64,000 bases of DNA from a virus. Below the pieces are notes generated by a model. It searched no databases. It saw nothing but the letters and a program-made list of their open reading frames with translations, and was not told the origin of the DNA. Numbering within the stretch: the first letter of the stretch is position 1; the number at the start of each line of letters is the position of its first letter. The stretch spans positions 1 to 64,000 of the IMG/VR virus record IMGVR_UViG_3300027722_000005, one strand, 5' to 3'. The translations under genes and the position numbers were made by a program. Below, piece after piece: positions 1-64,000 of this stretch.

Positions 1-1
1 G

Positions 2-193
2 GTTTGCGGCGATACGGTCATCGAAGAGATGCCGCCGCAGCACAGGCCCAGGTCCTGGGGTCCGGGGAACAGCCCGAAGACGGCGGTTGACGCCTTCCTG
101 GCCGCTCATCCCGAGTTCGTCGCGGACCACGACTTTGACAGACTGCTGATTACCTGCAACCCGGGAGGGTACTTGCGCCATGTGGACCTATGA
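2..193 (+). CDS. C-terminus of cephalosporin-hydroxylase/CmcI-like SAM enzyme (partial)
   Basis: Only the last 63 codons are present; the gene enters from the left edge. The frame reads through NSPKTAVDAFL, HPEFVADHDFD and LLITCNPGGYLRHV, which matches the C-terminal signature of the CmcI/RhlS family (SAM-dependent enzymes of sugar or natural-product modification). The SAM site would lie outside the window. The stop overlaps the next start by 14 nt, so it belongs to the same glycan cassette. The family call rests on a short tail and is moderate. Confidence 0.65.
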   Translation, partial: VCGDTVIEEMPPQHRPRSWGPGNSPKTAVDAFLAAHPEFVADHDFDRLLITCNPGGYLRHVDL

Positions 194-734
194 CCTGGGC
201 GGGCGGCTGACCTTCCGCCCCATCGCCGAAGAGGACGCCTACCTGGTATGCAAGTGGCGGAACACGGACCTGGCCAGGGAGATGTTCTACAACCGGGGCG
301 CGGTGACGCCCGATACCCACCTGGCCTTCCTGCGCTCCCGACAACCCCACGACCTGGTGTGGATCATCGACGCCAAGTTCGGTGGTCCCATCGGCATGAC
401 CAGCCTGGCAATTGCTCCAAAAGATTACACGGCGGAGTACGGGCGGGCGTTCATCGACCCGGCCTACCAGGGGCAGGGGTTCGGGACAGAGCAGGAGTAC
501 ATGGTCCTGGCCCTGGCATTCGAGTTGTTCAACCTGGCGTCGCTGTGGGGCGACGTTCTGGTCCACAACGGGGCCGTGCGGGCGCTCCACGCCAAGACGG
601 GCTGGATGGATGCAGGGATTGACCTGCCGGGGCATACCAGCGAGCGGGGGCCGGTGCTGCACATCGAGTATCCCCGGGCCAACTGGCCCGAGCACCGGCA
701 GAAGTTCATCGATAGGTTCGGGGTGAAACTATGA
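180..734 (+). CDS. GNAT-family N-acetyltransferase (RimJ/RimL-like)
   Basis: 184 aa with the Acetyltransf_3 layout: an N-terminal strand with FRPIAEEDA, and an acetyl-CoA loop QGQGFG at residues 97-102 preceded by AFIDPAYQ. It would transfer an acetyl group from acetyl-CoA to an amine. Between a sugar-modifying enzyme and a sugar aminotransferase, an amino-sugar substrate is the natural inference, as with WecD/FdtC-type enzymes, but nothing in the sequence fixes the substrate. It ends in an ATGA overlap with the aminotransferase, so the two are translationally coupled. Confidence 0.85.
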   Translation: MWTYDLGGRLTFRPIAEEDAYLVCKWRNTDLAREMFYNRGAVTPDTHLAFLRSRQPHDLVWIIDAKFGGPIGMTSLAIAPKDYTAEYGRAFIDPAYQGQGFGTEQEYMVLALAFELFNLASLWGDVLVHNGAVRALHAKTGWMDAGIDLPGHTSERGPVLHIEYPRANWPEHRQKFIDRFGVKL

Positions 735-1747
735 TTCCTCTTCTGCGCCCGAGTGTGACCCAGGCCGAGATCGACGCCGTGACCGACGTTCTCAAGTCCG
801 GCTGGTGGGGACAGGGCAGGGTCGTCGAGCAGTTCGAGACAGAGTTGGCGGCGCGGTACAACTACGCCCACTGCATCACGACCAACAGCGCCACGGCGGC
901 TTTGCACCTGGCATTGAAGGCGTGCGGTGTGGGGCCGGGGTACACGGTGGCGCTCCCGGCCCTGACGTTCATCAGCACGGCATTGGCGGTGACGTACTGT
1001 GGCGCTACGCCTGTCTTTTGCGACGTGCGGGAAGACACGCTGACGATGGACTGGGAGACAGGGGCAGACGTGTCGATGCCCGTCGATTATGCCGGCTACC
1101 CGGCAATGGACCGCGGGATGTGGGGGCCGATTGTGCAAGACGCCGCCCATTCGTGCGGCGGTATCGGCTACGGGTATTGCGTGTGCCTGTCATTCCATCC
1201 CGTCAAGAACCTGGCGACGGGCGACGGGGGAGCCGTCCTGACAAACGACGACAAGATTGCGCGGCGGATACGCGCCCTGCGCTGGTGCGGCATCGACCGC
1301 AGCACCTGGGACCGCTCGCAGAAGCGGTACAGTTGGGACTATGACATCTCCGAGGTCGGCTACAAATATCACTGGAACGACATTCAGGCGGCCATCGGGC
1401 TGGCCCAACTGCGGCGGTTGGACGAGATAAACGCCGAGCGGCGGCGGCTGGCGATGCGCTACTCGTCGCTCCTGAAGGGAGTGCAGTTGCCCATCGACCA
1501 CGCCATTCACACCTGGCACCTGTACGCCATCCGAGTAGATCGACGCGACGACCTGATTGACCGGCTGGCGGAGAAGGGCATCGGCGCCGGGGTGCATTAC
1601 AAGCCCCTGACCTACTATTCTATGTACCGGGGCGAAACGCCGCCGGTCACGGAGCGGGAATGGCGGCGGCTGGTTAGCCTACCGCTGTACGTGGGGCTTA
1701 CCGAACAAGAGCAGGACCGGGTGATTGACGTGGTGAACCATGCCTGA
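731..1747 (+). CDS. DegT/DnrJ/EryC1/StrS-type PLP sugar aminotransferase
   Basis: 338 aa, slightly short for the family. The Schiff-base lysine is K159 in SFHPVKN, followed by the typical ATGDGGAVL stretch. QDAAH at 136-140 supplies the Asp that contacts the PLP ring nitrogen. TNSATAALHLAL near residue 52 is the usual phosphate-binding start. Members transaminate nucleotide-linked keto-sugars to amino-sugars. With the adjacent acetyltransferases this implies synthesis of an N-acylated amino-sugar. It overlaps both neighbours (4 nt upstream, 8 nt downstream). Confidence 0.93.
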   Translation: MIPLLRPSVTQAEIDAVTDVLKSGWWGQGRVVEQFETELAARYNYAHCITTNSATAALHLALKACGVGPGYTVALPALTFISTALAVTYCGATPVFCDVREDTLTMDWETGADVSMPVDYAGYPAMDRGMWGPIVQDAAHSCGGIGYGYCVCLSFHPVKNLATGDGGAVLTNDDKIARRIRALRWCGIDRSTWDRSQKRYSWDYDISEVGYKYHWNDIQAAIGLAQLRRLDEINAERRRLAMRYSSLLKGVQLPIDHAIHTWHLYAIRVDRRDDLIDRLAEKGIGAGVHYKPLTYYSMYRGETPPVTEREWRRLVSLPLYVGLTEQEQDRVIDVVNHA

Positions 1748-2132
1748 GTCGCCGCACGACGACGCCTACTTTGCCATGCGGCGCATCTCGCTGGACAGGC
1801 GGGGAACGTTGGACATTCACCCCGAAAGCCATTGGGGGTTCGACATCCACGTCATCACCGCCGGCCACGAGCTGGCGGACTGGTTCAAGGGGCCGAAGCG
1901 CAAGTCGGTCGCGGTCGGGGCGCACGCCTGGATTTGCTCGGACGTGGTGCTGTACAACTGCATCATCGGCGAGGGGGCGGTCGTGGCGGTCGGGAGCGTC
2001 GTTCGTTCCTGCGAGGTCAAGCCCTGGACGATGGTGGCCGGCAACCCGCCGGAAGTGATCGCCCGCTGCCCCGACAGGAAACCAGACAGGCCGTGGGTGT
2101 ACGTGACGGACAAGTGGCGGGTGCTGGAATGA
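1740..2132 (+). CDS. Left-handed beta-helix (hexapeptide) acyltransferase, compact
   Basis: 130 aa. The C-terminal half has hexapeptide-repeat character (VAVGAHAWICSDVVL, IIGEGAVVAVGSVV) and ends with the MVAGNPPEVIA signature of maltose/colanic-acid-type O- or N-acetyltransferases. HWGFDIHVITAGHE is reminiscent of the catalytic-His region. It lacks the longer N-terminal domain of most relatives, which average about 180-200 aa. The start overlaps the aminotransferase by 8 nt; the TGA overlaps the next ATG. Likely role is acylation of a sugar in the same pathway. Confidence 0.85.
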   Translation: MPESPHDDAYFAMRRISLDRRGTLDIHPESHWGFDIHVITAGHELADWFKGPKRKSVAVGAHAWICSDVVLYNCIIGEGAVVAVGSVVRSCEVKPWTMVAGNPPEVIARCPDRKPDRPWVYVTDKWRVLE

Positions 2133-2974
2133 TTACCGTCAATCTGTTCGATAACACCTTCCGTCACGATGTCGGGGCCGTGGCCGGCAAGCCCCCGACG
2201 AAGATTCAGTATGTGCGCGACCGGGCGTGCTGGGATGGGGTGACGTTGTTCACGGGAGGCTGCACCTCGCCCGAGTATGTGCGCCGGGTGCAAAGTGATT
2301 ACAAGGTCGGCTGGTTGCATGAACCACGCTGCTACCGGCCCGACGCCTACGAGAACCTCGACTGGGAAGGGTTGGACCTGGTACTTACCCATTACAAGCC
2401 ATTCCTTGAACGCCAAAAGGCAGAGCTTGTCCCAAGTTGCGGCGTGTGGATTCCCCGCGACCGCTGGGGCATGAGGCCCAAGACGAAACTGTGTTCGATG
2501 TTATACGGGGCCAAGAATCAGACGGAAGGCCATTGGCTGCGCCACACAATAGGTGCGTCGGTACGGGGTGTTGACTATTATGGCGTGGGCGGCACGCCAG
2601 TCACGTATGGCTGGCGGGCCAAGGAGCAGGCGTTGGCCGACTATGCCTTTTCCGTCGTGGTGGAAACGTGCCGTGAGGACAACTGGTTTACCGAGCACCT
2701 ATGCGACTGCCTCGCCGTGGGGACCATCCCTATCTTGTGGGGCCTGCCAAACTATGGCGAGTGGTTCAATCCTGAAGGCATCATCGGCTTTGACACGCCG
2801 GGGCGCTTGCAGGCGATTATCAACGGCCTGAGCATGAACCTGTACGGGGGGATGCGGGGCGCTGCTCAAGATAACCTGGAGCGGGTTGGCGACTACGAGA
2901 TTGCCGATGATCTAGTAGCAGAGGCGATAACGAAAGGGGAAACAATGAAAGGGGAAACGGAGGGCAGCCAATGA
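2129..2974 (+). CDS. GT10-like (fucosyltransferase-type) glycosyltransferase
   Basis: 281 aa. The C-terminal part carries FSVVVETCREDNWFTEHL (residues 174-191) followed by AVGTIPILWG. This matches the alpha-1,3-fucosyltransferase motif in which ExN is followed by TEK and a GxxPVxxG turn; here ET and TEH replace the usual EN and TEK. The start is the ATG in an ATGA overlap. The end has a short tandem repeat (TKGETMKGET) encoded by a repeated GAAAGGGGAAAC. It probably transfers a deoxysugar made by the cassette. Confidence 0.75.
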   Translation: MITVNLFDNTFRHDVGAVAGKPPTKIQYVRDRACWDGVTLFTGGCTSPEYVRRVQSDYKVGWLHEPRCYRPDAYENLDWEGLDLVLTHYKPFLERQKAELVPSCGVWIPRDRWGMRPKTKLCSMLYGAKNQTEGHWLRHTIGASVRGVDYYGVGGTPVTYGWRAKEQALADYAFSVVVETCREDNWFTEHLCDCLAVGTIPILWGLPNYGEWFNPEGIIGFDTPGRLQAIINGLSMNLYGGMRGAAQDNLERVGDYEIADDLVAEAITKGETMKGETEGSQ

Positions 2975-5900
2975 AGGTCTGGATGCTGCCCGAGCTAAAG
3001 CACTTTCGGTCGGAAGAAAGTGGGATCAAGCGCGTGGTAGAAGCCTACCACAAGCACATGCCTGCCCTTGGCATCGAGTTCGTAGGCGAGGGAGAACCCT
3101 ACGACCTGAAGGTATCCCACGCCGGCACGAACACAGAGGGCATCGCGGTCTGCCATGCTCACGGGCTGTACTGGACTGCCGACTTGCCCTGCAACACCTG
3201 GGAGTACAAGGCCAACGCCAATGTCATCGCCGCCATGCGCCAGGCGCGGGTAATCACCGTGCCTTCCGAGTGGGTGGCCGAGAGCATCCGGCGCGATATG
3301 CGCCGCAACCCGGTCGTTATCGGGCACGGGATAGACTGGCAGGAGTGGCAACATAACCGCCCCAACGGCGGCTATGTTCTGTGGAACAAGAACAGGTCCG
3401 GCCAGGACGTTTGTGATCCCACGTCCATGGGCGAGCTGGCCGGGGCCTTTACCAACGTGCATTTTGTGACGACCTTTGCGCCCAAGAGGCAGCGACCCAA
3501 TATCGAAGAGATTGGCGTCATCCCCCACGCGGAGATGAAAAAGCTGGTGCAGGGCGCGGCGGTCTACCTGTCCACGACCAAAGAGACGTTCGGCATCGGC
3601 GTCCTGGAGGCCATGGCGGCGGGCGTTCCGGTCCTGGGATTTGCCCACGGCGGCAACCTGGAACTGGTGGAGCACGGCGTCAACGGCTACCTGGCCGAAA
3701 ACGAAGAAGACCTGCAAGCCGGCCTGTCCTACTGCCTACAACACCGGGCCGTGCTGGGCGACAACGGGCGGGAGATGGCCCGACGCTACACCTGGGAGGC
3801 GGCCTGCGAGAAGGTCGCCGGGGTGTACCGCCTGGCGGCGGAGCCAGAGCAAGCCACGGCAGCCATCGTGATCCCGTCGTTCAACTACGCCGAGAAGGTC
3901 GGGCGGGCCATCGAGGGGGCGGTGAGCCAGTCCTACGATCTCTTGCAAGAGATCGTCGTCGTGGACGATGGCTCGGCCGACGACACGGAAGCGGCGGTCA
4001 AGGAATGGGCCGACAAAGACTCCCGCGTGCGCTACATCCGCCAAGAGAACCAGGGCGTGGCCGTGGCCCGAAATACGGGCGTCGCGGCGACGAAAACAAA
4101 GTACGCCTGCTGCCTGGACGCCGACGACACGCTGGAGCCGGGCTTTATCGAGACGTGCGTTCGCGCCCTGGAGTCCGACCCCGAGTTGGGCATCGCCTAT
4201 ACCGGGCTGCGCTACATCCTGCCCGACGGCAAGACGGGCGTGAGTCCCTGGCCCAAAGAGTGGGACTTTGACAAACAACTGAAGCGCCAGAACCAGGTGC
4301 CGACCTGCTGCGTGTATCGCAAGGAAATGTGGGAGTGCCTGGGCGGCTACAAGAAGCGGTACTGCCCCAAGGGCGCCGGCTCGGAAGACGCGGAGTTCTG
4401 GACGCGGGCCGGGGCCTACGGCTGGAAGGGCGAAAAGGTCACAGAGCAACCGCTGTTCATCTACTCCTGGCAAAGCGGTCGGGTGAGCGGCAACAAGGAA
4501 TATTCCGAGCCCGACTGGCTGGCCTGGCATCCGTGGGCCTTTGACAAGGAGCACCCCTTCGCCAGCCACGCCACGCCGGAGAAGCACAGCCATCCCGTGC
4601 GGCAGTACGACGAGCCGGCGGTATCGGTGATCATCCCCGTGGGGCCGGGGCACGAGGGGCGATTGGAAGACGCCCTGGACTCGCTGGAGGCGCAGACCTT
4701 CAGGGGCTGGGAGGCGATTGTCGTCTGGGACAGGGCCGATGGCGTGCCGGAACGCTACGGGAAAAGCTACCCCTACGTTCGCTGGCTTGCCACCAAGGGG
4801 CGGGGGGCTGGCTACGCTCGCAACCGTGGGGTTGATGCGGCCCGTGCGCCGTTCCTTCTCTTCCTGGACGCCGACGACATCCTGGACCCGGGCTGCATCA
4901 AGGCCATGATGGCGGAGTGGGCCATCGAAAACGCGGTCATCTACACCGATTACGTGGGCCTGGCCTTTATCTCGGACCTGAATGAGTTGGGCCGCGACCT
5001 GCGAGAGAGAATCCTGTGGCGGGAACCGGACGGGCTGACGGCCATGCGCTACCAGGCGCTGGACTACGACCCCGACCGGGCGCAGGCGCAGCCCACGGGC
5101 GACCCGGGCAAGGTCTACACCTGGAACCTGATCACGTCCCTGGTGCCGAAAGCCTGGCACGAGGACATCGGCGGCTTTGACGAATCCATGCCGTCGTGGG
5201 AGGACGTGGACTACTTCTGGCGATTGGCCAAGGACGGGCGCTGCTTCCGGCGCATCCCCGAGCCGCTGGTCATCTACCACTTTTACACCGGCGAGCGGCG
5301 CGAGTTCGGCAAAGAGAAGCACCGCGAGCTGTGGCAGTACCTTATCGACAAACACGAAAGGATGGAGGTCAAGATGAGCAAGTGTGGATCTTGTGGGGGT
5401 TCCAGGCGAAGCCCGGCGCCGCCCGTGGCAGCGGCGGCTCGGACGGCGCCTGCCCCGTCCATGAAGGACGACAGTTTCAAGATGTGTACCTACGCGCACC
5501 CCAACCGGGGGCAGCATCCCGTCATCGGGCAGGCGGGTTTCAGGGACCGGCTCGACGGTTTTCACATGATCCAGAAGCGCGACCGGCTGTGGTACATCCA
5601 CTACGGCTTTCGCGGCGGGGGCGAGCGGTTCCTGGTCCACGCCGACGACGTGAAGATCGCGTCGCACCTCTTCCGCGAGGAAGTGACGGTACCCATCCGC
5701 GAGCGGGAAATGGCCCCGCCGCCCATGCCCATCGTGGCAGAGGAAAAGCCGCCTGAAGTGAAGGTCACGCCGCCGCCGAAACACATCATCGACCCGTCCG
5801 ACGGCATCCAGCCCGCCGAGAGATTGGTAGCGCAGCAGGTTCTGGAGCAGTACGCTGCCGAGACACAGGGCGAGAAGCTGGCGCGGCTGGAAAAGATTGA

Positions 5901-6126
5901 GTCGCAGAACCCCGACGACTACTACAGCGCCGTGACCTTCGACGCCCAGAAACTGCCCGGCGTGACGCCCAAGATCGCGCAGTCCATGAAGCAGCGAGGC
6001 ATCGACTCGCTGGAGGACGTGCTGGACCTGGGCGAAGAGGGCTTGCAGGCCGTCGAGGGCATCGGCGCCGTGCGGGCCAGGATGATCTACGGCCGGGCAA
6101 TGGAGATGGCCGCCCATGCAGCCTGA
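2971..6126 (+). CDS. Multi-domain glycosyltransferase (GT4 + GT2 + GT2) fused in frame to a phage HhH protein
   Basis: 1,051 aa. Residues 1-290 are GT4-like, with the E-x7-E signature in KETFGIGVLEAMAAGVPV near 205. Residues 295-520 are GT2-like with VVVDDGSADD near 332 and a DADD metal motif near 384. Residues 548-790 are a second GT2 domain with LFLDADDILDPG near 630 and an ED pair in SWEDVDYFW near 744. Met802 starts a different-looking protein, MSKCGSCGGS, with PPP-rich linkers and a C-terminal helix-hairpin-helix (LPGVTPKIAQ ... VEGIGAVRARMIYG, about 990-1045). GGAGG sits 5 nt before that Met, so translation could restart there. The HhH part probably belongs to the phage connector module, the GT part to the glycan cassette. 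Confidence 0.88.
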   Translation: MKVWMLPELKHFRSEESGIKRVVEAYHKHMPALGIEFVGEGEPYDLKVSHAGTNTEGIAVCHAHGLYWTADLPCNTWEYKANANVIAAMRQARVITVPSEWVAESIRRDMRRNPVVIGHGIDWQEWQHNRPNGGYVLWNKNRSGQDVCDPTSMGELAGAFTNVHFVTTFAPKRQRPNIEEIGVIPHAEMKKLVQGAAVYLSTTKETFGIGVLEAMAAGVPVLGFAHGGNLELVEHGVNGYLAENEEDLQAGLSYCLQHRAVLGDNGREMARRYTWEAACEKVAGVYRLAAEPEQATAAIVIPSFNYAEKVGRAIEGAVSQSYDLLQEIVVVDDGSADDTEAAVKEWADKDSRVRYIRQENQGVAVARNTGVAATKTKYACCLDADDTLEPGFIETCVRALESDPELGIAYTGLRYILPDGKTGVSPWPKEWDFDKQLKRQNQVPTCCVYRKEMWECLGGYKKRYCPKGAGSEDAEFWTRAGAYGWKGEKVTEQPLFIYSWQSGRVSGNKEYSEPDWLAWHPWAFDKEHPFASHATPEKHSHPVRQYDEPAVSVIIPVGPGHEGRLEDALDSLEAQTFRGWEAIVVWDRADGVPERYGKSYPYVRWLATKGRGAGYARNRGVDAARAPFLLFLDADDILDPGCIKAMMAEWAIENAVIYTDYVGLAFISDLNELGRDLRERILWREPDGLTAMRYQALDYDPDRAQAQPTGDPGKVYTWNLITSLVPKAWHEDIGGFDESMPSWEDVDYFWRLAKDGRCFRRIPEPLVIYHFYTGERREFGKEKHRELWQYLIDKHERMEVKMSKCGSCGGSRRSPAPPVAAAARTAPAPSMKDDSFKMCTYAHPNRGQHPVIGQAGFRDRLDGFHMIQKRDRLWYIHYGFRGGGERFLVHADDVKIASHLFREEVTVPIREREMAPPPMPIVAEEKPPEVKVTPPPKHIIDPSDGIQPAERLVAQQVLEQYAAETQGEKLARLEKIESQNPDDYYSAVTFDAQKLPGVTPKIAQSMKQRGIDSLEDVLDLGEEGLQAVEGIGAVRARMIYGRAMEMAAHAA

Positions 6127-6421
6127 GATCCTGGCAGTCTGCGTTCTGGCAACCTGGCGGCTGGCGGCCCTGTTCTACTTTGACGCCGGGCCGTGGGACG
6201 GGTTCGAGCGGCTGCGCTACCGGGCGGGCGTCTACGCGGAGCCGCGGCCCTTCTGGGGCAAGCTGCTCGGCTGCTTCTGGTGCCTGACCCTGTGGTCCGG
6301 CCTGCTTTGCGGGATTGCGGGATTCCTGTGGTGGCCCGTGCTGCTGCCGCTGGCCCTGAGTGGGGCGGCCGTCCTGTTGAGCGGCGGCGGGCGCACCATC
6401 TGGCGGAGTATGGTGGAGTAG
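6116..6421 (+). CDS. DUF1360-like phage membrane protein
   Basis: 101 aa with two hydrophobic segments (about 5-20 and 48-85) and the DUF1360 hallmarks ATWRLAALF, FERLRYRAG and LGCFWCLTLWSGL. Such proteins sit near head-tail genes in many siphophages and actinophages; their role is unknown. The start overlaps the preceding gene by 11 nt. No signal peptide; an integral membrane location is expected. Confidence 0.8.
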   Translation: MQPEILAVCVLATWRLAALFYFDAGPWDGFERLRYRAGVYAEPRPFWGKLLGCFWCLTLWSGLLCGIAGFLWWPVLLPLALSGAAVLLSGGGRTIWRSMVE

Positions 6422-6425
6422 GAAA

Positions 6426-7697
6426 ATGACAAGAGCCTCAACGCCAACCTTATTGTCCCTGGACCGTTTCGCGTCTGTCATCGGCCTGAACCCGGCACAT
6501 TTCTCGCAGGGAACAAGCGATATTGTATTCCCTCTGGAGAATACATGCGCGGATTTACAATTCCAACATGATTGGCAGCACACCGGGGCCGTCAGCCGCG
6601 AGTCCATCGCCCGCGAGGTCGCCAAGGCAGAATCAGACCTGGCGAATTACCTTGGCTGGCCCGTCGCGCCCATGTGGATTGCCCAAGACATGAAGATGGT
6701 TGACCGCTTCCACCGGCCCGAATACTGGTCGGCGGGCAACTACAACAACCGCTACGCCCACAAGTCGGTCAAGGCCAAGTACGGCAAGATCATCGAGCCG
6801 GGGCAGCGGGCCACGACCCTGCTGGACGGGCGGGTTGTCCCTGTCTACAGCGACGTGGACGGCGACGGCTTTGACGAAACGGTGACGGTGACGTGCGCCG
6901 TGACCACGACCTACGAGTGCGAGATCAAGGTCTACTTCGACGGCCACGCCGGCACGCCCGAGTGGGAGATCCGCCCCGCGAGGACGGCGGCCATCGCCGC
7001 CGGGGTCTTTACGGCCACGTTCTACGCCTGGCAGTTCATCGACCCCGACAACTGGGAGGCGTTTCCCACGGCGGCGGCCCCTATCCCCACGGTGGACCTG
7101 GACGAAGCGGTGTACGTCAACGAGGTCGAAATCTACCGCGAGTACAACGACCCCACGGCGACCTCGGCAGTCTTTTACTGGGAGCCGGATTCGACCGTGG
7201 CGGGCTGCGACTTCTGCGGCGGCACGGGCTGCACCCACTGCGCCCTGACGACGCAGGACGGCTGCGCCCACATCCGCGATGCCATGCTCGGTATCCTCGT
7301 CCCCCGACCGGGGACATGCGCCGATGGGGCCTGGACCTCGGACGACTGGGCGGTGTGCCGCGACCCGGATCTGGTCAAGCTGTACTACTACTGTGGCAAT
7401 TTGTCGGACCTGAACCTGGCAGGTCGGCGTTGCGATGGATTGTCGGACGACTGGGCGCGCATCATTGCCTGGATGGCCACGGCCCGCCTGCCACGGCCCA
7501 TCTGCACATGCGGTAGCCCGGGTGGCCTGGTGGAGTGGCTGCAAACGGACCTGGCAATGACCACCAGAGAATCGAGCTACACGGTCCTGTGGGACGAGCT
7601 ATCCAACCCGTTCGGTACGCGGCGCGGCGAAATGGAAGCCTGGCGCTACGTCCGCGACATCGTGCGGGACAAACAAGCGGGGGCCGGTGCCGTATGA
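6426..7697 (+). CDS. Putative head-tail connector/adaptor protein
   Basis: 423 aa. The N-terminal third (VSRESIAREVAKAESDLANYLGWPVAP) resembles the helical opening of gp6-type connector proteins. The middle is beta-rich, and residues about 258-285 carry a cysteine cluster (CDFCGGTGCTHC) that could bind zinc. GGAGTAGGAAA precedes the ATG. Its position between the HhH protein and the tail tube fits a neck protein. The function is inferred mainly from order and the N-terminal helix pattern; no enzyme motif is seen. Confidence 0.65.
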   Translation: MTRASTPTLLSLDRFASVIGLNPAHFSQGTSDIVFPLENTCADLQFQHDWQHTGAVSRESIAREVAKAESDLANYLGWPVAPMWIAQDMKMVDRFHRPEYWSAGNYNNRYAHKSVKAKYGKIIEPGQRATTLLDGRVVPVYSDVDGDGFDETVTVTCAVTTTYECEIKVYFDGHAGTPEWEIRPARTAAIAAGVFTATFYAWQFIDPDNWEAFPTAAAPIPTVDLDEAVYVNEVEIYREYNDPTATSAVFYWEPDSTVAGCDFCGGTGCTHCALTTQDGCAHIRDAMLGILVPRPGTCADGAWTSDDWAVCRDPDLVKLYYYCGNLSDLNLAGRRCDGLSDDWARIIAWMATARLPRPICTCGSPGGLVEWLQTDLAMTTRESSYTVLWDELSNPFGTRRGEMEAWRYVRDIVRDKQAGAGAV

Positions 7698-7999
7698 GAA
7701 CCGTAACGTGGACTGATCGGAACGGCTGCAAGCATCGTTCGCTGGTGCGCGACACAGACCCCGACGACGCGGCCCCCCAGGGCATCCTCCAAGATCCGCC
7801 CGATCTGGAGAGGATGGATTGGGATGCCGTCAAGCGGGATCTGCACAACGCGCTGGTGGACGCGGGCCTCTACTCCTGGCGGGAAGTCCAGGGGCAGGGG
7901 GATGGGCTGAGGGGCGCGCTCCTTTCGGCCACCAGAAAGAGACTGATTGCTCTCTACAGGGAGGTTGACAATGACCCAAGCGGCAAAGACCGGATATAG
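7694..7999 (+). CDS. Small neck/tail-completion-position protein, unknown
   Basis: 101 aa, acidic and Asp-rich (TDPDDAAP, DPPDLERMDWDAV), starting at the ATG of an ATGA overlap with the putative connector. The tail-tube gene begins 29 nt before its stop. A gene of this size here is often a head-tail joining or tail-completion protein, but no family motif is recognisable. Confidence 0.7.
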   Translation: MRTVTWTDRNGCKHRSLVRDTDPDDAAPQGILQDPPDLERMDWDAVKRDLHNALVDAGLYSWREVQGQGDGLRGALLSATRKRLIALYREVDNDPSGKDRI

Positions 8000-9470
8000 C
8001 CGCGTCTTTCTCACCGATGGCGGGGCGGGTCCGCACCATGCACCCGTCTACCAGGCGTACATGAAGGCCGGCGGGGCGTCCAAGAGCTACGGCGACGTGA
8101 CCAGCATCGAAGCCCCGTCTTCCATCCAGTACGACTCGTTCATCGAAATCGACACCATCAAGGGCGCGGAGGAACGCGCCACCATGGACCTGATGTCCCG
8201 CTACCTGATGGACCTGGCGTCCGAGATGCTGCGCATCGCGGAGCTGGGCTGCGGTGTGGACATCCAGATTCACTTTGGCGCGTGTACGGACCCCACGGCG
8301 TTCAACACCTTCAAGAAGTCCTTTGTCATGGAGAACGCCTACTTCTCCAACTGGAGCACCGACGACCTGGGGGCCATCGAGTCGGGGGACCGCAACCCCG
8401 TCATGGAAACCGGCTCGATCTCGGCCAAGATCATCTACGAGATCCTGCAACTGTCCGTCCTGGAAGTGGCCGGCTCCATCGTGACCAACGAGGTCGTGGA
8501 CGTGACCATCTGCGACCAGGTGGCCTGCGGCGAGTGCGACGAAACCTCGACCGGCTGCCAGCACATCTACGCCATCACCACGGCGGCGGGTGGCTCGCCG
8601 GGCACGGCGGCGGACATCGTGCATACCATCGACGGTGCCAACTGGTACGCCGACGACATCGACTCCCTGGGGGCCGCAGAGGCACCCAACGCCGTCGCCT
8701 GCCTGGGCGATTACGTGGTCGTCGTGTCCAACGACTCGGGCTCGGCCCACTACGCCCTCAAGGACGAAGTGGACGACGTGGACTTTGACGAGGACTGGAC
8801 CGAGATCGCCACGGGCTTCGTCGGCGCGCCCAACGACGAATACCGCGCCATCGGCGGGCGGTATCTGTACGTCGTGGGCGACTCGGGGTACGTCTACCGC
8901 ACCGACGACATCACGGCGGGCGTGACCGTCCTCGATGCCGGCGTGGCGACGGTCGAGCACCTGAACGCCGTCCACATGCTGTCGGACACCTTTGGCGTGG
9001 CCGTGGGCAACAACGGGGCCATCGTCTACACCGAGGACGGCCTGGCCTGGGGCGAGCCGTCCACTAGCCCCGCGGGCGTCGGCACGCACTTCTCCTGCGT
9101 CTGGGTCGTGAGCGAAACCGTCTGGTTCGTCGGCACGACCGCCGGGACGCTGTACTACACCAAGGACAAGGCCGCCAACTGGACGGTCAAGGGCTTCCCC
9201 GGCTCGGGCGCGGGTGCGGTCCACGACATCTTCTTCTCCTCGACCGCCGTGGGCTACCTGGCCCACGCCACGGCTACCCCGGCGGGGCGGATTCTCCGCA
9301 CCTACGACGGCGGCTACTCGTGGAACATCCTGCCCGAAGGGACCGGCACCATCCCGGCCAACGACCGCATCAACGCGGTGGTGGGCTGCATCTTCGACGT
9401 GAACTTTGTCGTGGGTGTGGGCCTGGCCGACAACGCCGTGGATGGCATCATCGTCAAGGGCTCCGACTAG
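7971..9470 (+). CDS. Tail tube-like protein fused to a C-terminal beta-propeller
   Basis: 499 aa, started at the ATG 5 nt after ACAGGGAGG. Residues 1-175 look like a major tail protein (IEAPSSIQYDSFIEIDTI, then helices and ENAYFSNWSTDDLG). Residues about 190-495 are repeats of strand, turn, strand with Asp-box/YCF48-like motifs (HTIDGANWYADD, YTEDGLAWGE, YTKDKAANWTVKGF, TYDGGYSWNIL). That gives roughly six blades of a propeller that would decorate the tail surface. Tail proteins often carry Ig-like add-ons, but a full propeller is unusual. Identification as tail tube rests on position before the chaperone and tape measure. Confidence 0.72.
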   Translation: MTQAAKTGYSRVFLTDGGAGPHHAPVYQAYMKAGGASKSYGDVTSIEAPSSIQYDSFIEIDTIKGAEERATMDLMSRYLMDLASEMLRIAELGCGVDIQIHFGACTDPTAFNTFKKSFVMENAYFSNWSTDDLGAIESGDRNPVMETGSISAKIIYEILQLSVLEVAGSIVTNEVVDVTICDQVACGECDETSTGCQHIYAITTAAGGSPGTAADIVHTIDGANWYADDIDSLGAAEAPNAVACLGDYVVVVSNDSGSAHYALKDEVDDVDFDEDWTEIATGFVGAPNDEYRAIGGRYLYVVGDSGYVYRTDDITAGVTVLDAGVATVEHLNAVHMLSDTFGVAVGNNGAIVYTEDGLAWGEPSTSPAGVGTHFSCVWVVSETVWFVGTTAGTLYYTKDKAANWTVKGFPGSGAGAVHDIFFSSTAVGYLAHATATPAGRILRTYDGGYSWNILPEGTGTIPANDRINAVVGCIFDVNFVVGVGLADNAVDGIIVKGSD

Positions 9471-9494
9471 GGGCCATAGGAAAGGAGGACGCAA

Positions 9495-10094
9495 ATGGCT
9501 GATGCACGGGTAAAAGACCGGGCAAAACAACTGGCACGGGGACAGGGTGACGAAACCGAAGTCACCCTGTCCACCGGCGTTCGCGTGCGCCTGCACTCTG
9601 TCTCGGGCTCTCTGGTGGAGGACGTGAAGGACGCGATTCCCTTCCCGAAAGTCCCCGTGGTCTTTATCAAGGAGAAGGAGCGGGAAGAGGAAAACCCGTC
9701 CGACCCGGGCTACCTGGCGGCCTACGAGGAAGTGCGGAACAAGCGGGGCAATGCCGTGCTGGACGCGCTGCTCCTCTTTGGCCTGGAGTTGCTGGACGGC
9801 GTGCCCGAGGGCGACTGGCTCAAGAAGCTAAAGTTCTTGGAGCGCAAGGGGCTTCTGGACCTGTCGGGCTTTGACCTGGAGGACGACTTCGACCGGGAGT
9901 ACCTGTACAAGCGGCACGTCGCCGTTGCCGGGGCCGACCTCCAGACCATCTCCCCGCTGCAATCGCTGCGGCCCGAGGAGGTGGCCCGCGCCCGCCGTTC
10001 CTTTCTGGGCGACGCGCCACGGGGAGCCGATAGAGGACTACGGGCTGAAGCACTCGATCCAGACGGGGATCGAGATGAGCCCGCTGCTGGCTGA
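9495..10094 (+). CDS. Tail assembly chaperone, upstream product
   Basis: 199 aa with AAAGGAGG ahead of the ATG. The gene lies between the tail tube and the tape measure, where siphophages encode two chaperones (lambda G/GT type). Sequence is charged and helical (VVFIKEKEREEENPS, LERKGLLDLSGFDLEDDFDREY). From about codon 170 the reading frame deteriorates to an Arg/Asp-rich tail, while the next frame becomes protein-like. A programmed frameshift into 10,075-10,260 is therefore likely. Confidence 0.75.
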   Translation: MADARVKDRAKQLARGQGDETEVTLSTGVRVRLHSVSGSLVEDVKDAIPFPKVPVVFIKEKEREEENPSDPGYLAAYEEVRNKRGNAVLDALLLFGLELLDGVPEGDWLKKLKFLERKGLLDLSGFDLEDDFDREYLYKRHVAVAGADLQTISPLQSLRPEEVARARRSFLGDAPRGADRGLRAEALDPDGDRDEPAAG

Positions 10095-10260
10095 GTGGGA
10101 AGCGGCCCACGCGGCGAACCTGGACCTCTACAAGTGGGACCAGGGCGAGTACCCGACGGCCTTCATGGCGCGGGTGCTGGCCTGGTTCTCGCGCCATAGG
10201 GAGCTGGAGATGCACCGGGACGATGCCGTGGCAAGGGCCATGGAGCGGAAGGGCAAATAG
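10075..10260 (+). CDS. Tail assembly chaperone, downstream (frameshift) part
   Basis: The frame is open from upstream of 10,000 and reads EPIEDYGLKHSIQTG, LLAEWEAAHAANLDLYKW, FMARVLAWFSRHRELEMHRD. An ATG at 10,075 lacks a convincing ribosome site, so expression as the extension of the preceding gene by a +1 (or -2) shift near 10,003-10,022 is preferred. The tape measure ATG follows the TAG with no gap. Coordinates given are the independent-start version; the joined product would be about 255 aa. Confidence 0.6.
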   Translation: MSPLLAEWEAAHAANLDLYKWDQGEYPTAFMARVLAWFSRHRELEMHRDDAVARAMERKGK

Positions 10261-13200
10261 ATGGCGCTGAAACAATCCGGCGTGCAGCTCGTCGCCGAGG
10301 GCTCGCAAGAGTTCGTCGTCAACGTCAATAAGGCCAACGAGGCCCTGGCTCAATTCCAGAAGCAGGTGGAGAGCACCGCGTCCGCGTCTGCCCAGATGGG
10401 CACGGCGGGCATGGACAAGTTCGCCGGCTCCTTCTACGATGCCACCAGCAAGTTGACCGAGCGGGCACAGGACATCAAGCAAACCGTCGAGGCCATGCGC
10501 ATCAAGGCGCCCCAACTGGACGAGGCCAGTTGGAACAAGATTGCCGAGCGCATGGCCGTGCGGCCCATCGGGGACTGGGGCGGCTTCGCCGATGAGTTCA
10601 AGCGCGTCGCCGCCGAAGTCGTGGCCGAACAGAGGAAGATGGGCGACGAGGCCGAAGCCCTGGCGGATAGGTACAAGCAGGCCACCAAGGAGATGCAGCC
10701 CTTCGGCCAGGCGCTTCTCGCCATCGGCGCGGCGGGCACGAGCGCGGCCCTGGCAACGTCCCTCGTCGCCAGCCGCATCGAGGAGCTTGAAACCATCCTC
10801 GAAGTGACGCGCGTCAACGCCGTAAACATGGCCGAGGCCGAGCTGGACTGGACCAAGGCATCGCAGCTTTCGACCCAGGCCGTGCAAGAAGAAGTCCAGG
10901 CCGTGCGCGACATGCACCTGGCGGGCACCGTCGCCAACCAGATGGTGGCCCAGCTCATCCGCTACAACCTGGACTGGTCGCGGGCCAGCGAAATGGCACG
11001 GCTGGCCCAGGACGCCGCCGTGTTCGCCATGCAGGACTCGACCAAGGCGGCCGAGGGGCTGATCAACGGCATCATCACCCTCCAGCCCCGCGTGTTGAGA
11101 ACCTACGGCCTGCTCATCAACCTGGATGTGGCCTACGAGAAGTACGCCCTGGCCAACAACGTCGCCGCCGAGTCGCTGACCGTCGCCGAGCGGCAGGCGG
11201 CCGCCTTCAACGAAGTGCTGGCCCAGGCGCCCCAGATTGCGGGTGCTTACGAGGCGGCCATGGGCACCGGGGCCAAGCAGATCCGGTCTTTCAAGACCGA
11301 CATCATCAACTTTTCGGAAGCCTACGGTGAAGCGTTCACGCCTACCCTGGATGCCGGCGTGGGCAAGGTGAGGGAGCTGATCAACGTCTTTGCCGACTTC
11401 TCCGAACCGGCACGGGCAGGCATTGCCACGACCGTCACCGCCGCGTCCGCCTTCGCTGCCCTGTCCGGCGGCGCCATTACCCTCGCGGCCAAATTGCCGA
11501 CGCTCACAAATGCCATGACCGCCTTCGGGGTCGCTACGGGAATATCGACCAAGGCGCTCCTGGGCATGGGCGGGCTCATCGCCATCCTGGCGGGCGTGGC
11601 GGCGGCCGTCGCCGCCGCCGAACGGGCGCACCGGGAAGAGGCCCTGGCTATTCTAGCCGGGGCGGAAAACTACCGGGCGTACATCATCAGGTTGGACGCC
11701 GCCACATTGTCAGCCTACGCGCTGACCGAGGGGCTGTACAAACTGGTCAAGGCGCAGGAAGAAAGCAACCAGGCAGCCTTCGCCAAGGCGCTCGATGATG
11801 CCAAGGCTTCCCTGGACGGTATGAGCATCGTTCTCGAAGATACCGACGCCGACCTGGAAAAACTGTCAAGGGGCACCGCCGTCGCCATCTCGGCGCTCTC
11901 CGATATGCAACTCCGCGTGCTACAGGACAAGGACGCCGTGCTGGAGCTGGGAACCGAAATGGGCCTGACGGGCGACGAGTTGATTCGTTGGGTGAACGCC
12001 GTCATTAACTTGGCAACAGAGATGGCCATCGCCCGGGGAGAGACGAAGAACTACACGGCCTTCGAGCGCGAGCGCGCCCAGGTTCTCCGCGAGAGCATGG
12101 GGCCAACGGAAGACCTTGCCAAACAAACAATCAACCTATCCGCCCGGGAAAAAGAGGTCCGCGACAACCTGGTCAAGCTGGGCTACAGCATGAAGGAGGC
12201 CACGAACATCACCCTGGGCTTTGGCCTGGCGATCCACGAGTCCACCTACCAACTCAGCATCATGGAGGAGCAGGCGCTGAAGAACAAGTACGCCCTGGCG
12301 GGACTGGCCGATGCCGAAAAGGAGTACGACGACCGCATGAAGGAAGCCCGGTCCCGCGCCGCCGACCAGATGGTCGCCGCCGACGAGCGGGCCAACGACC
12401 AGCGGGACAGCGCCGCCCAGAAGCTGCACGACGACCTGATCGACCTGAACAAAGACTATGCCGACAAGGTAGAAGATATCCTCAAAGACCTGGCGCAAAT
12501 CGACGTGGATTTGCAGGCCGACCTCCTGGCGGCGCAGCAAGAGAACCTGGCGGAGCGGCAAGAGGCGTGGGATGACTACCAGCAGGACCTGGCCGACTCT
12601 GAGCGAGATTTCCAGCAGGACATGGCCGACCTGGCGACCGACCGCCAGCGGGACATCGAGGACGCCAACCGCGACTATGCCCAGGACCGGGCCGACGCTT
12701 TGCGCGACTTGAACCGCGACCTGGAAGACCTGGAGCGCGACCACACGGCCAACCTGCTGGAAATCGACCGCGACTATTACAAAGAGTTGGAGGAACTGGC
12801 CGAAGAGTACGGGCAGAAGCTGTCCGACATCAACGAGAAGTACGCCCAGGAACGGCAGGACATCGAGGGCAAGTATTCGACAGAGCCCGAGGAGCCGGAC
12901 TTCGACGAGCGCCGCGAGGCCCTTCAGGAGCGGATCGCGGAGCTGGAAGAACTGCGCCAGGGCGGCATGGGCGTCTACTACGACGCCGAGCTGATGCAGC
13001 TCCAGAAGCAACTGGAAGAACTCAAGGCCGAGGAATTGGCGGCCCTGGATGATCGCAAGCAGGCAGAGCTTGACGCCCTGGAGGCGTGGCTGGCCGAGGA
13101 GCAGGCCATCCGCGACACGGCCCACCAGGGAGCCCTGGCGGCGGAGCAGGCGGCCTACGAGGGCAAGCGGGCAGAGAAGCAGCAGCAGTACGAGCAAGAC

Positions 13201-13998
13201 CTTATCGATCTTGCCGAGTCGCACCGGCTGGAGTTGGAGGAGATCGACCGCAGCTACCAGCAGAAGGAAGCCGACCTGAAGGCGGCCAACGAGAGGGAGC
13301 GGGCCGAGATCCTACGCCGCTACCTGGAGAAATTGACCGACCTCGATACCCAACTGGCGGCGGAGCAGGCCAAGCTGGCGGCCGACGCGGAGAAGGACCG
13401 GCTGCGGCTGCAAGAGAAGCTGGAAGAAGAAAAGACCAACTACGCCGAACGCGAGAAGGAACTCAACGACCACTACGGCCGGCAACTGGCGGAGATTGAC
13501 GCCAGCCAGAAGAAGGAGCACGACGAAATAAAGGCGGCGCTCGACAAAGAAGAATTGATGATCATCGATGAATTGGGTGCCCAAAACCGAGCCTTTTACG
13601 ACGCCCACAAAGTGCGGCACGACGACCTATACAACGCCCTCTATGGACCCGGCGGCGAGTACGAGCTGTGGAAGAAATACTTTGACGACCTCGCGGCCCT
13701 TTCGGAAAGCGGCTCGCCCTCCAAGTGGTTCATCCGCTTTGGGCAGCAGCAGGTCCAGGGCTACAAGATCGGCGCCGACTTTGAGCCCGCCATGCAACAG
13801 ATCATGGGCCAGTTCCAGGGGATGCAGTCGGACCTGATGGGCATGGCGCCTTCCCAGCAGGTGATCGTCCCGCCGATGATGGGGGGCGCGACGACCAACA
13901 ACAGCCTGAGTGTCACGGCGCAATACAAGCACCAGAGCGAGGCGTCCCTGCGGGATGACCTGGCGCTGTACTCCATGATGATGGGCATGAGAGCATGA
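10261..13998 (+). CDS. Tape measure protein
   Basis: 1,245 aa, the longest tail gene, following the chaperone pair. The N-terminal 300 residues are helical. A hydrophobic Ala/Gly-rich stretch at about 380-455 (AAKLPTLTNAMTAFG, LGMGGLIAILAGVAAAVAAAE) gives the membrane-active segments typical of tape measures. Residues about 690-1,150 are an unbroken, highly charged coiled coil with short repeats of ADLxxDRQRDIEDANRDY type. It sets tail length and is ejected with the DNA. Long minus-strand open frames opposite it are antisense artefacts. Confidence 0.93.
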   Translation: MALKQSGVQLVAEGSQEFVVNVNKANEALAQFQKQVESTASASAQMGTAGMDKFAGSFYDATSKLTERAQDIKQTVEAMRIKAPQLDEASWNKIAERMAVRPIGDWGGFADEFKRVAAEVVAEQRKMGDEAEALADRYKQATKEMQPFGQALLAIGAAGTSAALATSLVASRIEELETILEVTRVNAVNMAEAELDWTKASQLSTQAVQEEVQAVRDMHLAGTVANQMVAQLIRYNLDWSRASEMARLAQDAAVFAMQDSTKAAEGLINGIITLQPRVLRTYGLLINLDVAYEKYALANNVAAESLTVAERQAAAFNEVLAQAPQIAGAYEAAMGTGAKQIRSFKTDIINFSEAYGEAFTPTLDAGVGKVRELINVFADFSEPARAGIATTVTAASAFAALSGGAITLAAKLPTLTNAMTAFGVATGISTKALLGMGGLIAILAGVAAAVAAAERAHREEALAILAGAENYRAYIIRLDAATLSAYALTEGLYKLVKAQEESNQAAFAKALDDAKASLDGMSIVLEDTDADLEKLSRGTAVAISALSDMQLRVLQDKDAVLELGTEMGLTGDELIRWVNAVINLATEMAIARGETKNYTAFERERAQVLRESMGPTEDLAKQTINLSAREKEVRDNLVKLGYSMKEATNITLGFGLAIHESTYQLSIMEEQALKNKYALAGLADAEKEYDDRMKEARSRAADQMVAADERANDQRDSAAQKLHDDLIDLNKDYADKVEDILKDLAQIDVDLQADLLAAQQENLAERQEAWDDYQQDLADSERDFQQDMADLATDRQRDIEDANRDYAQDRADALRDLNRDLEDLERDHTANLLEIDRDYYKELEELAEEYGQKLSDINEKYAQERQDIEGKYSTEPEEPDFDERREALQERIAELEELRQGGMGVYYDAELMQLQKQLEELKAEELAALDDRKQAELDALEAWLAEEQAIRDTAHQGALAAEQAAYEGKRAEKQQQYEQDLIDLAESHRLELEEIDRSYQQKEADLKAANERERAEILRRYLEKLTDLDTQLAAEQAKLAADAEKDRLRLQEKLEEEKTNYAEREKELNDHYGRQLAEIDASQKKEHDEIKAALDKEELMIIDELGAQNRAFYDAHKVRHDDLYNALYGPGGEYELWKKYFDDLAALSESGSPSKWFIRFGQQQVQGYKIGADFEPAMQQIMGQFQGMQSDLMGMAPSQQVIVPPMMGGATTNNSLSVTAQYKHQSEASLRDDLALYSMMMGMRA

Positions 13999-14909
13999 AA
14001 CCCTTTCCCGAGTTGGAGTTGGAATCCGCCGGCGGCACCGTCTACCCCCTGGTGATGCCGTACCGGCAGGCGACGGAATGGTCGGGGCTGGGCCTGCCGC
14101 CCATCCGCCACTGGACGACGCGGGCGCCCTTCCAGACAGGCGAATCCCACTGGGGCTACGCCATCGGCCCGCGGGTGATCAACGTCGTCCTATACACCAA
14201 GGGCTGCGACCGGGCGGATATGTACGCCAAGACGCGGGCCAACACCCTGATGCTGAGTCCGACGAACGGGCCGCACAAGCTGCGACTGATCACGCCGGAC
14301 CTCAAGCAGTACGAGCTGCACAACGTCTGGGTCACAGGCGGCTACGAGCTTTCGACGCAGGACCAGCGGTCGCCCCGGCGGCAGAGCGGGGCAGTGCAGT
14401 TGACGGCCTACGACCCCATCTGGAAGTGGGCCAATAGCCCCCTGGGCGTGGGGGAGACGCGGGACGCGAGCGGGCGGACGTGCATGGCGACGGACGCCTT
14501 TGTGACGGCCAATACCCTGGTCCTGCCCTTTACCGGGCCGTATCTGCTCAACACCGTGACCGCTACAGCCTCCCTGACCTGCGTCAACGACGGTTCGTGG
14601 GCCGTGCGGCCGACGGTCACGATGGAGGGGCCGCTGTCAGATTGGACGCTGACCAATGCCACCACAGGCAAGGCCATGGCCTGGGATGGCTACGACATCG
14701 CCACGGGCGAGATCGTGGCCATCGACATCCCCAACAAGACCGTGACCAACGGGGCGGGCACGGACCTGACGACCTACCTATCCGGCGACTTTGGCACGTT
14801 CGCCCTGGAGCCGGGGGCCAACACAATCAATTTCTTCGGCGCGGGCAGCGTGGTGGCGGCCGTTACAACGGTCGGCATCTGCTGGTACGTGGAGTTGCTG
14901 GGACTATGA
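13995..14909 (+). CDS. Distal tail protein (Dit-like)
   Basis: 304 aa, overlapping the tape measure by ATGA. The C-terminal domain shows the Dit/siphovirus tail component pattern: RPTVTMEGPLSDWTLTNATT, then GEIVAIDIPNKTVTN, then FALEPGANTINFFG. The N-terminal half is the beta-sandwich that stacks on the last tube ring. It forms the hub onto which baseplate and fibre proteins attach. Position directly after the tape measure is canonical. Confidence 0.85.
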   Translation: MKPFPELELESAGGTVYPLVMPYRQATEWSGLGLPPIRHWTTRAPFQTGESHWGYAIGPRVINVVLYTKGCDRADMYAKTRANTLMLSPTNGPHKLRLITPDLKQYELHNVWVTGGYELSTQDQRSPRRQSGAVQLTAYDPIWKWANSPLGVGETRDASGRTCMATDAFVTANTLVLPFTGPYLLNTVTATASLTCVNDGSWAVRPTVTMEGPLSDWTLTNATTGKAMAWDGYDIATGEIVAIDIPNKTVTNGAGTDLTTYLSGDFGTFALEPGANTINFFGAGSVVAAVTTVGICWYVELLGL

Positions 14910-16033
14910 CACAAAAGAGCTTGCACTGGGATGGGGCGAGTGTGGGGGATGCCCACGCCCTGGTCGAGAATGCGACGGACGGCATCGGCTACCGGCTGGC
15001 GAACGCCGACTACGAGTCACCCTTTGTAGACCTGGCCCTGCGGATGCTGCTCAACGGCGACGAGAACCGGGGCGTGCTGCCCGGCTGGCTCAACGAGCTG
15101 GAAGTGACGGGCGTGGCGACGCCCGTCCAGGTGGACACGGGCGGGGCGGTTTGTTACGGGATGCCCTACGAGAACACGGTGGCGGTCGCGGTCGCCGTGC
15201 CCAGCCCGACGACAGACGTGCGCCAGGACCGGATAGTTCTCCGCCGCGACTGGGCAGCGCAGACGGTGCGCATCACGCGCGTCGCGGGCGCGGAGGGCGG
15301 CGGCGTCCCGGCCCTGGTGCAAAGCCCGGCCCCGGGCGGCTCGGGGGTGTACGACGTGCCCCTGGCAACCCTGGCGGTCACGACGGCTGGGGTTATCGCC
15401 GTGACCGACGACCGCGAGTTCTGCACGTTCGGCACAGCCCCGGGCACGGATGCCTTTGGCGCGATGCACATCACCGATGCCTCTGTGGACTTTATCGACC
15501 GGGATACCAGGGACAGGATCATCTTCCTGGGGGGCGGCGATTTGCAACCCGCCCTGACCGCCGGCAAGTGGACGATCTACGGGGGCAGCACCGTCACCCT
15601 GACCGGCACGGCTGGATGGGATGGCGGGGCCAACGAGCAGGGCTGGCAGATCACCGGCTCGGCCTACGAGGGCGCGGTGGGCTCCTTCCGCCCGCCCGCC
15701 GATTACGCCGGCGGCCCGGTGAGCATGTACGTCTGGTGGGTTTCCAACTCGGCGCTGGCCGCGACCTTTTCCGTGCGGGTCAACGTCCAGGCATATACCG
15801 AGTACGCTTCTGGCGGCTTCTCCTGGAACAACATCGCCAACTCTTCTGTCTCTATTGCCGAAACCCTGGTGGCCCACCAGGTCTACCGCACCGCCGGGCC
15901 GAGTTGGACCGATGCCCCGACGGTGTTCGCGCCAGAAGTGCTGTGGTACGTCATGGCCTATTGGAACAACCCGGCCGGTGCCGAAGACATCAACATCCTT
16001 GGCGTAGAGATACGCTATACGGGGTACGTCTAA
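14906..16033 (+). CDS. Tail fibre/baseplate protein, paralogue 1 of 3
   Basis: 375 aa, ATGA overlap with the Dit-like gene. It shares with the next two genes an N-terminal plan: SLHWDGASVGDA, about 30 residues, then GDENRGVLPGWLNELEVTG, VDTGGAVCYGMPYEN and a DRIVLRRDWAAQTVRI strand. This resembles a minor tail or receptor-binding anchor. The C-terminal 200 residues are a divergent beta domain ending LGVEIRYTGYV. Tandem copies suggest alternative receptor binding or a heterotrimeric tip. Confidence 0.75.
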   Translation: MTQKSLHWDGASVGDAHALVENATDGIGYRLANADYESPFVDLALRMLLNGDENRGVLPGWLNELEVTGVATPVQVDTGGAVCYGMPYENTVAVAVAVPSPTTDVRQDRIVLRRDWAAQTVRITRVAGAEGGGVPALVQSPAPGGSGVYDVPLATLAVTTAGVIAVTDDREFCTFGTAPGTDAFGAMHITDASVDFIDRDTRDRIIFLGGGDLQPALTAGKWTIYGGSTVTLTGTAGWDGGANEQGWQITGSAYEGAVGSFRPPADYAGGPVSMYVWWVSNSALAATFSVRVNVQAYTEYASGGFSWNNIANSSVSIAETLVAHQVYRTAGPSWTDAPTVFAPEVLWYVMAYWNNPAGAEDINILGVEIRYTGYV

Positions 16034-17046
16034 TGCCAGAGACAAGTTATCTTTGGGACAATCCCGGCACGGGCGACAGCCCCGCCGGGGGCTACGGCAA
16101 CGACGAGCTGTGCCAGGGCATCTTTCGGATGCTGTTCAACGGCACGGGCGACCAGGGTGTCCTGCGCGGCTGGCTGAACGACCTGGAAGTGACCGACGGG
16201 GGCGGGCTGGATGCCGACGTGGACACCGGGGCGGCGCTGTGCTATGGCGTCTGGTACGAGAGCGACGCCGCCGAAACCGTAGCCCTGCCCAATAACTCGA
16301 CCGTCCACGTCGTCGTGCGGGCGTCCTGGGCAACACAGACCGCCCGGCTGGCCCAGGTGGCAGCCCTGACCCAGACGCCGGGCGCGACCTACGACATCCC
16401 CCTGGCCGAAGTGACGACCGTTGGCGGGGCCATCACCGTGATCACCGACGAGCGGGACTATTGCGAGTATTCCACGGCCCTGTGGCCCTTCACCGTGGAG
16501 GCCGACAACATCCTGGCCGACGCCGTGACGCCGATCAAGCTCATCAACCAGGGCCGCTACTTTCCCCGGGGCGCGGGCTGTATCGCCCCCGACGCCACGA
16601 ACCCGGTAGTCTGGACGGCCAATACAACTCGCATCCCCTACCACGACGCCTGGGGCTTTGTCGATGCGGCCATGACCGCCGGTTGGGTGACGTTCCGCGT
16701 ACCGCCCGACTTTACCGGGGCGGGCCTGGACATTTACCTCTTCGACGGCAATATCGTGTTGACGGATAGCACGGGGGCCGTGCGCTGGGGCTACAGCGCC
16801 TGGATCGCCGCCGCGGGCGGAGTCCTGGCCAACACCGCCGCCGAGGCCACGCAGCCGGGACCAATCGGCCAGGTGGGCGTGGGCAGCACCATATACCTGG
16901 CATTCTGGAACCTCTGCACCCTGGCCGTCTCGGCGGGCGACCTGGTGCACCTCCAGATATACCGGGACACGGCCGACCTGGCGGACACCTTTGCCAGCAC
17001 CGTGCGGCTCTTTCAAATAGAGGCGCGATATACAGCGGATGGGTAG
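16033..17046 (+). CDS. Tail fibre/baseplate protein, paralogue 2 of 3
   Basis: 337 aa, start in a TAATG overlap. Same N-terminal module as its neighbours (TSYLWDNPGTGDS, GDQGVLRGWLNDLEV, VDTGAALCYGVWYES, VVVRASWATQTARLAQV) followed by TYDIPLAEV and an ITDERDYCEYST strand. The C-terminal beta domain (GFVDAAMTAGWVTFRVPPD, LFQIEARYTADG) is closer to paralogue 3 than to paralogue 1. Role is inferred from position between Dit and the hub. Confidence 0.75.
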   Translation: MPETSYLWDNPGTGDSPAGGYGNDELCQGIFRMLFNGTGDQGVLRGWLNDLEVTDGGGLDADVDTGAALCYGVWYESDAAETVALPNNSTVHVVVRASWATQTARLAQVAALTQTPGATYDIPLAEVTTVGGAITVITDERDYCEYSTALWPFTVEADNILADAVTPIKLINQGRYFPRGAGCIAPDATNPVVWTANTTRIPYHDAWGFVDAAMTAGWVTFRVPPDFTGAGLDIYLFDGNIVLTDSTGAVRWGYSAWIAAAGGVLANTAAEATQPGPIGQVGVGSTIYLAFWNLCTLAVSAGDLVHLQIYRDTADLADTFASTVRLFQIEARYTADG

Positions 17047-17049
17047 AAC

Positions 17050-18075
17050 ATGACACAGAGGAGTCTCTTCTGGGATGGGCAAGTCTTGGGCGACTGCGGC
17101 CCCTACACCCAGGCACATCTCCATGACCAGTTCTTTCGCTCTGTCCTGGGTGCCACGGGCGACCGGGGTGTGGTGCGCGGCTGGCGGGACGAATTGCTGG
17201 TATCGGGCACAAGCTCGCCCCTGTCCGTGGCAACGGGCGGGGCGGTCGTGTACGGCACGATCCACGACTCGGATGCCGCCGTGTCGGTCAGCATCCCCAC
17301 GCCATCGACGGGCAATAGCCGCTATGATCGCGTGGTCGCGCAACGAACCTGGTCAACGCAGGTGGTGCGCATTGCCCGCGTCTCGGGCGTAGCAGCCGCC
17401 GTGCCGGTCGTGCCCGCCCTGACGCAGACGGCAAACATCACCTGGGAGATCCCACTGGCGACGGTGTTCATCGACGATGCGGGGGCCATCACTGTGACCG
17501 ACACCCGCGCCTTTTGCGCCTACCCCACCGAATGGCCGGCCAACGTCGTCCAGGCCGGGATGTACGAACAGGGGGCAGTGACGGCCGCCAAGATTCCCGA
17601 CCGGACACGCTACGACCTCAAGGGTGCCAACCAGATCCGGCCCGATAGCGTCAACCCCTGCACCTGGACGGCGGGCGCGTCCTACGACTACTGGGCGTTT
17701 GCCGACGCGGCCACGAGCGCGGGCTGGGTCTACTTCATGGCGCCCGACGGCTTGGTGGGCGCAGCCGTCAACATCTACCTCTGGACCGTGCCCAACGTCA
17801 ACGGCGCCGGGGGCGGGGCCGAAAACGCCCAGTGGGACTATTCGGCCTGGCACGGGGCCGACGGCGGGGCGCTGACCAACACAGCCGGCACGGTCAACGC
17901 CGACCAGCAGGCCCGGGTCAATACCAGGGTTTACCGGGATCAGCTCATCGCCGCCCTGGCCGTGGGCGAGGGCCAGATTATCGGCGTCCAGGTAAGCCGT
18001 GATGGCGCGGCCGACTCGTACAACAGCGCCGTGCGCCTCCTGGGGATCGAGATGGCCTGGACCGCCGACGCATAA
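17050..18075 (+). CDS. Tail fibre/baseplate protein, paralogue 3 of 3
   Basis: 341 aa. Shared module: SLFWDGQVLGDC, GDRGVVRGWRDELLVSG, VATGGAVVYGTIHDS, DRVVAQRTWSTQVVRIARV, ITWEIPLATVFI. The C-terminal domain (WAFADAATSAGWVYFMAPDG ... LLGIEMAWTADA) aligns by eye with paralogue 2. Three such genes in a row point to duplication within the tail tip operon. No enzymatic motif is visible. Confidence 0.75.
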   Translation: MTQRSLFWDGQVLGDCGPYTQAHLHDQFFRSVLGATGDRGVVRGWRDELLVSGTSSPLSVATGGAVVYGTIHDSDAAVSVSIPTPSTGNSRYDRVVAQRTWSTQVVRIARVSGVAAAVPVVPALTQTANITWEIPLATVFIDDAGAITVTDTRAFCAYPTEWPANVVQAGMYEQGAVTAAKIPDRTRYDLKGANQIRPDSVNPCTWTAGASYDYWAFADAATSAGWVYFMAPDGLVGAAVNIYLWTVPNVNGAGGGAENAQWDYSAWHGADGGALTNTAGTVNADQQARVNTRVYRDQLIAALAVGEGQIIGVQVSRDGAADSYNSAVRLLGIEMAWTADA

Positions 18076-18084
18076 GGAGCGCCC

Positions 18085-19248
18085 ATGCCCACCTTTGCCA
18101 ACTATAATGTCCATCTTTGCGATTGGACGGGTGCCAAGCTCACCATGCTGCACACGTCGGGCCTCCGCGACTCCGACTTCCTGTCCATCGCCTGGCAGAA
18201 GCGGCTGAACGGCCCGGGCGTCTATCGCGCCGAGTTCGTGGCCGAGACGGGCACCAAAGACCTTTTCAGAGTAGACTACGGCCTCCTGGTCGAAAGAGAC
18301 TACGGGGCGGGCTACTACGAGGAATACTACGGCCTGCACCACGACTCGGAAGAGTGGCTGACCAGTGGCGACGTGGACGAACACTACTGGGCAAGCATGG
18401 GACAGAGCCCCGAATGGCTCCTGGATCAGCCCCTGCTTCAGCCCCTGCCCAGCGCCAACCCCGACCGGCTGCGGTACGATATGTGGTGGCAGCACGGCCC
18501 GGCGGACGACATCGTGAAGCAGATGGCATCGGAGAGCATGGGCGGCGGGGCGGAGACCGACAGGCAAGTGAGCGGCTTCGCCGTGGAGGGCTACGCCGGG
18601 GCTGGGGCCTGGAGCTGTCACCAGGGGCGCTATACCCGGCTCCTGCAATCCATGCAGGACACCATGGGCGAAGACGGCTCCCTCGGTCTGTGTGACTTTC
18701 GCGTCGTGCGCGTCAGCGGCGGCTTCGAGCTGCGGACCTATGCCCCCTTTTACGGCACAGACCGCCGGCGGGGGCACTCAGTCCGGCCCACGGTCTTCTC
18801 CCTGGAACTGGAGAATGTCTTGAACCCCAAGCGCCAGGTGATTCGCCACGGCGAAGTCACCGTGGCCCTCGGCGGCTGGACGGGCGGCAAGGCGGAGCGG
18901 GCCATCTACCAGCGCACCAACCCGGCGGCCCTGGCAGAATCGCCCTTCCGGCGCCGTGAGGAGTTCTACGACCTGCGGGACGTGGCCCAGCCGGACGTGA
19001 TCGACGGACTCCTGGACCAGTATCTCATCAACGACGGCAGGCGGGAGAACGTGGAGTTCGACCCCATCCAGACGGGCGCCTGCCTGTACGGGCGCGATTG
19101 GAACCTGGGGGATTTGGTCACGTTAGATTTGTGGGGCAACTCCTATGACATGCGGATCACCGAAGTCCTGGGCAGGATTGACGGGCAGAACGAAGAGGTT
19201 ATCCAGGGCAAGGCGGAGCTTTGGACGCGGGGAGAGACGGTAACATGA
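18085..19248 (+). CDS. Tail tip hub, siphovirus ReqiPepy6 Gp37-like
   Basis: 387 aa, AAGGAG 7 nt before the ATG. Family features: an N-terminal WQKRLNGPGVYRAEF strand, YGLLVERDY, and a C-terminal RREEFYDLRDV followed by YGRDWNLGDLVTLDLWGN, close to the Gp37-like consensus in which a DARD motif precedes YxxDYxLGD. Such proteins form the cell-facing hub below Dit. The preceding fibres probably attach to it. Confidence 0.82.
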   Translation: MPTFANYNVHLCDWTGAKLTMLHTSGLRDSDFLSIAWQKRLNGPGVYRAEFVAETGTKDLFRVDYGLLVERDYGAGYYEEYYGLHHDSEEWLTSGDVDEHYWASMGQSPEWLLDQPLLQPLPSANPDRLRYDMWWQHGPADDIVKQMASESMGGGAETDRQVSGFAVEGYAGAGAWSCHQGRYTRLLQSMQDTMGEDGSLGLCDFRVVRVSGGFELRTYAPFYGTDRRRGHSVRPTVFSLELENVLNPKRQVIRHGEVTVALGGWTGGKAERAIYQRTNPAALAESPFRRREEFYDLRDVAQPDVIDGLLDQYLINDGRRENVEFDPIQTGACLYGRDWNLGDLVTLDLWGNSYDMRITEVLGRIDGQNEEVIQGKAELWTRGETVT

Positions 19249-19841
19249 GCCAGCGGGGCGGATTTGCGACACTCCAGGGGCAGATAGACCAGATTCAGAA
19301 AGAGCGGCAGCGGATGGCCGGCTACGAGGGAGCCCCCGACCAGGGCGCATTCACCGCCTCTGCATCCTGCCCGCCGACCACTGCCCTCCAACTGCGGGGC
19401 GGCTGGATCACCGGGGGGAGCGGGCAGACGTTCTATATCCAGGACAAGACGCTGGACTTTGGGGCAGGCAGCGACGACGAGGCCCTGGCTTTTACCAATC
19501 CCGGCTGGTATTATGGCGTCGCCGTGAGTCATTCCTACACGTACAGCGGGACGACCTACGAGTTCTCCACCAGCTTTAACAACTGGTGGACCCCGGAGCG
19601 GGGAACTGCCGTCTGCGCCGAGCAGTACGCCGAGTGGCTTTTGCGTGATGAGGGTCCGGCCAGTAGCGGCTACCTGGTGTGCATCGTCGTCTTGCGAAAC
19701 GACGGCACGGTCAGCGCCCCCGGTCGGGTATTGCCCATCGATGCCGTGAATCGCGGTCGGTCCTACATCTACCGCGACATCCGGGGGATTACGGTGGGCG
19801 ACTGGGGTTTCTGGGTGGATTCACCGCCGCCGCCGTGCTAA
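19245..19841 (+). CDS. Minor tail protein, last gene of the structural operon
   Basis: 198 aa beginning at the ATG of an ATGA overlap. Residues 1-25 form a short coiled coil (LQGQIDQIQKERQRM); the rest is beta-rich and Trp/Tyr-rich (GWYYGVAVSHSYTYSG, FNNWWTPERG) and ends in SPPPPC. It resembles trimeric tail-tip adaptors. It converges with the minus-strand early operon; only 40 bp separate them, holding a short CGGGG/CCCCG hairpin without a T tract. Confidence 0.7.
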   Translation: MSQRGGFATLQGQIDQIQKERQRMAGYEGAPDQGAFTASASCPPTTALQLRGGWITGGSGQTFYIQDKTLDFGAGSDDEALAFTNPGWYYGVAVSHSYTYSGTTYEFSTSFNNWWTPERGTAVCAEQYAEWLLRDEGPASSGYLVCIVVLRNDGTVSAPGRVLPIDAVNRGRSYIYRDIRGITVGDWGFWVDSPPPPC

Positions 19842-19881
19842 TAGCGGGGCACCCCGCCGGTCACGGTCTTTGTCGTTGCGG

Positions 19882-20334
19882 CTATCCGGCCAGCAATAAC
19901 GGCGCGGGCGCGACGAGCTGCCACGTCGGGGCGGGCGCCGGTAACTGGCGGCTGCACCATTCCTGGTACATGCGGTCAATCAGGTCATTCAGGCCGTATC
20001 GCTCATCGGGCACCAGGTCGGTGGGGCAGTACGCCGGCTTGACCTCCGCGCCCAATGCCCGCGCCATGCACGTCGCCACAAGGCGCGGGTTGACATTCGT
20101 GGTGATGATGCAGGCGGCGACTCCTGGCCCCGGTTGGTGCCCGCCCTGCCCGCCGTCCAGGGGGTGCCCGGCGGCCATAATGGCGTCGTACATGGCGAAT
20201 ACCTCATCACGGCACCCCGGGCCGGGCGAACGGTACATGACAACCGCCGCCGCCTGGGAGTGGCAGAACGTCGCTTCCAACGTCCCGGGCGGCACAGGGT
20301 CGATATAGAACGCGGCGATCACTTCGCGGGCCAT
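19882..20334 (-). CDS. Unknown early protein, last gene of the leftward operon
   Basis: 150 aa, start at the ATG of a TGATG overlap with the gene upstream. It has VIAAFYIDPVPPGTLEA, ACIITTNVNPRLVATCMARALG and a C-terminal LNDLIDRMYQEWCSRQ helix followed by a Pro/Ala-rich tail. No family is recognised. Coupling to the zinc-ribbon protein and the FtsK-like translocase suggests a shared transcript and perhaps a shared task. Confidence 0.65.
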   Translation of the reverse strand: MAREVIAAFYIDPVPPGTLEATFCHSQAAAVVMYRSPGPGCRDEVFAMYDAIMAAGHPLDGGQGGHQPGPGVAACIITTNVNPRLVATCMARALGAEVKPAYCPTDLVPDERYGLNDLIDRMYQEWCSRQLPAPAPTWQLVAPAPLLLAG

Positions 20335-20783
20335 CAATCGCTCCGCCCAAGCCATTTCTGCTGCCATTCGTCCAACAGGCGATTCAGGACGGGGAGCCCG
20401 CCCGTCGCCTCCCAGAACGGATGCTGGATGACCGTCCAGCGGTCGGGCTTGTGCCACCACCGGCCCTTTTCCCAGTCTGGACAGTCGGCGTCTTTCCACA
20501 TGGACCGCATGGTCAGAATCTCGCTGATGCTCCGCCGCGCCAGCAGGTAGGCGGACAAAAACATCGGAGCACCGCACGCCGGGCAGCGCAGCCTCATCCC
20601 GCACCACGCGCCCCTGTGGTCGCAATCCTCGGGCCGCACGTCGCCGCGCACGGGGCCGTTCATGTGATCCTGGAGCATACCAACGGCCCCGATGCCCGGG
20701 ATGTCGATTGTCACAGGCTGCGGTTCCATCCCGGCTACAAGAGCCTCGATTTCGGCAAGCAGACTCTCAAGATTGTCGCTCAT
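20334..20783 (-). CDS. Putative zinc-binding protein, unknown
   Basis: 149 aa. LRCPACGAPMFLSAYL holds a CxxC knuckle, with further Cys and His upstream (CDHRGAWCGM), enough for a zinc site. Trp-rich C-terminal half (KGRWWHKPDRWTVIQ). The N-terminus is acidic (SDNLESLLAEIEALVAGME). Coupled to the translocase gene (TGATG-type overlap). Confidence 0.65.
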   Translation of the reverse strand: MSDNLESLLAEIEALVAGMEPQPVTIDIPGIGAVGMLQDHMNGPVRGDVRPEDCDHRGAWCGMRLRCPACGAPMFLSAYLLARRSISEILTMRSMWKDADCPDWEKGRWWHKPDRWTVIQHPFWEATGGLPVLNRLLDEWQQKWLGRSD

Positions 20784-22411
20784 TCTCTCCCCTCCCCAAT
20801 TACCCTTGTGATGCGCTCAAAGTGCGCCCCGCCGCTCGACTTGTCGTCGGGCCATACCTCGCGCTGGATGGCCCGTTTGCTCTTGCCCTGCGCGTGAAGC
20901 GCCAGGATTTGCGCGTCAATCTCGGCATCTTTGTCGTTCCCTTCTTGCCCGTTGCCCTGGCTTGTAGTTGGCATCGCGCCCAGCGGACCGCCCTGCCCCT
21001 GGAGTGCAGAAAGGATCTCGCTCGGTTCTACCAGTGGCGCCTGCAAACGAATGGTGCCCCAGTGCGGCAATTGGGCCATGGCGCGGCCTGGGACTTCGAT
21101 GGTAGCCGCGGATGCGTCCCCGATGACCATCCGACTTTGGCCGACCGCCGTCCTGAACTGGAATCGCGCTGCCAGCATTTCCCGCAATCCGGTATCAATA
21201 TGCGATCCCTTCCACGATTGCCCGCCAAGAATGAAATAGATACCGAACTTCCTGGCCTCCAGGACCGCACGAAAAGTTGATTGCATTACCCCGTTGTTGC
21301 TGACCAAGAGAATCGTGGCTTCATCCATGAGAAAAACGATGGGCGGCAATGCTTCCCTGGCACGGGCGTTGTAGTCAGCCAGGTTATCAATCCCCGGCGA
21401 CAGGGACAGGTACAGTTCCTCGCGGCGGGACATCTCTTGTTCCAGGTCACGGGCAATGGCGGCCGCTCCCTCGGGTGTGCTGGCCACGGGCCACAGCAGT
21501 CGCTCGCTATTGGCGAATGGGGCGAATGTGACACGGCGCATATCAAAGAGCGCCAACCGGCAGGGTTCTTGCGACACCGCCAATTGGTAGGCCAGCACCC
21601 GCAGGAACACAGACTTACCGGAGTTGGGGCGACCGGCCACGAGGGCGTGTACCATTTCCTGCAAGGAAACCGTAACGGTTTCCTGTTGTCCACTATCATT
21701 GATGGTAACGCCCAGCACCAAGTTGGACAGGCTGGGCCTCGGTGCCAAATCGTGCAAGCGAACAACCTTCGGCAGCGCAGCATCTTGCTCGGCTTGCGGC
21801 GCGGCGATGGCGGGCACCTGGTCGTTCTTGTGCAGCGAGTGATAGGTGTGCAGATTCGGAAACGCCCTGGACCTGGCATCTTCTTTCCTCACGTCAAAGT
21901 GCGCGGCGATTTGCGCCACAGACAAATCATCATGCAGGGCTCGGTGTACGTTGCCGTTGTCGCCCATGAGAATAGAGCCGACTTCCGCACTCAGATTGAC
22001 GACCTGCCAGCCGCCGGCAACCTCCCGCACCAGCGCGCCGTCTGCCGAGATGTGCGCAGAAGACAGCTTCTCGGCCAAGTCGTCGGTGCGAATACGATTG
22101 CGGCGCTGCTCTACCTCAATGGCATCCAGCCTCCGTTTCTTGCCGAAATCGTGCGTTCGTTCTGCTGCCCATAGAAGGACGCGGTATAGAACGACCATTG
22201 CCAGACCGCCAACAAAGACGAGCGTCACGGCCGCCAGGACAATGAGGCCGAACCACGGCTCCCTCTCCGGCCTATAGGACGGCGCCCTGTCCATGCCCTC
22301 AATGGCCATAAGAATCAGGGCGACGACGACGAGGCCAACGCAGACAAACAGCGTTGTCCAACTGGCCCCGCCGGTTTCTTGCACCGCATCGGTATCGTAC
22401 TTCTTGCTCAT
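20780..22411 (-). CDS. Membrane-anchored FtsK/HerA-type DNA translocase ATPase
   Basis: 543 aa. Two transmembrane helices at about 19-37 and 53-82. Walker A is GRPNSGKS at 260-267 and Walker B is VFLMDE ending D363-E364. The motor region has FtsK/SpoIIIE-like spacing. After it come sensor-like REMLAARFQFRTAVGQS and VPGRAMAQLPHWG, then a C-terminal helix-turn-helix-like segment (ALHAQGKSKRAIQREVWPDD). It would pump double-stranded DNA at the membrane. Such proteins drive transfer of actinomycete integrative elements and chromosome segregation; they are not standard phage packaging motors. It is coupled to a 33-aa membrane peptide upstream and the zinc protein downstream. Confidence 0.87.
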   Translation of the reverse strand: MSKKYDTDAVQETGGASWTTLFVCVGLVVVALILMAIEGMDRAPSYRPEREPWFGLIVLAAVTLVFVGGLAMVVLYRVLLWAAERTHDFGKKRRLDAIEVEQRRNRIRTDDLAEKLSSAHISADGALVREVAGGWQVVNLSAEVGSILMGDNGNVHRALHDDLSVAQIAAHFDVRKEDARSRAFPNLHTYHSLHKNDQVPAIAAPQAEQDAALPKVVRLHDLAPRPSLSNLVLGVTINDSGQQETVTVSLQEMVHALVAGRPNSGKSVFLRVLAYQLAVSQEPCRLALFDMRRVTFAPFANSERLLWPVASTPEGAAAIARDLEQEMSRREELYLSLSPGIDNLADYNARAREALPPIVFLMDEATILLVSNNGVMQSTFRAVLEARKFGIYFILGGQSWKGSHIDTGLREMLAARFQFRTAVGQSRMVIGDASAATIEVPGRAMAQLPHWGTIRLQAPLVEPSEILSALQGQGGPLGAMPTTSQGNGQEGNDKDAEIDAQILALHAQGKSKRAIQREVWPDDKSSGGAHFERITRVIGEGRE

Positions 22412-22509
22412 CCCACAATCCCCGCCATCAAAACGGCAATGATGCAGGCCAGAATGGCCAGAATGAACACCAGCACCGCGAACGCCAGCAGTTCTTGTCG
22501 GCCCGTCAC
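22408..22509 (-). CDS. 33-aa single-span membrane peptide
   Basis: GTG start with GGGGAG 5 nt upstream. It encodes a short polar start (TGRQELL) followed by one continuous hydrophobic helix (AFAVLVFILAILACIIAV). It ends in a TGATG overlap with the translocase start, so the peptide and the translocase should be made in coupled amounts. A small regulatory subunit of the translocase is the obvious hypothesis. Confidence 0.65.
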   Translation of the reverse strand: MTGRQELLAFAVLVFILAILACIIAVLMAGIVG

Positions 22510-22510
22510 G

Positions 22511-22708
22511 TCATCTCCCCAGCAACAGCGCCCACGCCAGCGCCGCGCTTGCCCCCGCCAGCACCCACGGCAGCGCCGCACGCCACAGCCTCGCCCGGTT
22601 GTGCCGCGCTGCCTCTAGCCGTCGTGTCCGGTGCGCCAGGTGGGCGGCCTGTCGCTGGCGTTCCTGGCGCCACTGGTCAAGGGTGCGTTCGTCAACCTTG
22701 CCGGTCAT
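22511..22708 (-). CDS. Small protein with C-terminal membrane helix
   Basis: 65 aa. The first 40 residues are strongly basic and helical (WRQERQRQAAHLAHRTRR); the last 20 form one membrane span (ALPWVLAGASAALAWALLLG). Start at the ATG of MTGKVDE, just below the Cys-rich gene. The 33-aa membrane peptide follows at once. Confidence 0.65.
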   Translation of the reverse strand: MTGKVDERTLDQWRQERQRQAAHLAHRTRRLEAARHNRARLWRAALPWVLAGASAALAWALLLGR

Positions 22709-22712
22709 GGGC

Positions 22713-22919
22713 CTAAATCTCCCACACGCATTCTTGCGTACAGTACGGGCAGCAGCAACACCCCTCCTCGTAATTGTCGTTGATTTCCTCTTCGAATGGG
22801 CAGGAATGCGCCCCCCACTCGTACTCATTGCAGGTGCAACGGTCATTGATGCCAAGCCTGCCCCAGTCGTCCGAGTCCGGCGGCTCCGGCTTTCGTTGTG
22901 CTTGCTCTTCTTCTGTCAC
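22713..22919 (-). CDS. Small acidic cysteine-rich protein
   Basis: 68 aa with nine cysteines, including CTCNEYEWGAHSC and GCCCCPYCTQEC, so a zinc or other metal site is likely. The rest is acidic. ATGA-type overlap with the next gene upstream. No family recognised. Confidence 0.65.
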   Translation of the reverse strand: MTEEEQAQRKPEPPDSDDWGRLGINDRCTCNEYEWGAHSCPFEEEINDNYEEGCCCCPYCTQECVWEI

Positions 22920-23161
22920 AGCAACCTCCCCTGTTCCGCCCGCTCCCCTATCGGCTCGGGTGACGGCTCAATCAGCGTCCAGGTCCGGGCGCAGTACAGC
23001 AGGTGCCGCCCGTTGCGGTCGCCTGCCACGAACTCGCCTTCTTGAAAGCGACGGTAGACGGCACCGGACAGCCCGAAGCGCCGCTCGGCTTCGTCGCACA
23101 GGTCGGGGCGCTCGCGCCAGGGCGTGTAGCGGCCGGCGCGGGACTGGAGGCGGGCAGTCAT
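22916..23161 (-). CDS. Unknown small basic protein
   Basis: 81 aa: RYTPWRERPDLCDEAERRFGL followed by GAVYRRFQEGEFVAGDRNGRHLLYC. The second half resembles a short beta domain. Overlaps both neighbours by 4 nt. No function suggested. Confidence 0.6.
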   Translation of the reverse strand: MTARLQSRAGRYTPWRERPDLCDEAERRFGLSGAVYRRFQEGEFVAGDRNGRHLLYCARTWTLIEPSPEPIGERAEQGRLL

Positions 23162-23679
23162 TCGGCGGCCTCCAGTGCTTCGAGTGCGTCAAACAGGAAC
23201 CAGTGCTCGTTATCAATGCTCACGTCATACGGCCGGGAGTCTTCAACTTCTGGCATCCACACTCGCCACACATCGGCGCTGACACTGGTTTGCTGCCAGC
23301 ACACGGCAAAGCATTCGTCCATCCCTGCGAGTTCGCGCACGGCGGCGGCTTCGGCTGGAATGTGGCCCGGATCGGCAAAGTCCATGGCGTACTGGTCAAA
23401 AGCGGCGGCCAGGCGCTCCAGATTCTCGCGCTTGACCATCACCGCGTCAAAGGTAGACGCCATGACGATCCTGTGCGCTTCCGGCACGGCGCGGTCTTTC
23501 CACAAATCCCACACCGGCTGTAGGTTGTCGGCAATCATGTACTCGACGGCATCCAGTCCAAGATACCGCTTTGCCATGCTGTCCCACACCAACCAGGCAC
23601 CGCGAAAGGCATTGGAAAATTCGCGGAACACCCGAACCGGCCCACTCTTCGGAACGAGATAGATAGTCGTCCTGCTCAC
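23158..23679 (-). CDS. Unknown early protein
   Basis: 173 aa, GTG start chosen because it forms a GTGA overlap with the upstream stop. Reads SRTTIYLVPKSGPVRVFREFSNAF, then LDAVEYMIADNLQPVWDLW, then an acidic helical tail ending ALEALEAAE. No motif recognised. The in-frame extension further upstream overlaps another gene and is rejected. Confidence 0.65.
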   Translation of the reverse strand: MSRTTIYLVPKSGPVRVFREFSNAFRGAWLVWDSMAKRYLGLDAVEYMIADNLQPVWDLWKDRAVPEAHRIVMASTFDAVMVKRENLERLAAAFDQYAMDFADPGHIPAEAAAVRELAGMDECFAVCWQQTSVSADVWRVWMPEVEDSRPYDVSIDNEHWFLFDALEALEAAE

Positions 23680-23951
23680 CCTGCACCCCCCTGCGCTTCT
23701 TGCGCTACTCCTACGCGCTCCCCATGCGCCCGGCCCCTTCGATTGCACTTGGGGCAAAGTTGCCGCTCTTTCCCGATTAGCCAACCGTCCCGCCGTGCCG
23801 TCTTGACGCACTCCCGCAACGTCTGCCCGACGTAGTTGTGCGGGAACTCGTTGTACAGGTGCGCCCGCGGATTCAGCGGTTCGCCGAACTTTTGCACCGG
23901 CGCGTCCTCGTTGTCGCAATACAGGTCTAGCGTGTATGCCCCGACTTTCAC
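23676..23951 (-). CDS. Small zinc-knuckle protein
   Basis: 91 aa. GTG start supported by GGGGG upstream and a GTGA overlap with the preceding gene. Contains LCPKCNRRGR (CxxC) and FPHNYVGQTLRECVKTARRDGW, a helix seen in small phage DNA-associated proteins. Function unknown. Confidence 0.62.
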   Translation of the reverse strand: MKVGAYTLDLYCDNEDAPVQKFGEPLNPRAHLYNEFPHNYVGQTLRECVKTARRDGWLIGKERQLCPKCNRRGRAHGERVGVAQEAQGGAG

Positions 23952-24130
23952 AGTTCCCCCCTTTGCCGCCATTGCTCTTGCGGGCGTTCCCACGAACCAG
24001 GGCAGCGATTCGCCCTGTCACCGCCAAGCGCGGCAACGTGGCGGCGAAACTTGCCATCGGATGACAGGCCAATTATTCGGCCACACCGCTTGCATTTGGC
24101 CTCGCCCCACTTTAGACTACGCTCGCTCAT
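23948..24130 (-). CDS. Small zinc-finger-like protein
   Basis: 60 aa: KWGEAKCKRCGRIIGLSSDGKFRRHVAAL followed by ANRCPG. The CxxC plus His and a later Cys fit a single zinc finger. Starts at the ATG of an ATGA overlap. Confidence 0.65.
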   Translation of the reverse strand: MSERSLKWGEAKCKRCGRIIGLSSDGKFRRHVAALGGDRANRCPGSWERPQEQWRQRGEL

Positions 24131-24858
24131 TCGGCCCTCCATCCTGTCTCTTCTGCCCAACGCTTGACGGTTTTGTCGGTCGGTGCACCGCGGCCGCTCT
24201 CCGCCAAAATGCGCCGCACATCATCCGGCGACAAGTTGCGGCCATCGCCGTTCTGACTGGCGACAATGCCGCGCCAGTCTGCAATTTTGGCGACGGGCAG
24301 CGCGGCACTCGGCACACTTTCTGGCAGCGCGGGCAGAATGTCGCCGGACAGCGCCGCCAGTGCCGGTTTTGTCACGACAAGGTTCGGCGCTCCGTGCGCA
24401 ACCGCCGCCACTGCCGTCTCGTTGTCCGCGGCGATGCGCTGCGCGTAGCCGGTCGAGATGACAATGCCGATGGTTGACGCGGCGACCGCCACGGACCACA
24501 GCAGCAAAACGCCGTCATGCCGCAAAACGGCGCCAATCTCGACGCCACGAACGCCGGCCGCGATGCTTGGCGTGAGCACTGCCACGAATAGCGCGGCAGT
24601 GACCGACGCAATGCCGAGCAATGCCTTGGCGTCTTTGCGGCTTGCCCAGACAGAAAACGCAAATGCGAACGCAAACCCTTCCACCGCCGCCATTGCCACG
24701 GACACTGCGGCGCTAGCCGGCACCCACCACGGCAGCCAGGCGGCGGGCAGCGCAAAGCCCTCGGCCCACAAGAGCGCCGTCACCCAGCGCGGAATGGCGG
24801 TCAGGACTGCGCCGATCTTGATAAGGTTGGCCTGCGTTGCGGTGTCAAGTCGTTTCAC
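24127..24858 (-). CDS. Polytopic membrane protein with C-terminal helix-turn-helix-like domain
   Basis: 243 aa. About four membrane helices (TAIPRWVTALLWAEGF, VPASAAVSVAMAAVEGFAF, ASVTAALFVAVLTPSIAAG, GVLLLWSVAVAASTIGIV). The cytoplasmic C-terminus has NLSPDDVRRILAESGRGAPTD followed by KTVKRWAEETGW, a winged-helix-like end. It sits upstream of the translocase group, so it might tether DNA or the ATPase at the membrane. No named family recognised. Confidence 0.7.
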   Translation of the reverse strand: MKRLDTATQANLIKIGAVLTAIPRWVTALLWAEGFALPAAWLPWWVPASAAVSVAMAAVEGFAFAFAFSVWASRKDAKALLGIASVTAALFVAVLTPSIAAGVRGVEIGAVLRHDGVLLLWSVAVAASTIGIVISTGYAQRIAADNETAVAAVAHGAPNLVVTKPALAALSGDILPALPESVPSAALPVAKIADWRGIVASQNGDGRNLSPDDVRRILAESGRGAPTDKTVKRWAEETGWRAE

Positions 24859-24894
24859 AGTTGCGCCTCTCTCTTCCGATCCTGTAGGTCATGG

Positions 24895-25083
24895 CTACTC
24901 TTCCTCTTCCTGGCAGTCAGGGCAGATATGCTCATCGCCATTCACCAGCCAGCCCCAACCCTCTAGCTTGTCGTCTACGCCACGGGCATCCCAACCGCCA
25001 CCGGCCAGGGGCGTAAGGTCGAACTCTTCATTGCTCTCCATGCACTTGTCACACGTCACCGTAACGTAGGCATCACTCATCAT
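24895..25083 (-). CDS. Small CxxC protein
   Basis: 62 aa from the first of two adjacent ATGs, with GAGGGAGGG upstream. Paired knuckles VTCDKCMES and HICPDCQEEEE form a likely zinc ribbon. ATGA-type overlap with the membrane protein gene upstream. Confidence 0.65.
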   Translation of the reverse strand: MMSDAYVTVTCDKCMESNEEFDLTPLAGGGWDARGVDDKLEGWGWLVNGDEHICPDCQEEEE

Positions 25084-25307
25084 GGCAACTTCCCTCCCTC
25101 TTCTGGAAACGGTATACTTCTTGCAGAATCGCCGGATGGCCGCCCTCTCCCCCTTCTTCCCATCACCACTACCCCCGCCAGGCACACCCCTGCCACCACG
25201 CCCAGCACCAGCGCAACGCCTGCGCCTTCCGTGTCGCGCATCGCCAGCAGCCACAGCGGGCCGGCGACCAGGGCGAGCGAGGCGGCGACGGCGCGGGTGG
25301 GGGTCAT
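25080..25307 (-). CDS. Small two-span membrane protein
   Basis: 75 aa with two hydrophobic helices (AVAASLALVAGPLWLLAM and VALVLGVVAGVCLAGVVVM) and a basic C-terminal tail (GRRGRGRPS). Coupled to both neighbours by short overlaps. One of several tiny membrane proteins in this operon. Confidence 0.62.
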   Translation of the reverse strand: MTPTRAVAASLALVAGPLWLLAMRDTEGAGVALVLGVVAGVCLAGVVVMGRRGRGRPSGDSARSIPFPEEGGKLP

Positions 25308-25750
25308 CGTGCGGCCCCCAGCCCGGCCAGCAGCACGGCGCGGACGATGGCGACGGCCTCAGTATCGGCAAAGGCGCCCCAAACCCCTATTGACATTTTT
25401 CTCAAGTCGCAATGCCAGCGCCTGCCGGGGCCCCTGTCGTCGGCGCGGTCTAGAGTGAAGCCGTCAAAGCCGGTAGTCAACTTCAACGCCGCCACAATGT
25501 TGCCGGACCAGTTCTCCCAAATGCCAGGATAGGGATAGTCTGGCTGATTCTGCGTCACGGGAAACACCTTAGTCCAGCGCCTATCGGGTGCCATGGCATC
25601 AAACTCGGGCATGAGCCAAACGGCCACGACTTCGCCCCGCGCGGCCATCCTGGCTTCCCCCTCCGGGTCGCGCCGCCAGCCCATCGCTTTGGCGACCAGG
25701 ACATTCAGCTCCTTCGGCGTCGCGTTTCGGATCTCTTCCTCTGTCATCAT
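25304..25750 (-). CDS. Phage ABA-sandwich/BC1872-like protein
   Basis: 148 aa. The start TPKELNVLVAKAMGW is the common opening of a family of phage proteins with an alpha-beta-alpha sandwich (Phage_ABA_S, BC1872-like). Then come PVTQNQPDYPYPGIWENW and a C-terminal helix with AVAIVRAVLLAGL. The biochemical role of the family is unknown. Overlaps the next gene. Confidence 0.68.
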   Translation of the reverse strand: MMTEEEIRNATPKELNVLVAKAMGWRRDPEGEARMAARGEVVAVWLMPEFDAMAPDRRWTKVFPVTQNQPDYPYPGIWENWSGNIVAALKLTTGFDGFTLDRADDRGPGRRWHCDLRKMSIGVWGAFADTEAVAIVRAVLLAGLGAAR

Positions 25751-26169
25751 TCCTCCTCACACGGCGCGCTGCTTGCCAGGCACACCGCCCTAACCCTGGC
25801 GGCCAGCCCCGCCGCCGTCACTTCCTCGGGCAGCTCCCAGCGCAGCCCGGCGTACACCTCTGCCAGTGCCGCCTTGCCGCCCGCCGCGTACTTCGCTGCC
25901 TCGCGGGTACAACCGGCGCAGAAGGTCGTGCCCTCGTCGCCCAGGTCGGCATCGGTGATGATGTCGCCGGGCAGATGGCCGCACGACTGGCGCATCTGGT
26001 AGCGGGCCAGGGCCAGCTTGGCGCGGAGGGCGGAGCCTTCCATCTCGCTGGCGTAGGCCCAGGCGGCGGTGTTGTCAGCGGCTAGGCGGTCGATCTTGAG
26101 CAGCAGGGTGGCGTTGTCGCCTTGCAGTTGGGCGATCTCGGCGCGTAGTGTTTCGGTTGTCGGTTCCAT
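25747..26169 (-). CDS. Coiled-coil protein with C-terminal cysteine pairs
   Basis: 140 aa from the ATG behind GGAGGACCG. The N-terminal 60 residues are a coiled coil (ETLRAEIAQLQGDNATLLLKI); the middle has MRQSCGHLPGDIITDADLG and FCAGCTREAAKY, a possible zinc site. It is the first of several coiled-coil plus CxxC proteins of similar design in this operon (compare 27,207 and 30,950). Confidence 0.65.
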   Translation of the reverse strand: MEPTTETLRAEIAQLQGDNATLLLKIDRLAADNTAAWAYASEMEGSALRAKLALARYQMRQSCGHLPGDIITDADLGDEGTTFCAGCTREAAKYAAGGKAALAEVYAGLRWELPEEVTAAGLAARVRAVCLASSAPCEEE

Positions 26170-26201
26170 CGGTCCTCCCCCGCGCAAGCCGTTGTTAGCG
26201 G

Positions 26202-26384
26202 CTAGGCCGCAATCCTGTCAACGACAATAGCCTTCACGGCTGCGCGTTCGGCAAGCGTGATGTCGGCCCATGCCTTGGCTACAATCTGAGGGATATCCCC
26301 ATCTGGTGCTATAGTCTGAATGTAGAGCCTAGTTCCCTTCTGGTGCAGCTCGCAAAAATACTCAAATCCCTCGTGACGTGTCAT
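26202..26384 (-). CDS. Unknown 60-aa protein
   Basis: 60 aa, starting MTRHEGFEYFCELHQKG, then LYIQTIAPDGDIPQIV and a helix with DITLAERAAVKAIVVDRIAA. No motif recognised. Flanked by short gaps without further features. Confidence 0.58.
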   Translation of the reverse strand: MTRHEGFEYFCELHQKGTRLYIQTIAPDGDIPQIVAKAWADITLAERAAVKAIVVDRIAA

Positions 26385-26450
26385 TGCCGTTACTCCTCTC
26401 GCAGCAACCCTCTCTTCTCTTCCATAAACGAAAGCCCCGTCCGGCTTATC

Positions 26451-26846
26451 TCAACCGTCCAGGTCAATCGGGAACGCTGCCCGCATCCCGTCAATCTCAC
26501 GCTGCATGGCCTCGCTGTTGGCCCGCGCTCGTTCCAACTCCGCCCGCAACTGCTCTATCCTGGCGCTCTGTTGCTCAGTCCTGGCGCGTTCCTCGCGGAG
26601 CGCCAGGGTCAGGTCTGCCCGGTCCTTCTGTAGTCGAGCTATCGTCTCGCCCTGCCGCTCGACCTCTGCCCGCAGCTCCCGCGCCTCCATGAATAAGCGG
26701 GCACACTCCTCTGTGGCAACGCAGGCAACTTCATAGCCTTTCGTCGGCGCATCGGTTGCCCGCCGCTCGGTTTGAATTTCCCAATATTCGGTTTCTGGAT
26801 TCCATTCCATTACCCACGGCTCGTCTAGTGGTGCCCAGGTTGACAT
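26451..26846 (-). CDS. Coiled-coil protein, unknown
   Basis: 131 aa. The N-terminal third has STWAPLDEPWVMEWNPETEYW; residues about 50-125 are an uninterrupted coiled coil (RELRAEVERQGETIARLQKD, ARIEQLRAELERARANSEAM). A second possible start 51 nt upstream overlaps the next gene. The chosen ATG has AAGGTAACAGGG before it. Confidence 0.6.
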   Translation of the reverse strand: MSTWAPLDEPWVMEWNPETEYWEIQTERRATDAPTKGYEVACVATEECARLFMEARELRAEVERQGETIARLQKDRADLTLALREERARTEQQSARIEQLRAELERARANSEAMQREIDGMRAAFPIDLDG

Positions 26847-26883
26847 CCCTGTTACCTTCCTTCCCACAATCGTTGCAATGCGC

Positions 26884-27090
26884 TCAGTCGTCATCATCCG
26901 GCGCGAGAATCCCGTCTTCGATGAGCGCCTTTTCCACGTCCTGAATTGCATCCAAGACGTTCAGCGCAGCGGCGGCCATGTGCAGCCCCGTTTCCTCGCC
27001 CACCAGCGTAATCTCGGAATGGTCGTCAACCCATCCCGTCAAATACTCGGTGAGTTCATTCAGCAACTTCCCCCTCTGACTTGCGTTCAT
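26884..27090 (-). CDS. Unknown small acidic protein
   Basis: 68 aa: GKLLNELTEYLTGWVDDHSEI, then HMAAAALNVLDAIQDVEKALI and an acidic end APDDDD. Helical; no motif recognised. A 116-bp gap upstream carries a repeat shared with the serine-recombinase promoter region. Confidence 0.6.
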   Translation of the reverse strand: MNASQRGKLLNELTEYLTGWVDDHSEITLVGEETGLHMAAAALNVLDAIQDVEKALIEDGILAPDDDD

Positions 27091-27152
27091 TTTTCCTTAA
27101 TCCTTCCTGCCGCCTTAATGGCAGCAACCTTCTTCTCTGCCCTAATGCCAGC

Positions 27153-27200
27153 GCCCCGCCCTTTGTGGACGCATCGGCCCGACGTGTCTACGGCGGCGAC
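27153..27200. repeat. Copy A of an att-like imperfect direct repeat
   Basis: About 48 bp in the gap between two genes. It shares GCCCCGC, TTTGTGGAC and the 17-bp block GTGTCTACGGCGGCGAC with 47,885-47,934, in the same orientation, with 13 versus 14 bp between the two main blocks. GTGGAC and GTCTAC give each copy imperfect dyad symmetry. The partner copy lies 28 bp before the large serine recombinase. Confidence 0.6.
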
Positions 27201-27206
27201 GTGGCG

Positions 27207-27584
27207 CTAGCGGCGTTCGGACTCGCGCCTATCCCAATACTCAGCAGTTTCCAGACACTCTCGCCTGGATTCGCTGCTCAGTTCCTCCAGGGTATCGTAG
27301 GCGCTATTCATGGCATCATCGCGGCGCTTGTACTCGGCCACTTCTGCCCGCAGCCGTTCGACCTCGGCGTTCAGGCGGGCGACGGTAGCCAGCAACTCGG
27401 GCAGCCTTGCGATTGCCGCCCCGCGCTCCATTGCCTCTTTCCAGCCGGGGCTGCCAATGTCAACGGCCCGATGCTCCACGTACCTTGACGGCCTCGGCTC
27501 GGACAGTTGACAGACCACGCACTGCGCCGATGGCGAGAAAATCACATTGCCCTGCTGTTCCCACGTTTCGCTTGCAATATCCAT
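27207..27584 (-). CDS. Coiled-coil/CxxC protein
   Basis: 125 aa. N-terminal SPSAQCVVCQLSEPRPSRYVEH has a CxxC with a downstream His; the rest is a coiled coil (LLATVARLNAEVERLRAEV) with an Arg/Glu-rich end. Same design as the proteins at 25,747 and 30,950. Its stop lies next to repeat copy A. Confidence 0.62.
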   Translation of the reverse strand: MDIASETWEQQGNVIFSPSAQCVVCQLSEPRPSRYVEHRAVDIGSPGWKEAMERGAAIARLPELLATVARLNAEVERLRAEVAEYKRRDDAMNSAYDTLEELSSESRRECLETAEYWDRRESERR

Positions 27585-27603
27585 GCTCCCCTCTCAAATG
27601 CCA

Positions 27604-27636
27604 GCGGCCCGCCGGCTATCTCAGCCGACGGGCCGC
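27604..27636. repeat. Strong 13-bp inverted repeat
   Basis: GCGGCCCG-C-CGGCT, loop ATCTC, AGCCG-A-CGGGCCGC: 13 paired bases with one mismatch. It lies upstream of the coiled-coil gene start and downstream of the ribbon-helix-helix gene. It is terminator-like but lacks a T tract on either strand. Confidence 0.5.
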
Positions 27637-27645
27637 CATTCGCGC

Positions 27646-27752
27646 TTGCACATCGGCAACCTTTGCGGTACAATGTGCTTACGGCTAGACGCCGGCCTGT
27701 CGGCGTTGTGGTCGAGGCCGGCGGGGAGTGCTCCAACACGCCCCGCCGGCTG
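27646..27752 (+). ncRNA. Candidate small RNA with own promoter, antisense to the operon
   Basis: In a 174-bp gap of the minus operon the plus strand carries TTGCAC, 17 bp, then TACAAT (27,646-27,674). Downstream are two hairpins: ACGCCG/CGGCGT (27,689-27,706) and a perfect 10-bp stem GCCGGCGGGG/CCCCGCCGGC (27,717-27,750). No open frame follows. There is no T tract, so the stems might instead end the minus-strand transcript. Confidence 0.4.
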
Positions 27753-27758
27753 TCCAAC

Positions 27759-27953
27759 TCAGTCCCCCATTTCCGCTTCTCCTTGTCCGGTTGCCTCCTC
27801 TCCCTCTGGCGGGATGGCTTCGATCTCACCAAGCACCCAACGCCGCAAGAGCCGCCTGATTGCCTGTGAAAGTGTGATGTCTTCTCTCGCTGCCTTTTCT
27901 ACTGAGGCACGATCCAGGTCGTTGGGTATCCTGAACGTTCTCGTTTTCTCCAT
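27759..27953 (-). CDS. Ribbon-helix-helix regulator
   Basis: 64 aa from the ATG at 27,953. KTRTFRIPNDLDRASVEKAA followed by ITLSQAIRRLLRRWVLG is a ribbon-helix-helix (CopG/Arc-like) fold: one beta strand then two helices. The tail is acidic. A perfect promoter with tandem TGCGTTACA repeats lies immediately upstream, so autoregulation is likely. Its promoter would also feed the translocase end of the operon. Confidence 0.75.
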   Translation of the reverse strand: MEKTRTFRIPNDLDRASVEKAAREDITLSQAIRRLLRRWVLGEIEAIPPEGEEATGQGEAEMGD

Positions 27954-27961
27954 CCCCCACC

Positions 27962-28015
27962 CTGTAACGCATTGTAACGCACCTGTCATTATACCACAGT
28001 TCCGCCGCTTGTCAA
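27962..28015 (-). promoter_or_regulatory. Sigma70-type promoter with tandem operator
   Basis: On the minus strand TTGACA (28,015-28,010), 16 bp, TATAAT (27,993-27,988). Downstream, at about the transcription start, two copies of TGCGTTACA lie with a 10-bp period (27,964-27,982). Tandem sites one helical turn apart are the usual target of ribbon-helix-helix repressors, and the first gene encodes one. A TTGCCA/TGGCAA hairpin at 28,034-28,049 lies just upstream. Confidence 0.75.
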
Positions 28016-28058
28016 TACCCCCGGCGCACCAATTTGCCACTTTTGGCAACTTCCCGCA

Positions 28059-28148
28059 TCACTCGTGCCCCTCGTCAACCGGGGCGCGGCGGAGCTGCCA
28101 GAGGGTCCACGCCACAAGCGCGATGAGCAAGACGGCGATAACTACCAT
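28059..28148 (-). CDS. 29-aa single-span membrane peptide
   Basis: Reads VVIAVLLIALVAWTLWQL followed by RRAPVDEGHE: one membrane helix with a positive-inside tail. It overlaps the end of the 37-aa gene upstream by 7 nt. Similar in style to the 33-aa peptide at 22,408. Confidence 0.5.
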   Translation of the reverse strand: MVVIAVLLIALVAWTLWQLRRAPVDEGHE

Positions 28149-28255
28149 CGCCGCCCCCTCACGCGCCACACCTGCCCCTGGACACGCACCGGCCGCGGGT
28201 TGCGCGACTCACGGCGGGCGCAGAATGGGCGGTACTTGCCGGTAGGTGTAGGCAT
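28142..28255 (-). CDS. 37-aa basic peptide
   Basis: Starts MPTPTGKYRPFCARRES and ends VWRVRGRRW; strongly basic, one Cys. It begins 3 nt after the stop of the radical SAM gene, so it is probably translated from the same mRNA. No function suggested. Confidence 0.5.
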   Translation of the reverse strand: MPTPTGKYRPFCARRESRNPRPVRVQGQVWRVRGRRW

Positions 28256-28257
28256 TT

Positions 28258-29067
28258 CTAGACCTCCTTATGTGCGGCAAACATAGCCGCCGGGCGTGAC
28301 CACGTTCTTGCCAGCGCCTTCCACGGCTGCGGATAGTTGATCCAATAATCGGCGGGTTGGTAGAGTTGCGCGAATGGCAAGCCGCCCAACTGCCACACAG
28401 CTTCTAGCCGTTCCCTTGCCGCCTCAATATCCTCGTCACCGTAGGCGATCAGCACGTACACCCGGCACTTTCGCCGGGGCAGGGCCAGCCGCTCGATGGC
28501 TCGCTCCAGTGGCTTGAGCGCCCCGGCGGTATCGGCGGCCAGAAAGACCTCAGAGATCCGCAAGCCTCGCAGCCAGTCAATGCGCCAATCGTCCAGGCGG
28601 CGTGCCTCAAGCCCGCCTGAAAAAATGGCATAGCGTTGCGAGTTGAGCATGCCCCCGACTCGCTCCAGGTGCGCCGGGCTGGCTTGTAGAATGTTGTTGT
28701 CCTGGATGATATAGCCCGGCGCAAAGTTGCGGATCTCACGCAACCGCCCCTCGCGCACATGCACCAGACACCACGGGCAGTTGTTGTTGCAGCCGTGCGT
28801 CGTGAACGTCACGCCCGCCTTGATGTACTGCCCCGGTGTAAAGCCGTTCGGGCAGGCGTCGAAGGCCGGGCCGCCCAGCTTGACGACAGGATAATAGAGC
28901 GCCCACGCCTCCGCCAGTCGTTGCCCCTCTGCCTGGTCCCAGGTGAACGCCACCGAAACGTGGACCTCAGCGGCGGTCGGTCGCCACAGCGGCGGATCGC
29001 CTACGAATGCCAGCGGGTCATCTGGCGTCAGGGCCGTTCGGCGCGGGAACACCCGAAGGATGGTCAT
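28258..29067 (-). CDS. Radical SAM protein
   Basis: 269 aa. TTHGCNNNCPWCLVHVREG holds the CX3CX2C cluster motif that binds a 4Fe-4S and SAM (about residues 92-99), followed by the GRLREI and IIQDNN strands of a TIM-barrel. SGGLEARRLDDWRIDWL and VLIAYGDEDIEAA continue the barrel. The substrate is unknown. Similar proteins occur in phage replication regions, where nucleotide or DNA modification has been proposed; that is inference. The ATG overlaps the upstream stop. Confidence 0.82.
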   Translation of the reverse strand: MTILRVFPRRTALTPDDPLAFVGDPPLWRPTAAEVHVSVAFTWDQAEGQRLAEAWALYYPVVKLGGPAFDACPNGFTPGQYIKAGVTFTTHGCNNNCPWCLVHVREGRLREIRNFAPGYIIQDNNILQASPAHLERVGGMLNSQRYAIFSGGLEARRLDDWRIDWLRGLRISEVFLAADTAGALKPLERAIERLALPRRKCRVYVLIAYGDEDIEAARERLEAVWQLGGLPFAQLYQPADYWINYPQPWKALARTWSRPAAMFAAHKEV

Positions 29068-29357
29068 GCAGCCTCCTTCCTATTCCTCTTCTTCGTCTCG
29101 ATCACGCCAACCGGCCGCCCGTTGACCTTCCGCCCTTCCAGCAGGGCAGCGCAACCCGGAACGCGCCCGGCGATTCGCTCCCTGGCCCGTTCCAGGCGAC
29201 AGGCTACGGCCTGGTGGCTTACGCCCAACGCGGCGGCGATCTCCATGTTTGTCATCCCCTGCCAGCGCAGCGCCATGACCGAGAGCTGCGACGGCTCAAC
29301 CGCTCGCAAGATGTCGGCGACGGTATCCAGGTGACACAAATAGTCCAGCGGTGTCAC
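29064..29357 (-). CDS. Sigma-70 region 4-like helix-turn-helix protein
   Basis: 97 aa, GTG start chosen for its GTGA overlap with the resolvase stop. LSVMALRWQGMTNMEIAAALG followed by VSHQAVACRLERARERIAG is a typical region-4/LuxR-type helix-turn-helix. No region 2 is present, so it is probably a DNA-binding regulator, perhaps of late genes, rather than a full sigma factor. Confidence 0.75.
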   Translation of the reverse strand: MTPLDYLCHLDTVADILRAVEPSQLSVMALRWQGMTNMEIAAALGVSHQAVACRLERARERIAGRVPGCAALLEGRKVNGRPVGVIETKKRNRKEAA

Positions 29358-29824
29358 GGTGTAGCCCTCCACTCCTCTGCTTTGAGCAGCGCCACGGCCG
29401 CCAGTCCCACGCCAATCGCATCTGCCTCATCCTCGGCGTTCTTGGCGTCCAACGCGCGGCCGGCGATGTCCTTGGCGATGGGCAACGCCTCCTTGTGGCA
29501 GCCGCTCGCCTTGACCTGCATCGCGTTGACCGGGAGCCAGCGCACGTCCCAGTGATCGGCGACGGACCAGCAGGCCCATTCGACGCCGCCCAATTTGCGG
29601 TTGGTGGCCATGTTGCGCCGGTCGCCGCTGGCTATCTCGTAGGCCAGCACGGCGGGGCCGGTGGTGTAAACCTTGTCGGTGAGCCAGCGCACGATGGACT
29701 TGACGCGCTCGCGCCAGTCGCTGCCGTGCGGCACGTAGACATTGCTGGCCCGGTATTCGCCGTCTTCGAATAGGGACCAGCCGACGGCGACGGTCGAGGC
29801 GTCGATGGCAAGGACGCGGGTCAC
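29354..29824 (-). CDS. RuvC-like Holliday-junction resolvase
   Basis: 156 aa, GTG start. RNase H-fold acidic residues are in place: D8 in VLAIDAST, E63 in LAYEIASG, and D132/D135 in AEDEADAIGVGLAA. These match RuvC, which cleaves four-way junctions. In the phage it would resolve replication or recombination intermediates before packaging. GTGA overlaps on both sides. Confidence 0.85.
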   Translation of the reverse strand: MTRVLAIDASTVAVGWSLFEDGEYRASNVYVPHGSDWRERVKSIVRWLTDKVYTTGPAVLAYEIASGDRRNMATNRKLGGVEWACWSVADHWDVRWLPVNAMQVKASGCHKEALPIAKDIAGRALDAKNAEDEADAIGVGLAAVALLKAEEWRATP

Positions 29825-30039
29825 ATTCCCCGCCTTCTGCGCTCGACGCTCAAGTCAATACCGGCCTCCCGTGTGAGCTGCTGCGCTGCCGCGTGCAATG
29901 CCGGGTCAACCGGCGCGAACGGTGCATCCAGCGGCCCGCCGGGCGTGGTTAGCGCCAGTTCGACAACCGCCGCCTGTGGTGCGCCGCGCAGGCGCTTGAC
30001 GTGTTCGGCTACTCGCTGTGAATACGGCTGTACGCTCAC
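29821..30039 (-). CDS. Unknown 72-aa protein
   Basis: GTG start in a GTGA overlap. Reads SQRVAEHVKRLRGAPQAAVV, then DPALHAAAQQLTREAGIDLS and a basic ending VERRRRGM. Coupled to the resolvase. No motif recognised. Confidence 0.6.
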   Translation of the reverse strand: MSVQPYSQRVAEHVKRLRGAPQAAVVELALTTPGGPLDAPFAPVDPALHAAAQQLTREAGIDLSVERRRRGM

Positions 30040-30242
30040 TCCCCACCCTCCATCGCCGCTGCCAGTCTCAGCGCATACACCACCGCCGCGCTCGCGTCGG
30101 GTGCCAGGTGCGCCCGCAACTGGTCCCACTGTAGCCCCGGCCCCCACGTCGCAGCCTCTACCCGTGCGGCGGCGATGATGGCATTGGCGCGGGCAAGGGC
30201 GGCGGCGAAGGCGCGCAACTCGGCAGGCGTGGGGGTGGTCAC
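30036..30242 (-). CDS. Unknown 68-aa helical protein
   Basis: GTG start in a GTGA overlap. Ala-rich helices: ELRAFAAALARANAIIAAARV, then WDQLRAHLAPDASAAVVYAL. No function suggested. The longer in-frame extension upstream runs opposite good coding sequence in another frame and is rejected. Confidence 0.6.
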   Translation of the reverse strand: MTTPTPAELRAFAAALARANAIIAAARVEAATWGPGLQWDQLRAHLAPDASAAVVYALRLAAAMEGGE

Positions 30243-30643
30243 AGTTGCCCCTCTCTCTCGCGGGCCTCGCGCATCTTCTCCGCCCAGAACAGCATCGCCG
30301 CCGCCACTTCTGCGTCGCGCCCCGCCCGTTCCCGTTCCTGTTGCATGGCGATCTGCTCGGCCTGCGCCTGGCTCCGCACGACCTCGCATAACAGCTTGCC
30401 GTCCGGCTCCCTGTAGAAGTTGAGGCAAGCCCAATCGTCACGGGCCAGCAGGTCGGCAACCATGCCCGGCTTCTGTTCGTTGAGGAGCGCCAGGCCGAAC
30501 AGGCGCCGGCCTAGCGTTCGCTCCTTCTTGAGCGGCGAGTCGATCAAGTCCTGTAGCGTCCTGGCCCCGTCGCCCAAGTCAGAGTTGAGCACGTCTTCCA
30601 ACGCCGAACGCGGGATACTGGTGTAAAGCTGGTGCGTAGTCAC
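30239..30643 (-). CDS. Unknown 134-aa protein
   Basis: GTG start in a GTGA overlap. Contains SALEDVLNSDLGDGARTLQDL, LGRRLFGLALLNEQKPG and a helical C-terminus with FWAEKMREAREREGQL. No motif recognised. Third of a chain of GTGA-coupled small genes. Confidence 0.62.
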   Translation of the reverse strand: MTTHQLYTSIPRSALEDVLNSDLGDGARTLQDLIDSPLKKERTLGRRLFGLALLNEQKPGMVADLLARDDWACLNFYREPDGKLLCEVVRSQAQAEQIAMQQERERAGRDAEVAAAMLFWAEKMREAREREGQL

Positions 30644-30930
30644 CCCTGCCCCCTGCCCCGGATGTCCTTGGCGCAAGCCCGCGCCTCGGCAATTTGAGCC
30701 GCCGCAAAGTGCGACGGCCGCATGTCCAGCTCTTGCTGCAACGCCTCCGCCCGCCGCTGACAGAGCAGGGCGCACGCCTCCCGCTCGGCTGCCACGTCGG
30801 CGGCGAGTTCGGCTTGCGCCCGTTCCAGTTCGGCTTGCAATGCGGCGATTGCCGTCTCGTAGTCAAAGCATTGCATTTCCAGCAGGTACACCTTTTTCTC
30901 TTCCGGCGTCATGTCTTCAGGATTCGCCAC
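30640..30930 (-). CDS. Small coiled-coil protein
   Basis: 96 aa, GTG start. TPEEKKVYLLEMQCFDYETAI then a coiled coil (ALQAELERAQAELAADVAAE), with CALLCQRRAEAL inside and DMRPSHFAAAQIAEA at the end. No function known. Confidence 0.62.
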   Translation of the reverse strand: MANPEDMTPEEKKVYLLEMQCFDYETAIAALQAELERAQAELAADVAAEREACALLCQRRAEALQQELDMRPSHFAAAQIAEARACAKDIRGRGQG

Positions 30931-30949
30931 GGTCTTTTCCTTTCTGCCG

Positions 30950-31789
30950 TTACCAGCCGCGCCGCGGCCTGTTACGCAGCCAGTTCAACGCGATACCGCC
31001 AATTTGCCTCAATTCCCAACTGACGGTATCGGTTCCATAGTGCCGATGCTTACCCGCTAATGCGAGCCCGAGTTCTCCCACTTCTTCAAGCAGACCACGG
31101 AACCAATACCAGTTAGATGCGTCCTCCCAGGTATCACGGTGAGACTCGGCGTTGTTCCAAATCATCGCGGCAGCCTCGTCAACCAATTGTTCCGCGAGAC
31201 GTGCCCGCGCCCCGTCCCGTTCCTGAATGGCCCGACAGAGAGCGCAATATTGTGGCTCGCCGTGCGGCGATGCCAGGAACGCAGCAGGGTGACCGCAGGC
31301 CATCGGCTCATGGAGGGCTGACCATTCGACAATCTCTGCCCGCAACCGCTCATTCTCTGCCCGTGCTGCCGTCAACTCCGCCATCACCGTCGAAAGCGCG
31401 GCCTTCTGGCCCTCGTACTGCGCCCGGGCCGCGTCGCGCTCGCCTTGCGCTTGCTCCAGTTCGGCCCTCTGCTGGATAGCAGCAAGTTGCCATCCCCCCG
31501 ATTCGTGCTCGGCCGCTTTTCGCCCTACTCGTTCGCGCCTGGCGGTATTTGCCCATGCCGCTACCCACTTATTCGACTGCCCCAACTCTGCCTCCAGCCG
31601 CGTCACCCGTTCGCGCCACTCGTCGCGCTCGGCTTGCGCCCGCGCCACCTGGGCCAGCAGGTCGGCTGCTACAGCCCGGGCGCCCTCGGCGTGCAGGGCG
31701 GCGCCGTAGGGAAAGACAGGCGACGGGCCGCACGGCTCAACCGGCGGGGCGTGCGTCTCGAAATTGTAGGGCTCGCGTGCTTCGGTCAT
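30950..31789 (-). CDS. Coiled-coil protein with C-terminal MazG-like helices
   Basis: 279 aa. Residues 40-160 are coiled coil (ERDEWRERVTRLEAELGQ; AQGERDAARAQYEGQ). Then a Cys/His group (MACGHPAAFL, YCALCRAI). The last 60 residues have WFRGLLEEVGELGLALAGKH followed by WELRQIGGIALNWL, which resembles the EExxE helices of MazG-type nucleotide pyrophosphohydrolases. Such an activity would clean or bias the nucleotide pool; the assignment is tentative. Confidence 0.6.
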   Translation of the reverse strand: MTEAREPYNFETHAPPVEPCGPSPVFPYGAALHAEGARAVAADLLAQVARAQAERDEWRERVTRLEAELGQSNKWVAAWANTARRERVGRKAAEHESGGWQLAAIQQRAELEQAQGERDAARAQYEGQKAALSTVMAELTAARAENERLRAEIVEWSALHEPMACGHPAAFLASPHGEPQYCALCRAIQERDGARARLAEQLVDEAAAMIWNNAESHRDTWEDASNWYWFRGLLEEVGELGLALAGKHRHYGTDTVSWELRQIGGIALNWLRNRPRRGW

Positions 31790-32655
31790 CTTGGGTATTC
31801 CCTTCGGCGCAAATCGGCGGGCCATTCCGCCATGTTCTTGCTCACCCGCCCGTCCAGGTCGAGCGCCTTGACGAACACGCGCACCCCGGCCGCGTCGCAT
31901 TGCTGCACCAGATCGCGCACCCATTCGACGTTGCACGGCCGGCGACGCGGGCCGGTTTCAGCGCCGATGATGATCTGATCGATACCCTGCGTCCAGGTGC
32001 GAACGTGGGCACCGGGCTTGTCCCACACGGTATAGAATTGCGTCAAGTCCACCGGCTCAAGCAGGGGCTCCATGCTCACGAACCGCACGGCGGCGGGTGT
32101 TTCCAGGAGTAGCGGGATATTCTCGTCGGCGCTCTTCTGCGTGCCCGCCGTGGTCCCAAGGCAGATATGGCCGTATCTGCTCATCGATAACCTGGTGACA
32201 TGCTCCCACTGGCACACTACGTCGCGCATCCTCTCGGGGCGCTTGGTCAGGATGTAGAAGGTGTGCCAGTTCGCCGCGATCATGTTGGCAAACGCATGGT
32301 CGATAAATTCAAACGGCACCGGCTCGAAGGGCGTGCGTTGAAACTCGCAGCCCCGGCGGTCGCGTTCGTCGCCGTAGAACAGGTCATCCCACACGGCCCA
32401 CGTTTGCGGCCTGCGTACCTTGAGCGGCTTGACCAGGGCGTCGCGGTCCAGGTGGATGCGCCCGTTAAAATGCGTGCCCGTCGTGATACCCTCGTGCCGG
32501 GCCGCCACTGCCTCATTCGGGTTCGCCTGGCGCTGCACGGCCATCTGGGCCGACCAGCAGTTCAGGCATTCAGGGCTACGGGCCTGGCAGCCGTGGACCA
32601 GGTAGTAAGCCCGGTCCCACCACAAGCCCTTCTCCGTTCGTCTTTGGTCAGTCAT
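31786..32655 (-). CDS. DUF5131 (phage Gp37/Gp68-like, three-Cys motif) protein
   Basis: 289 aa. The N-terminal three-cysteine motif is VHGCQARSPECLNCWS (CX6CX2C), then TGTHFNGRIHLDRDAL. Conserved later blocks are YILTKRPERMRDVV, VRFVSMEPLLEPVDL and IIIGAETGPRRRPCNVEWVR, all typical of the Gp37/Gp68 family. The fold resembles radical SAM enzymes and the family is common in mobile elements; its reaction is not established. ATGA overlap with the MazG-like gene. Confidence 0.85.
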   Translation of the reverse strand: MTDQRRTEKGLWWDRAYYLVHGCQARSPECLNCWSAQMAVQRQANPNEAVAARHEGITTGTHFNGRIHLDRDALVKPLKVRRPQTWAVWDDLFYGDERDRRGCEFQRTPFEPVPFEFIDHAFANMIAANWHTFYILTKRPERMRDVVCQWEHVTRLSMSRYGHICLGTTAGTQKSADENIPLLLETPAAVRFVSMEPLLEPVDLTQFYTVWDKPGAHVRTWTQGIDQIIIGAETGPRRRPCNVEWVRDLVQQCDAAGVRVFVKALDLDGRVSKNMAEWPADLRRREYPR

Positions 32656-32668
32656 GGTTTCTCTCCTC

Positions 32669-32956
32669 TCAGTTCAGAAACACGGCAGGCGCGACATATC
32701 CGGCCTGCCCGCGCGCGATGGCCAGCGCGACTTGCTGGCGGTGCAACTGTTGGTGGACGGCAAGCAGCGCCTGCGTCTCAGCTATCAATGCCTGAAGCCG
32801 GGCGTTCTCGGCTGCCAGCCTGGCGGCCCGCTCGGACTCGATGCGCACGAGCCCGCGCCAGTGGTCGGCCAGGGCGTTCAGGCGTTCCTCTTGCTCGCCG
32901 CGGCTGATGAGCAGGCCGGCGACGTAGCAGATAATGGCGGTTAGCAGGTAGAGCAT
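32669..32956 (-). CDS. Membrane-anchored coiled-coil protein
   Basis: 95 aa: an N-terminal membrane helix (YLLTAIICYVAGLLIS) then a coiled coil (ARLAAENARLQALIAETQ). The topology resembles an i-spanin, but it is in an early operon far from the holin, so a lysis role is doubtful. Confidence 0.6.
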   Translation of the reverse strand: MLYLLTAIICYVAGLLISRGEQEERLNALADHWRGLVRIESERAARLAAENARLQALIAETQALLAVHQQLHRQQVALAIARGQAGYVAPAVFLN

Positions 32957-32964
32957 GGTTCCTC

Positions 32965-33453
32965 CTAATACGGCAGTTCGTCGTAACCGGCGAGCCAGCC
33001 GTCGCCGTTACCGCCACTTTCGCCATGTTCAAAGCGGGCGTAGCGGGCGGCGTGCCAGCCGAGTTCAGGTTTTGCCAGCCAGCGCCAGCCCTGCTGACTG
33101 TGAAAAGCGCCGTCTTCATCCCACCAGAAGAAGGCGTTGTTAAGGGCGGTTTCGTCGCTAAAGTTCTCCCAGGTGAGCACGACGGGGTGCGCTTTGTCGT
33201 TCAGCGCCAGCGCCGTCGCCTTTTCCCATTCGTCGGTCGTGGGATAGGTGCCCTTGACCTCGACCCACAGGCCGGGCCGGGGCAGGAAGAAGTCGGGCAG
33301 ATAGCGGCCACTGCCGTTCAGGTCAAAGCCCTCGCGTTCGTATTCGTAGGCCAGGCCGAGCGCCCGGAACATGACGGCAAAGCGGGCCTCCTTGCGGCTG
33401 CGAAAACGGTCGCCGTGATATTTGGTTTCGATGGCTTTAAAAGTCGCGGTCAT
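32965..33453 (-). CDS. PD-(D/E)XK-type phage endonuclease
   Basis: 162 aa. RFRSRKEARFAVMFRALGL supplies the N-terminal Glu; then RYLPDFFLP and WVEVKGTYP give the PD-...-EVK core of this nuclease fold, in the order seen in TnsA-like and phage nucleases. It overlaps the helicase gene by 17 nt. Possible roles are host DNA attack, replication repair or homing. The C-terminal extension (WWDEDGAFHSQQGWRW) is unassigned. Confidence 0.8.
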   Translation of the reverse strand: MTATFKAIETKYHGDRFRSRKEARFAVMFRALGLAYEYEREGFDLNGSGRYLPDFFLPRPGLWVEVKGTYPTTDEWEKATALALNDKAHPVVLTWENFSDETALNNAFFWWDEDGAFHSQQGWRWLAKPELGWHAARYARFEHGESGGNGDGWLAGYDELPY

Positions 33454-34417
33454 TGGCGTTTGTCTCCATTTCTGCCAGCCTGAGACGGGACGGGTCAAAG
33501 TACAGCGCCCAGGTGTGGCGCCCCTGGTCGCCGCGTTGCTTGAGCATCCGCACGAACATTAGCGCCTCGCTCACGGTGTACTCTTTGCCGCTCTCCGCCT
33601 TGAACCTGTGCCCGATCTCGTGGTCCCTGGCCGGTCGCCACAGGCCGAACACCTTGTCGCACGTTTGCTCGATAGAGCTGGCCCACTGCGCGTCAAACAT
33701 TTCGGGTATGTGGTCGTTGCGCTTGTCGGCCTCGCGGCTGGCCTGCACGCCACAAACGGCCGGGGCACCAAGGCGAAGCGCAACCTCCTTGATGCGGATG
33801 GGCGCCTCTGTGACCTGTTGCACTCGCTCGCTGGCATTCTTGATGGGTATGATTTGCAGGTAGTCAAAGAGCATCAGGGTTGGCCTGACGCCAAAGTCCT
33901 GTTCCATCGACTCGATGGCCGCCAGCACGATCTCGGGTGTCATGCGCGGCGGGTTCTTGCCCACGCGGCCGATACCGTGCCCCACGATCCAGATGGGATG
34001 CCCACCGCCCTTGACGGCCTGGCGCCGAATGGTATCCAGATCCACGCGCCCCCAGGCCACGTCAGAGACGGAATAGCTAAACCCGTAGGCATCGGCAAGC
34101 AGCATTGCGGAGATTTCCTCACTTGCCTGCTCCCACGATACGTATACCACGGCCTCGCGTTCAGCCGCGCCGCGCTTGATGATGCGGTTGGCCTCCTGGC
34201 GGGCAAGGTAGGCCAGCAGCGAGGTCTTGCCGTGCCCTGGTCGGCCCATGATAGCGATCAGCTCGCCGGGCCGCATAGGGATCACCCGCTTGTCGATAAC
34301 CGGCAAGCCCCACGGTATGCCGGGGTCGTCTTTCGCCCGCTCTGCCCAGCGTACATAGTCACTCATCATTTCGGCGGGCGTGTGTACCAACTGCCGAACG
34401 TCCTGGCCGTTTGCCAT
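33437..34417 (-). CDS. DnaB-like replicative helicase (RecA-fold domain only)
   Basis: 326 aa. Walker A is GRPGHGKTS (58-66), Walker B region LMLFDYLQII, and VQQVTEAPIRIKEVALRLG then VQASREADKR match the C-terminal ATPase of DnaB. The N-terminal collar domain is missing (DnaB is usually about 450 aa), as in several phage helicases. It would load at the origin in the adjacent initiator gene. It starts one base before the initiator stop region and is followed by the nuclease. Confidence 0.88.
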   Translation of the reverse strand: MANGQDVRQLVHTPAEMMSDYVRWAERAKDDPGIPWGLPVIDKRVIPMRPGELIAIMGRPGHGKTSLLAYLARQEANRIIKRGAAEREAVVYVSWEQASEEISAMLLADAYGFSYSVSDVAWGRVDLDTIRRQAVKGGGHPIWIVGHGIGRVGKNPPRMTPEIVLAAIESMEQDFGVRPTLMLFDYLQIIPIKNASERVQQVTEAPIRIKEVALRLGAPAVCGVQASREADKRNDHIPEMFDAQWASSIEQTCDKVFGLWRPARDHEIGHRFKAESGKEYTVSEALMFVRMLKQRGDQGRHTWALYFDPSRLRLAEMETNANDRDF

Positions 34418-34418
34418 A

Positions 34419-35342
34419 CTATATCCCCCTCACGGTTGACTGTGCCGGCGGCGGCTGCTTGCCGTTGCGGTAGCCATCGCCGGGTAACTCGTTGCGCCTG
34501 TAGTGGTCTAGCATCCCCTCAACATTCATCGGGTTCCAGCCCAGGCCAACCCACTTCTTGACCACCCTGCCCCAGAACTCCAGGCGGGCCGGGTCGGTGC
34601 CCACGGTGCTTGCTATGTCGGCATACCAGCTCTTGGGCGGGTAGCGGCTCGCATTGTCGCGGAACATGCCTATTGCCTTGTGCGGCGGGTCTTTCCTCTT
34701 TGCCCGTGTACCCCCACTGTCCTTCTTTCCACCAGCGGGCGCGCCGGGTGCAACCCGCGCTACCTGGGTTTCCTTTTGGGTTTCTAATTGGGTTTCTTTG
34801 TTGCTGTCGGACGTTACCCCTGATGCAATGTCGGACATTAGGTCTGATGTAATGTCGGACGTTACCCCTTGCGCCTGTTCCGGCTGCTGCTTTTGCGCCC
34901 TCGCAACCGTCGCCGCCTCAATGGCCGCCCTTGTCCTTTCGGCGTTCTGTTCGTCTGCTGCCTGCTTGCGGTGCGCAAGTCCTGCCCAGTCTATCTTGTC
35001 GGGGTTATCCTGAATCTCGAACATCTGTCCGAGTATGTTGGGCTTGCCAATCTTGAGAAGTACCCGGAATTCATCTAGCGTTACCAGCGCCTCGCGCACG
35101 GCCTGGGTACTAAGCCCGCAGCCCAGGCAAAGAATGTCGCCTGCCTCGTTCCGCTTCCCATCCGTGAATACTGACAGGGCGATTCTAGAACGGCGGTCGG
35201 CAATCTTGTTGTGCCAGCCGTAAATCTCGCGGATGGCCTTGTTCAATACCTTTTCCTCGGCGGGCGTCAAGTAGTAGGATAGCCGATCAATATAGACGTT
35301 CGGGTGCTGGAACGAGTTAGGGATAAGGCCGCTATCTGTCAT
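34419..35342 (-). CDS. Replication initiator, winged-helix/DnaD-like
   Basis: 307 aa. The N-terminal 110 residues form a winged helix (LTPAEEKVLNKAIREIYGW; LGCGLSTQAVREALVTLDEF) typical of phage O/DnaD-type initiators. Residues about 155-195 are a repetitive linker (GVTSDITSDLMSDIASG, then KETQLETQKETQ) encoded by the repeat array at 34,766-34,869. The C-terminal 80 residues (WYADIASTVGTDPARLEFWG, MNVEGMLDHYRR) resemble the helicase-loading half. Upstream of DnaB and coupled to the primase: lambda O/P22 gp18-like organisation. Confidence 0.8.
   Translation of the reverse strand: MTDSGLIPNSFQHPNVYIDRLSYYLTPAEEKVLNKAIREIYGWHNKIADRRSRIALSVFTDGKRNEAGDILCLGCGLSTQAVREALVTLDEFRVLLKIGKPNILGQMFEIQDNPDKIDWAGLAHRKQAADEQNAERTRAAIEAATVARAQKQQPEQAQGVTSDITSDLMSDIASGVTSDSNKETQLETQKETQVARVAPGAPAGGKKDSGGTRAKRKDPPHKAIGMFRDNASRYPPKSWYADIASTVGTDPARLEFWGRVVKKWVGLGWNPMNVEGMLDHYRRNELPGDGYRNGKQPPPAQSTVRGI
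34766..34869. repeat. Putative replication origin: three 12-mers plus three 24-bp iterons
   Basis: Inside the initiator gene, plus-strand view. GGGTTTCCTTTT, GGGTTTCTAATT and GGGTTTCTTTGT start at 34,766, 34,778 and 34,790, an exact 12-bp period and T-rich. Five bp later TCGGACRTTA motifs start at 34,807, 34,831 and 34,855, an exact 24-bp period; the first two units run to TGATGYAATG and the third is truncated after GTTACCCCT. Iterons next to AT-richer 12/13-mers match the plan of iteron origins. Confidence 0.68.
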
Positions 35343-36280
35343 GCCGGCCTCGCCGTGCGCAGGAACGCCTTAAAGTCGCTGGCCGTCCCGCCGTAGAGCA
35401 CAAAGAAGTCATCCGGCTTGGTGGGCAACTCTACCACGCGCCCGCGCCCCTTGAACATCCCGGCGACCTCCGCCGCCTTGTCTATGGCACCCGGGTCATA
35501 GGCGACATAGACGGTCCCGAACTTGCCGAATTTGCCAGCCCATTCAGGCTTGAAACTATTGGCGCCCATCGTGCCCACGGCCGGCAGTCCGACCTCCTGG
35601 TCAAGCACGATGGTCTTGATCTCGCCCTCTAAGATGAGCGCCTGTCCACCACTGGCGGCGCAAAGGCTATCCGTGTTGTAGAGCATGGCGGGCAGGCCGG
35701 CCAGCTCGGGGCGGTACTTGCCCGTGCCATTGGGCCTGAGCAGCCGGTGACGGATGTGGTACAACTTGCCGCCGGAAAAGAATGGGATTGTAAGGCTGTC
35801 AGACTGTGACGCGGTAGGGCAGCTCGGGCAGTAGCCCAGCTTGCGGCGGGCGATGCTCTGGTAGGACACGCCGTAATGGTCGTGCCAGTAGTCAACGGCT
35901 TGCCCGTTTGTGTTCAGGTTGGCATGATAGCGTTCGACGACATCAGCCATGCCCGCGATTTGCTCCAGGGCTGATGTGCGCCGTTGCAGGTCTTCGATTG
36001 CGCGGCGGTCGCGTTCCCGCTCGCATTGCTCCTGGCGCTGTACCCATTCAAGCTGCCTTACCCGCGCTTCCAGGTCTTCCTCGTTAAGCCAGCCCTTGGC
36101 GCCACATTTGCGGCAGCTATAGTTTCCCTCTTGCCAGATCAAAAAGCCATCCTCTGTTGCCATAGCGCAGAACGGACAGGCGGATGCCGCCTCCTTTGGC
36201 GTCTTCACCTTAAAGTGAAGCCCCGGCCACCTTGCCTGTGCTTTGTCGATTGACTGTACCAGATCCGCCGATGGTTGCAT
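35339..36280 (-). CDS. DnaG-like primase (zinc ribbon + TOPRIM)
   Basis: 313 aa. The zinc ribbon is C35/C38 (ACPFCAM) and C56/C59 (CRKCGAKGW). The TOPRIM core has QALILEGEIKTIVL with the catalytic Glu near 219 and later VYVAYDPGAIDKA with the DxD-like acid. Residues 60-120 are helical. It is shorter than DnaG (about 600 aa), as in phage primases. ATGA overlap with the initiator gene; primase, initiator and helicase form one replication set. Confidence 0.88.
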   Translation of the reverse strand: MQPSADLVQSIDKAQARWPGLHFKVKTPKEAASACPFCAMATEDGFLIWQEGNYSCRKCGAKGWLNEEDLEARVRQLEWVQRQEQCERERDRRAIEDLQRRTSALEQIAGMADVVERYHANLNTNGQAVDYWHDHYGVSYQSIARRKLGYCPSCPTASQSDSLTIPFFSGGKLYHIRHRLLRPNGTGKYRPELAGLPAMLYNTDSLCAASGGQALILEGEIKTIVLDQEVGLPAVGTMGANSFKPEWAGKFGKFGTVYVAYDPGAIDKAAEVAGMFKGRGRVVELPTKPDDFFVLYGGTASDFKAFLRTARPA

Positions 36281-36360
36281 GATAAATCCCCCTCTTTGTG
36301 AGTATTGTTCGCTTGGGGGCGTCTCTCCCCGCGCCGCCTCCTCGGCCGGCCCGGGTGCTG

Positions 36361-36576
36361 CTACTCGCAGCTATACCACCTGTCGAAGCCGGTGATTTCC
36401 GGCGGCTCGGCGGCGCTGCTGTAGATTTCCAGTGTGCCATCCTGCGTGACGCGAATTTCCATGCTGTGCCCCTCGCGGTCCTTGCCCGCCTCGCTCGTAG
36501 TAACGTAGACTGTCACGTACTCGCCGCGATTCAGATAAACGGCATCGATGTCGATTCTTGCCTGTGCCTGTTTCAT
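36361..36576 (-). CDS. Unknown small beta-rich protein
   Basis: 71 aa: ARIDIDAVYLNRGEYVTVYV, HSMEIRVTQDGTLEIYS, then EITGFDRWYSCE. Beta-strand pattern; no family recognised. An 80-bp gap separates it from the primase and shows no clear signal. Confidence 0.6.
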   Translation of the reverse strand: MKQAQARIDIDAVYLNRGEYVTVYVTTSEAGKDREGHSMEIRVTQDGTLEIYSSAAEPPEITGFDRWYSCE

Positions 36577-36602
36577 CGCTCTCCTTTCCGGCCCGTGCGG
36601 CG

Positions 36603-36800
36603 CTACTCTCGCTGCCAGATGTCGCCGTCCGAGGCGATGGCGATAAGCTGGCCGTCATCGTCCCAGATGCCGTAGGGCTCGCCCTCGCGCTCGTTCCCCA
36701 GGGCTTCGGCGCGTGCCTCTTCGATGGTGTCAAAGAATGGGTCGTCCAGGTGATAGTGGACCAGGTCGCCCACCTGGTATGGGCCGATGTGTTCGCTCAT
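36603..36800 (-). CDS. Unknown small acidic protein
   Basis: 65 aa: HIGPYQVGDLVHYHLDD, DTIEEARAEALGNE, YGIWDDDGQLIAIASDGDIW. Pattern of a small beta domain common in phage early regions. Start overlaps the next gene upstream (ATGA). Confidence 0.6.
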   Translation of the reverse strand: MSEHIGPYQVGDLVHYHLDDPFFDTIEEARAEALGNEREGEPYGIWDDDGQLIAIASDGDIWQRE

Positions 36801-37045
36801 TTCTCCCCCTCTTCCGGCGTCTCTTCCGGCGCCAGTCGTGCCCCGCAGATGGGGCAGTAGTTCAGAAACAAGGTGCTCTGCCCCTTCTCTGCTACCTTGT
36901 GCGTCGGGGTCAGCTTGTAAAGCCTCACGCACCATTGGCCTACCTTCATCTGCATCTTGTCATCGTAGGTGATAGGCCGGTAAAACGTTCCCTTGTACTT
37001 CTCGTGCAGTTGTTCCAGGATACCGCAACAAGTCTTGCCGCTCAT
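36797..37045 (-). CDS. Small zinc-ribbon-like protein
   Basis: 82 aa. SGKTCCGILEQLHEKY at the start and NYCPICGARLAPEE near the end give CC and CxxC pairs. Overlaps both neighbours by 4 nt. Function unknown. Confidence 0.62.
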   Translation of the reverse strand: MSGKTCCGILEQLHEKYKGTFYRPITYDDKMQMKVGQWCVRLYKLTPTHKVAEKGQSTLFLNYCPICGARLAPEETPEEGEK

Positions 37046-37350
37046 CTCTCCCCCTCCCCGTGTGCAGTCTCGCTCGACTCCGCGCTCGCCAGCTCTGCCC
37101 GCGCCAGAAGCACCGGGCAGTTGGCCTCGTGCTCAAACTGGATGGCCTGGTGCGCAATATCCTGCCAGGCGTCGCAGTAGGCGCAGCTCCAGCCGTGGGC
37201 TTCATAGTCATAGTATACAGCATCGTCGTCTTCTACCAGCGCATGCAGCAGCCCTTCCAGCCGCTCGGCGCGCCGCTCCGCCGCCTGTGCCCGGCGCAAT
37301 GCCAGCGCAGCGGCTTCGGCCATGGCGTTGCCTCCCCATTCGTCGCTCAT
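37042..37350 (-). CDS. Small Ala-rich protein with Cys/His site
   Basis: 102 aa. Ala/Arg helix (LALRRAQAAERRAERLEGLL), then WSCAYCDAWQDIAHQAI and EHEANCPVL, a CxxC...H...C arrangement fit for zinc. Overlaps both neighbours. Confidence 0.6.
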   Translation of the reverse strand: MSDEWGGNAMAEAAALALRRAQAAERRAERLEGLLHALVEDDDAVYYDYEAHGWSCAYCDAWQDIAHQAIQFEHEANCPVLLARAELASAESSETAHGEGER

Positions 37351-37553
37351 TTCTCCCCCTCTGTCCTGGCGATGGCGTGCTTGGGCACCAGGACCACGGC
37401 GCCCGCCTGAAACTGGCGCCCGCCGGGTAGCCTCGCGTCGGCCAGTAGCTTGACGCGGTATCGCTTGGGCGTCTCGCCTACGACTTCAACGGGAATTCTG
37501 GATCGTCCGGCCCAGCCGTCTAGCAGTAGGACCGCGTTCCCCTGCTCGCTCAT
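37347..37553 (-). CDS. Unknown 68-aa beta-rich protein
   Basis: Reads AVLLLDGWAGRSRIPVEVV, KRYRVKLLADARLPGG, AGAVVLVPKHAIART. SH3-like strand pattern; no family named. Start chosen at the ATG followed by SEQGN. Confidence 0.6.
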   Translation of the reverse strand: MSEQGNAVLLLDGWAGRSRIPVEVVGETPKRYRVKLLADARLPGGRQFQAGAVVLVPKHAIARTEGEK

Positions 37554-37573
37554 CGTTCGCTCCCTTCTCTCGC

Positions 37574-37888
37574 CTACGCCCTGCCGCCGATGCAGTAGCG
37601 GTCGAACATCAAGAAACAACTGGCCAGGCTCGGCTGCAACTCGAACGTTGCAGCGTCGATCTCGGCGTCGGCCACGGTCAGAAGGGCGCGCATGAACGGA
37701 GCGCCCACGCCCTCCAGGTTGAACCGCTCGCCCAGGAAGCGGGCGATCACGTATCCGGTGCATGGCTGGTCCTTGAGCGCGGCGATCTTGTTGAAGTCGC
37801 GGACGGTGGCTACGATGTGGCTAAAGCCCTCGGGCCACACGGCGGTGATAAACTCACGGGCGGCGGCGATCTCTTCTGCCCTTGTCAT
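37574..37888 (-). CDS. First gene of the leftward early operon, unknown
   Basis: 104 aa: RAEEIAAAREFITAVWPEGF, DFNKIAALKDQPCTGYVIAR, FMRALLTVADAEIDA. It is the promoter-proximal gene behind the minus-strand promoter at 37,925-37,953, a place where phages keep antirepressors or early regulators, but no DNA-binding motif is seen. Confidence 0.65.
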   Translation of the reverse strand: MTRAEEIAAAREFITAVWPEGFSHIVATVRDFNKIAALKDQPCTGYVIARFLGERFNLEGVGAPFMRALLTVADAEIDAATFELQPSLASCFLMFDRYCIGGRA

Positions 37889-37924
37889 GGTCGGTGCTCC
37901 CTTCCCTTCGTTCAGACTGGCTAC

Positions 37925-37967
37925 ATTGTACCACATAGTTGCTATCCTGTCAAGTATAACTGCTATC
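37925..37967 (-). promoter_or_regulatory. Leftward early promoter with paired operator sites
   Basis: Minus strand TTGACA (37,953-37,948), 17 bp, TACAAT (37,930-37,925). GCTATC occurs at 37,941-37,946 and 37,962-37,967, exactly 21 bp apart (two helical turns), one copy in the spacer and one just upstream of the -35; ATAG-TTG-CTAT makes the first a small palindrome. It should drive 37,888 leftwards. Confidence 0.75.
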
Positions 37968-37994
37968 ATGTATGGACCAATTTCTGACTTCTTC

Positions 37995-38038
37995 TTGACA
38001 ATTGCGAAAGTAGGGTGTATAATACTAGTCAGACTAGT
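37995..38038 (+). promoter_or_regulatory. Rightward repressor promoter with palindromic operator
   Basis: TTGACA (37,995-38,000), 17 bp, TATAAT (38,018-38,023). Directly after the -10 is the perfect palindrome ACTAGTC-A-GACTAGT (38,024-38,038), covering the expected start site. It drives the Cro/CI-like gene at 38,060, preceded by AAAGGGGAG. A protein bound here would block this promoter only, so autoregulation is likely. Confidence 0.8.
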
Positions 38039-38059
38039 AGATAGTAAAGGGGAGAGAGT

Positions 38060-38290
38060 ATGGCGATAACGTTTCGGCTTGAAGATGTGCTCTGGGAAAA
38101 GAGAACGACGCAGGCGGAGCTGGCGCGAACAACCGGCCTGGCTTACCAGACGGTCAACGCTATCCACACGAACCGCGCCAAGAGGGTCACGCTCGAAACG
38201 CTCGACGCCATTTGTACTGCCCTTGGCGTTCAGCCGGGCGAATTGATGGCCTGGAAGCCAGGACCGCAGAACCCCCCGCCCGACGCCTAG
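38060..38290 (+). CDS. Cro/C1-type (XRE) helix-turn-helix regulator
   Basis: 76 aa. QAELARTTGLAYQTVNAIHT is the helix-turn-helix, then RVTLETLDAICTALGVQPGEL closes the five-helix XRE fold (HTH_26-like). It stands alone on the plus strand between two leftward blocks, facing the early promoter: the layout of a lysis-lysogeny switch. A CCGCC/GGCGG hairpin follows the stop but without a T tract. Confidence 0.88.
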   Translation: MAITFRLEDVLWEKRTTQAELARTTGLAYQTVNAIHTNRAKRVTLETLDAICTALGVQPGELMAWKPGPQNPPPDA

Positions 38291-38375
38291 CCCGCGCCGC
38301 TCGCCCCTGCCGCCGTGGTGGCGGCTGCTTCGCGTTGTCATGGTAGGGACTCCAGCAGTTGCCGGCCGATCCATT

Positions 38376-38798
38376 TCACGGCGCCCTGTACCTGCTAATG
38401 ATGAGGTCTGCAAATTCAAGTAACTCCTCGGCGCTTGACCCCCGCGGGTGCAGAGATACACGCAATTCGAGATTAGTGATGTCATTATCGTTTTTGATAC
38501 CGTTTTTGTGATGGACGGTTTCGCCGGGAAACAATTTCCGTCCCAAGTGTTCCTCCATGATCAACCGATGGACCAACTGCCCCTGTCTAAATCCATCTAT
38601 GCGCCGCCTGACATAGCCCCTCTCGTCAATATAATCATGGCACTTCGGTTCGTACTTATCCGTTGTTCCCCTTCGCTGAAATCTTTTCCAGTGGATATGG
38701 CACATACCATGACTTGCAACCTGTCTTTGGCAATCTTCAACGGAGCACGGCGTCTTCTTTTTCCTTGGATAACTCGCTAGGAATTTTTCGCTTTTCAC
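38376..38798 (-). CDS. Free-standing HNH endonuclease
   Basis: 140 aa. [20 protein letters not shown] is a zinc-finger-like start; [20 protein letters not shown] then [17 protein letters not shown] and [13 protein letters not shown] are the HNH_3 core (HH...N...N). Such genes are usually homing endonucleases. The DNA is clearly more AT-rich than its neighbours, a sign of recent insertion. Overlaps the methyltransferase gene by 4 nt. Confidence 0.88.
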
Positions 38799-39436
38799 TC
38801 CCCCACCCCTATAGCCCGCCGTAATTGCAAACCTATGAATTCCGTATAGGCCGGCGGGATGGCCTGGCGCATCTCATCGCGCGTCATCCAGTCGATACCA
38901 AGTGCCTGCCTGGGGTCCTGTCCCTTTATTACGCCAGAAACCCCGCCGCTGTGGCGATACTTGTATGCCATTGTCGCCCCTCCGTGAAACATCGGCTTGT
39001 GCCCCGGACACGGCGGGAACAGCAGCAGAATATTGCTCTCAAAGCGGCGGTGTCTTACCAGGGGCAGGCCCAGCGCCGCGCCACACAGCAGCGCCCCGTT
39101 AAGTGGACTGTCAGCCACGTTCTCGATAACCCACGGCTTGCCGGTCGCCTCCAGCAGCTCACGCACCGGGTCAATCAGCAGCGGATACTCGCGCCCCCTG
39201 AGCCATGGCAGGTGCCGCATCCGGCTGTACCCCTGGCACGGCGGGCTCGCGTGGATCACGTCAAACTCGTGCCCGTGCGCCGCGACGTACTCCAGGGCGT
39301 CGGCCTGGTGAAACTCGAACGGATAGTGCGGCTGGGGCTCGATGTCCACCCCCACCACGTCAAAGCCGGCGCGGTGATAGCCCATCGCTGCCCCGCCGGC
39401 GCCACAGAAGAGATCGAGCAAGCGCGGCGTTGTCAT
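38795..39436 (-). CDS. DNA (cytosine-C5) methyltransferase, compact
   Basis: 213 aa. Motif [16 protein letters not shown], motif [11 protein letters not shown] with catalytic C67, motif VI IENV (E105), and C-terminal [12 protein letters not shown] as motif X. The target-recognition region is very short (most C5 enzymes exceed 300 aa), as in several phage solitary methyltransferases. It may protect phage DNA from host restriction. Start at the ATG overlapping the next gene upstream. Confidence 0.9.
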
Positions 39437-39765
39437 TCGGCGTCGCCCCCGTCGCACACGGCGTAACGCACTGCCGCCCGCCAGTCGTCTACCCCCACTC
39501 GCACGCCGCCCCGGTACTGCGCCAGTCGCTCCGCCCACGCTTGCAGCTCGCCCGCTCGCGTCGCGTCCCTGTCGGCCATGGCGTCTCTTGCCGCCGCCGC
39601 GTGTGCCGTCCAGGGTAGCCGAGCCGTCGCCGCCAGGACGTGCGCCGCGGTGATGGCCGTCGCGCCTGCGTCGATAGCGAGGCGCTTGGCTGCGTTGGCA
39701 GCCGGCAGGCGGGCGTCGGCGGGGAGACGGGATAGGAGGCGACGGGCGGTGGCGGTGATGGTCAT
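39433..39765 (-). CDS. Unknown Ala-rich protein
   Basis: 110 aa, Ala/Arg-rich helices (ATARRLLSRLPADARLPAAN; AAKRLAIDAGATAITAAHVL; ELQAWAERLAQYRGG). The AITAAHVL segment recalls histone-fold/NF-Y-like proteins, but this is weak. It separates the two methyltransferases and overlaps both. Confidence 0.6.
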   Translation of the reverse strand: MTITATARRLLSRLPADARLPAANAAKRLAIDAGATAITAAHVLAATARLPWTAHAAAARDAMADRDATRAGELQAWAERLAQYRGGVRVGVDDWRAAVRYAVCDGGDAE

Positions 39766-42068
39766 GGGGCAAGTTCTGCCTGCTGTTCCGCTGCCCAGGT
39801 GAACAGGTCGGGCATGTTGGTCTGTGCCTCGATGGCTTGCATGTTCTTGACCAGCACGTCAAAGTATTCCGGCTTGAGTTCGCACAGGGCGGCCCGGCGG
39901 CCGAGCTTGACGGCCATGTATCCCTCGCTGCCGATCCCGCCGAACGGGGTAAGGACCGTCTCGCCCGGGTTGGAGTAGAGTTTGATGCACCGCTCGATTG
40001 TGCCGAGCTGCAAGGGGCAAATGTGCTTTTCGTCGTCTTCGCCCCGGGCCACGCTGTATTGCAGGGTGTCAGTCTCTTGGATGCCAAGCCAGATCCCGTG
40101 AGCCCACTCGATCCACGTCTCGTTGTCCATCTCGCCATGGGCAACCGGCGTAACGGGCACGGCGTTGTCGCCCGGCTTTTTGAAGATGATCACCTGATCG
40201 ATGAGGGCGGGCCGGCTGTCTGCTGAGTCCTTGCGGAGTTGCACAAACAGCAGCGCCTTGCTTTTGACGCGGATGGCCTGTGCCTGAGGATTCTTCTGGA
40301 CAAACGCCCGCCCGGTGAAAACCCAGCCCTCCGCCTCATAAGCGCGGATGACCTCGCCCGGGAAGTCTCGGACGCCAATATAGCCATCCCGGCTTGCCAT
40401 CGCCGGAATATCCGATGTGTGAACGCAGGTCAAGCGGCCTGGCTTCGTAACGCGCAGCACGTCGCGGATGATGTAGCGGTAGTGGGCAAAGAACTGCCCC
40501 CAGTCCCGGCTGTTGCCCAGGTCGCGCTCGCTGTCGGTGTAGGTGTAGAGGTCCGCAAAGGGCGGGGAGTACACCGACAAGTCAATCGAGTTGTCGTCAA
40601 GCTCGCGCAGCCGTTCCACGGAATCGCCTAGCATGGCCGTCCAGTTCTGGCCGTATTCGGTACGCTGTCGGTAGTCAAAGGTTTGTGGGTCGGTCATGGT
40701 CAATTCTCCTTCCTCGTATTCGCGGATCTGCTCAATAAGCCCCCGGCGGAGTCGGGTTGCCATTGCATCCTTGCGCTGGATGTTGTGATAGATTTCGGCC
40801 TCCAGGTCAGATAGGATTGCATGAACGTTAACCGGCAGGGTCTGCCCGAAACGGTATTCCCGGCGGATGCCCTGATACCAGGTTTCCCATGAATCGTTGA
40901 GACCGAAAAAGGCCATGTTGCGGGCGTTCTGGAAGTTCATCCCGAACCCGCCGATCCTGAGTTTGGTCACAAGCGCCCGGTGCCGGCCGTCCTGGAACGC
41001 CTCGAAGGTGGCCGCCTTGTACTCTGGCGAGTCCGAACCCTTGACCTCGACGGCACCAGGCAGGGCGTCGGTTACGGCCCGGCTTTCATCCTCCAGGCCA
41101 ACCCACACGATCCACTGTTCGCCATCGTTGCCTACCAGGTCACGAAGAAGATCGAGGCGGGCATCTATAGTCCGCCGGCGGGTCGCGGCCCGGTCGGCTA
41201 TGCCTTTCAGGTGGGTGAAAAAGAGCTGATCGTCGGATGCGTACTCCGCCTTGACGAAGTGAGGGATGATATTCAGATCGGGCAGGATAAAGCCGTTATC
41301 ATCATAGCCAAGATCGCTTGGCTTGGTGATGCTCATGGCCCAAGATGCAAGCCAGCGAAAGAATGGCTTTTCGGCCGGGTGCTTGAGCCGCCATTCCTGG
41401 CCGCCCTTGTTGCTCCCCTTGCGCCTCCACGCCTTGCCGCTGTCATCGATGTAGGTATGCTCCAGGTTGGCATTGATGAAAAACATGGCCCGCATCTCGG
41501 CTTCGGTGCAAACCCCCAAGAATTCGGCATGGTTGCCAAGCTCTGTCATGTCGTTGGGCGCCGGTGTGGCGGTACAGGCCAGGCGGTAGGGTGTATCGGC
41601 GAACATGGCGGTTAGCTTCCGGCGGGTCACGCCCGATAGCGCCTTGAGGATGCTCGATTCATCCAGTACCACGGCGCCAAAGGCGGCGGGGTCAAACTCG
41701 CTCACCATCTCATAGTTGGTGATGTTGATCCCGCCCGCCAAGTCGGAACCGGAACGGGTGTAATGAATGTCCATGCCCAACTTGCGGGCCTCGCGCACGG
41801 TTTGGCGAGCCACAGACAGGGGGGCGACAATCAGGGCTCGCTCGCCAATCAGCCGTGCCCATTCGAGTTGGATGAACGTCTTGCCCAGGCCGGTATCGGC
41901 AAAGACGGCGGCCCGGCCCTTGCGGATGGCCCAACTTGCAATGTCTCTCTGAAAGCCAAAGAGGATCGGATTGATAGCAGCCGGGTCAATATCCTTGCCC
42001 GTCGCCCCGTGAAACCGCACCTTGGAAGACAAGAATTCCTGGTAGCCCACGGCCCCCGCGCCGCTCAT
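39762..42068 (-). CDS. SF2 (SNF2-like) helicase fused to N4/N6-type DNA methyltransferase
   Basis: 768 aa. Helicase: ADTGLGKTF Walker A (58-65), VVLDESS motif II (134-139), TATPAPNDM motif III, GFGMNFQNA and IRREYRFGQT motifs V/VI (to about 410). Methyltransferase: VYSPPFADLYTY motif IV (500-510) and PFGGIGSEGYMAVKLGRR motif I (708-725), the permuted beta-class order. Met458 (40,697) has GGAAGGAG about 9 nt upstream, so a separate methyltransferase of 311 aa could be made too. Start taken at MSGAGAVGY. Confidence 0.88.
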   Translation of the reverse strand: MSGAGAVGYQEFLSSKVRFHGATGKDIDPAAINPILFGFQRDIASWAIRKGRAAVFADTGLGKTFIQLEWARLIGERALIVAPLSVARQTVREARKLGMDIHYTRSGSDLAGGINITNYEMVSEFDPAAFGAVVLDESSILKALSGVTRRKLTAMFADTPYRLACTATPAPNDMTELGNHAEFLGVCTEAEMRAMFFINANLEHTYIDDSGKAWRRKGSNKGGQEWRLKHPAEKPFFRWLASWAMSITKPSDLGYDDNGFILPDLNIIPHFVKAEYASDDQLFFTHLKGIADRAATRRRTIDARLDLLRDLVGNDGEQWIVWVGLEDESRAVTDALPGAVEVKGSDSPEYKAATFEAFQDGRHRALVTKLRIGGFGMNFQNARNMAFFGLNDSWETWYQGIRREYRFGQTLPVNVHAILSDLEAEIYHNIQRKDAMATRLRRGLIEQIREYEEGELTMTDPQTFDYRQRTEYGQNWTAMLGDSVERLRELDDNSIDLSVYSPPFADLYTYTDSERDLGNSRDWGQFFAHYRYIIRDVLRVTKPGRLTCVHTSDIPAMASRDGYIGVRDFPGEVIRAYEAEGWVFTGRAFVQKNPQAQAIRVKSKALLFVQLRKDSADSRPALIDQVIIFKKPGDNAVPVTPVAHGEMDNETWIEWAHGIWLGIQETDTLQYSVARGEDDEKHICPLQLGTIERCIKLYSNPGETVLTPFGGIGSEGYMAVKLGRRAALCELKPEYFDVLVKNMQAIEAQTNMPDLFTWAAEQQAELAP

Positions 42069-42262
42069 CGCACTTCCTCCAGTGCCCGCCCCTCGTAGAA
42101 CCGGCGGTTGCGCTCGGCTTGCTGCGCTTCTTGCTCGTGCCGCTCCCGGGCCTGTTCCCGCCGCGCGCGTTGCCATGCCTGCCACAGAAGGACGGGTGCC
42201 AGGACCAGCGCCACGGTGCAGGCGGCGGCCACGACCAGGACTTGCAGGGTTGACTCGATCAT
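42065..42262 (-). CDS. Small single-span membrane protein
   Basis: 65 aa: membrane helix LQVLVVAAACTVALVLAPVLLW followed by an Arg/Glu/Gln-rich cytoplasmic coiled coil (ARRERAREQ-type). ATGA overlap with the helicase-methyltransferase start, hence translationally coupled. Confidence 0.65.
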   Translation of the reverse strand: MIESTLQVLVVAAACTVALVLAPVLLWQAWQRARREQARERHEQEAQQAERNRRFYEGRALEEVR

Positions 42263-42297
42263 GGTTCTATCCTTTCGCGCGGTGTCATCACTTGCGC

Positions 42298-42579
42298 TCA
42301 GTCAACCCGCCGAAACTTCAGCGAGCGGCGCAAATACTCAAAACCCCCTCTGGTGATTGGGAAATCTTGAATTACGTCATCATTCGTATCGAGTATGTCC
42401 AAAACAATGTGCGAGCCGTCGTCTACCAGTCCACCCGTTGCCCGAAGGCGGCGCAGCCACAGCTCACACCCGGACCACGCCCCGCCCGGAAAGGTGCAGG
42501 CTTCATAGTACCGGAACTTGTCAGCGATGATCCGAACCGGCCTAATCGCATATGCTCTCGGGTCCAAATCAATCGACAT
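42298..42579 (-). CDS. Unknown 93-aa protein
   Basis: Reads DPRAYAIRPVRIIADKFRYY, GGAWSGCELWLRRLRATGG, HIVLDILDTNDDVIQDFP, EYLRRSLKFRRVD. Start at the ATG behind GGGGTAGCAGGA. No family recognised. Confidence 0.62.
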   Translation of the reverse strand: MSIDLDPRAYAIRPVRIIADKFRYYEACTFPGGAWSGCELWLRRLRATGGLVDDGSHIVLDILDTNDDVIQDFPITRGGFEYLRRSLKFRRVD

Positions 42580-42626
42580 TCCTGCTACCCCTCTCTGCGC
42601 CTTCCATTGTTTGCACCCCCTGGCGA

Positions 42627-42848
42627 TCATTCTACTGCTCTCCCTTCCTTTGCCAGCAGCATCGAGACCTTGATCTCGTTTGCTGCTCTCTGCATGTCAG
42701 ACAGGTAGACCAGGACAAGATCCCGGTTGCCCCTGCCCAGTGCCTCGCGGGCCTTGCTGCCCAAGTGCTCGATAGTCATGGCGGCGGCCAGTGCCTCGCA
42801 CCGGCTCGCCTCGGCGTTCTTGGGCCACCGCTTAGCTGGGGTTGTCAT
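42627..42848 (-). CDS. Unknown small helical protein
   Basis: 73 aa: AKRWPKNAEASRCEALAAAM, EHLGSKAREALGRGNRDLVL, LSDMQRAANEIKVSML. All helical. Overlaps the membrane protein gene upstream by 17 nt. Confidence 0.6.
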   Translation of the reverse strand: MTTPAKRWPKNAEASRCEALAAAMTIEHLGSKAREALGRGNRDLVLVYLSDMQRAANEIKVSMLLAKEGRAVE

Positions 42849-43239
42849 CGCTCCGCCCTCTGCCTTCCAACTCCCGGCGCAATTCCCGGCGGTTAGCGGA
42901 ATCGTTCAGCAGCGAGCGAAGGACGACGGGCGTACCGGCGACGGCAAACCCGGCCGCGAACCACAATGCCCATTCAGGCCGGGCGATGCCAAGTGCGACC
43001 AGGACCAGCGAGTCGCCAATGATGACGGTTAGCCAGGTGAAGTCGCTGACAAAGTTCCATTCCCGCTCGCTCCATTCCAAGAGCAGGGCGTAGCCGATGC
43101 CCCAGGGCAGAAGCGCCAGAAGCGCGGCCCCCAGGGTGCGCACGGTGAGCAGGTAGGCCAGGGCGCCGAGCGATAGCCCGGTAAGCGCCCCATAAGCTGC
43201 CAACTGTAGACTTCGTGACAACTTCGTGATATTATCCAT
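42832..43239 (-). CDS. Polytopic membrane protein, unknown
   Basis: 135 aa with about four membrane helices (LAAYGALTGLSLGALAYLL, LGAALLALLPWGIGYALLL, WLTVIIGDSLVLVALGIA, WALWFAAGFAVAGTPVVL) and a basic C-terminal tail. Resembles small phage membrane proteins next to connector genes but here lies in the early block. Function unknown. Confidence 0.65.
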   Translation of the reverse strand: MDNITKLSRSLQLAAYGALTGLSLGALAYLLTVRTLGAALLALLPWGIGYALLLEWSEREWNFVSDFTWLTVIIGDSLVLVALGIARPEWALWFAAGFAVAGTPVVLRSLLNDSANRRELRRELEGRGRSDDNPS

Positions 43240-43294
43240 AGTGACAGTACCTTACAAACTGAATGATGTGAACGATAACAATAAGAACGAATGT

Positions 43295-43371
43295 GCCAGG
43301 GCCGCTTGTCGCCGGTTCCCCGCTGCCACGGGGCCGCGATGCCCGACCTTTCCCCGGCGGGCGGCCCTGGC
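43295..43371 (-). other. Long inverted repeat, possible structured leader or terminator
   Basis: In a 139-bp gap, GCCAGGGCCGC (43,295-43,305) pairs exactly with GCGGCCCTGGC (43,361-43,371). The 55-nt loop contains a second stem CCCCG/CGGGG. On the minus strand the outer stem is followed by a T-richer stretch (CATTCGTTCTTATTGTT), so it may attenuate transcription before 43,239. Confidence 0.45.
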
Positions 43372-43378
43372 GTAGTGG

Positions 43379-43636
43379 CTACCGCGCGTCGTTCTGTTCC
43401 ATGTTGGCGCGCAGGCGACCCAGGGCGATCTCGCGGCCCAGGCGGCGGCTCGGGTTGTCCTTGGGGCAGCAGCGGGCCAGGCCGAAATAGCCGTCGCAAA
43501 AGGCCAGGGTGAGATAGCGAGTGCCGCGCCGCTCGCAGTTTGCCAGGAGCGCCGGGTGGATGGGCGACTCGCCCGCGTACTGCCTGCCCGGCCACCAGTG
43601 ATAGACGCGGATCTTGCCGTTGGTTTCCTCGCTCAT
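43379..43636 (-). CDS. Unknown 85-aa protein
   Basis: Reads KIRVYHWWPGRQYAGESPIH, LLANCERRGTRYLTLAFCDG, YFGLARCCPKDNPSRRLGRE. Four cysteines could bind metal. Start at the ATG behind AAAGGAGCGAACCCC. Confidence 0.62.
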   Translation of the reverse strand: MSEETNGKIRVYHWWPGRQYAGESPIHPALLANCERRGTRYLTLAFCDGYFGLARCCPKDNPSRRLGREIALGRLRANMEQNDAR

Positions 43637-43652
43637 GGGGTTCGCTCCTTTC

Positions 43653-44024
43653 CTACAGCGCCTTGACGCTCACGCCGGGCGCGCCGCAAGTTATCTCAAC
43701 CCTGTTATCCAGCTCCATAAGGCGGAGCAATGCGCGGACCTCTTCAACTTGGATGCAGGCCAGGTCGAGATCTATGTGGGTGCGACGCTCCCCTGCCTCT
43801 GCGGCCTCTAACCTGGCGTAGTCCTCTGCCAGCACCTCGCGCGCCTTGGCCTCGCGCAGGTCGGCGTTCTTGCCGTCGATAGTGCCGCCTGCCAGGCCGG
43901 CCAGTTTGGCGATCTCCAGGGCGGCTCTTGCAGCGATGGCCTGTTCTGCCGCGATGTGATGGCTGACCAGGGTGTCGGCCTTGGCCCTGTAAGCCTCCTG
44001 AATGTGGGTAGCAGTTACGTTCAT
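43653..44024 (-). CDS. Unknown helical protein
   Basis: 123 aa starting MNVTATHIQEAYRAKADTLV behind GGAGTCACG. Helical in the first 80 residues (AEQAIAARAALEIAKLAGLA; LREAKAREVLAEDYARLEA), then a short strand end (NRVEITCGAPGVSVKAL). Coupled to the RecA-like ATPase by position; such small proteins often accompany recombination ATPases. Confidence 0.62.
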   Translation of the reverse strand: MNVTATHIQEAYRAKADTLVSHHIAAEQAIAARAALEIAKLAGLAGGTIDGKNADLREAKAREVLAEDYARLEAAEAGERRTHIDLDLACIQVEEVRALLRLMELDNRVEITCGAPGVSVKAL

Positions 44025-44083
44025 CGTGACTCCTTTCAAATGTGCCCGCCGCGCCGCTCCCCCGAACGGCGCGGCGGTGGGTG

Positions 44084-45274
44084 CTAAAGCGGCAGCTCGC
44101 CCTGGCCCTGCTCAACCTGCCAGGTGGCGTAGACGATGGCGCATTCGCGGCCGGCGTACTCGTTCAGGCTCTTGATGTCATCGGGCACGGTGAGCCAGTC
44201 CAGAAGGGCCGACGCCTCGGCTTTCGTCAGCGAGCCGGTAGACGTGACGCCCAGTAGGTATTCGAGCACGGCATGGCGGCGGCCGGTGACTTCGTTCTCG
44301 CTCAACACGCCCTGGCTCGGCTTGACGGCCTGAGTCATCGTCGCCAGGAGCGCTGTAACCTGTGCCGGGGTGACGGCTTCGGTATCGGTGCGGCGGGTGT
44401 CGATGTCAATCCAGCCGCTATTCTTGCGGATGGCCTTGCGCACCTTCTCGGCGGGCAAGGGACGCGGCGGCGCGGGCGTAGCAGTAGCCTTGGGCTTGCT
44501 GCCGCCGCCGTTGGTGGGGGTTGTTGCGGCGGGCGGTTCTGGCGTCGCCTGCCGAACCGGGCGCGGCGTTGGCTCTGCCCCGGTGGTAAGCCAGGTGTTC
44601 AGGATGAGCGCCAGGTCTTCGCCCGGCTTGTTGATCATCTGGCCATGTAGGGCAGGGCAGCGTGATTTTGAAACGATGAAGTTGTTGTCCGGGTCCATAT
44701 CGGCCGTCACGTCAAACTCGTACTCCATGCCGTCGCGCTGCACCGGGGCCAGTCCCACCTTGCGCACCGCGGTCTTGCCGGTGTGCTCGTCCTTCTCCAT
44801 GACGTAATCGGTCTTGGTGCGCATCGTGGCGATGATGTGGCACCGGCTCTGAATCATGGCGTCGATCAGGGCGTTGTGCATGGGGGTCACGTCGCGCCAG
44901 GCGGTGTAGCTGTTGCGGCTCTGGCTGCGGGCCGTCGCCTTGTCCACCTGTTCCAACGCGCCCTCTTTGCCCATCCAGGCGTGGGACAGGCTGTCGATAA
45001 CCAGCACGTCGTACCCGGCGCCCTCTGCCGACTTGATGGCCTCCACGTAGGTCATGGGGCTGAACGTGTCCAGCTCCAGCACGTCGAAGTCAAACAGGTC
45101 GGCGTACTTGCTGGCACTGCCGCGTTCGGTATCAATGACGGCCAGCCGGCCGCCGTTCTTGAGGACAGAACCGACACGAAGGGCCGTGTAGGTCTTGCCG
45201 CTGCCGGATGGTCCGATGAGGGCCATTCTAAGACGCGACTTCTCTTTCGTCGCCTTGGTGAATTGAACAGGCAT
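44084..45274 (-). CDS. RecA-fold phage ATPase (AAA_24/Sak4-like) with C-terminal extension
   Basis: 396 aa. Walker A GPSGSGKTYT (21-30), then RLAVIDTERGSASKYAD and Walker B DVLVIDSLSHAWMG, with TKTDYVMEKDEHTGKTAVRK as the later loop: the Sak4-like family of single-strand annealing/recombination ATPases. After a Pro/Ala/Thr linker (about 250-290) a 110-aa helical domain follows (VTPAQVTALLATMTQ; SLTKAEASALLDWLTVPDD). Likely role is homologous recombination during phage replication. Confidence 0.85.
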   Translation of the reverse strand: MPVQFTKATKEKSRLRMALIGPSGSGKTYTALRVGSVLKNGGRLAVIDTERGSASKYADLFDFDVLELDTFSPMTYVEAIKSAEGAGYDVLVIDSLSHAWMGKEGALEQVDKATARSQSRNSYTAWRDVTPMHNALIDAMIQSRCHIIATMRTKTDYVMEKDEHTGKTAVRKVGLAPVQRDGMEYEFDVTADMDPDNNFIVSKSRCPALHGQMINKPGEDLALILNTWLTTGAEPTPRPVRQATPEPPAATTPTNGGGSKPKATATPAPPRPLPAEKVRKAIRKNSGWIDIDTRRTDTEAVTPAQVTALLATMTQAVKPSQGVLSENEVTGRRHAVLEYLLGVTSTGSLTKAEASALLDWLTVPDDIKSLNEYAGRECAIVYATWQVEQGQGELPL

Positions 45275-45416
45275 GATTCGATCTCCTTTCCTTGCTGAAA
45301 ACGTGGCCGTAGAAACAAACAACGCAGGAGCCATGCTCCAGAACGTGATCGGCGTCTAGCTTGAACATGGGCGGGGCGTAACTCTCGCCGCATTCAGGAC
45401 AGGTAACGGCGGTCAT
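45228..45416 (-). CDS. Small zinc-ribbon protein
   Basis: 62 aa: AVTCPECGESYAPPMFKLDA then EHGSCVVCFYGHVF, two CxxC knuckles. It overlaps the ATPase start by 47 nt and its end reads into that gene in another frame, so the true stop region is less certain. Confidence 0.55.
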   Translation of the reverse strand: MTAVTCPECGESYAPPMFKLDADHVLEHGSCVVCFYGHVFSKERRSNHACSIHQGDEREVAS

Positions 45417-45580
45417 AGCACGCCCCGTTGTGCGGCGCGCTTCTCTTCCTGCCAGTCGCGCCACTCCAGCCAGTCTAGCCACCATGCCGCATCGTTCAGC
45501 CGGGCCAGCTTGGCGTCTATGGCCCGCTCGATGCGGGCCAGGTTCGCGGCGGACACTTCGGCGCGCTTGGCGGCGGTCAT
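45413..45580 (-). CDS. Unknown 55-aa helical protein
   Basis: Reads TAAKRAEVSAANLARIERAI, LARLNDAAWWLDWLEWRDW, QEEKRAAQRGVL. Start chosen at the ATGA overlap with the next gene. No function suggested. Confidence 0.58.
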   Translation of the reverse strand: MTAAKRAEVSAANLARIERAIDAKLARLNDAAWWLDWLEWRDWQEEKRAAQRGVL

Positions 45581-45837
45581 GCCAGCACCGTGTACCCGTT
45601 CGCCCGCTGCTGCAAGACGGCGGAGTGCTCGTTGCCCGGCGAGCGCAGGACGGGGCGATAGATAGCGCCGCACTTGGCGCTATCCAGGTAACAGGCATTG
45701 GGGTCGCAGCCCCAGGCCGGGGCCAGCTCGGCGGCGATGTCGGCCAGCGCGCGGGCCTTGGCCTGTACACCCAGGCGGACCAGGCCGGCGAGCTCGTTAA
45801 GGACATTCTGCTTGGGGTCGATCTGTGCGGTGGTCAT
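45577..45837 (-). CDS. Unknown 86-aa protein
   Basis: Helical start (NVLNELAGLVRLGVQAKARA), then WGCDPNACYLDSAKCGAIYR with three Cys, and LRSPGNEHSAVLQQRANGYT. Overlaps neighbours on both sides. Confidence 0.6.
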   Translation of the reverse strand: MTTAQIDPKQNVLNELAGLVRLGVQAKARALADIAAELAPAWGCDPNACYLDSAKCGAIYRPVLRSPGNEHSAVLQQRANGYTVLA

Positions 45838-46397
45838 TGTGCCTCCTGCGCGGCTTGCAGTTCGTGGAACCGTGCCCAGAACGGTTCATGGTCGCGCTGT
45901 TCCGTGGAGTACAGGCCAACGTCGCCCACCACGGGCCAACCATTGATGTCATTCGCTGGCCCAACCGTGATGTCAAAGCCCGTTTCTTGCGCGGCCTGTA
46001 GGGCAAGGCCGGCCTGCCCGGCGTCGATATTGGAAATCATGGCCCGGGGCTGCTGTCTTGGGATGTAAAAGGAACTGTGCATGCTTACCTCCTGTTCTTG
46101 CGCGACGCCTGCCGCTGTGCCTTGCGGGCCTTGCGTCTTCGGGCCTCGGCGGTCGGGCTTTCGGTGTGCCCGGCGTTGTGCTTGCTGGCGCGGGTGATGC
46201 GGGTCATGTGGTCGCCTCCTGGGTGGTGTCGGATCGGGCGCAAAGATGGGGCACTCACGGAGTAGCACGACGGCCCTTGCGTCTGTGCCGTCGTGGGCGC
46301 TATTGGGAAAGCCGTACAGCTTCCCATCGCGTAGGTATATCGGCCAATAGCCGTCTGTCTCCGCATCGAATACGTGGGTGTACGGCTCTTCTTCCAT
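45834..46397 (-). CDS. Two small genes joined in frame (unknown)
   Basis: From 46,397 the frame reads MEEEPYTHVFDAETDGYW, YLRDGKLYGFPNSAHDGTDA, then a Pro/Arg/His-rich low-quality stretch, then without a stop enters MHSSFYIPRQQPRAM at 46,082. AGGAGGTAAGC precedes that second Met, so 45,834-46,082 (82 aa) is probably translated on its own. AAGGAGAGACGCG precedes the first Met. The middle stretch overlaps a separate small gene at 46,085-46,207. Confidence 0.55.
   Translation of the reverse strand: MEEEPYTHVFDAETDGYWPIYLRDGKLYGFPNSAHDGTDARAVVLLRECPIFAPDPTPPRRRPHDPHHPRQQAQRRAHRKPDRRGPKTQGPQGTAAGVAQEQEVSMHSSFYIPRQQPRAMISNIDAGQAGLALQAAQETGFDITVGPANDINGWPVVGDVGLYSTEQRDHEPFWARFHELQAAQEAQ
46085..46207 (-). 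CDS. 40-aa basic peptide
   Basis: Reads TRITRASKHNAGHTESPTAE then RRRKARKAQRQASRKNRR. AGGAGG lies 7 nt before the ATG. It is in a different frame from the surrounding longer reading frame, and its strong ribosome site argues that it is the real product of this stretch. Confidence 0.5.
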   Translation of the reverse strand: MTRITRASKHNAGHTESPTAEARRRKARKAQRQASRKNRR

Positions 46398-46401
46398 CGC
46401 G

Positions 46402-46687
46402 TCTCTCCTTTCCCGCGGGCCTAGTTCCGCCCGCCGTTGCCGTTCGCCGGGGCGTCTGACTCGCAGTGACAACACGCCAGGCATTCGCGGATCGTCGCGT
46501 TGGTAACGAGCGCAACCCTGTGCCCCTCGCGGGCGTACTTGGCAATGTCAAGCACGTCTTCGGGCAGGATGCGCGAATTGGCGTAAAACAGCGCGCCACA
46601 GTCCTTGCAGTAGATGGCTACAACGTTCTTGTCCATCGTCTCTCTCCTCTCCCGCGGGCCTAGTTCCGCCCGCCGTTGCCGTTCGCC
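46402..46687. repeat. 47-bp direct repeat (46,402-46,448 and 46,641-46,687)
   Basis: Two copies, 46 of 47 bases identical, 239 bp apart. On the minus strand each covers the last codons of a gene (both end NGNGGRN-stop) plus the CCCGCGGG and GGAGAGA ribosome region of the next gene. The unit thus carries a gene end and a translation start, suitable for recombination that swaps small genes. Confidence 0.85.
46421..46636 (-). CDS. Small cysteine-rich protein with NGNGGRN tail
   Basis: 71 aa: VVAIYCKDCGALFYANSRIL, then LVTNATIRECLACCHCESDA, giving CxxC and CxxCC pairs for zinc. The C-terminus PANGNGGRN is shared with the next gene upstream through a DNA repeat. Confidence 0.65.
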   Translation of the reverse strand: MDKNVVAIYCKDCGALFYANSRILPEDVLDIAKYAREGHRVALVTNATIRECLACCHCESDAPANGNGGRN

Positions 46688-46851
46688 TTGGCTTCCATTT
46701 CGGCGGCTCTTTCTTCCGCCAGTGGCAAAAAAAAGCTGGGGTACTTCTCGTGTACTGCCTCATCGATGGCGTCTTTCATGTCGGAGCCGGTGAGGAACTT
46801 CATCCGCCGCAGGGCTGCGTGCGTGTCTTCTGAAACCGCTACAAGTGGCAT
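46660..46851 (-). CDS. Putative ribbon-helix-helix protein, first gene of the block
   Basis: 63 aa: PLVAVSEDTHAALRRMKFLT then DMKDAIDEAVHEKYPSFFLP is the strand-helix-helix pattern of antitoxin/Arc-like regulators. It ends EAKANGNGGRN. It lies directly behind the operator-bearing promoter at 46,901-46,929 and could regulate it. Start at the ATG behind GGGAGGCAACT. Confidence 0.68.
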   Translation of the reverse strand: MPLVAVSEDTHAALRRMKFLTGSDMKDAIDEAVHEKYPSFFLPLAEERAAEMEAKANGNGGRN

Positions 46852-46875
46852 AGTTGCCTCCCTCCTGAATGTTTT

Positions 46876-46929
46876 ACTTCTGAAGTGTAAGACTGGGCTT
46901 ATTATAACGGTTAACCGTTTCCCTGTCAA
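46876..46929 (-). promoter_or_regulatory. Leftward promoter with palindromic operator inside the spacer
   Basis: Minus strand TTGACA (46,929-46,924), 17 bp, TATAAT (46,906-46,901). The spacer contains AACGGTTAACCGTT (46,906-46,919), a perfect 14-bp palindrome. Further downstream ACTTC-T-GAAGT (46,876-46,886) is another palindrome, and ACTTC recurs four times at 46,990-47,030 towards the divergent repressor gene. It should drive 46,851 leftwards to 38,376. Confidence 0.8.
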
Positions 46930-47071
46930 GCCAAAGTGGGCTCTTGCGCCTAGCAATTTAAGGATAAAACCAGTAGAATCGTAACGAGTTGAAGTCCTAA
47001 CTTCTGGTCTGTCACTTCCAAACTTCCGCCCGATGCTGTAGAATATAAGGGCGAAATGTCAGGAGTAGCTT

Positions 47072-47500
47072 ATGGACACCTTTGCGGAATGGCTAATTGA
47101 GCGATGCGAAGAGCAGAACCTCAGTTGGTCTGAGGCCAGCCGACGGGCCGGCCTGGCGCACAACGCCATTTCCGAGATCGTGAACGGCGCGCCCGCCGGG
47201 GTCAAGAGAGTGTCGGCCCTGGCGGGGCTCTTTGGCGTGCGTACCGAAGACGCCCTCCGTATGGCCGGGATCTTGCCTGCCGAGCCCACCGACCGGGCCA
47301 TTGATGCCCAAGCCGCGTGGGCCATCGGCCAGATTTACGAAGCCCTGCCCACCTTGTCCCCGGCGGCGCAGCGGCTAATTGCCGACCAGGTTCTGTTTCT
47401 GGTTAATGCGCACCGGGCCGCCGCCGGCCTGGACGCGCCCGCTTCCGAATCCGTGAGCCAGAACGAGGGCGAGAGGACCACAACCAGCAGCAGCCACTAA
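47072..47500 (+). CDS. Second XRE-type repressor
   Basis: 142 aa, AGGAGTAGCTT before the ATG. LSWSEASRRAGLAHNAISEI is the helix-turn-helix; RVSALAGLFGVRTEDALRMA completes the XRE domain. The C-terminal 70 residues (AQAAWAIGQIYEALPTLSPA) are a helical oligomerisation region; no S24 protease residues (Ser/Lys pair) are seen, so RecA-induced cleavage is not expected. It faces the operator promoter at 46.9 kb. Confidence 0.85.
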   Translation: MDTFAEWLIERCEEQNLSWSEASRRAGLAHNAISEIVNGAPAGVKRVSALAGLFGVRTEDALRMAGILPAEPTDRAIDAQAAWAIGQIYEALPTLSPAAQRLIADQVLFLVNAHRAAAGLDAPASESVSQNEGERTTTSSSH

Positions 47501-47516
47501 GCACCACCCCCGCGAT

Positions 47517-47567
47517 TTGCCATTCTCGCCACCCTTTGCTATAATGTTTCCCGTTGGCAACGTGCCA
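47517..47567 (+). promoter_or_regulatory. Promoter with TTGGCA/TGCCAA operator
   Basis: TTGCCA (47,517-47,522), 17 bp, TATAAT (47,540-47,545). Downstream the inverted repeat TTGGCA-ACG-TGCCAA (about 47,554-47,568) overlaps the expected start site. It should transcribe the small gene at 47,621 and perhaps the recombinase. Confidence 0.68.
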
Positions 47568-47620
47568 ATGAGCCTCCAGTCATAGCTCAACCGAGCATGG
47601 TCGCAACGGATGCGAGGGCG

Positions 47621-47815
47621 ATGGACCAACAGACACAAGAGGAGTTGTTTCGTGCGATTTGTTATTTGCGCGAGGTCGGGGCCGTCGGCATTCTCCAGGA
47701 CATCCTCGAAGCCGTGATAGCCGCGCAACTGGCCGCCATCGGGGAGCGGCCCGCAGAGCCGCGCCGCGTGTTCGTGGAAGCCCGCCCGGCTGCCCAGTTT
47801 CGCCTCATCGGCTAG
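47621..47815 (+). CDS. Small helical protein before the serine recombinase
   Basis: 64 aa: TQEELFRAICYLREVGAVGI, LQDILEAVIAAQLAAIGERP, then a basic end. An upstream in-frame ATG at 47,597 is possible. Position just before the recombinase suggests an accessory or directionality role, but no motif supports this. Confidence 0.58.
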   Translation: MDQQTQEELFRAICYLREVGAVGILQDILEAVIAAQLAAIGERPAEPRRVFVEARPAAQFRLIG

Positions 47816-47884
47816 GGCCCTGTGTCGCCAGGGTGACGCCGGGCCGCACTATGGCTGCACGGAACATGAGCGCGACGTGTTCAT

Positions 47885-47934
47885 GCCCCGCGCTTTTGTG
47901 GACAGGTGCCGCGCGATGTGTCTACGGCGGCGAC
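47885..47934. repeat. Copy B of the att-like imperfect direct repeat
   Basis: Ends 27 bp before the serine recombinase start. It shares GCCCCGC, TTTGTGGAC and GTGTCTACGGCGGCGAC with 27,153-27,200 in the same orientation. Large serine recombinase attP sites are about 50 bp, imperfectly symmetrical, and usually lie right beside the recombinase gene, so this is a good attP or att-hybrid candidate. Confidence 0.62.
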
Positions 47935-47961
47935 AGATAGCTTAACTGGAGTATAAGGATC

Positions 47962-49470
47962 GTGAGCAGCCGCCCCTTGCGTGTCGCCATTTGGGCCGCC
48001 GTCTCTTCCAGGCGCCAGGCCGAAGAGGACAGGGTAAGCCTTGACGACCAGGAAAAGGCGGGCCTGGCCTGGGCGGAGGGCTTGGGTGCCGAGATTGTCA
48101 ACGTCTACCGGGTGCCGGGCCACACCCGGGACATCTGGAACTGGAACGAGGCCGAACGCGAGATGCCCGCCTATCGCCAGTTGCGCGAGGATGCCCAGGC
48201 CGGCAAGCTGGATCTGTTGTGGGCTTACGACATGGACAGGCTCGGGCGCGACCCGGCGCTAGGCCAGCAGGTCATCTCCCTGGTGGAAAAGTCGGACGGC
48301 CCCAACCTGCCCCGCGCCGAAGTCTATGTCGCCAGCTCCCCGCATGTTGTCGGCTCAAAGACCATAGGCCACCGCTACATCGGCGCTATCCAGTCCGTGC
48401 GTGCCGGCGAAGACCAGGAAATGCGCGTCCGGCGTTTCAAGATGGGCATGAAGGGCCGCGTACTCCGCCATGGCCTGATGGGCACCACGATCCCGGCGGG
48501 CTACACGCGCGTCAAGGACGGCGACGGGAAGACCACCGGCTACGCCCTGGACGACAACGCCCCGGCCGTGGATACGGTGACGCGCCTCTACCTGGACGGC
48601 CTGCCCTATGCCGAGGTTGCCCGCCGCATGAACGAGAGCGGCTACCGCTACCCGGGCGGGCGTCCCTGGCGCTACTATGACATCGGCCGCATCATCCGCA
48701 ACGACGCCTATGCCGGGCGCCCGCGTCTCGGGCCGCTCCAGTGGGAAGGCGAGCCACAGTATCCGGCCATCTGGGACGATGCCACCTGGACGGCGGTGCA
48801 GCGTGAGCGACAACGGCGACGAGTGGCGCCACAGGTTTCGCACGGCGGCAACCCCTACAGCGGCGTCCTCTTCTGCGCTCGTTGTGGCGGCGGGATGAAC
48901 CAGGTGATCAGCCGCACCGGGGGCCGCGTCTATTTGTACTATCGCTGCCAAACCCACGCGCGACAGACGGAGCATGGCCGCTCGTGCCATTGCAACTTTA
49001 TCGCCCGCTGGAAGGTGACAAGCGCCCTTGTCGCCTACTTCTACAGCCTCCAGACGCCCGAACGGGTGGATGCCCTGCTTGCCGAGTATGGCGACAGTGC
49101 CGACGCCGAACGGCTGCGCGGTGAGATCGCGGCGGCGGAGAAGGCGGCGAAGGAAACCGAAGTGGCGCGCTACCAGGCGGGGCTAACGCACTCGCGAGGC
49201 AAGATGCACACGGACATTTACCGGCAGGTTGACGACGAGCTGCTTGCCGAGCTTGCGGCGCATCAAGGCCGGGCGGCGGAGCTGGCTCGACATCTGGCCG
49301 CTTTGCCCGATCTGGACGCATGGCGCAAGCAACTTGCCGACGTCGCCGGCACGTTTGCCGAGGTCATTGAGGATGGCCTTGTGGCGCCAGAGACGATAGC
49401 GGCGGCGTTGCAACGGGCGGGCGTTCGCTGCTGGGTCGAGGATGGCGAGGTCGTCAAGATCGAGCCGTGA
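47962..49470 (+). CDS. Large serine recombinase (integrase)
   Basis: 502 aa, GTG start behind AAGGAT. Catalytic region: WAAVSSRRQA with Ser15, and WAYDMDRLGRDP with D92/R93/R96. The recombinase domain follows (TTIPAGYTRV; YPGGRPWRYYDIGRIIRN), then a zinc ribbon (LFCARCGGGM ... YYRCQTH ... SCHC) and a coiled coil (about 370-460). It would catalyse integration/excision between about 50-bp attP and attB sites. A tyrosine recombinase at 59.8 kb makes this the second integrase of the window. Confidence 0.93.
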   Translation: MSSRPLRVAIWAAVSSRRQAEEDRVSLDDQEKAGLAWAEGLGAEIVNVYRVPGHTRDIWNWNEAEREMPAYRQLREDAQAGKLDLLWAYDMDRLGRDPALGQQVISLVEKSDGPNLPRAEVYVASSPHVVGSKTIGHRYIGAIQSVRAGEDQEMRVRRFKMGMKGRVLRHGLMGTTIPAGYTRVKDGDGKTTGYALDDNAPAVDTVTRLYLDGLPYAEVARRMNESGYRYPGGRPWRYYDIGRIIRNDAYAGRPRLGPLQWEGEPQYPAIWDDATWTAVQRERQRRRVAPQVSHGGNPYSGVLFCARCGGGMNQVISRTGGRVYLYYRCQTHARQTEHGRSCHCNFIARWKVTSALVAYFYSLQTPERVDALLAEYGDSADAERLRGEIAAAEKAAKETEVARYQAGLTHSRGKMHTDIYRQVDDELLAELAAHQGRAAELARHLAALPDLDAWRKQLADVAGTFAEVIEDGLVAPETIAAALQRAGVRCWVEDGEVVKIEP

Positions 49471-49490
49471 AAACTGGCCGAATTGGGGTA

Positions 49491-49547
49491 TTGACAAATG
49501 GAATAAAGTATGATAATATTAGGCCATCAAGAAGGATGGGGGGGGGG
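49491..49547 (+). promoter_or_regulatory. Promoter followed by a G10 tract
   Basis: TTGACA (49,491-49,496), 17 bp, TAATAT (49,514-49,519). A run of ten G (49,538-49,547) lies in the 5' leader, 9 nt before the ATG at 49,557, between AAGGAT and the start. The tract length sets ribosome-site spacing, so slippage could alter translation. Confidence 0.65.
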
Positions 49548-49556
49548 CTAACGGAA

Positions 49557-50009
49557 ATGGACAAGGAAAGGGCGCAAAAAGAAATCGAGCGCATTTTTGA
49601 ACAGTGCTCGGGCTTCGAACTGGCATTCGAGGACTGGACGGGCACCGGCGAGGATGATTTGTGCGTGACCATTAACCACCAGCAGGGCGACTATGTCACG
49701 CATCTGTATTTGACCGGCGAGGATGGCGACGTTTTCCTCTACGTTGGAGAGGACGTGATCGATGTACTGACCGAGGCAAACGTGTGGCGCGTCCTGGCGT
49801 ATGATGCCATGCATAGCGCGGAGGTACTGGCGGACGAAATCGAGCGGCTGGAGGCAGAGTTGAAGCAAGCGCGGGCGGACGAGCGCGAGCGGTGCGCCAA
49901 GGTCTGCGAAATGCATGCCGCAGGGTGGCGGGGGCCAGTCGTTTTCAATGGCGCCAGGGCCGATGAGGCACGACTTTGCGCCGATGACATTCGGGCGTCG
50001 AACGGGTAG
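49557..50009 (+). CDS. Unknown acidic protein behind the G-tract promoter
   Basis: 150 aa: AQKEIERIFEQCSGFELAFE, DDLCVTINHQQGDYVTHLYL, GDVFLYVGEDVIDVLTEANV, then a helix EVLADEIERLEAELKQARAD and ERCAKVCEMHAAGWR. The C-terminal half resembles the small coiled-coil/Cys proteins of the early operon. No function known. Confidence 0.7.
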   Translation: MDKERAQKEIERIFEQCSGFELAFEDWTGTGEDDLCVTINHQQGDYVTHLYLTGEDGDVFLYVGEDVIDVLTEANVWRVLAYDAMHSAEVLADEIERLEAELKQARADERERCAKVCEMHAAGWRGPVVFNGARADEARLCADDIRASNG

Positions 50010-50030
50010 GCGCAAGCAAGGATAGCCCCT

Positions 50031-50207
50031 ATGACTAACACCCCCCGAGGCCGCGGCCGCCCCGTGCTCACCCCTGCCGAGCCGACCAAGCGCATCACCG
50101 TTACCCTGCCCGTCTCGCTCGTGGCCTACCTGAGGCGGCTGGGCCATGGCAACAAGAGCGAGGGGGTCCGCGCCGCTATCGAGTTCCACCGGGAGAATCG
50201 CCCCTAG
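50031..50207 (+). CDS. Ribbon-helix-helix protein (58 aa)
   Basis: KRITVTLPVSLVAYLRRLG then GNKSEGVRAAIEFHRENRP is a CopG-like strand-helix-helix, with a Pro/Arg-rich N-terminal arm (PRGRGRPVLTP). It would bind DNA as a dimer. A GTTCGTGC/GCACGAAC inverted repeat begins at its stop codon. Confidence 0.72.
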   Translation: MTNTPRGRGRPVLTPAEPTKRITVTLPVSLVAYLRRLGHGNKSEGVRAAIEFHRENRP

Positions 50208-50256
50208 TTCGTGCTCGCCGCGTTCCTTCCGATAAGAGCGCATAGCGGGCACGAAC
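50207..50256. repeat. Inverted repeat after the RHH gene
   Basis: GTTCGTGC (50,207-50,214) and GCACGAAC (50,249-50,256), perfect 8-bp arms with a 34-nt loop that can extend with CGCC/GCG pairs. No T tract. It may be a weak terminator or a regulator site. Confidence 0.45.
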
Positions 50257-50297
50257 CGGACTGTACTTATTTGGTCTGAAACTGGCCCTTTACACTC

Positions 50298-50343
50298 TTG
50301 CATTTTAGGGCGATATATGGTATGATGGTGTGCGTGAGCACAC
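50298..50343 (+). promoter_or_regulatory. Promoter with GTGTGC/GCACAC operator
   Basis: TTGCAT (50,298-50,303), 17 bp, TATGAT (50,321-50,326), immediately followed by the palindrome GTGTGC-GTGA-GCACAC (50,328-50,343) over the likely start site. It serves the 57-aa gene at 50,381 and the tRNA region. Confidence 0.62.
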
Positions 50344-50380
50344 TATATCTTGTGGTGGTTATCACAACCCATAATTTGGG

Positions 50381-50554
50381 GTGAGCCCGCCGGGTCTGAC
50401 ACCGGCCCAACTCGCAGCGTTAGAGCAGTGCATTGCAGAAGTCTGCCAGCGCAGCGGGTGGGGCAGAGTCGAGATCATCATCGAGCGGGGCAGGGTGCGG
50501 CGGCTGTGTCCGTGCCCATCGTTGGACCTTGACAAGTTAGGCGAGAACGGATAG
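50381..50554 (+). CDS. 57-aa protein common in phages of this type
   Basis: GTG start. Reads PPGLTPAQLAALEQCIAEVC, QRSGWGRVEIIIERGRVRRL, CPCPSLDLDKLGENG. The amphipathic helix followed by two strands matches small phage proteins often found among regulatory genes. No named family. Confidence 0.6.
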   Translation: MSPPGLTPAQLAALEQCIAEVCQRSGWGRVEIIIERGRVRRLCPCPSLDLDKLGENG

Positions 50555-50752
50555 GCGCGGCGGCGTGGAAAGTCGGAGACACGCACCGACCAGGAACTCG
50601 CGGCGGGGTCCGGGCATTGCAGGGCCAGGAGAGACAGGCGCAATGCCAAAACAGGGCAAGTCGGCGTACCGCCCGGCCCGCGCCATCCGTTTAGCATAGC
50701 TGACCCGCCAAGCGCGGGCACAGTATCGGGGGCCGTTCTGCGGTTCTTGCTC

Positions 50753-50825
50753 GCTCTCGTAGAGGAGCGGAGTCCTCACCGCGCTGTCAACGCGGAGATC
50801 GTGGGTTCAAATCCCACCGGGGGCG
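50753..50825 (+). tRNA. tRNA-Asp (anticodon GUC)
   Basis: All arms fold. Acceptor GCTCTCG pairs with CGGGGGC (two G-U pairs). D arm GAGG/CCTC with GG in the loop. Anticodon arm CCGCG-CTGTCAA-CGCGG, anticodon GTC. Five-nt variable loop AGATC. T arm GTGGG-TTCAAAT-CCCAC. The discriminator is G73, an Asp identity base. CCA is not encoded. It lies alone in a gene-poor stretch, so it is probably carried by the element rather than being the insertion site. Confidence 0.88.
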
Positions 50826-50938
50826 CGTGTATCTGAAACGGGGCTCAATCTCCGCAAGTAGGATGCATCCGGCGGCGCCACCGGCTCCCACAGACTAACC
50901 GGGGGCCGGGGCGCACGCTTTACAAATCGAATAACCGT

Positions 50939-50957
50939 ATCTGCCAGCCCGGCAGAT
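50939..50957. repeat. Short perfect hairpin
   Basis: ATCTGCC-AGCCC-GGCAGAT, 7-bp arms and a 5-nt loop, 15 bp before the terminator at 50,972. Between the tRNA and the terminator, so it could be a processing or pausing structure. Confidence 0.5.
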
Positions 50958-50971
50958 GTTGAAAGACACAC

Positions 50972-51003
50972 GGGGCTGACCTTAATTGGTCAGCCCCTTT
51001 TTT
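50972..51003 (+). terminator. Rho-independent terminator
   Basis: GGGGCTGACC, loop TTAATT, GGTCAGCCCC, then six T. A perfect 10-bp stem on the plus strand closing the tRNA transcript. The stretch 51,004-51,180 holds no gene I can support; TAGGGACAAT occurs twice near its end (about 51,151 and 51,173). Confidence 0.9.
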
Positions 51004-51180
51004 GTTGTCTCACCCCCGGCGCTGATCCCGCCGGGCCGACGCGGGCAACCGTCGTCTCTGCCCATCCCCGCCGGGTGAACGTCGGCTCCATGCCGTGTGG
51101 TGCCGAGGCCGCGGCCGCGAGGCACCCTAGCCCGGCAGGGGTGGGCGCTATAGGGACAATATGAGGACAGTGTAGGGACA

Positions 51181-51516
51181 ATGACTAAGCGCAAACTGCT
51201 ACGCTATCTGGTACGCCGAATCGAGTATCTTGAGCGCCGCGTGGCCGACCTGGAGGCCATCGTAGCGGCCGTGCCTGCTGCCGAGCCGGTGACATTCGTT
51301 TTTACCTGGCTGCCGGGTGACGACAGGACAGACACGGCAACCTGGGGCAGCGCCAAGGTGCAGGCAAGTAAGCCGGACGCGCGGTATCTTGATATGCTCA
51401 ATTCCCTGGGCCAATGTCGCTGCACGGTGGTGCCGAGTGAAACAGGTGAGCCGTTGCAGACATTCCCGAACGCGGCAGATTTCGCCCGGTACGAGCCGGG
51501 CGAGTTGAGGATTTGA
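51181..51516 (+). CDS. Coiled-coil/beta protein, unknown
   Basis: 111 aa: RKLLRYLVRRIEYLERRVAD is a short coiled coil, then TFVFTWLPGDDRTDTATWG and RCTVVPSETGEPLQTFPN. Its stop overlaps a TTG, and the next gene most likely starts at the GTG 2 nt later. It opens the lysis-side operon. Confidence 0.65.
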   Translation: MTKRKLLRYLVRRIEYLERRVADLEAIVAAVPAAEPVTFVFTWLPGDDRTDTATWGSAKVQASKPDARYLDMLNSLGQCRCTVVPSETGEPLQTFPNAADFARYEPGELRI

Positions 51517-51518
51517 CC

Positions 51519-51944
51519 GTGGCAAAGTTCAAGAAAAAGCCAGTCGTGATCGAGGCCGTCCAGTGGCTCCCCGGCGTTCAGATCGAGGGCGTGCGAGGGG
51601 TTGACCCGTGCTCGCCAGATGACCCGGCCCACGGCTTCTATATCGAGTATGCCGAGATCGAGACGCTGGAGGGCGTGATGCGTGTCTCGCCTGGCGATTG
51701 GGTGATCACGGGCGTCAAGGGCGAAAAATATCCCTGCAAAGATGACATTTTCAAGGCGACTTACGAGGCACTTGACCTGCTTGACGAACGCGCCGAGGGG
51801 CCATGCACTTGCACCAAGGCGCAAGAAATTGGCGATGATTCAACCCTCTGCCCTTCCTGCGAGGCGCGGCAAGAACTGGACTGGCTCGCAGACTCACGGC
51901 GGGCAACCGTCCGAATGTTTGAGCGCGAGAGGGTGCCCGCGTGA
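51519..51944 (+). CDS. Conserved phage protein (KKPVVIEAVQW type)
   Basis: 141 aa, GTG start. AKFKKKPVVIEAVQWLPG opens it and GDWVITGVKGEKYPCKDDIF is the second conserved block; both are found in a very widespread phage family of unknown function near lysis and tail genes. A C-terminal CTCTKAQ...CPSCEAR adds a zinc site. GTGA overlap with the next gene. Confidence 0.75.
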   Translation: MAKFKKKPVVIEAVQWLPGVQIEGVRGVDPCSPDDPAHGFYIEYAEIETLEGVMRVSPGDWVITGVKGEKYPCKDDIFKATYEALDLLDERAEGPCTCTKAQEIGDDSTLCPSCEARQELDWLADSRRATVRMFERERVPA

Positions 51945-52375
51945 CCCGCTGCCTTATCACCACCACCTACGTCCTTGACCTGGCCCTTGTCGATGAGGGC
52001 AAAGCCACGCGCTATGGCCCTGGCGTCATGGACGGCGTTGTGCAGAACCGTCTCAAGTGGCAGCAGATAACCCCCGAGCAGATTCAGCAAGCGGCGGGCT
52101 TCGTCGCCTTGCAGAAGAAGGAATACATCGGCCGCTGGGCCTGGATTGAGTGGCCCGACGGCCAACTTACCGGGCCGTACCTCGTGACCGATTGCGGCGC
52201 GGCCCAGGACCAGGACCACCTTGACGCCATCTCATTTGCCGTGGATCTGTCCTACGAGCTGGCCGTCAAATTCGGCGTGATTGACATGCCCCGCTGGGGC
52301 GTGCGTGTCTACGTTCAGGAGGGCGTGCGGCGCTACCTGGATGAAACGTATCAAATTCGAGGGGAGGAAACATGA
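51941..52375 (+). CDS. Possible double-psi beta-barrel (3D/RlpA-like) protein
   Basis: 144 aa, GTG start. YGPGVMDGVVQNRLKW, then GPYLVTDCGAAQDQDHLDAI, then FGVIDMPRWGVRVYV. The run of Asp residues in DCG, HLD and VDLS followed by a GVRVYV strand resembles 3D/RlpA peptidoglycan-acting barrels. It lies just before the holin, where an endolysin is expected. No signal peptide. The assignment is tentative. Confidence 0.5.
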   Translation: MTRCLITTTYVLDLALVDEGKATRYGPGVMDGVVQNRLKWQQITPEQIQQAAGFVALQKKEYIGRWAWIEWPDGQLTGPYLVTDCGAAQDQDHLDAISFAVDLSYELAVKFGVIDMPRWGVRVYVQEGVRRYLDETYQIRGEET

Positions 52376-52902
52376 AAAAGCTGGTTCTCTTTATCTCGTT
52401 GCTGGTGCTGCTTCTGCCGGGCGTGGCACTCGCACAGGAAACGGGCGCGACTCCGCCGCCGGCCGAAAGCCTGAGCATTTTCTTGCAGCTCATCCTGGAG
52501 TCCGTCGTGGCCCTGGTGCTGGTGCCGCTGGCCCTGGCGGGCGTCAAGTGGCTGCTGGCCAAGGCAATGCAGGCCAAGGCGTCGCTGCCTGCCGAGCTGG
52601 TCTACACGTTGGAACAAGTCGCCAAGATTGCCGTGGCCGCCGCGGAACAGTCGGGCCTGGCCGGGCACATCAAGGACACTGCCGAAGACAAGAAGCAGTT
52701 TGCGCTCGAATATGCCGAGAACCTCCTGAGGCAGCAATTTGGCCTGGTGCTCAACCTTGACAAGCTGGGCGCGATGTGGTGGGAAGGCGTGGTGGACGCT
52801 TTGGACGGCGCGATTGAGGCCGACGTGGGCGAACGGAACGCGGCCTTTTCGCCGGAGAAGCGCGGGATGGTCAGTGCCAACGACTTTAAGGCAGCCAAGT
52901 AG
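52372..52902 (+). CDS. LLH-family holin
   Basis: 176 aa. N-terminal signal or membrane segment KKLVLFISLLVLLLPGVALA, a second span SVVALVLVPLALAGVKWLLA, then a long helix YTLEQVAKIAVAAAEQSG and KQFALEYAENLLRQQFGL, as in phage holin LLH proteins. It would permeabilise the inner membrane at lysis. ATGA overlap with the gene upstream. Confidence 0.78.
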   Translation: MKKLVLFISLLVLLLPGVALAQETGATPPPAESLSIFLQLILESVVALVLVPLALAGVKWLLAKAMQAKASLPAELVYTLEQVAKIAVAAAEQSGLAGHIKDTAEDKKQFALEYAENLLRQQFGLVLNLDKLGAMWWEGVVDALDGAIEADVGERNAAFSPEKRGMVSANDFKAAK

Positions 52903-52929
52903 CACCGGGCCACCACAGGAGCGTCAACG

Positions 52930-53331
52930 ATGCCCGACGAACCACAGAGCAGGACATTCAATCGGACCGACGGCGTGGCACTCAAGGAGCACCTGGAGGG
53001 GCAAATCAGTGCCCTGCGCTGCTTTTATGATGCTCGTTTCGTGGGGCTGGAAAAGGCGATTGGCACCTCCGAGCGGCGCCTGGACGAACGCCTGGCCAGC
53101 ATGAACGAGTTCCGCTCAGCCATGGGCGACCTGGGCGCCAGAATGGTGACACGGACCGAGATGGCCGTGCAACTGGAAAAGATCGCCGCCGCCGTGGATG
53201 ACCTGAAGCAGTTCCGGGACAGGCTGGATGGCAAGGCGAGCCAGCAGAGCGTCACGATGGCGCAACTCATGGGCATGGCCGGCCTGCTGCTGGGCCTTGT
53301 TAGCCTGGTTGTCGGCATTGTGCTGCGATGA
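52930..53331 (+). CDS. XhlA-like coiled-coil membrane protein
   Basis: 133 aa. Coiled coil from about 20 to 100 (EGQISALRCFYDARFVGLEK; MAVQLEKIAAAVDDLKQF), then one C-terminal span (LMGMAGLLLGLVSLVVGIVL). Such proteins partner holins in Bacillus PBSX-type lysis cassettes. Fits its place right after the LLH holin. Confidence 0.72.
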   Translation: MPDEPQSRTFNRTDGVALKEHLEGQISALRCFYDARFVGLEKAIGTSERRLDERLASMNEFRSAMGDLGARMVTRTEMAVQLEKIAAAVDDLKQFRDRLDGKASQQSVTMAQLMGMAGLLLGLVSLVVGIVLR

Positions 53332-53423
53332 GTGACGGGCGCCGCATCCGGTCCCTGGAAGAAGAGCGCGACCGCCTGGCGACGCAAGTCAACCGCATCG
53401 ATAACCGGCGGTCAAAAGCCTAG
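53328..53423 (+). CDS. 31-aa coiled peptide
   Basis: ATGA overlap with the XhlA-like gene. Reads SDGRRIRSLEEERDRLATQV then NRIDNRRSKA, a single charged helix. The metallophosphoesterase starts 2 nt after its stop. Confidence 0.55.
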   Translation: MSDGRRIRSLEEERDRLATQVNRIDNRRSKA

Positions 53424-53425
53424 CA

Positions 53426-54298
53426 ATGGCACTTTTCAAACGGAATACCCGCCGCGTGGTCCTGGCCCTGTCGGACACGCACGGCGGCAGCCGGATCGGG
53501 CTCCTGAACCCGGCGACGGTGCTGGAACGGGCTGACGACCTGGGCCGCGTGGAACGCTGGACGCCCGCGCTCGGCGCAACGCAACGCTGGCTGTGGGAGT
53601 GCTACCAGGCCATCCTGAGCGATGCGGCGGATCTGGCCGGCGACGATGAGATCGTAGCCGTTCACGACGGCGACATTACGAATGGTGACAGGTTTGGCGG
53701 GAACGTGCCGGACACGACGCTTGAGGATCAGCGGGTGATAGCCGAGCACAACATGCTGCCCGTCCTGGCCCTGCCGCAAGTGAAGCGGGCGCGGCTGGTG
53801 ACGGGCACGGCGGTCCACGTCCCGAACTGTGCTGAGGCCCGCGTGGCCGCCCGGTTGGTGCTGCACACGGGCAAGGAAGTCGCCGCACTGCATCACGGCC
53901 GGGCTAACGTTGACGGCGTAGTGTTTGACCTGGCCCACCACGGGCCGCACCCCGGCAGCCGCGATTGGCTGCGCGGGAATGTTGCTCTTTACTATCTCAA
54001 GAGCGCGGTCTACGAGGATAGGCGCATCGGCAAGGAGCCCGCCCGCGTTTACGTGCGCGGCCACTTTCACGAGTACGTGCCGGCCCGCTACGAGGAATAT
54101 TGGAACGACGCGCGGGGCCTGTACGACTTGACGGTCATCCCGTCCTTTTGCGGCCTGAATGACCACGGCCGCAAGGCGACAAGGAGCGCGCCGGTTCTCA
54201 CCGTGGGCATGGTCGCCTACGTTATCGAGGCCGGGCGACTGGCACGCATCGAGCCGTTCACGCGGCGGCTTGACCTGCGAATCGAGGAAACGCTATGA
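53426..54298 (+). CDS. Metallophosphoesterase
   Basis: 290 aa. Calcineurin-type motifs in order: ALSDTHGG (D17, H19), VHDGDITNGD (D83), TGTAVHV in place of GNHD, LAHHG (H171/H172) and VRGHFHEY (H213, H215). Two metals would be bound to cleave phosphoesters, nucleic acid or cyclic nucleotides. Phages use such enzymes in DNA metabolism or against host signalling. ATGA overlap with the winged-helix gene. Confidence 0.85.
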   Translation: MALFKRNTRRVVLALSDTHGGSRIGLLNPATVLERADDLGRVERWTPALGATQRWLWECYQAILSDAADLAGDDEIVAVHDGDITNGDRFGGNVPDTTLEDQRVIAEHNMLPVLALPQVKRARLVTGTAVHVPNCAEARVAARLVLHTGKEVAALHHGRANVDGVVFDLAHHGPHPGSRDWLRGNVALYYLKSAVYEDRRIGKEPARVYVRGHFHEYVPARYEEYWNDARGLYDLTVIPSFCGLNDHGRKATRSAPVLTVGMVAYVIEAGRLARIEPFTRRLDLRIEETL

Positions 54299-54528
54299 CC
54301 GACGCCGACCGGGCCGCCATCCTGGCCGAGATCGCCGCGCTGATTGGCGACGCTGACCGCGACAGTTTGCCGCAACCGAACTTTACTGTAGCGGATATGG
54401 CGGCGGAGCTTGGCGTGTCGCCGGACGTGGCGCTGAAACGATTGAAGCGACTGGAGCAGTCCGGCGTGCTTGGAAGCCAGATGGTCATAGACGGTGGCCA
54501 TCGGCGGCTTGTCTTTTGGAAGAAGTGA
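54295..54528 (+). CDS. Winged-helix protein
   Basis: 77 aa: PNFTVADMAAELGVSPDVAL then KRLKRLEQSGVLGSQMVIDG and HRRLVFW is a MarR/ArsR-like winged helix. Coupled to the phosphoesterase; it might regulate it or guide it to DNA. Confidence 0.7.
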   Translation: MTDADRAAILAEIAALIGDADRDSLPQPNFTVADMAAELGVSPDVALKRLKRLEQSGVLGSQMVIDGGHRRLVFWKK

Positions 54529-54538
54529 GGCTGGGGAG

Positions 54539-54751
54539 ATGGTACTAACGGAAGGCCAGGAAGTGACCCTGGAGTTAACCGTGTTCGGCATTACTACCAC
54601 GGAGCCGCGAAAGGTGCTCACCGTGGACATGGCCGGCATTTGGCTCGACAACGGACCCGGGAATCGTCCTAGTGGACCGTACAACACCACGACCGGCCAA
54701 TGGCGCGACAATGGCGTCATTGTCGGTTCCCGGCAACGTGTAATTCTGTAA
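54539..54751 (+). CDS. Unknown 70-aa beta protein
   Basis: Reads LTEGQEVTLELTVFGITTTE, PRKVLTVDMAGIWLDNGPGN, GQWRDNGVIVGSRQRVIL. Beta-strand pattern. The ATG follows GGGGAG with almost no spacer; an ATG at 54,494 overlapping the previous gene is an alternative. Confidence 0.58.
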   Translation: MVLTEGQEVTLELTVFGITTTEPRKVLTVDMAGIWLDNGPGNRPSGPYNTTTGQWRDNGVIVGSRQRVIL

Positions 54752-54832
54752 CTGTGATAGGCGGCTCGCCGCGGCGACTGTAGCCGGGCGGTATGCGGGT
54801 TGGGGGTGGGGAATGAAAAGTAAGGAGGCGAC

Positions 54833-56128
54833 TTGCCAGAATCAATAATCGTCTATGACTGGCGCGGCAACGTGCGCGACCTGGACTATCTGCGCGGGCG
54901 CTACGGCAATTTCCAGATTCTCGAAGCGGCGGCGGGCAGTGGTCCCGTCTACCGGATCAGGCGCTTGCGCGAAAAGGCAGAGAACGACTTTGACCCGGCG
55001 GTGCTGGCCTCCAGGCGCTACACCCTGGAGGGCCAGGCGTGGGAAGCGCAGCGACTGAACGTGCCCGCGCTGGCACAGATCCACAGCGCCGCGTCAACTA
55101 TGCGCGCCGGTGCCGTGACGATGGCCGCCGCTGCCCTTGTCGTGCGCGTGGCCGACGAACACGGCGCGGCCATAAACGGCCAGCGGGTCGCCTTCTACTG
55201 GCCCGACGCGCCCGTTGACCCGTATGCCGGACCCGCCGGCGGCTTGCTGCCCGGCATGGTTCCGGGGCGCTGCGTGTGGGGTGTGACAGAGCGCGGCGAC
55301 GTGGGCTTTGGCATGGGCCGCGATTCCTACTTCTGGCCGGGCCAGGGGCAGATCGGCCCGCACGCCGTCTGGGTGTACGGCGACGATACCAGAAGCGACG
55401 TGATCCTGGGACTGGGCATGGTCGCGCTAACGGACCACGCGCATTTTGACGTGGAATACGAACGGGTTGAGGGCGGGGATGTACCGCCAGAGGAGGAGGG
55501 AGACTTGCCAGAATACTTTGACGAAAACGGGGCGGAAATGGCCGGGGCCTTGGTACGGGAGCATTACGGCATCCAGGACGTACACCGACCCGCTGAGTTG
55601 CCAAGGTTCGGGCTGGTAGAGCTGATGGCCCGATCCGGCGATAGCAAGGCGCTGGCCGTTTTCGTTGACGACGAAGATGGCGCCCCCCTGCCGGGCGTGA
55701 CCATCGCCCTTGGTCCGCGTGACCGGGCGGGCAACGTGCAGCGCGGCGTGACAGACGAAGACGGCGCGGTCACTTTCGACATTGGCGATGAGACATACCG
55801 CTACAACGTCCCATCGGAACAGGGCCATTGGTGCGTTGCCGTTGAGGGTCCGGCATCCGACGTTTACAATAGCGCCGGCTGGGTATGGACCGGCCGCAAG
55901 AGTCCGGGCAGGTGGTTCGATCTGGTCTTTCGCCGCAAGGTGAACGAAGACGTGCCCGAACCGCCGGGGCCAGAACCGCCCATCCCGCCGGTTGACCCTG
56001 AGTTGCCCGACGAAGCACGGGGCGTGGTCAACGCTGTCATCGAGGCCATCGACACGGCCGTTACCCGACTGGAAGCCGAAATCGACAACCTGGAAGTCAT
56101 GCGCAACACACTGGCGGCGCTGTTGTGA
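54833..56128 (+). CDS. Surface/tail-associated protein with two Ig/CarboxypepD-like domains
   Basis: 431 aa, TTG start with GGAGG 5 nt upstream. N-terminal domain PESIIVYDWRGNVRDLDYLR. Two related beta domains follow: RVADEHGAAINGQRVAFYWP near 105 and FVDDEDGAPLPGVTIALGPR near 280 with TDEDGAVTFDIGDETYRYNV, like carboxypeptidase regulatory or bacterial Ig folds. Then a Pro-rich linker (PPGPEPPIPPVDPELP) and a C-terminal coiled coil (TAVTRLEAEIDNLEVM). Sugar or host-surface binding is inferred. The start of the second half repeats the opening (GGAGGGAGAC then LPEYFDEN). Confidence 0.65.
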   Translation: MPESIIVYDWRGNVRDLDYLRGRYGNFQILEAAAGSGPVYRIRRLREKAENDFDPAVLASRRYTLEGQAWEAQRLNVPALAQIHSAASTMRAGAVTMAAAALVVRVADEHGAAINGQRVAFYWPDAPVDPYAGPAGGLLPGMVPGRCVWGVTERGDVGFGMGRDSYFWPGQGQIGPHAVWVYGDDTRSDVILGLGMVALTDHAHFDVEYERVEGGDVPPEEEGDLPEYFDENGAEMAGALVREHYGIQDVHRPAELPRFGLVELMARSGDSKALAVFVDDEDGAPLPGVTIALGPRDRAGNVQRGVTDEDGAVTFDIGDETYRYNVPSEQGHWCVAVEGPASDVYNSAGWVWTGRKSPGRWFDLVFRRKVNEDVPEPPGPEPPIPPVDPELPDEARGVVNAVIEAIDTAVTRLEAEIDNLEVMRNTLAALL

Positions 56129-57996
56129 GCCGAGCAGAAAAGCTGGCCGTCATAATCCTGATTGGGCTGTTCGTACTGGGCGAGGCCGTGGTCTTTGCCC
56201 TCGCTCAGAAGGGTTGGGCCACCGAGGCGCCCGCCGCCGAGCCGTTCACTGCGCAACTTGAATTGCGCGGGGAGCTGTGGCGGCTAGAGGGACAAGCGTA
56301 TCTTGTGGGCAGCGTGACGCCCATCCCCACCGACACGCCCATCCCTACTGACACACCGACCCCCACCGACACGCCCGAGCCCATTGCCGACCTGGACGTG
56401 GGCGCGCATGGCTGGGGCTTTGCCCTGGAGACGATGGCCGCGCATCCGCAAGGCAACGCACTGATCGCCGTGCCCATCCCCTTCCAGATGTTACAGGCCG
56501 GTTACACCTGGCCCGATCTCGTAGCCGCCGCGGGCTACGCCGGACCCGCCGAAAGCAAATTCGATGGCCTGGCAAAGACGGCGGCGGGGCAGGCGGGGCG
56601 CGGCGCAAACGCCCTGGTCTACGTGCCCGAAGCGGTGGAAACGTCGGGCAGCGTGCCGTTGCCCGAGACTACCGACCTGGAAGCCTACGTTGACCGGCTG
56701 GCGGCTGTAGCGGCAGAGTACGGTTACATCCCCGTCTATGGGCCGGGCCTGTCGCTCGTGAGTGACCCGGCGACGTGGGCCTACGGCAAAGCCTACGACC
56801 TCCAGGCGGAGCGAATAGCGGATCTGGCGTCGCGCCTGCCCGCCGGTTCGTTCTGGATCTTGAGGATGTTCACGCCCGAGCTGATGTTCGGCCCGACTGC
56901 CGAGTTCGGGCAGGCCGTCGCCGATTATGCCGGGGCCATCCACGCCGGCAACCCGGGCGTCAAGATCATCCTGCACCTGTCCTGCCCGGCGGGGAGCGAG
57001 GCCAAATTCCTCTCCTTCCTGGACGTGAGCCGCGCCTTTATCGACATGGCCTACATGGGCATCGACCCGGTGCGCGACAACGCGGGCACGCTATTGACCA
57101 TGGCCGCCATCCTGGAGGCGACGGGCGCGGGGCCGATTGTCTCACCTACCGACACGCCCGAGCCGCCTACGCCAGCGCCTGCCGTGTTCTACGATCTGGC
57201 CTACGGCCCGGACCCGGCGCACCGGCTTGACCTCTACCTGCCCGGCGGCCCTGGCCCCTACCCCGTCGTGGCCTGGTTCCACGGCGGCGGCTTTGAGATC
57301 CCGGCCGACAAGAGCATGGTACACGAACAATGCCAACTGCTGGCCGACGCCGGTTTCGCCTGTGTCGCGGCCAACTACCGGCAGCACACGGACGGCGCGG
57401 CAGAGTTCTATCTGCCGGCGCAACTCTACGACGCCAAGGCCGTCATCCGCTGGATACGGGCCAACGCCGAAAGGTACGGCCTGGACGGGGAGCGCATCGG
57501 GGCCATCGGTGGATCGGCGGGCGCGTTCCTGTCGGCGACGCTGGGCACCTCGGGTGGCGAAGCAGAGGGCGACGTGGGGCCATACCTGGGTTACCCGTCG
57601 GATGTGCAAGTTTCTGTTGGCCTGGCGGGCGTCTATGACCTGCTGGCCTACTACGCCCGGCCTATCAAGGCGTGCGCTGCCCTGCCCATTGGCGACTCTC
57701 GCTGTTTCGAGAATGAGCTTTTTTACTGCTACTTCAACGACCCGGCCTGCCTGGAGCGGATGCGCCTGTCGTCTGCGTTCCATCACGTCTCGCCTGGTGA
57801 CGCGACAAGCCTGGTTGCCATCGGCACGCTGGACGCCACGCCGAACGGCCTTGCAGATCACGAAGCCTACCACGCTGCCTTGCTGGCGGCGGGTGTGGAT
57901 TCGACGCTGCTCATCATGGACGGCTACGAGCACGCCGAGTTGTGGCCGGACATCGCGCCGGTCTTGCTCGCGTTCTTTGCGGAGCGCCTGCGATGA
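56125..57996 (+). CDS. Secreted/membrane-anchored protein with barrel-like domain and alpha/beta-hydrolase (esterase)
   Basis: 623 aa, GTG start in a GTGA-type overlap. One N-terminal membrane helix (KLAVIILIGLFVLGEAVVFA). Thr/Pro linkers of PTDTP type at about 60-88 and again near 345. Residues 90-340 look like a TIM-barrel-like domain (MLQAGYTWPDLVAAAGYAGP; WILRMFTPELMF; AFIDMAYMGIDPVRDN). Residues 355-623 are an alpha/beta-hydrolase: oxyanion HGGG at 386-389, nucleophile Ser464 in GGSAGA, Asp in TLDATP, His603 in GYEHAE (BD-FAE/esterase-like). It could deacylate host surface polymers. PTDTP linkers are common in Chloroflexota exoproteins. Confidence 0.8.
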   Translation: MSRAEKLAVIILIGLFVLGEAVVFALAQKGWATEAPAAEPFTAQLELRGELWRLEGQAYLVGSVTPIPTDTPIPTDTPTPTDTPEPIADLDVGAHGWGFALETMAAHPQGNALIAVPIPFQMLQAGYTWPDLVAAAGYAGPAESKFDGLAKTAAGQAGRGANALVYVPEAVETSGSVPLPETTDLEAYVDRLAAVAAEYGYIPVYGPGLSLVSDPATWAYGKAYDLQAERIADLASRLPAGSFWILRMFTPELMFGPTAEFGQAVADYAGAIHAGNPGVKIILHLSCPAGSEAKFLSFLDVSRAFIDMAYMGIDPVRDNAGTLLTMAAILEATGAGPIVSPTDTPEPPTPAPAVFYDLAYGPDPAHRLDLYLPGGPGPYPVVAWFHGGGFEIPADKSMVHEQCQLLADAGFACVAANYRQHTDGAAEFYLPAQLYDAKAVIRWIRANAERYGLDGERIGAIGGSAGAFLSATLGTSGGEAEGDVGPYLGYPSDVQVSVGLAGVYDLLAYYARPIKACAALPIGDSRCFENELFYCYFNDPACLERMRLSSAFHHVSPGDATSLVAIGTLDATPNGLADHEAYHAALLAAGVDSTLLIMDGYEHAELWPDIAPVLLAFFAERLR

Positions 57997-58103
57997 CGGC
58001 GCACTCTAACGGGGATACCCGCTGCGCTGGGGGCGGCGGTTATTCTACTCTCCTCCTCATGGGCCGGGGCAGCCCTCTCTGTCCCGGCCCCAGGGGTGGG
58101 TGA
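57993..58103 (+). CDS. 36-aa peptide
   Basis: ATGA overlap with the esterase gene. Reads TAHSNGDTRCAGGGGYSTLL then MGRGSPLCPGPRGG. Its second half is a GGGCCGGG/CCCGGCCC hairpin in DNA, so it may be a structured leader rather than a gene. Confidence 0.4.
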   Translation: MTAHSNGDTRCAGGGGYSTLLLMGRGSPLCPGPRGG

Positions 58104-58321
58104 TGAGCCGCACGCATAAGGACAGGCTGCCGGCCGGGATTTGCGCCATTCTCGTTGGTGGACAGGATGGTGCCTATATCCCGCGTTGGAGTTGTCCGGG
58201 CGAAGGGCGTTATTGGAAGCGCCGCTACCACAAGGCCATGCGCCAGTGGCAGCGGGGGCATGGCGGGAGAGAGCACGCCGTCCTGCATTATGGACGGGAG
58301 TGCAATTGGAAGTTGACGTAA
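58103..58321 (+). CDS. Unknown small basic protein
   Basis: 72 aa: SRTHKDRLPAGICAILVGGQ, AYIPRWSCPGEGRYWKRRYH, KAMRQWQRGHGGREHAVLHY. TGATG overlap upstream, TAATG overlap downstream. Basic and Cys/His-containing; function unknown. Confidence 0.6.
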   Translation: MSRTHKDRLPAGICAILVGGQDGAYIPRWSCPGEGRYWKRRYHKAMRQWQRGHGGREHAVLHYGRECNWKLT

Positions 58322-58554
58322 TGAAAGGGGAAAACGTGGACAAATTCGATTGGGATCAGGCCAACGAGATAGTTGACCTGGACTTGGACGGGAAAATCAA
58401 GATGCTGGGCGCGGTTGCGCGCGAGCTTTTGGGCATGAAGGTTGAGCTTGCCGCCGTCAGTGGACGGCACGCCGAGTTGAAGGCCAACCTTGCCGTTCTG
58501 TCGGCGGTTAAATCGGCGCTGCAATCGTCTATCCGCGCCGAGCAAGCCCATTAG
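58321..58554 (+). CDS. Small helical protein, last gene of the plus block
   Basis: 77 aa: ANEIVDLDLDGKIKMLGAVA, RELLGMKVELAAVSGRHAEL, KANLAVLSAVKSALQSSIRA. Coiled helical. A GTG 15 nt downstream with AAAGGGGAAAAC before it is an equally likely start. The frame ends just before a terminator hairpin. Confidence 0.62.
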   Translation: MKGENVDKFDWDQANEIVDLDLDGKIKMLGAVARELLGMKVELAAVSGRHAELKANLAVLSAVKSALQSSIRAEQAH

Positions 58555-58580
58555 CCTACCGGGGTAGGGTATCCGGCGGG

Positions 58581-58625
58581 AAACAAAAAAAGGCCCGGCG
58601 CCGGCGGGATGCCGGACACCGGGCC
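58581..58625 (-). terminator. Terminator for the minus block (T tract on the minus strand)
   Basis: GGCCCGG (58,592-58,598) pairs with CCGGGCC (58,619-58,625), with an inner CCGGC/GCCGG stem. On the minus strand it is followed by TTTTTTTGTTT. It lies between the convergent ends at 58,554 and 58,662. Confidence 0.85.
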
Positions 58626-58661
58626 TACACCTTAACAAGATCCTCAACGGAGATCGGATCG

Positions 58662-59330
58662 TCATAACTGAGCGTACCGCTGTTGATCGCGGTATCGCTC
58701 AAGTTCCACATGCGGAATCACCAGGTCGCGGCCTGGTCCGAACACGGCCTTAACAGCCGTGGGGGAAAGACCCAGCCAAGCCGCGGCCTGTTCTGCCGTG
58801 TACTGCGGCAGGCGAACGTGAATCTGCGCGTGGATTGTCAGACGCACGAGCGCGCGCCGGTCCAATGACGCTTCTGGCACCTGCTTGCCCGCGTCCTGAA
58901 ACAGCCTTGCCAGCCGCTCTTGCTGCCGTGGTTGGTCCCGTTCCCGCATCCAGGCCAGCAGATGGCGCTCGCGGTTGTAGCGGACAAGCTCGGCGTGGGC
59001 GAAGATCAGGTCGTGCCCCGGCTTGGTGGCCGCGATTAGCCCGCCATCGTAGGCGTAGCGCAGCCCACTGACTGACAAGCCGAGCCATGCCGCCGCCTGC
59101 CGCCGGTTGTACGACGGGAGATGCACGCACTGCTGCACCAGTTCTGTCAGGCGCACGATCTCGCGCTTGTCCAGCAGCAGCTTGGCGGCCCCGTCGGCGA
59201 GATCCGCCATCTCAATTTGTTCGTCGGCGGTCAACGCAATGTAGTGGATGCCATTGGCGCCCGCCGCATACTTGATGAGCAGCGCCAGCTCGCGCTGCTG
59301 ATTCTGCAAGTCCCTTACGAGCATATGCAC
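58662..59330 (-). CDS. Protein with two tandem excisionase-like helix-turn-helix domains
   Basis: 222 aa. N-terminal helical region (LQNQQRELALLIKYAAG). First unit: HLPSYNRRQAAAWLGLSVSG, LRYAYDGGLIAA, FAHAELVRYNRERH. Second unit: RLPQYTAEQAAAWLGLSPTA, VKAVFGPGRDLVIPHVELER. Each has the HTH_17/MerR-like pattern seen in excisionases. It lies beside the tyrosine recombinase, so a directionality or repressor role is possible. Confidence 0.72.
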   Translation of the reverse strand: MHMLVRDLQNQQRELALLIKYAAGANGIHYIALTADEQIEMADLADGAAKLLLDKREIVRLTELVQQCVHLPSYNRRQAAAWLGLSVSGLRYAYDGGLIAATKPGHDLIFAHAELVRYNRERHLLAWMRERDQPRQQERLARLFQDAGKQVPEASLDRRALVRLTIHAQIHVRLPQYTAEQAAAWLGLSPTAVKAVFGPGRDLVIPHVELERYRDQQRYAQL

Positions 59331-59333
59331 CCC

Positions 59334-59501
59334 CTACCAGGAACGACGGCGACGGCGACCACTGCGCCGACGCAGCCGATAACTTGCGCAGCCGGTTGAG
59401 AAGTCGCCGGCCTTGAAGCCGGTGAACGTGCTTGACTTGAAGCCGGTCCTGGGCATGATGCTGCCTATGCCCAAGAGTTTGCCGAGTTTGAACTTTGCCA
59501 T
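59334..59501 (-). CDS. 55-aa highly basic peptide
   Basis: AAGGAAG precedes the ATG. Reads AKFKLGKLLGIGSIMPRTGF, KSSTFTGFKAGDFSTGCASY then an Arg-rich tail (RLRRRSGRRRRR). The TGFK motif occurs twice. Likely nucleic-acid binding; no family recognised. Confidence 0.58.
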   Translation of the reverse strand: MAKFKLGKLLGIGSIMPRTGFKSSTFTGFKAGDFSTGCASYRLRRRSGRRRRRSW

Positions 59502-59505
59502 TATG

Positions 59506-59808
59506 TTATCTTCCTTTCGTTTTGTCGGGTGCCCGCTGATTGATAAATGCCCTTACGCCGATACTGCTCGCAAGCATCCCCCTAACCGTTGGGGAGTGCC
59601 TGTCGTAATGCGGACTTTCCTCGATCTCGATTGCCCCTTGCGCTTCAAGGGCTCGGTGGTGTCCATCAAGGATAAAATACCTATTCCTACCGAGTGGGGC
59701 TACAAGAATGGGGGCGTGCGCGCGCGACGTTCTGCCCGCGTCAATATCGTTCTGTGTCTCTTCCAGCTTGCAGATTTGTGCAACCAACTGGTTCTTATAG
59801 GCCCACAT
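59506..59808 (-). CDS. ParB-like (ParBc) domain protein
   Basis: 100 aa, GGAGAACT before the ATG. ILVAPLGRNRYFILDGHHRA then LEAQGAIEIEE matches the GxHR-type motif of ParB/Srx nuclease-like domains. It is much shorter than partition ParB and has no helix-turn-helix, so it is more likely a small phage ParBc protein than a plasmid segregation factor. Confidence 0.7.
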   Translation of the reverse strand: MWAYKNQLVAQICKLEETQNDIDAGRTSRAHAPILVAPLGRNRYFILDGHHRALEAQGAIEIEESPHYDRHSPTVRGMLASSIGVRAFINQRAPDKTKGR

Positions 59809-59836
59809 AGTTCTCCTTTCCGCCGGTCTTACCCGG

Positions 59837-60811
59837 CTACAGCTCCACGCCGGCCAGGGCTTGGCGCAGATCGTCGTCGTCCAAGTGGACATAGAACGCG
59901 GCGGTTGTCGCCGCCGACTCGTGGCGCAAGATGCGCTGCGTCGTGGCCAGGTCGTGCGTTTCCTTCTGGATCAGCGTCGCGCCGCGGTGGCGCATCGAGT
60001 GCGGGTTAAAGCGGTCAACGCCGGCCGCATCGCAGACACGGTACAGCCCCAGGCGCAGGCCGTTCGCGGACACCGGCAGCAAGCGGTTGCCCGTTGGCTT
60101 GTCGTGCCGCGCAAAAAGCGGCTCGTCGCCGTCCGCGCGCAGCAATGCCGCATCCCTGGCGGACAGATAGGCGACAATGGCGGCGATTGCGCGGTCGTCG
60201 AAAAAGATTGTGCCAACCTTGCGGCCCTTGCCGGTCACCTGCGCGCACCTTGCGCCAATGTCCAGGTCATTGCGCTTGAGCGCCGCAACTTCGCCGATTC
60301 TTGCGCAAGTTGCGCGCAGGGTTTGCAGCAGCGCCGCATTCCTCAGCGCAACCAGGCGCAAGCGTTGCGACTCTTGCGCGTCACCTTGCGCAGCTTGCGC
60401 GCAAGTGAGCGCAGCTTGCACGTCCGCTTCGTCAGGTAGGCGCAACTTTTGCGATTGGCTTGCGGAGCGCCAGTCCTCTTGCAGCCCTGCCTCCAACTCT
60501 GTCAGGTCGGTTGGCGCAAAGCCCGCAGCTTTTGCGCGCAAGAGCCAGCGGTAGAACTTGACAGTGGCGGTCAGGTAGACATTGACCGTGGCGCTTGCGT
60601 GCCTGTCCGCAATGTTGCGCGCAAAGTCAATAACGTGCGCGCAAGTGAGCGCAGTTGCGTCAGTCGTTGCGGGGTCTTGCGCAAGTTGCGCCGCAAAGCC
60701 CGCCAGTGCCGACGCATACGTGCGCGCAGTCTTGGGACTCTTGCGGCCATTGCGCCCGCGTTGGCGGGGCAGGTCCGCAACAAACGCATTGATTGCGTCA
60801 GTGATGGTCAT
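59837..60811 (-). CDS. Tyrosine recombinase (XerC/D-like integrase)
   Basis: 324 aa from the ATG that overlaps the next gene upstream. Core-binding SAM-like domain (ARTYASALAGFAAQLAQD; YLTATVKFYRWLLRA). Catalytic residues: R171 in CARIGEVAAL, K198 in GKGRKVG, H271-R274 in HSMRHRG, H297 in RHES, Y307 in AFYVH. The coding DNA is packed with GCGCAA/TTGCGC words (24 in about 650 bp), unlike its neighbours, suggesting a different origin. It could integrate the element or resolve dimers. Confidence 0.92.
   Translation of the reverse strand: MTITDAINAFVADLPRQRGRNGRKSPKTARTYASALAGFAAQLAQDPATTDATALTCAHVIDFARNIADRHASATVNVYLTATVKFYRWLLRAKAAGFAPTDLTELEAGLQEDWRSASQSQKLRLPDEADVQAALTCAQAAQGDAQESQRLRLVALRNAALLQTLRATCARIGEVAALKRNDLDIGARCAQVTGKGRKVGTIFFDDRAIAAIVAYLSARDAALLRADGDEPLFARHDKPTGNRLLPVSANGLRLGLYRVCDAAGVDRFNPHSMRHRGATLIQKETHDLATTQRILRHESAATTAAFYVHLDDDDLRQALAGVEL
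60109..60756. repeat. Dense cluster of TTGCGC/GCGCAA words inside the integrase gene
   Basis: Twenty-four occurrences of GCGCAA or its complement TTGCGC by direct reading, 23 of them after 60,185. They fall in different codon phases. The longer words TTGCGCAAGTTGCGC (60,301 and 60,677) and GCGCGCAAGTGAGCGCAG (60,397 and 60,637) are repeated. Flanking genes show almost none. Confidence 0.85.
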
Positions 60812-60999
60812 GCGGCAGTCTCCTTCCGCATTCCCGGTGGCATGGCGACAAACAGCCGCTTCGGCCGCGGGAACGCATAGCTCCACGTCTTGAACAGCAC
60901 GCCCCGTTTGGCGGCGCCTTCGAGCTGCCGCCGTTCTTGCGGCGTTATCTGTCCGATGTCCGTCACGCCACAGTCAAGGGCGCGCTGTACGATGGTCAT
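60808..60999 (-). CDS. Small basic protein upstream of the integrase
   Basis: 63 aa: TIVQRALDCGVTDIGQITPQ, ERRQLEGAAKRGVLFKTWSY, AFPRPKRLFVAMPPGMRK. A helix followed by a strand-rich basic tail, coupled to the integrase start (TGATG-type overlap). Recombination directionality factors are often this size and place, but no Xis motif is certain. Confidence 0.62.
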   Translation of the reverse strand: MTIVQRALDCGVTDIGQITPQERRQLEGAAKRGVLFKTWSYAFPRPKRLFVAMPPGMRKETAA

Positions 61000-61047
61000 G
61001 GCTTCTCCTTGCCCGCCGGTGCGGTCCCGGCGGGCGTGGGTGCTAGG

Positions 61048-61371
61048 TCAGTTGATGGGGACGCCCCGCTCTGCCGCCAGGGTGCGGACCAGCTCCTCGG
61101 CCTCCTTGAACGTAAGGCCCAGCACTTCCGGTTCGCCCTCGGGCTGCCAGAAGTCGCAAGAGCAGAATTCCTGCATCAAGGCCCCCCCAGACGCATCGGG
61201 CCAAAGCTCCTGCCAGAAGTTGTATTCTCCGCCATTGCGGGCGCGGCTGGGGTCACGGGAAATTCGGGTTTCGATCACGATCTTCTTGTCGCTTAACTCC
61301 ACGCGGGCATCGAATCCATCTGCCCGCTCGTCCTTGGCCACCAGGATAGCATTCTCAATCCGTCTGTACAT
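61048..61371 (-). CDS. Unknown 107-aa protein
   Basis: Reads RRIENAILVAKDERADGFDA, VELSDKKIVIETRISRDPSR, YNFWQELWPDASGGALMQEF, LGLTFKEAEELVRTLAAERG. Mixed alpha/beta; no family recognised. The 161-bp gap upstream (61,372-61,532) shows no gene I can support. Confidence 0.62.
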   Translation of the reverse strand: MYRRIENAILVAKDERADGFDARVELSDKKIVIETRISRDPSRARNGGEYNFWQELWPDASGGALMQEFCSCDFWQPEGEPEVLGLTFKEAEELVRTLAAERGVPIN

Positions 61372-61532
61372 CTTCCTTCTCCTTCTGCCCGTCCTACCGG
61401 GCCGTGTGCCGACTCTCGCCGGCTCGTTTCCGTTCCCAGCCCTGGCCGCTGGCCGCCGGCTTTGGCCGATATAGCCACCGGTGATCTCGGTCAACGGCCA
61501 GGGGTGGGGGCGGAAAGCCCCCTATTCGGTTG

Positions 61533-61730
61533 TTACGCGCGGATTGCCTCGCGCCCGCCTTCGGCCTTGCGGATCGCGTATCCCGTGATATGGTCGGGGC
61601 AGCGGATGACCATGATGCCGTTGAACTGGTCCTCGCCGCTCTTTGACTTGGCAATCAGCCAGCCGTGCAGGTGCTGTTCGTCGGCCGTCCTGCCACACTT
61701 GCCGCACACGTACAGTTGCTTGCTAAACAT
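61533..61730 (-). CDS. Small zinc-binding protein
   Basis: 65 aa: QLYVCGKCGRTADEQHLHGW then GIMVIRCPDHITGYAIRKAE. The CxxC plus C-x-x-H pattern fits one zinc site. Function unknown. Confidence 0.65.
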   Translation of the reverse strand: MFSKQLYVCGKCGRTADEQHLHGWLIAKSKSGEDQFNGIMVIRCPDHITGYAIRKAEGGREAIRA

Positions 61731-61795
61731 CGTTCGGTCCCCTTTCCTGTGTGTACTTGGCCTGGGTAGGCCAGTATCCTCAGCGGATCGTCACA

Positions 61796-62032
61796 CTAGG
61801 GGGTCAGTTCTTCGGGCCAGCCGTCCACGTTCTCGGTGTTCCAGCGGATGTCGGCGGCGCTTTCGCCCTCGTTGAACCAGCCGCGGAATTCGACGCCGGA
61901 GTCCTCCTTGGCCTCAATCAGCCGGTCGGGATAGCCGTGGCTGTCCCGGCGGATGCGGATCACCTTGGCGTATTTCAGCCCGGACTCCTTCTTAATCATC
62001 TTGCGGTCCATCTTGCTCAACATGTCGTTCAT
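61796..62032 (-). CDS. Unknown 78-aa protein
   Basis: Reads NDMLSKMDRKMIKKESGLKY, AKVIRIRRDSHGYPDRLIEA, GVEFRGWFNEGESAADIRWN. Basic first half, acidic second half. No motif recognised. Confidence 0.6.
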   Translation of the reverse strand: MNDMLSKMDRKMIKKESGLKYAKVIRIRRDSHGYPDRLIEAKEDSGVEFRGWFNEGESAADIRWNTENVDGWPEELTP

Positions 62033-62121
62033 TTCTCTAACCTTCCCTGAATTTCGGCTTGCGCCGATTCCTCATTCGGAATTCGTCAGGGCACCCCCAC
62101 CAAGGTGGGGAGTATTCAGTT

Positions 62122-62706
62122 TTAGGCGGGCAGCCAGTCCCAATCGGCCAGTTCGGCGCACACAGCCTGGTAGTCATCCTCCAGGCTGGACAGCAGGCGC
62201 TCGTACTCCTCGCCGTTCACGCCGTCCACGTCGATCTTGTGGTCGTGCACGTCGCCCATCTCCACTTCGACGGTTGCGCCGGGGTTGGCCTTGACCATGC
62301 CGTCCGCGAGGGCCTGGGCGTAGCGGGCCGTCAGGTCAGCGTTGTCGTGCTCGATGCATTCGTCAACGTCGTACTCGCCCGTTTCGGGGTCCAGGCCGTG
62401 GCCCATGTAGCGCGAGCTGGTGCCGTTGCCGGCGATTTCCTCGTGGATCTCGCGGGCGCGGTCCTTGTAGTCTCCGAACCAGTCGATGATGTCCTGCTTG
62501 TTGATCTTGACCGTGATTTCCATTTTCTGATCTCCTTTCGTGACAGCCTGTCCGCTTTCGTCCGTTGCCGCTTCGGGCCGCACTTCGGCCCCGCACCAGC
62601 AGTACACGTGCCAGCGCCCCAGGGAGCGCCGCGCTTCTGCCGTGTCCCGCACCATGTTGGGTGCCCCGCACTTGGGGCATTGGAATGTGAGGACCGTGAT
62701 GGTCAT
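62122..62706 (-). CDS. Zinc-ribbon protein joined in frame to a second small protein
   Basis: 194 aa. Residues 1-60: VLTFQCPKCGAPNMVRDTAE and VYCWCGAEV, a zinc ribbon, AAGGAG before the ATG. Residue 62 is a Met (62,523) preceded by AAGGAGATCAGAAA, and the protein from there (EITVKINKQDIIDWFGDYKD ... ECIEHDNADLTARYAQALAD) looks like an independent 133-aa gene. No stop separates them. The second part may be translated alone as well. Confidence 0.65.
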   Translation of the reverse strand: MTITVLTFQCPKCGAPNMVRDTAEARRSLGRWHVYCWCGAEVRPEAATDESGQAVTKGDQKMEITVKINKQDIIDWFGDYKDRAREIHEEIAGNGTSSRYMGHGLDPETGEYDVDECIEHDNADLTARYAQALADGMVKANPGATVEVEMGDVHDHKIDVDGVNGEEYERLLSSLEDDYQAVCAELADWDWLPA

Positions 62707-62750
62707 CGTTCTTGCTCCTTTCGCTCTTGGGCATCCCGCCCAATGTCTAG

Positions 62751-62808
62751 ATTATATCATACAGTTGGCGGCCCGTCAAGTTAAACTTTCGCAACCTAAC
62801 GGGCCGCC
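62751..62808 (-). promoter_or_regulatory. Leftward promoter overlapped by a long inverted repeat
   Basis: Minus strand TTGACG (62,779-62,774), 17 bp, TATAAT (62,756-62,751). A perfect 10-bp inverted repeat GGCGGCCCGT (62,767-62,776) and ACGGGCCGCC (62,799-62,808) overlaps the -35. It could end the upstream transcript and hide or expose the promoter. It feeds 62,706 down to 58,662. Confidence 0.72.
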
Positions 62809-62825
62809 GTGATAGCAGGGCTGGA

Positions 62826-63212
62826 TCAGGCCGTCGCCATGACCAGCTCGGTCAGTGCGCTTTCGATGCGCTGGAAGTCGCCCACCTTGCCCCAGTCGAT
62901 AGGGCCATGCAGCGCCAGGTGTAGCGCCCGGTCATTTACCCGTTCGTCGAGCACCCGTAGCAAGTGCTGGCTGTTGGTCACGGTGCTGTAGAACGCTGCC
63001 CGGGGCTCATAGTTGCAGTTCTGGTAAGCCTCAACGGTCGGGGCCGATTTCGCCTTGGCGAGTGCATCCCGCGTTTCCGCGATGGCTCCCGTCAAGTCCT
63101 CGATGACCACAGCGCCGTCTTTTTCGCTGACGTGCCGCAAGATGGTCGTCATGGCCGCGTGCATGGCAAAGAGTGCGACTTCTGCCGCGCCAATGAGTTC
63201 GGTTTGTTCCAT
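62826..63212 (-). CDS. Unknown helical protein
   Basis: 128 aa: TELIGAAEVALFAMHAAMTT, ILRHVSEKDGAVVIEDLTGA, AETRDALAKAKSAP, SQHLLRVLDERVNDRALHLA. Helical throughout; no motif recognised. AGAAAGGACAAGGACG precedes the ATG. Confidence 0.62.
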   Translation of the reverse strand: MEQTELIGAAEVALFAMHAAMTTILRHVSEKDGAVVIEDLTGAIAETRDALAKAKSAPTVEAYQNCNYEPRAAFYSTVTNSQHLLRVLDERVNDRALHLALHGPIDWGKVGDFQRIESALTELVMATA

Positions 63213-63383
63213 CGTCCTTGTCCTTTCTGTTTTTTTTTCTGAAAAAGCTCAGCCCGCCCGTGCCCGTCCTGTTATGGAGACTCAATCTGCTCCACCGCCG
63301 CGCCCGCGATGCGCCCAAGAGCTGCCGGGCCTTTCGCCTGCTTGGTGGCCGTCCGGTGCCGGAGTTGAACCGGCAGGGGGGGG

Positions 63384-63611
63384 TTACGTCGGGTCCGAGA
63401 TGTACGTCACGTCGCAGCGATAGCAGCGGTACGTGCTCAGGCGCTGCTCAACGCCGGCCTCGTTGCGGTACGGCTTGGTGAGGGCCGCCGCGAATTGCCC
63501 GCAACCGTGGCGGGTCGTGACCGGAGTACCGACAGAAAAGCCCGCATCTTGGGGGTGCGAGCACTCGGTCACGGTTCGCTGGCCGTTCGGATAGCTGATC
63601 ATCTTGCCCAT
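63384..63611 (-). CDS. Small protein with CxxC pair
   Basis: 75 aa: KMISYPNGQRTVTECSHPQD, TPVTTRHGCGQFAAALTKPY, LSTYRCYRCDVTYISDPT. The CYRC pair plus upstream Cys/His could bind zinc. Its stop lies next to a G8 tract (63,376-63,383 on the plus strand). The 170-bp gap to 63,212 holds no supported gene. Confidence 0.62.
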   Translation of the reverse strand: MGKMISYPNGQRTVTECSHPQDAGFSVGTPVTTRHGCGQFAAALTKPYRNEAGVEQRLSTYRCYRCDVTYISDPT

Positions 63612-63715
63612 CGTTCGTTTCTCCTTTCAGTCTCACGGGTTCCCCCTTGCCCGCGTTCTCAGTGGCCAAGGGGCAGCCCGCGAGGGCTGCGTGAGGTGCG
63701 TGCGCACCGTTGCGC

Positions 63716-63979
63716 TTAGTCCCAGCCGGCCGCTTGGTAGGCCGGGGAGTCGTCAACGATCTGCATGGCGAGCAGTTTGGAAGCCTCGTCCATCAGCTTG
63801 TAAAGGTCGGTCTTCGGCACGTTCCCTTCGCTGCACTGATACAGCCAGCAGCGCAGGGACTTGTAGGCCGACACGGGCAGCGGGGCCGGCGTGGGGCAGT
63901 AGGTGAAGTTCAGCGGTCGGAACTGTTCGGCAGAGTCGGGGTAACGGGCGTTAACCGCCTCGACATTCAGGGCAAACAT
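63716..63979 (-). CDS. Unknown 87-aa protein at the right edge
   Basis: Reads FALNVEAVNARYPDSAEQFR, YCPTPAPLPVSAYKSLRCWL, KTDLYKLMDEASKLLAMQIV. Helical C-terminal half. The ATG is 21 bp from the window end, so promoter context is missing. Confidence 0.62.
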   Translation of the reverse strand: MFALNVEAVNARYPDSAEQFRPLNFTYCPTPAPLPVSAYKSLRCWLYQCSEGNVPKTDLYKLMDEASKLLAMQIVDDSPAYQAAGWD

Positions 63980-64000
63980 GGCGGATGCCAGCCGTTCGCG

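Follow-up and report, generated by a model that had tools for sequence, protein, structure and literature searches.

A gene of 499 codons in the 64-kb window (the first 64,000 nucleotides of an 87.7-kb viral record) is predicted to encode a tail tube subunit with a C-terminal beta-propeller (Table 1). The product is likely the major tail protein of a phage whose tail is long and probably non-contractile, with propellers that would form a permanent and conserved coat on the tail rather than a strain-specific receptor binder. This reading draws on the sequence, the synteny, the conservation, the fixed fusion of the two domains and the covariation of cysteines, together with a predicted fold and predicted disulfides.

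Table 1. Features of the tail region and of the domains of the tube-propeller protein (window coordinates)
Feature	Position	Strand	Basis or detail
Sugar cassette, window part	180..6126	+	GNAT acetyltransferase, DegT aminotransferase, weak GT10-like protein, GT1+GT2+GT2 protein
Small gene between sugar genes and connector-like gene	starts 6116	+	
Head-tail connector-like gene, 423 aa	6426..7697	+	synteny in 63/70 loci
Small syntenic gene, 101 aa, overlaps start of tube-propeller gene	7694..7999	+	synteny
Tube-propeller gene, predicted major tail (tube) protein with C-terminal beta-propeller, 499 aa	7971..9470	+	homologues, AF2, Foldseek; single continuous frame, ATG 7971, stop 9468-9470
N-terminal tail-tube-like domain, residues 1-180	7971..8510	+	AF2; Foldseek match to Mycobacterium phage Spud tail tube
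Cys-rich linker, residues 181-196 (C181, C186, C189, C196)	8511..8558	+	alignment, AF2
C-terminal YCF48-like beta-propeller, residues 197-499, read as seven blades	8559..9467	+	profile search, AF2, Foldseek
Tail assembly chaperone-like gene, two frames	9495..10260	+	frame 0 to 10094, +1 frame to 10260, shift site TTT C 10002-10005
Tape measure protein, 1245 aa	10261..13998	+	PHROG 3779, E 3.1e-5
Distal tail protein (Dit)	13995..14909	+	Pfam SPP1_Dit E 2.6e-9; PHROGs 106, 33

An AlphaFold2 (AF2) model built from 61 sequences had a pLDDT of 92.8 and a pTM of 0.90; a version built from four sequences gave a pLDDT of 37. In the model, a beta-rich N-terminal domain extended to approximately residue 180 and the propeller began at approximately residue 197, with a Cys-rich linker between the two, in agreement with the boundary near residue 175 given in the original prediction. 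The top match of the full-length protein in a Foldseek search of the PDB was a seven-bladed YCF48 structure aligned to the C-terminal part (E 2e-11, target TM 0.73), and a profile of seventeen sequences matched solved YCF48/HCF136 (E 1.6e-10). The Pfam family PSII_BNR was matched by all 17 members of alignment A5 (best E 2e-9), the single protein scoring 20.9 bits (E 2.4e-4) against a curated cut-off of 27, and the NCBIfam YCF48 equivalog scored 21 bits against a cut-off of 326. Matches to PHROG 8700 were confined to the propeller. The protein has Asp-box-like motifs at residues 219, 354 and 444, and most relatives have a further one at 397; the propeller fold combined with Asp-box-type repeats places the domain among the YCF48-like or BNR beta-propellers. 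The confident model and the YCF48 match bear out the complete propeller that had been proposed, and the YCF48-like repeats were recovered. Their count, first given as about six, is more plausibly seven blades, two of them three-stranded, to judge by the DSSP strand pattern and by the best structural matches, which are seven-bladed.

The seven-bladed YCF48/HCF136 shares the predicted fold and the Asp-box repeats, but the propeller described here follows a tail-tube-like domain in the same protein, is encoded among phage structural genes and was 14-18% identical to the best solved structures. Identity as a YCF48 photosystem II assembly factor was rejected because the family cut-offs were not reached and only the fold and repeats were common. 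An Ig-decorated major tail protein was also rejected since the C-terminal domain is a propeller and not Ig-like by AF2 and Foldseek. Within BFVD the best match was the viral protein A0A1P8DJ39, which aligned along its full length with the two domains (TM 0.72/0.72) at 17% identity and carries no annotation.

The N-terminal domain of the model had the secondary-structure pattern of a major tail protein (MTP) beta-sandwich with one flanking helix. Foldseek was queried with the full-length protein and, among the BFVD matches listed, one was a tail tube protein, that of Mycobacterium phage Spud (E 2.1e-5, 172 columns, target TM 0.59). Structure prediction, one of the checks proposed at the outset, did not place the N-terminus outside tail tube folds. 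A profile of the domain had no sequence match in the PDB or PHROGs, and Pfam likewise returned nothing from known tail tube families. Described tube families are very divergent, and the missing match therefore weakens but does not exclude a tube identity. As it tests similarity to described families and not being a tube, the claim was lowered rather than dropped. The tube identity of this domain is supported but not conclusive, resting on the one structural match among those listed and on gene position.

Gene position was given by a single co-directional run on the plus strand, in the order sugar and glycosyltransferase genes, a small gene, the connector-like gene, the 101-aa gene, the tube-propeller gene, the chaperone-like gene, the tape measure and Dit. 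The connector-like gene had no match in Pfam or PHROGs. The tube-propeller gene thus sits between the head-tail connector-like gene and the chaperone, tape measure and Dit genes, where a tube protein is expected. Near the end of the chaperone gene is a conserved in-frame TTT C, after which the +1 frame is open into a homologous extension that reaches the tape measure, and this arrangement of a frameshifted chaperone was present in 55 of the 61 distinct loci whose sequence sufficed for the assessment. In bacteria, +1 frameshifting tends to occur at UUU-Ynn, and chaperones that are made by frameshifting and bind the tape measure and the tube protein show wide conservation among long-tailed phages (PMC5009743). 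The codon before TTT C was TCC in 26 of the 55 loci. The site was often preceded by TCC and then continued into a CGN codon frame (10002-10005 and 54 related loci), close to the UCC UUU CGU minimal frameshift cassette described for influenza PA-X (PMC5009743).

The putative frameshifted chaperone next door is the strongest contextual argument for tube identity and, with the tape measure, Dit, gene position and the one structural tube match, it supports the earlier view of the N-terminus as a tail tube subunit. A different tail or head protein carrying a propeller would fit with the N-terminal domain having no sequence similarity to known tube families. Such a protein is very unlikely given that the gene directly precedes the frameshifted chaperone and tape measure, that the fold matches a tail tube protein, and that no other candidate was seen between the putative capsid gene and the tape measure, where the remaining genes are sugar genes, the connector-like gene and two small genes. 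No sheath gene was seen among the tail genes examined.

The opposite end of the record encodes a terminase, a portal-MuF protein, a putative capsid protein and the remaining sugar cassette (an epimerase, a DegT protein and further genes). The sugar cassette probably links the head and tail modules across the two ends of the record, and as both ends fall inside this cassette the genome is probably circularly permuted. Promoter and terminator scans gave results at chance level only. A tRNA-Asp (gtc) at 50753-50826 was the sole tRNA found within the window. In locus L088, the region 8022-10083 between the portal and capsid genes encodes a tail-spike-like protein (PHROG 12123) and a second, unassigned protein that, judged by eye, resembles a glycoside hydrolase.

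A query with the single protein identified three close full-length relatives that were 74, 75 and 70% identical. Iterated alignment searches reached 13 loci with the N-terminal domain, 6 with the propeller and 69 with the joint alignment. Altogether, approximately 70 viral loci encode a protein of this kind of about 500 aa in the tail-tube slot, with full-length identity of 47% in locus L005 and 26-32% in the most distant clade. Intact reading frames were all approximately 490-520 aa with both domains in one frame, one locus (L064) being broken and a few being clipped by contig ends. The connector-like gene was used as bait in an independent test and led to 11 contigs not reached earlier, all of which had a protein of about 500 aa adjoining the connector-like gene, with both domains clearly detected in ten. 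Among the homologous loci and these 11 contigs, no propeller-less version was found.

Proteolytic removal of the propeller, or its synthesis in some copies only, has a precedent in SPP1, where the short and long forms gp17.1 and gp17.1* occur 3:1 via a frameshift (PMC8718954). A mixed population of this type is nevertheless distinctly unlikely for the present family, as all intact homologues encode the two domains in a single frame and as casual cleavage is less to be expected at a junction that is predicted to be structured and Cys-linked. No sign of a truncated form was noticed at the junction.

A tblastn search of INPHARED (50,697 isolated phage records) with four family members gave no match. 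Locus L005 (JAQYVZ010000064.1) is a 7.2-kb contig binned in a Desulfuromonadales metagenome-assembled genome (MAG) and is the sole host hint, although it could be mis-binned. In 395 genomes from the phylum of this MAG, a full-length match was present only in the MAG itself, and the other matches listed covered part of the propeller. Several loci were unusual. L115 (7468-9015) is a far outlier of 516 aa with a propeller match of E 2.6e-10 and an N-terminal domain too diverged to detect. L044 and L052 are two complete tube-propeller modules located 75 kb apart on one contig of 143,142 bases, which may be two phages joined in assembly as a 69-kb contig carries one of the modules alone. In L064 (5986-6396) the frame breaks after 137 codons while homology continues, reflecting either an assembly error or decay.

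Mean pairwise identity was 0.43 for the propeller versus 0.35 for the tube domain, and the propeller value was higher in 87% of pairs. Distances in the two parts were correlated, with an r of 0.82 overall and 0.69 within the main clade, whereas permutations reached at most 0.21 for the overall value. The dN/dS ratio was approximately 0.1-0.2 in both parts, and approximately 0.14-0.23 for the propeller compared with the three close relatives. Positive selection on the propeller and module swapping were both rejected on the basis of conservation, distance correlation and dN/dS. As beta-propellers are common binding folds and the Ig decorations of some siphophage tubes have been proposed to be weak cell-wall sugar binders (PMC8718954), the propellers could be host-range receptor- or glycan-binding modules that coat the tail, as was originally suggested. 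We consider this unlikely, since the propeller shows stronger conservation than the tube domain, which is unexpected for a host-range receptor binder, and tracks the tube domain with low dN/dS and no sign of swapping or diversification. The hundreds of glycan- or protein-binding sites first envisaged are not supported in that form. The pattern of conservation in the sequences speaks for a coat that is fixed and structural or adhesive, and against a variable, fast-evolving receptor binder.

Two pairs of cysteines covaried. Cys181 and Cys244 were both present in 41 sequences, both absent in 20 and mixed in none, over 7 changes on the tree, while Cys196 and Cys473 were both present in 46, both absent in 15 and mixed in none, over 3 changes. 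For 181/244, all six of the independent pairs that lie on supported branches agreed (sign test p 0.031, a modest value); 196/473 gave too few such pairs for a test. As the paired cysteines were lost only together, two disulfides are predicted, C181-C244 from the linker to the blade region and C196-C473 closing the propeller ring. Cys94 and Cys105 in the N-terminal domain were nearly invariant, as was the CxxC at 186/189.

Hexameric rings, exterior display and copy number are inferred, and the function is judged from conservation. The N-terminal domains would assemble around the tape measure as a stack of rings, aided by the adjoining frameshifted chaperone. The Cys-rich linker would carry each propeller to the tube exterior, the site of the Ig-like domains in lambda, T5 and SPP1, and a tail would display an estimated 270 or so propellers, given a 1245-residue tape measure, approximately 1.5 Angstrom per residue, approximately 40 Angstrom per ring and six subunits per ring. 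C181-C244 would tie the linker to the propeller and C196-C473 would close the propeller ring, both presumably formed once the particle is outside the cell. Such a propeller coat would stabilise the tube and offer weak, multivalent contact with a conserved ligand.

Lambda gpV, T5 pb6, SPP1 gp17.1* and YSD1_22 likewise have an N-terminal tube domain followed by an extra C-terminal domain expected on the tube exterior, with a frameshifted chaperone and tape measure in the same gene order. In those proteins the extra domain is an Ig- or FN3-type domain of about 90 residues, in contrast to the propeller of about 300 residues with predicted disulfides. The Ig domain is present in some other siphophage tubes and missing from others (PMC8718954), whereas the propeller was present in every locus examined. 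The known exterior MTP domains in a 2021 review were Ig folds, found in siphovirus-like tails since such domains would clash with a sheath, and the word propeller is absent from that review (PMC8718954). A search of openly licensed papers yielded no tube protein with a propeller. Agrobacterium phage Milano also has tail disulfides, in its tube and sheath, but these link subunits of a contractile tail (PMC10811340) and the pairs predicted here read as within one chain. The tube-propeller protein was classed as a variant of the decorated major tail proteins, in which the new part is a propeller replacing the Ig decoration.

The sugar cassette is co-directional with the tube-propeller gene and located between it and the putative capsid gene, and this gene run corroborates the shared operon that was originally noted. 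It includes an epimerase, two DegT aminotransferases, a GNAT and a GT10-like protein within the structural operon (window 1-2974 and L088 13485-17740), and the window region 2971-6126 encodes a protein of 1051 aa in which three glycosyltransferase regions, one GT1-like and two GT2-like, are accompanied by a helix-hairpin-helix at the C-terminus. Because the cassette is adjacent, virion glycosylation is a live alternative or addition to a conserved structural coat, with the propeller serving mainly as an acceptor surface for sugars from the cassette and the glycosyltransferases. A glycosyltransferase homologue was located upstream of the tube-propeller gene in 51 of 70 loci, and glycosylation of capsid and tail tube is reported for mycobacteriophages Che8, Corndog and Myrna (cited in PMC12363180). 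The capsid or the host surface is an equally possible sugar target, and some loci had no glycosyltransferase homologue in the available DNA, making a main role as acceptor rather improbable. A fuller version of the coat reading, in which an ordered, disulfide-closed propeller coat extends across this lineage of uncultivated tailed phages with one propeller per tube subunit and is glycosylated by the phage's own cassette, would as far as found be an undescribed architecture and is put forward here only tentatively, as a doubtful possibility.

The family has several wider implications. The family recurs in metagenomic viral contigs, with no isolated-phage match and no PHROG match to the N-terminal domain, and is thus nearly invisible to present annotation. 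It would represent a natural high-density display of a large domain on a filament, at an estimated 270 or so copies. The roles of the small Ig-fold decorations of tail tubes are debated, and a propeller of approximately 32 kDa that is present in every homologue examined and more conserved than the tube would make the role of tube decorations directly testable.
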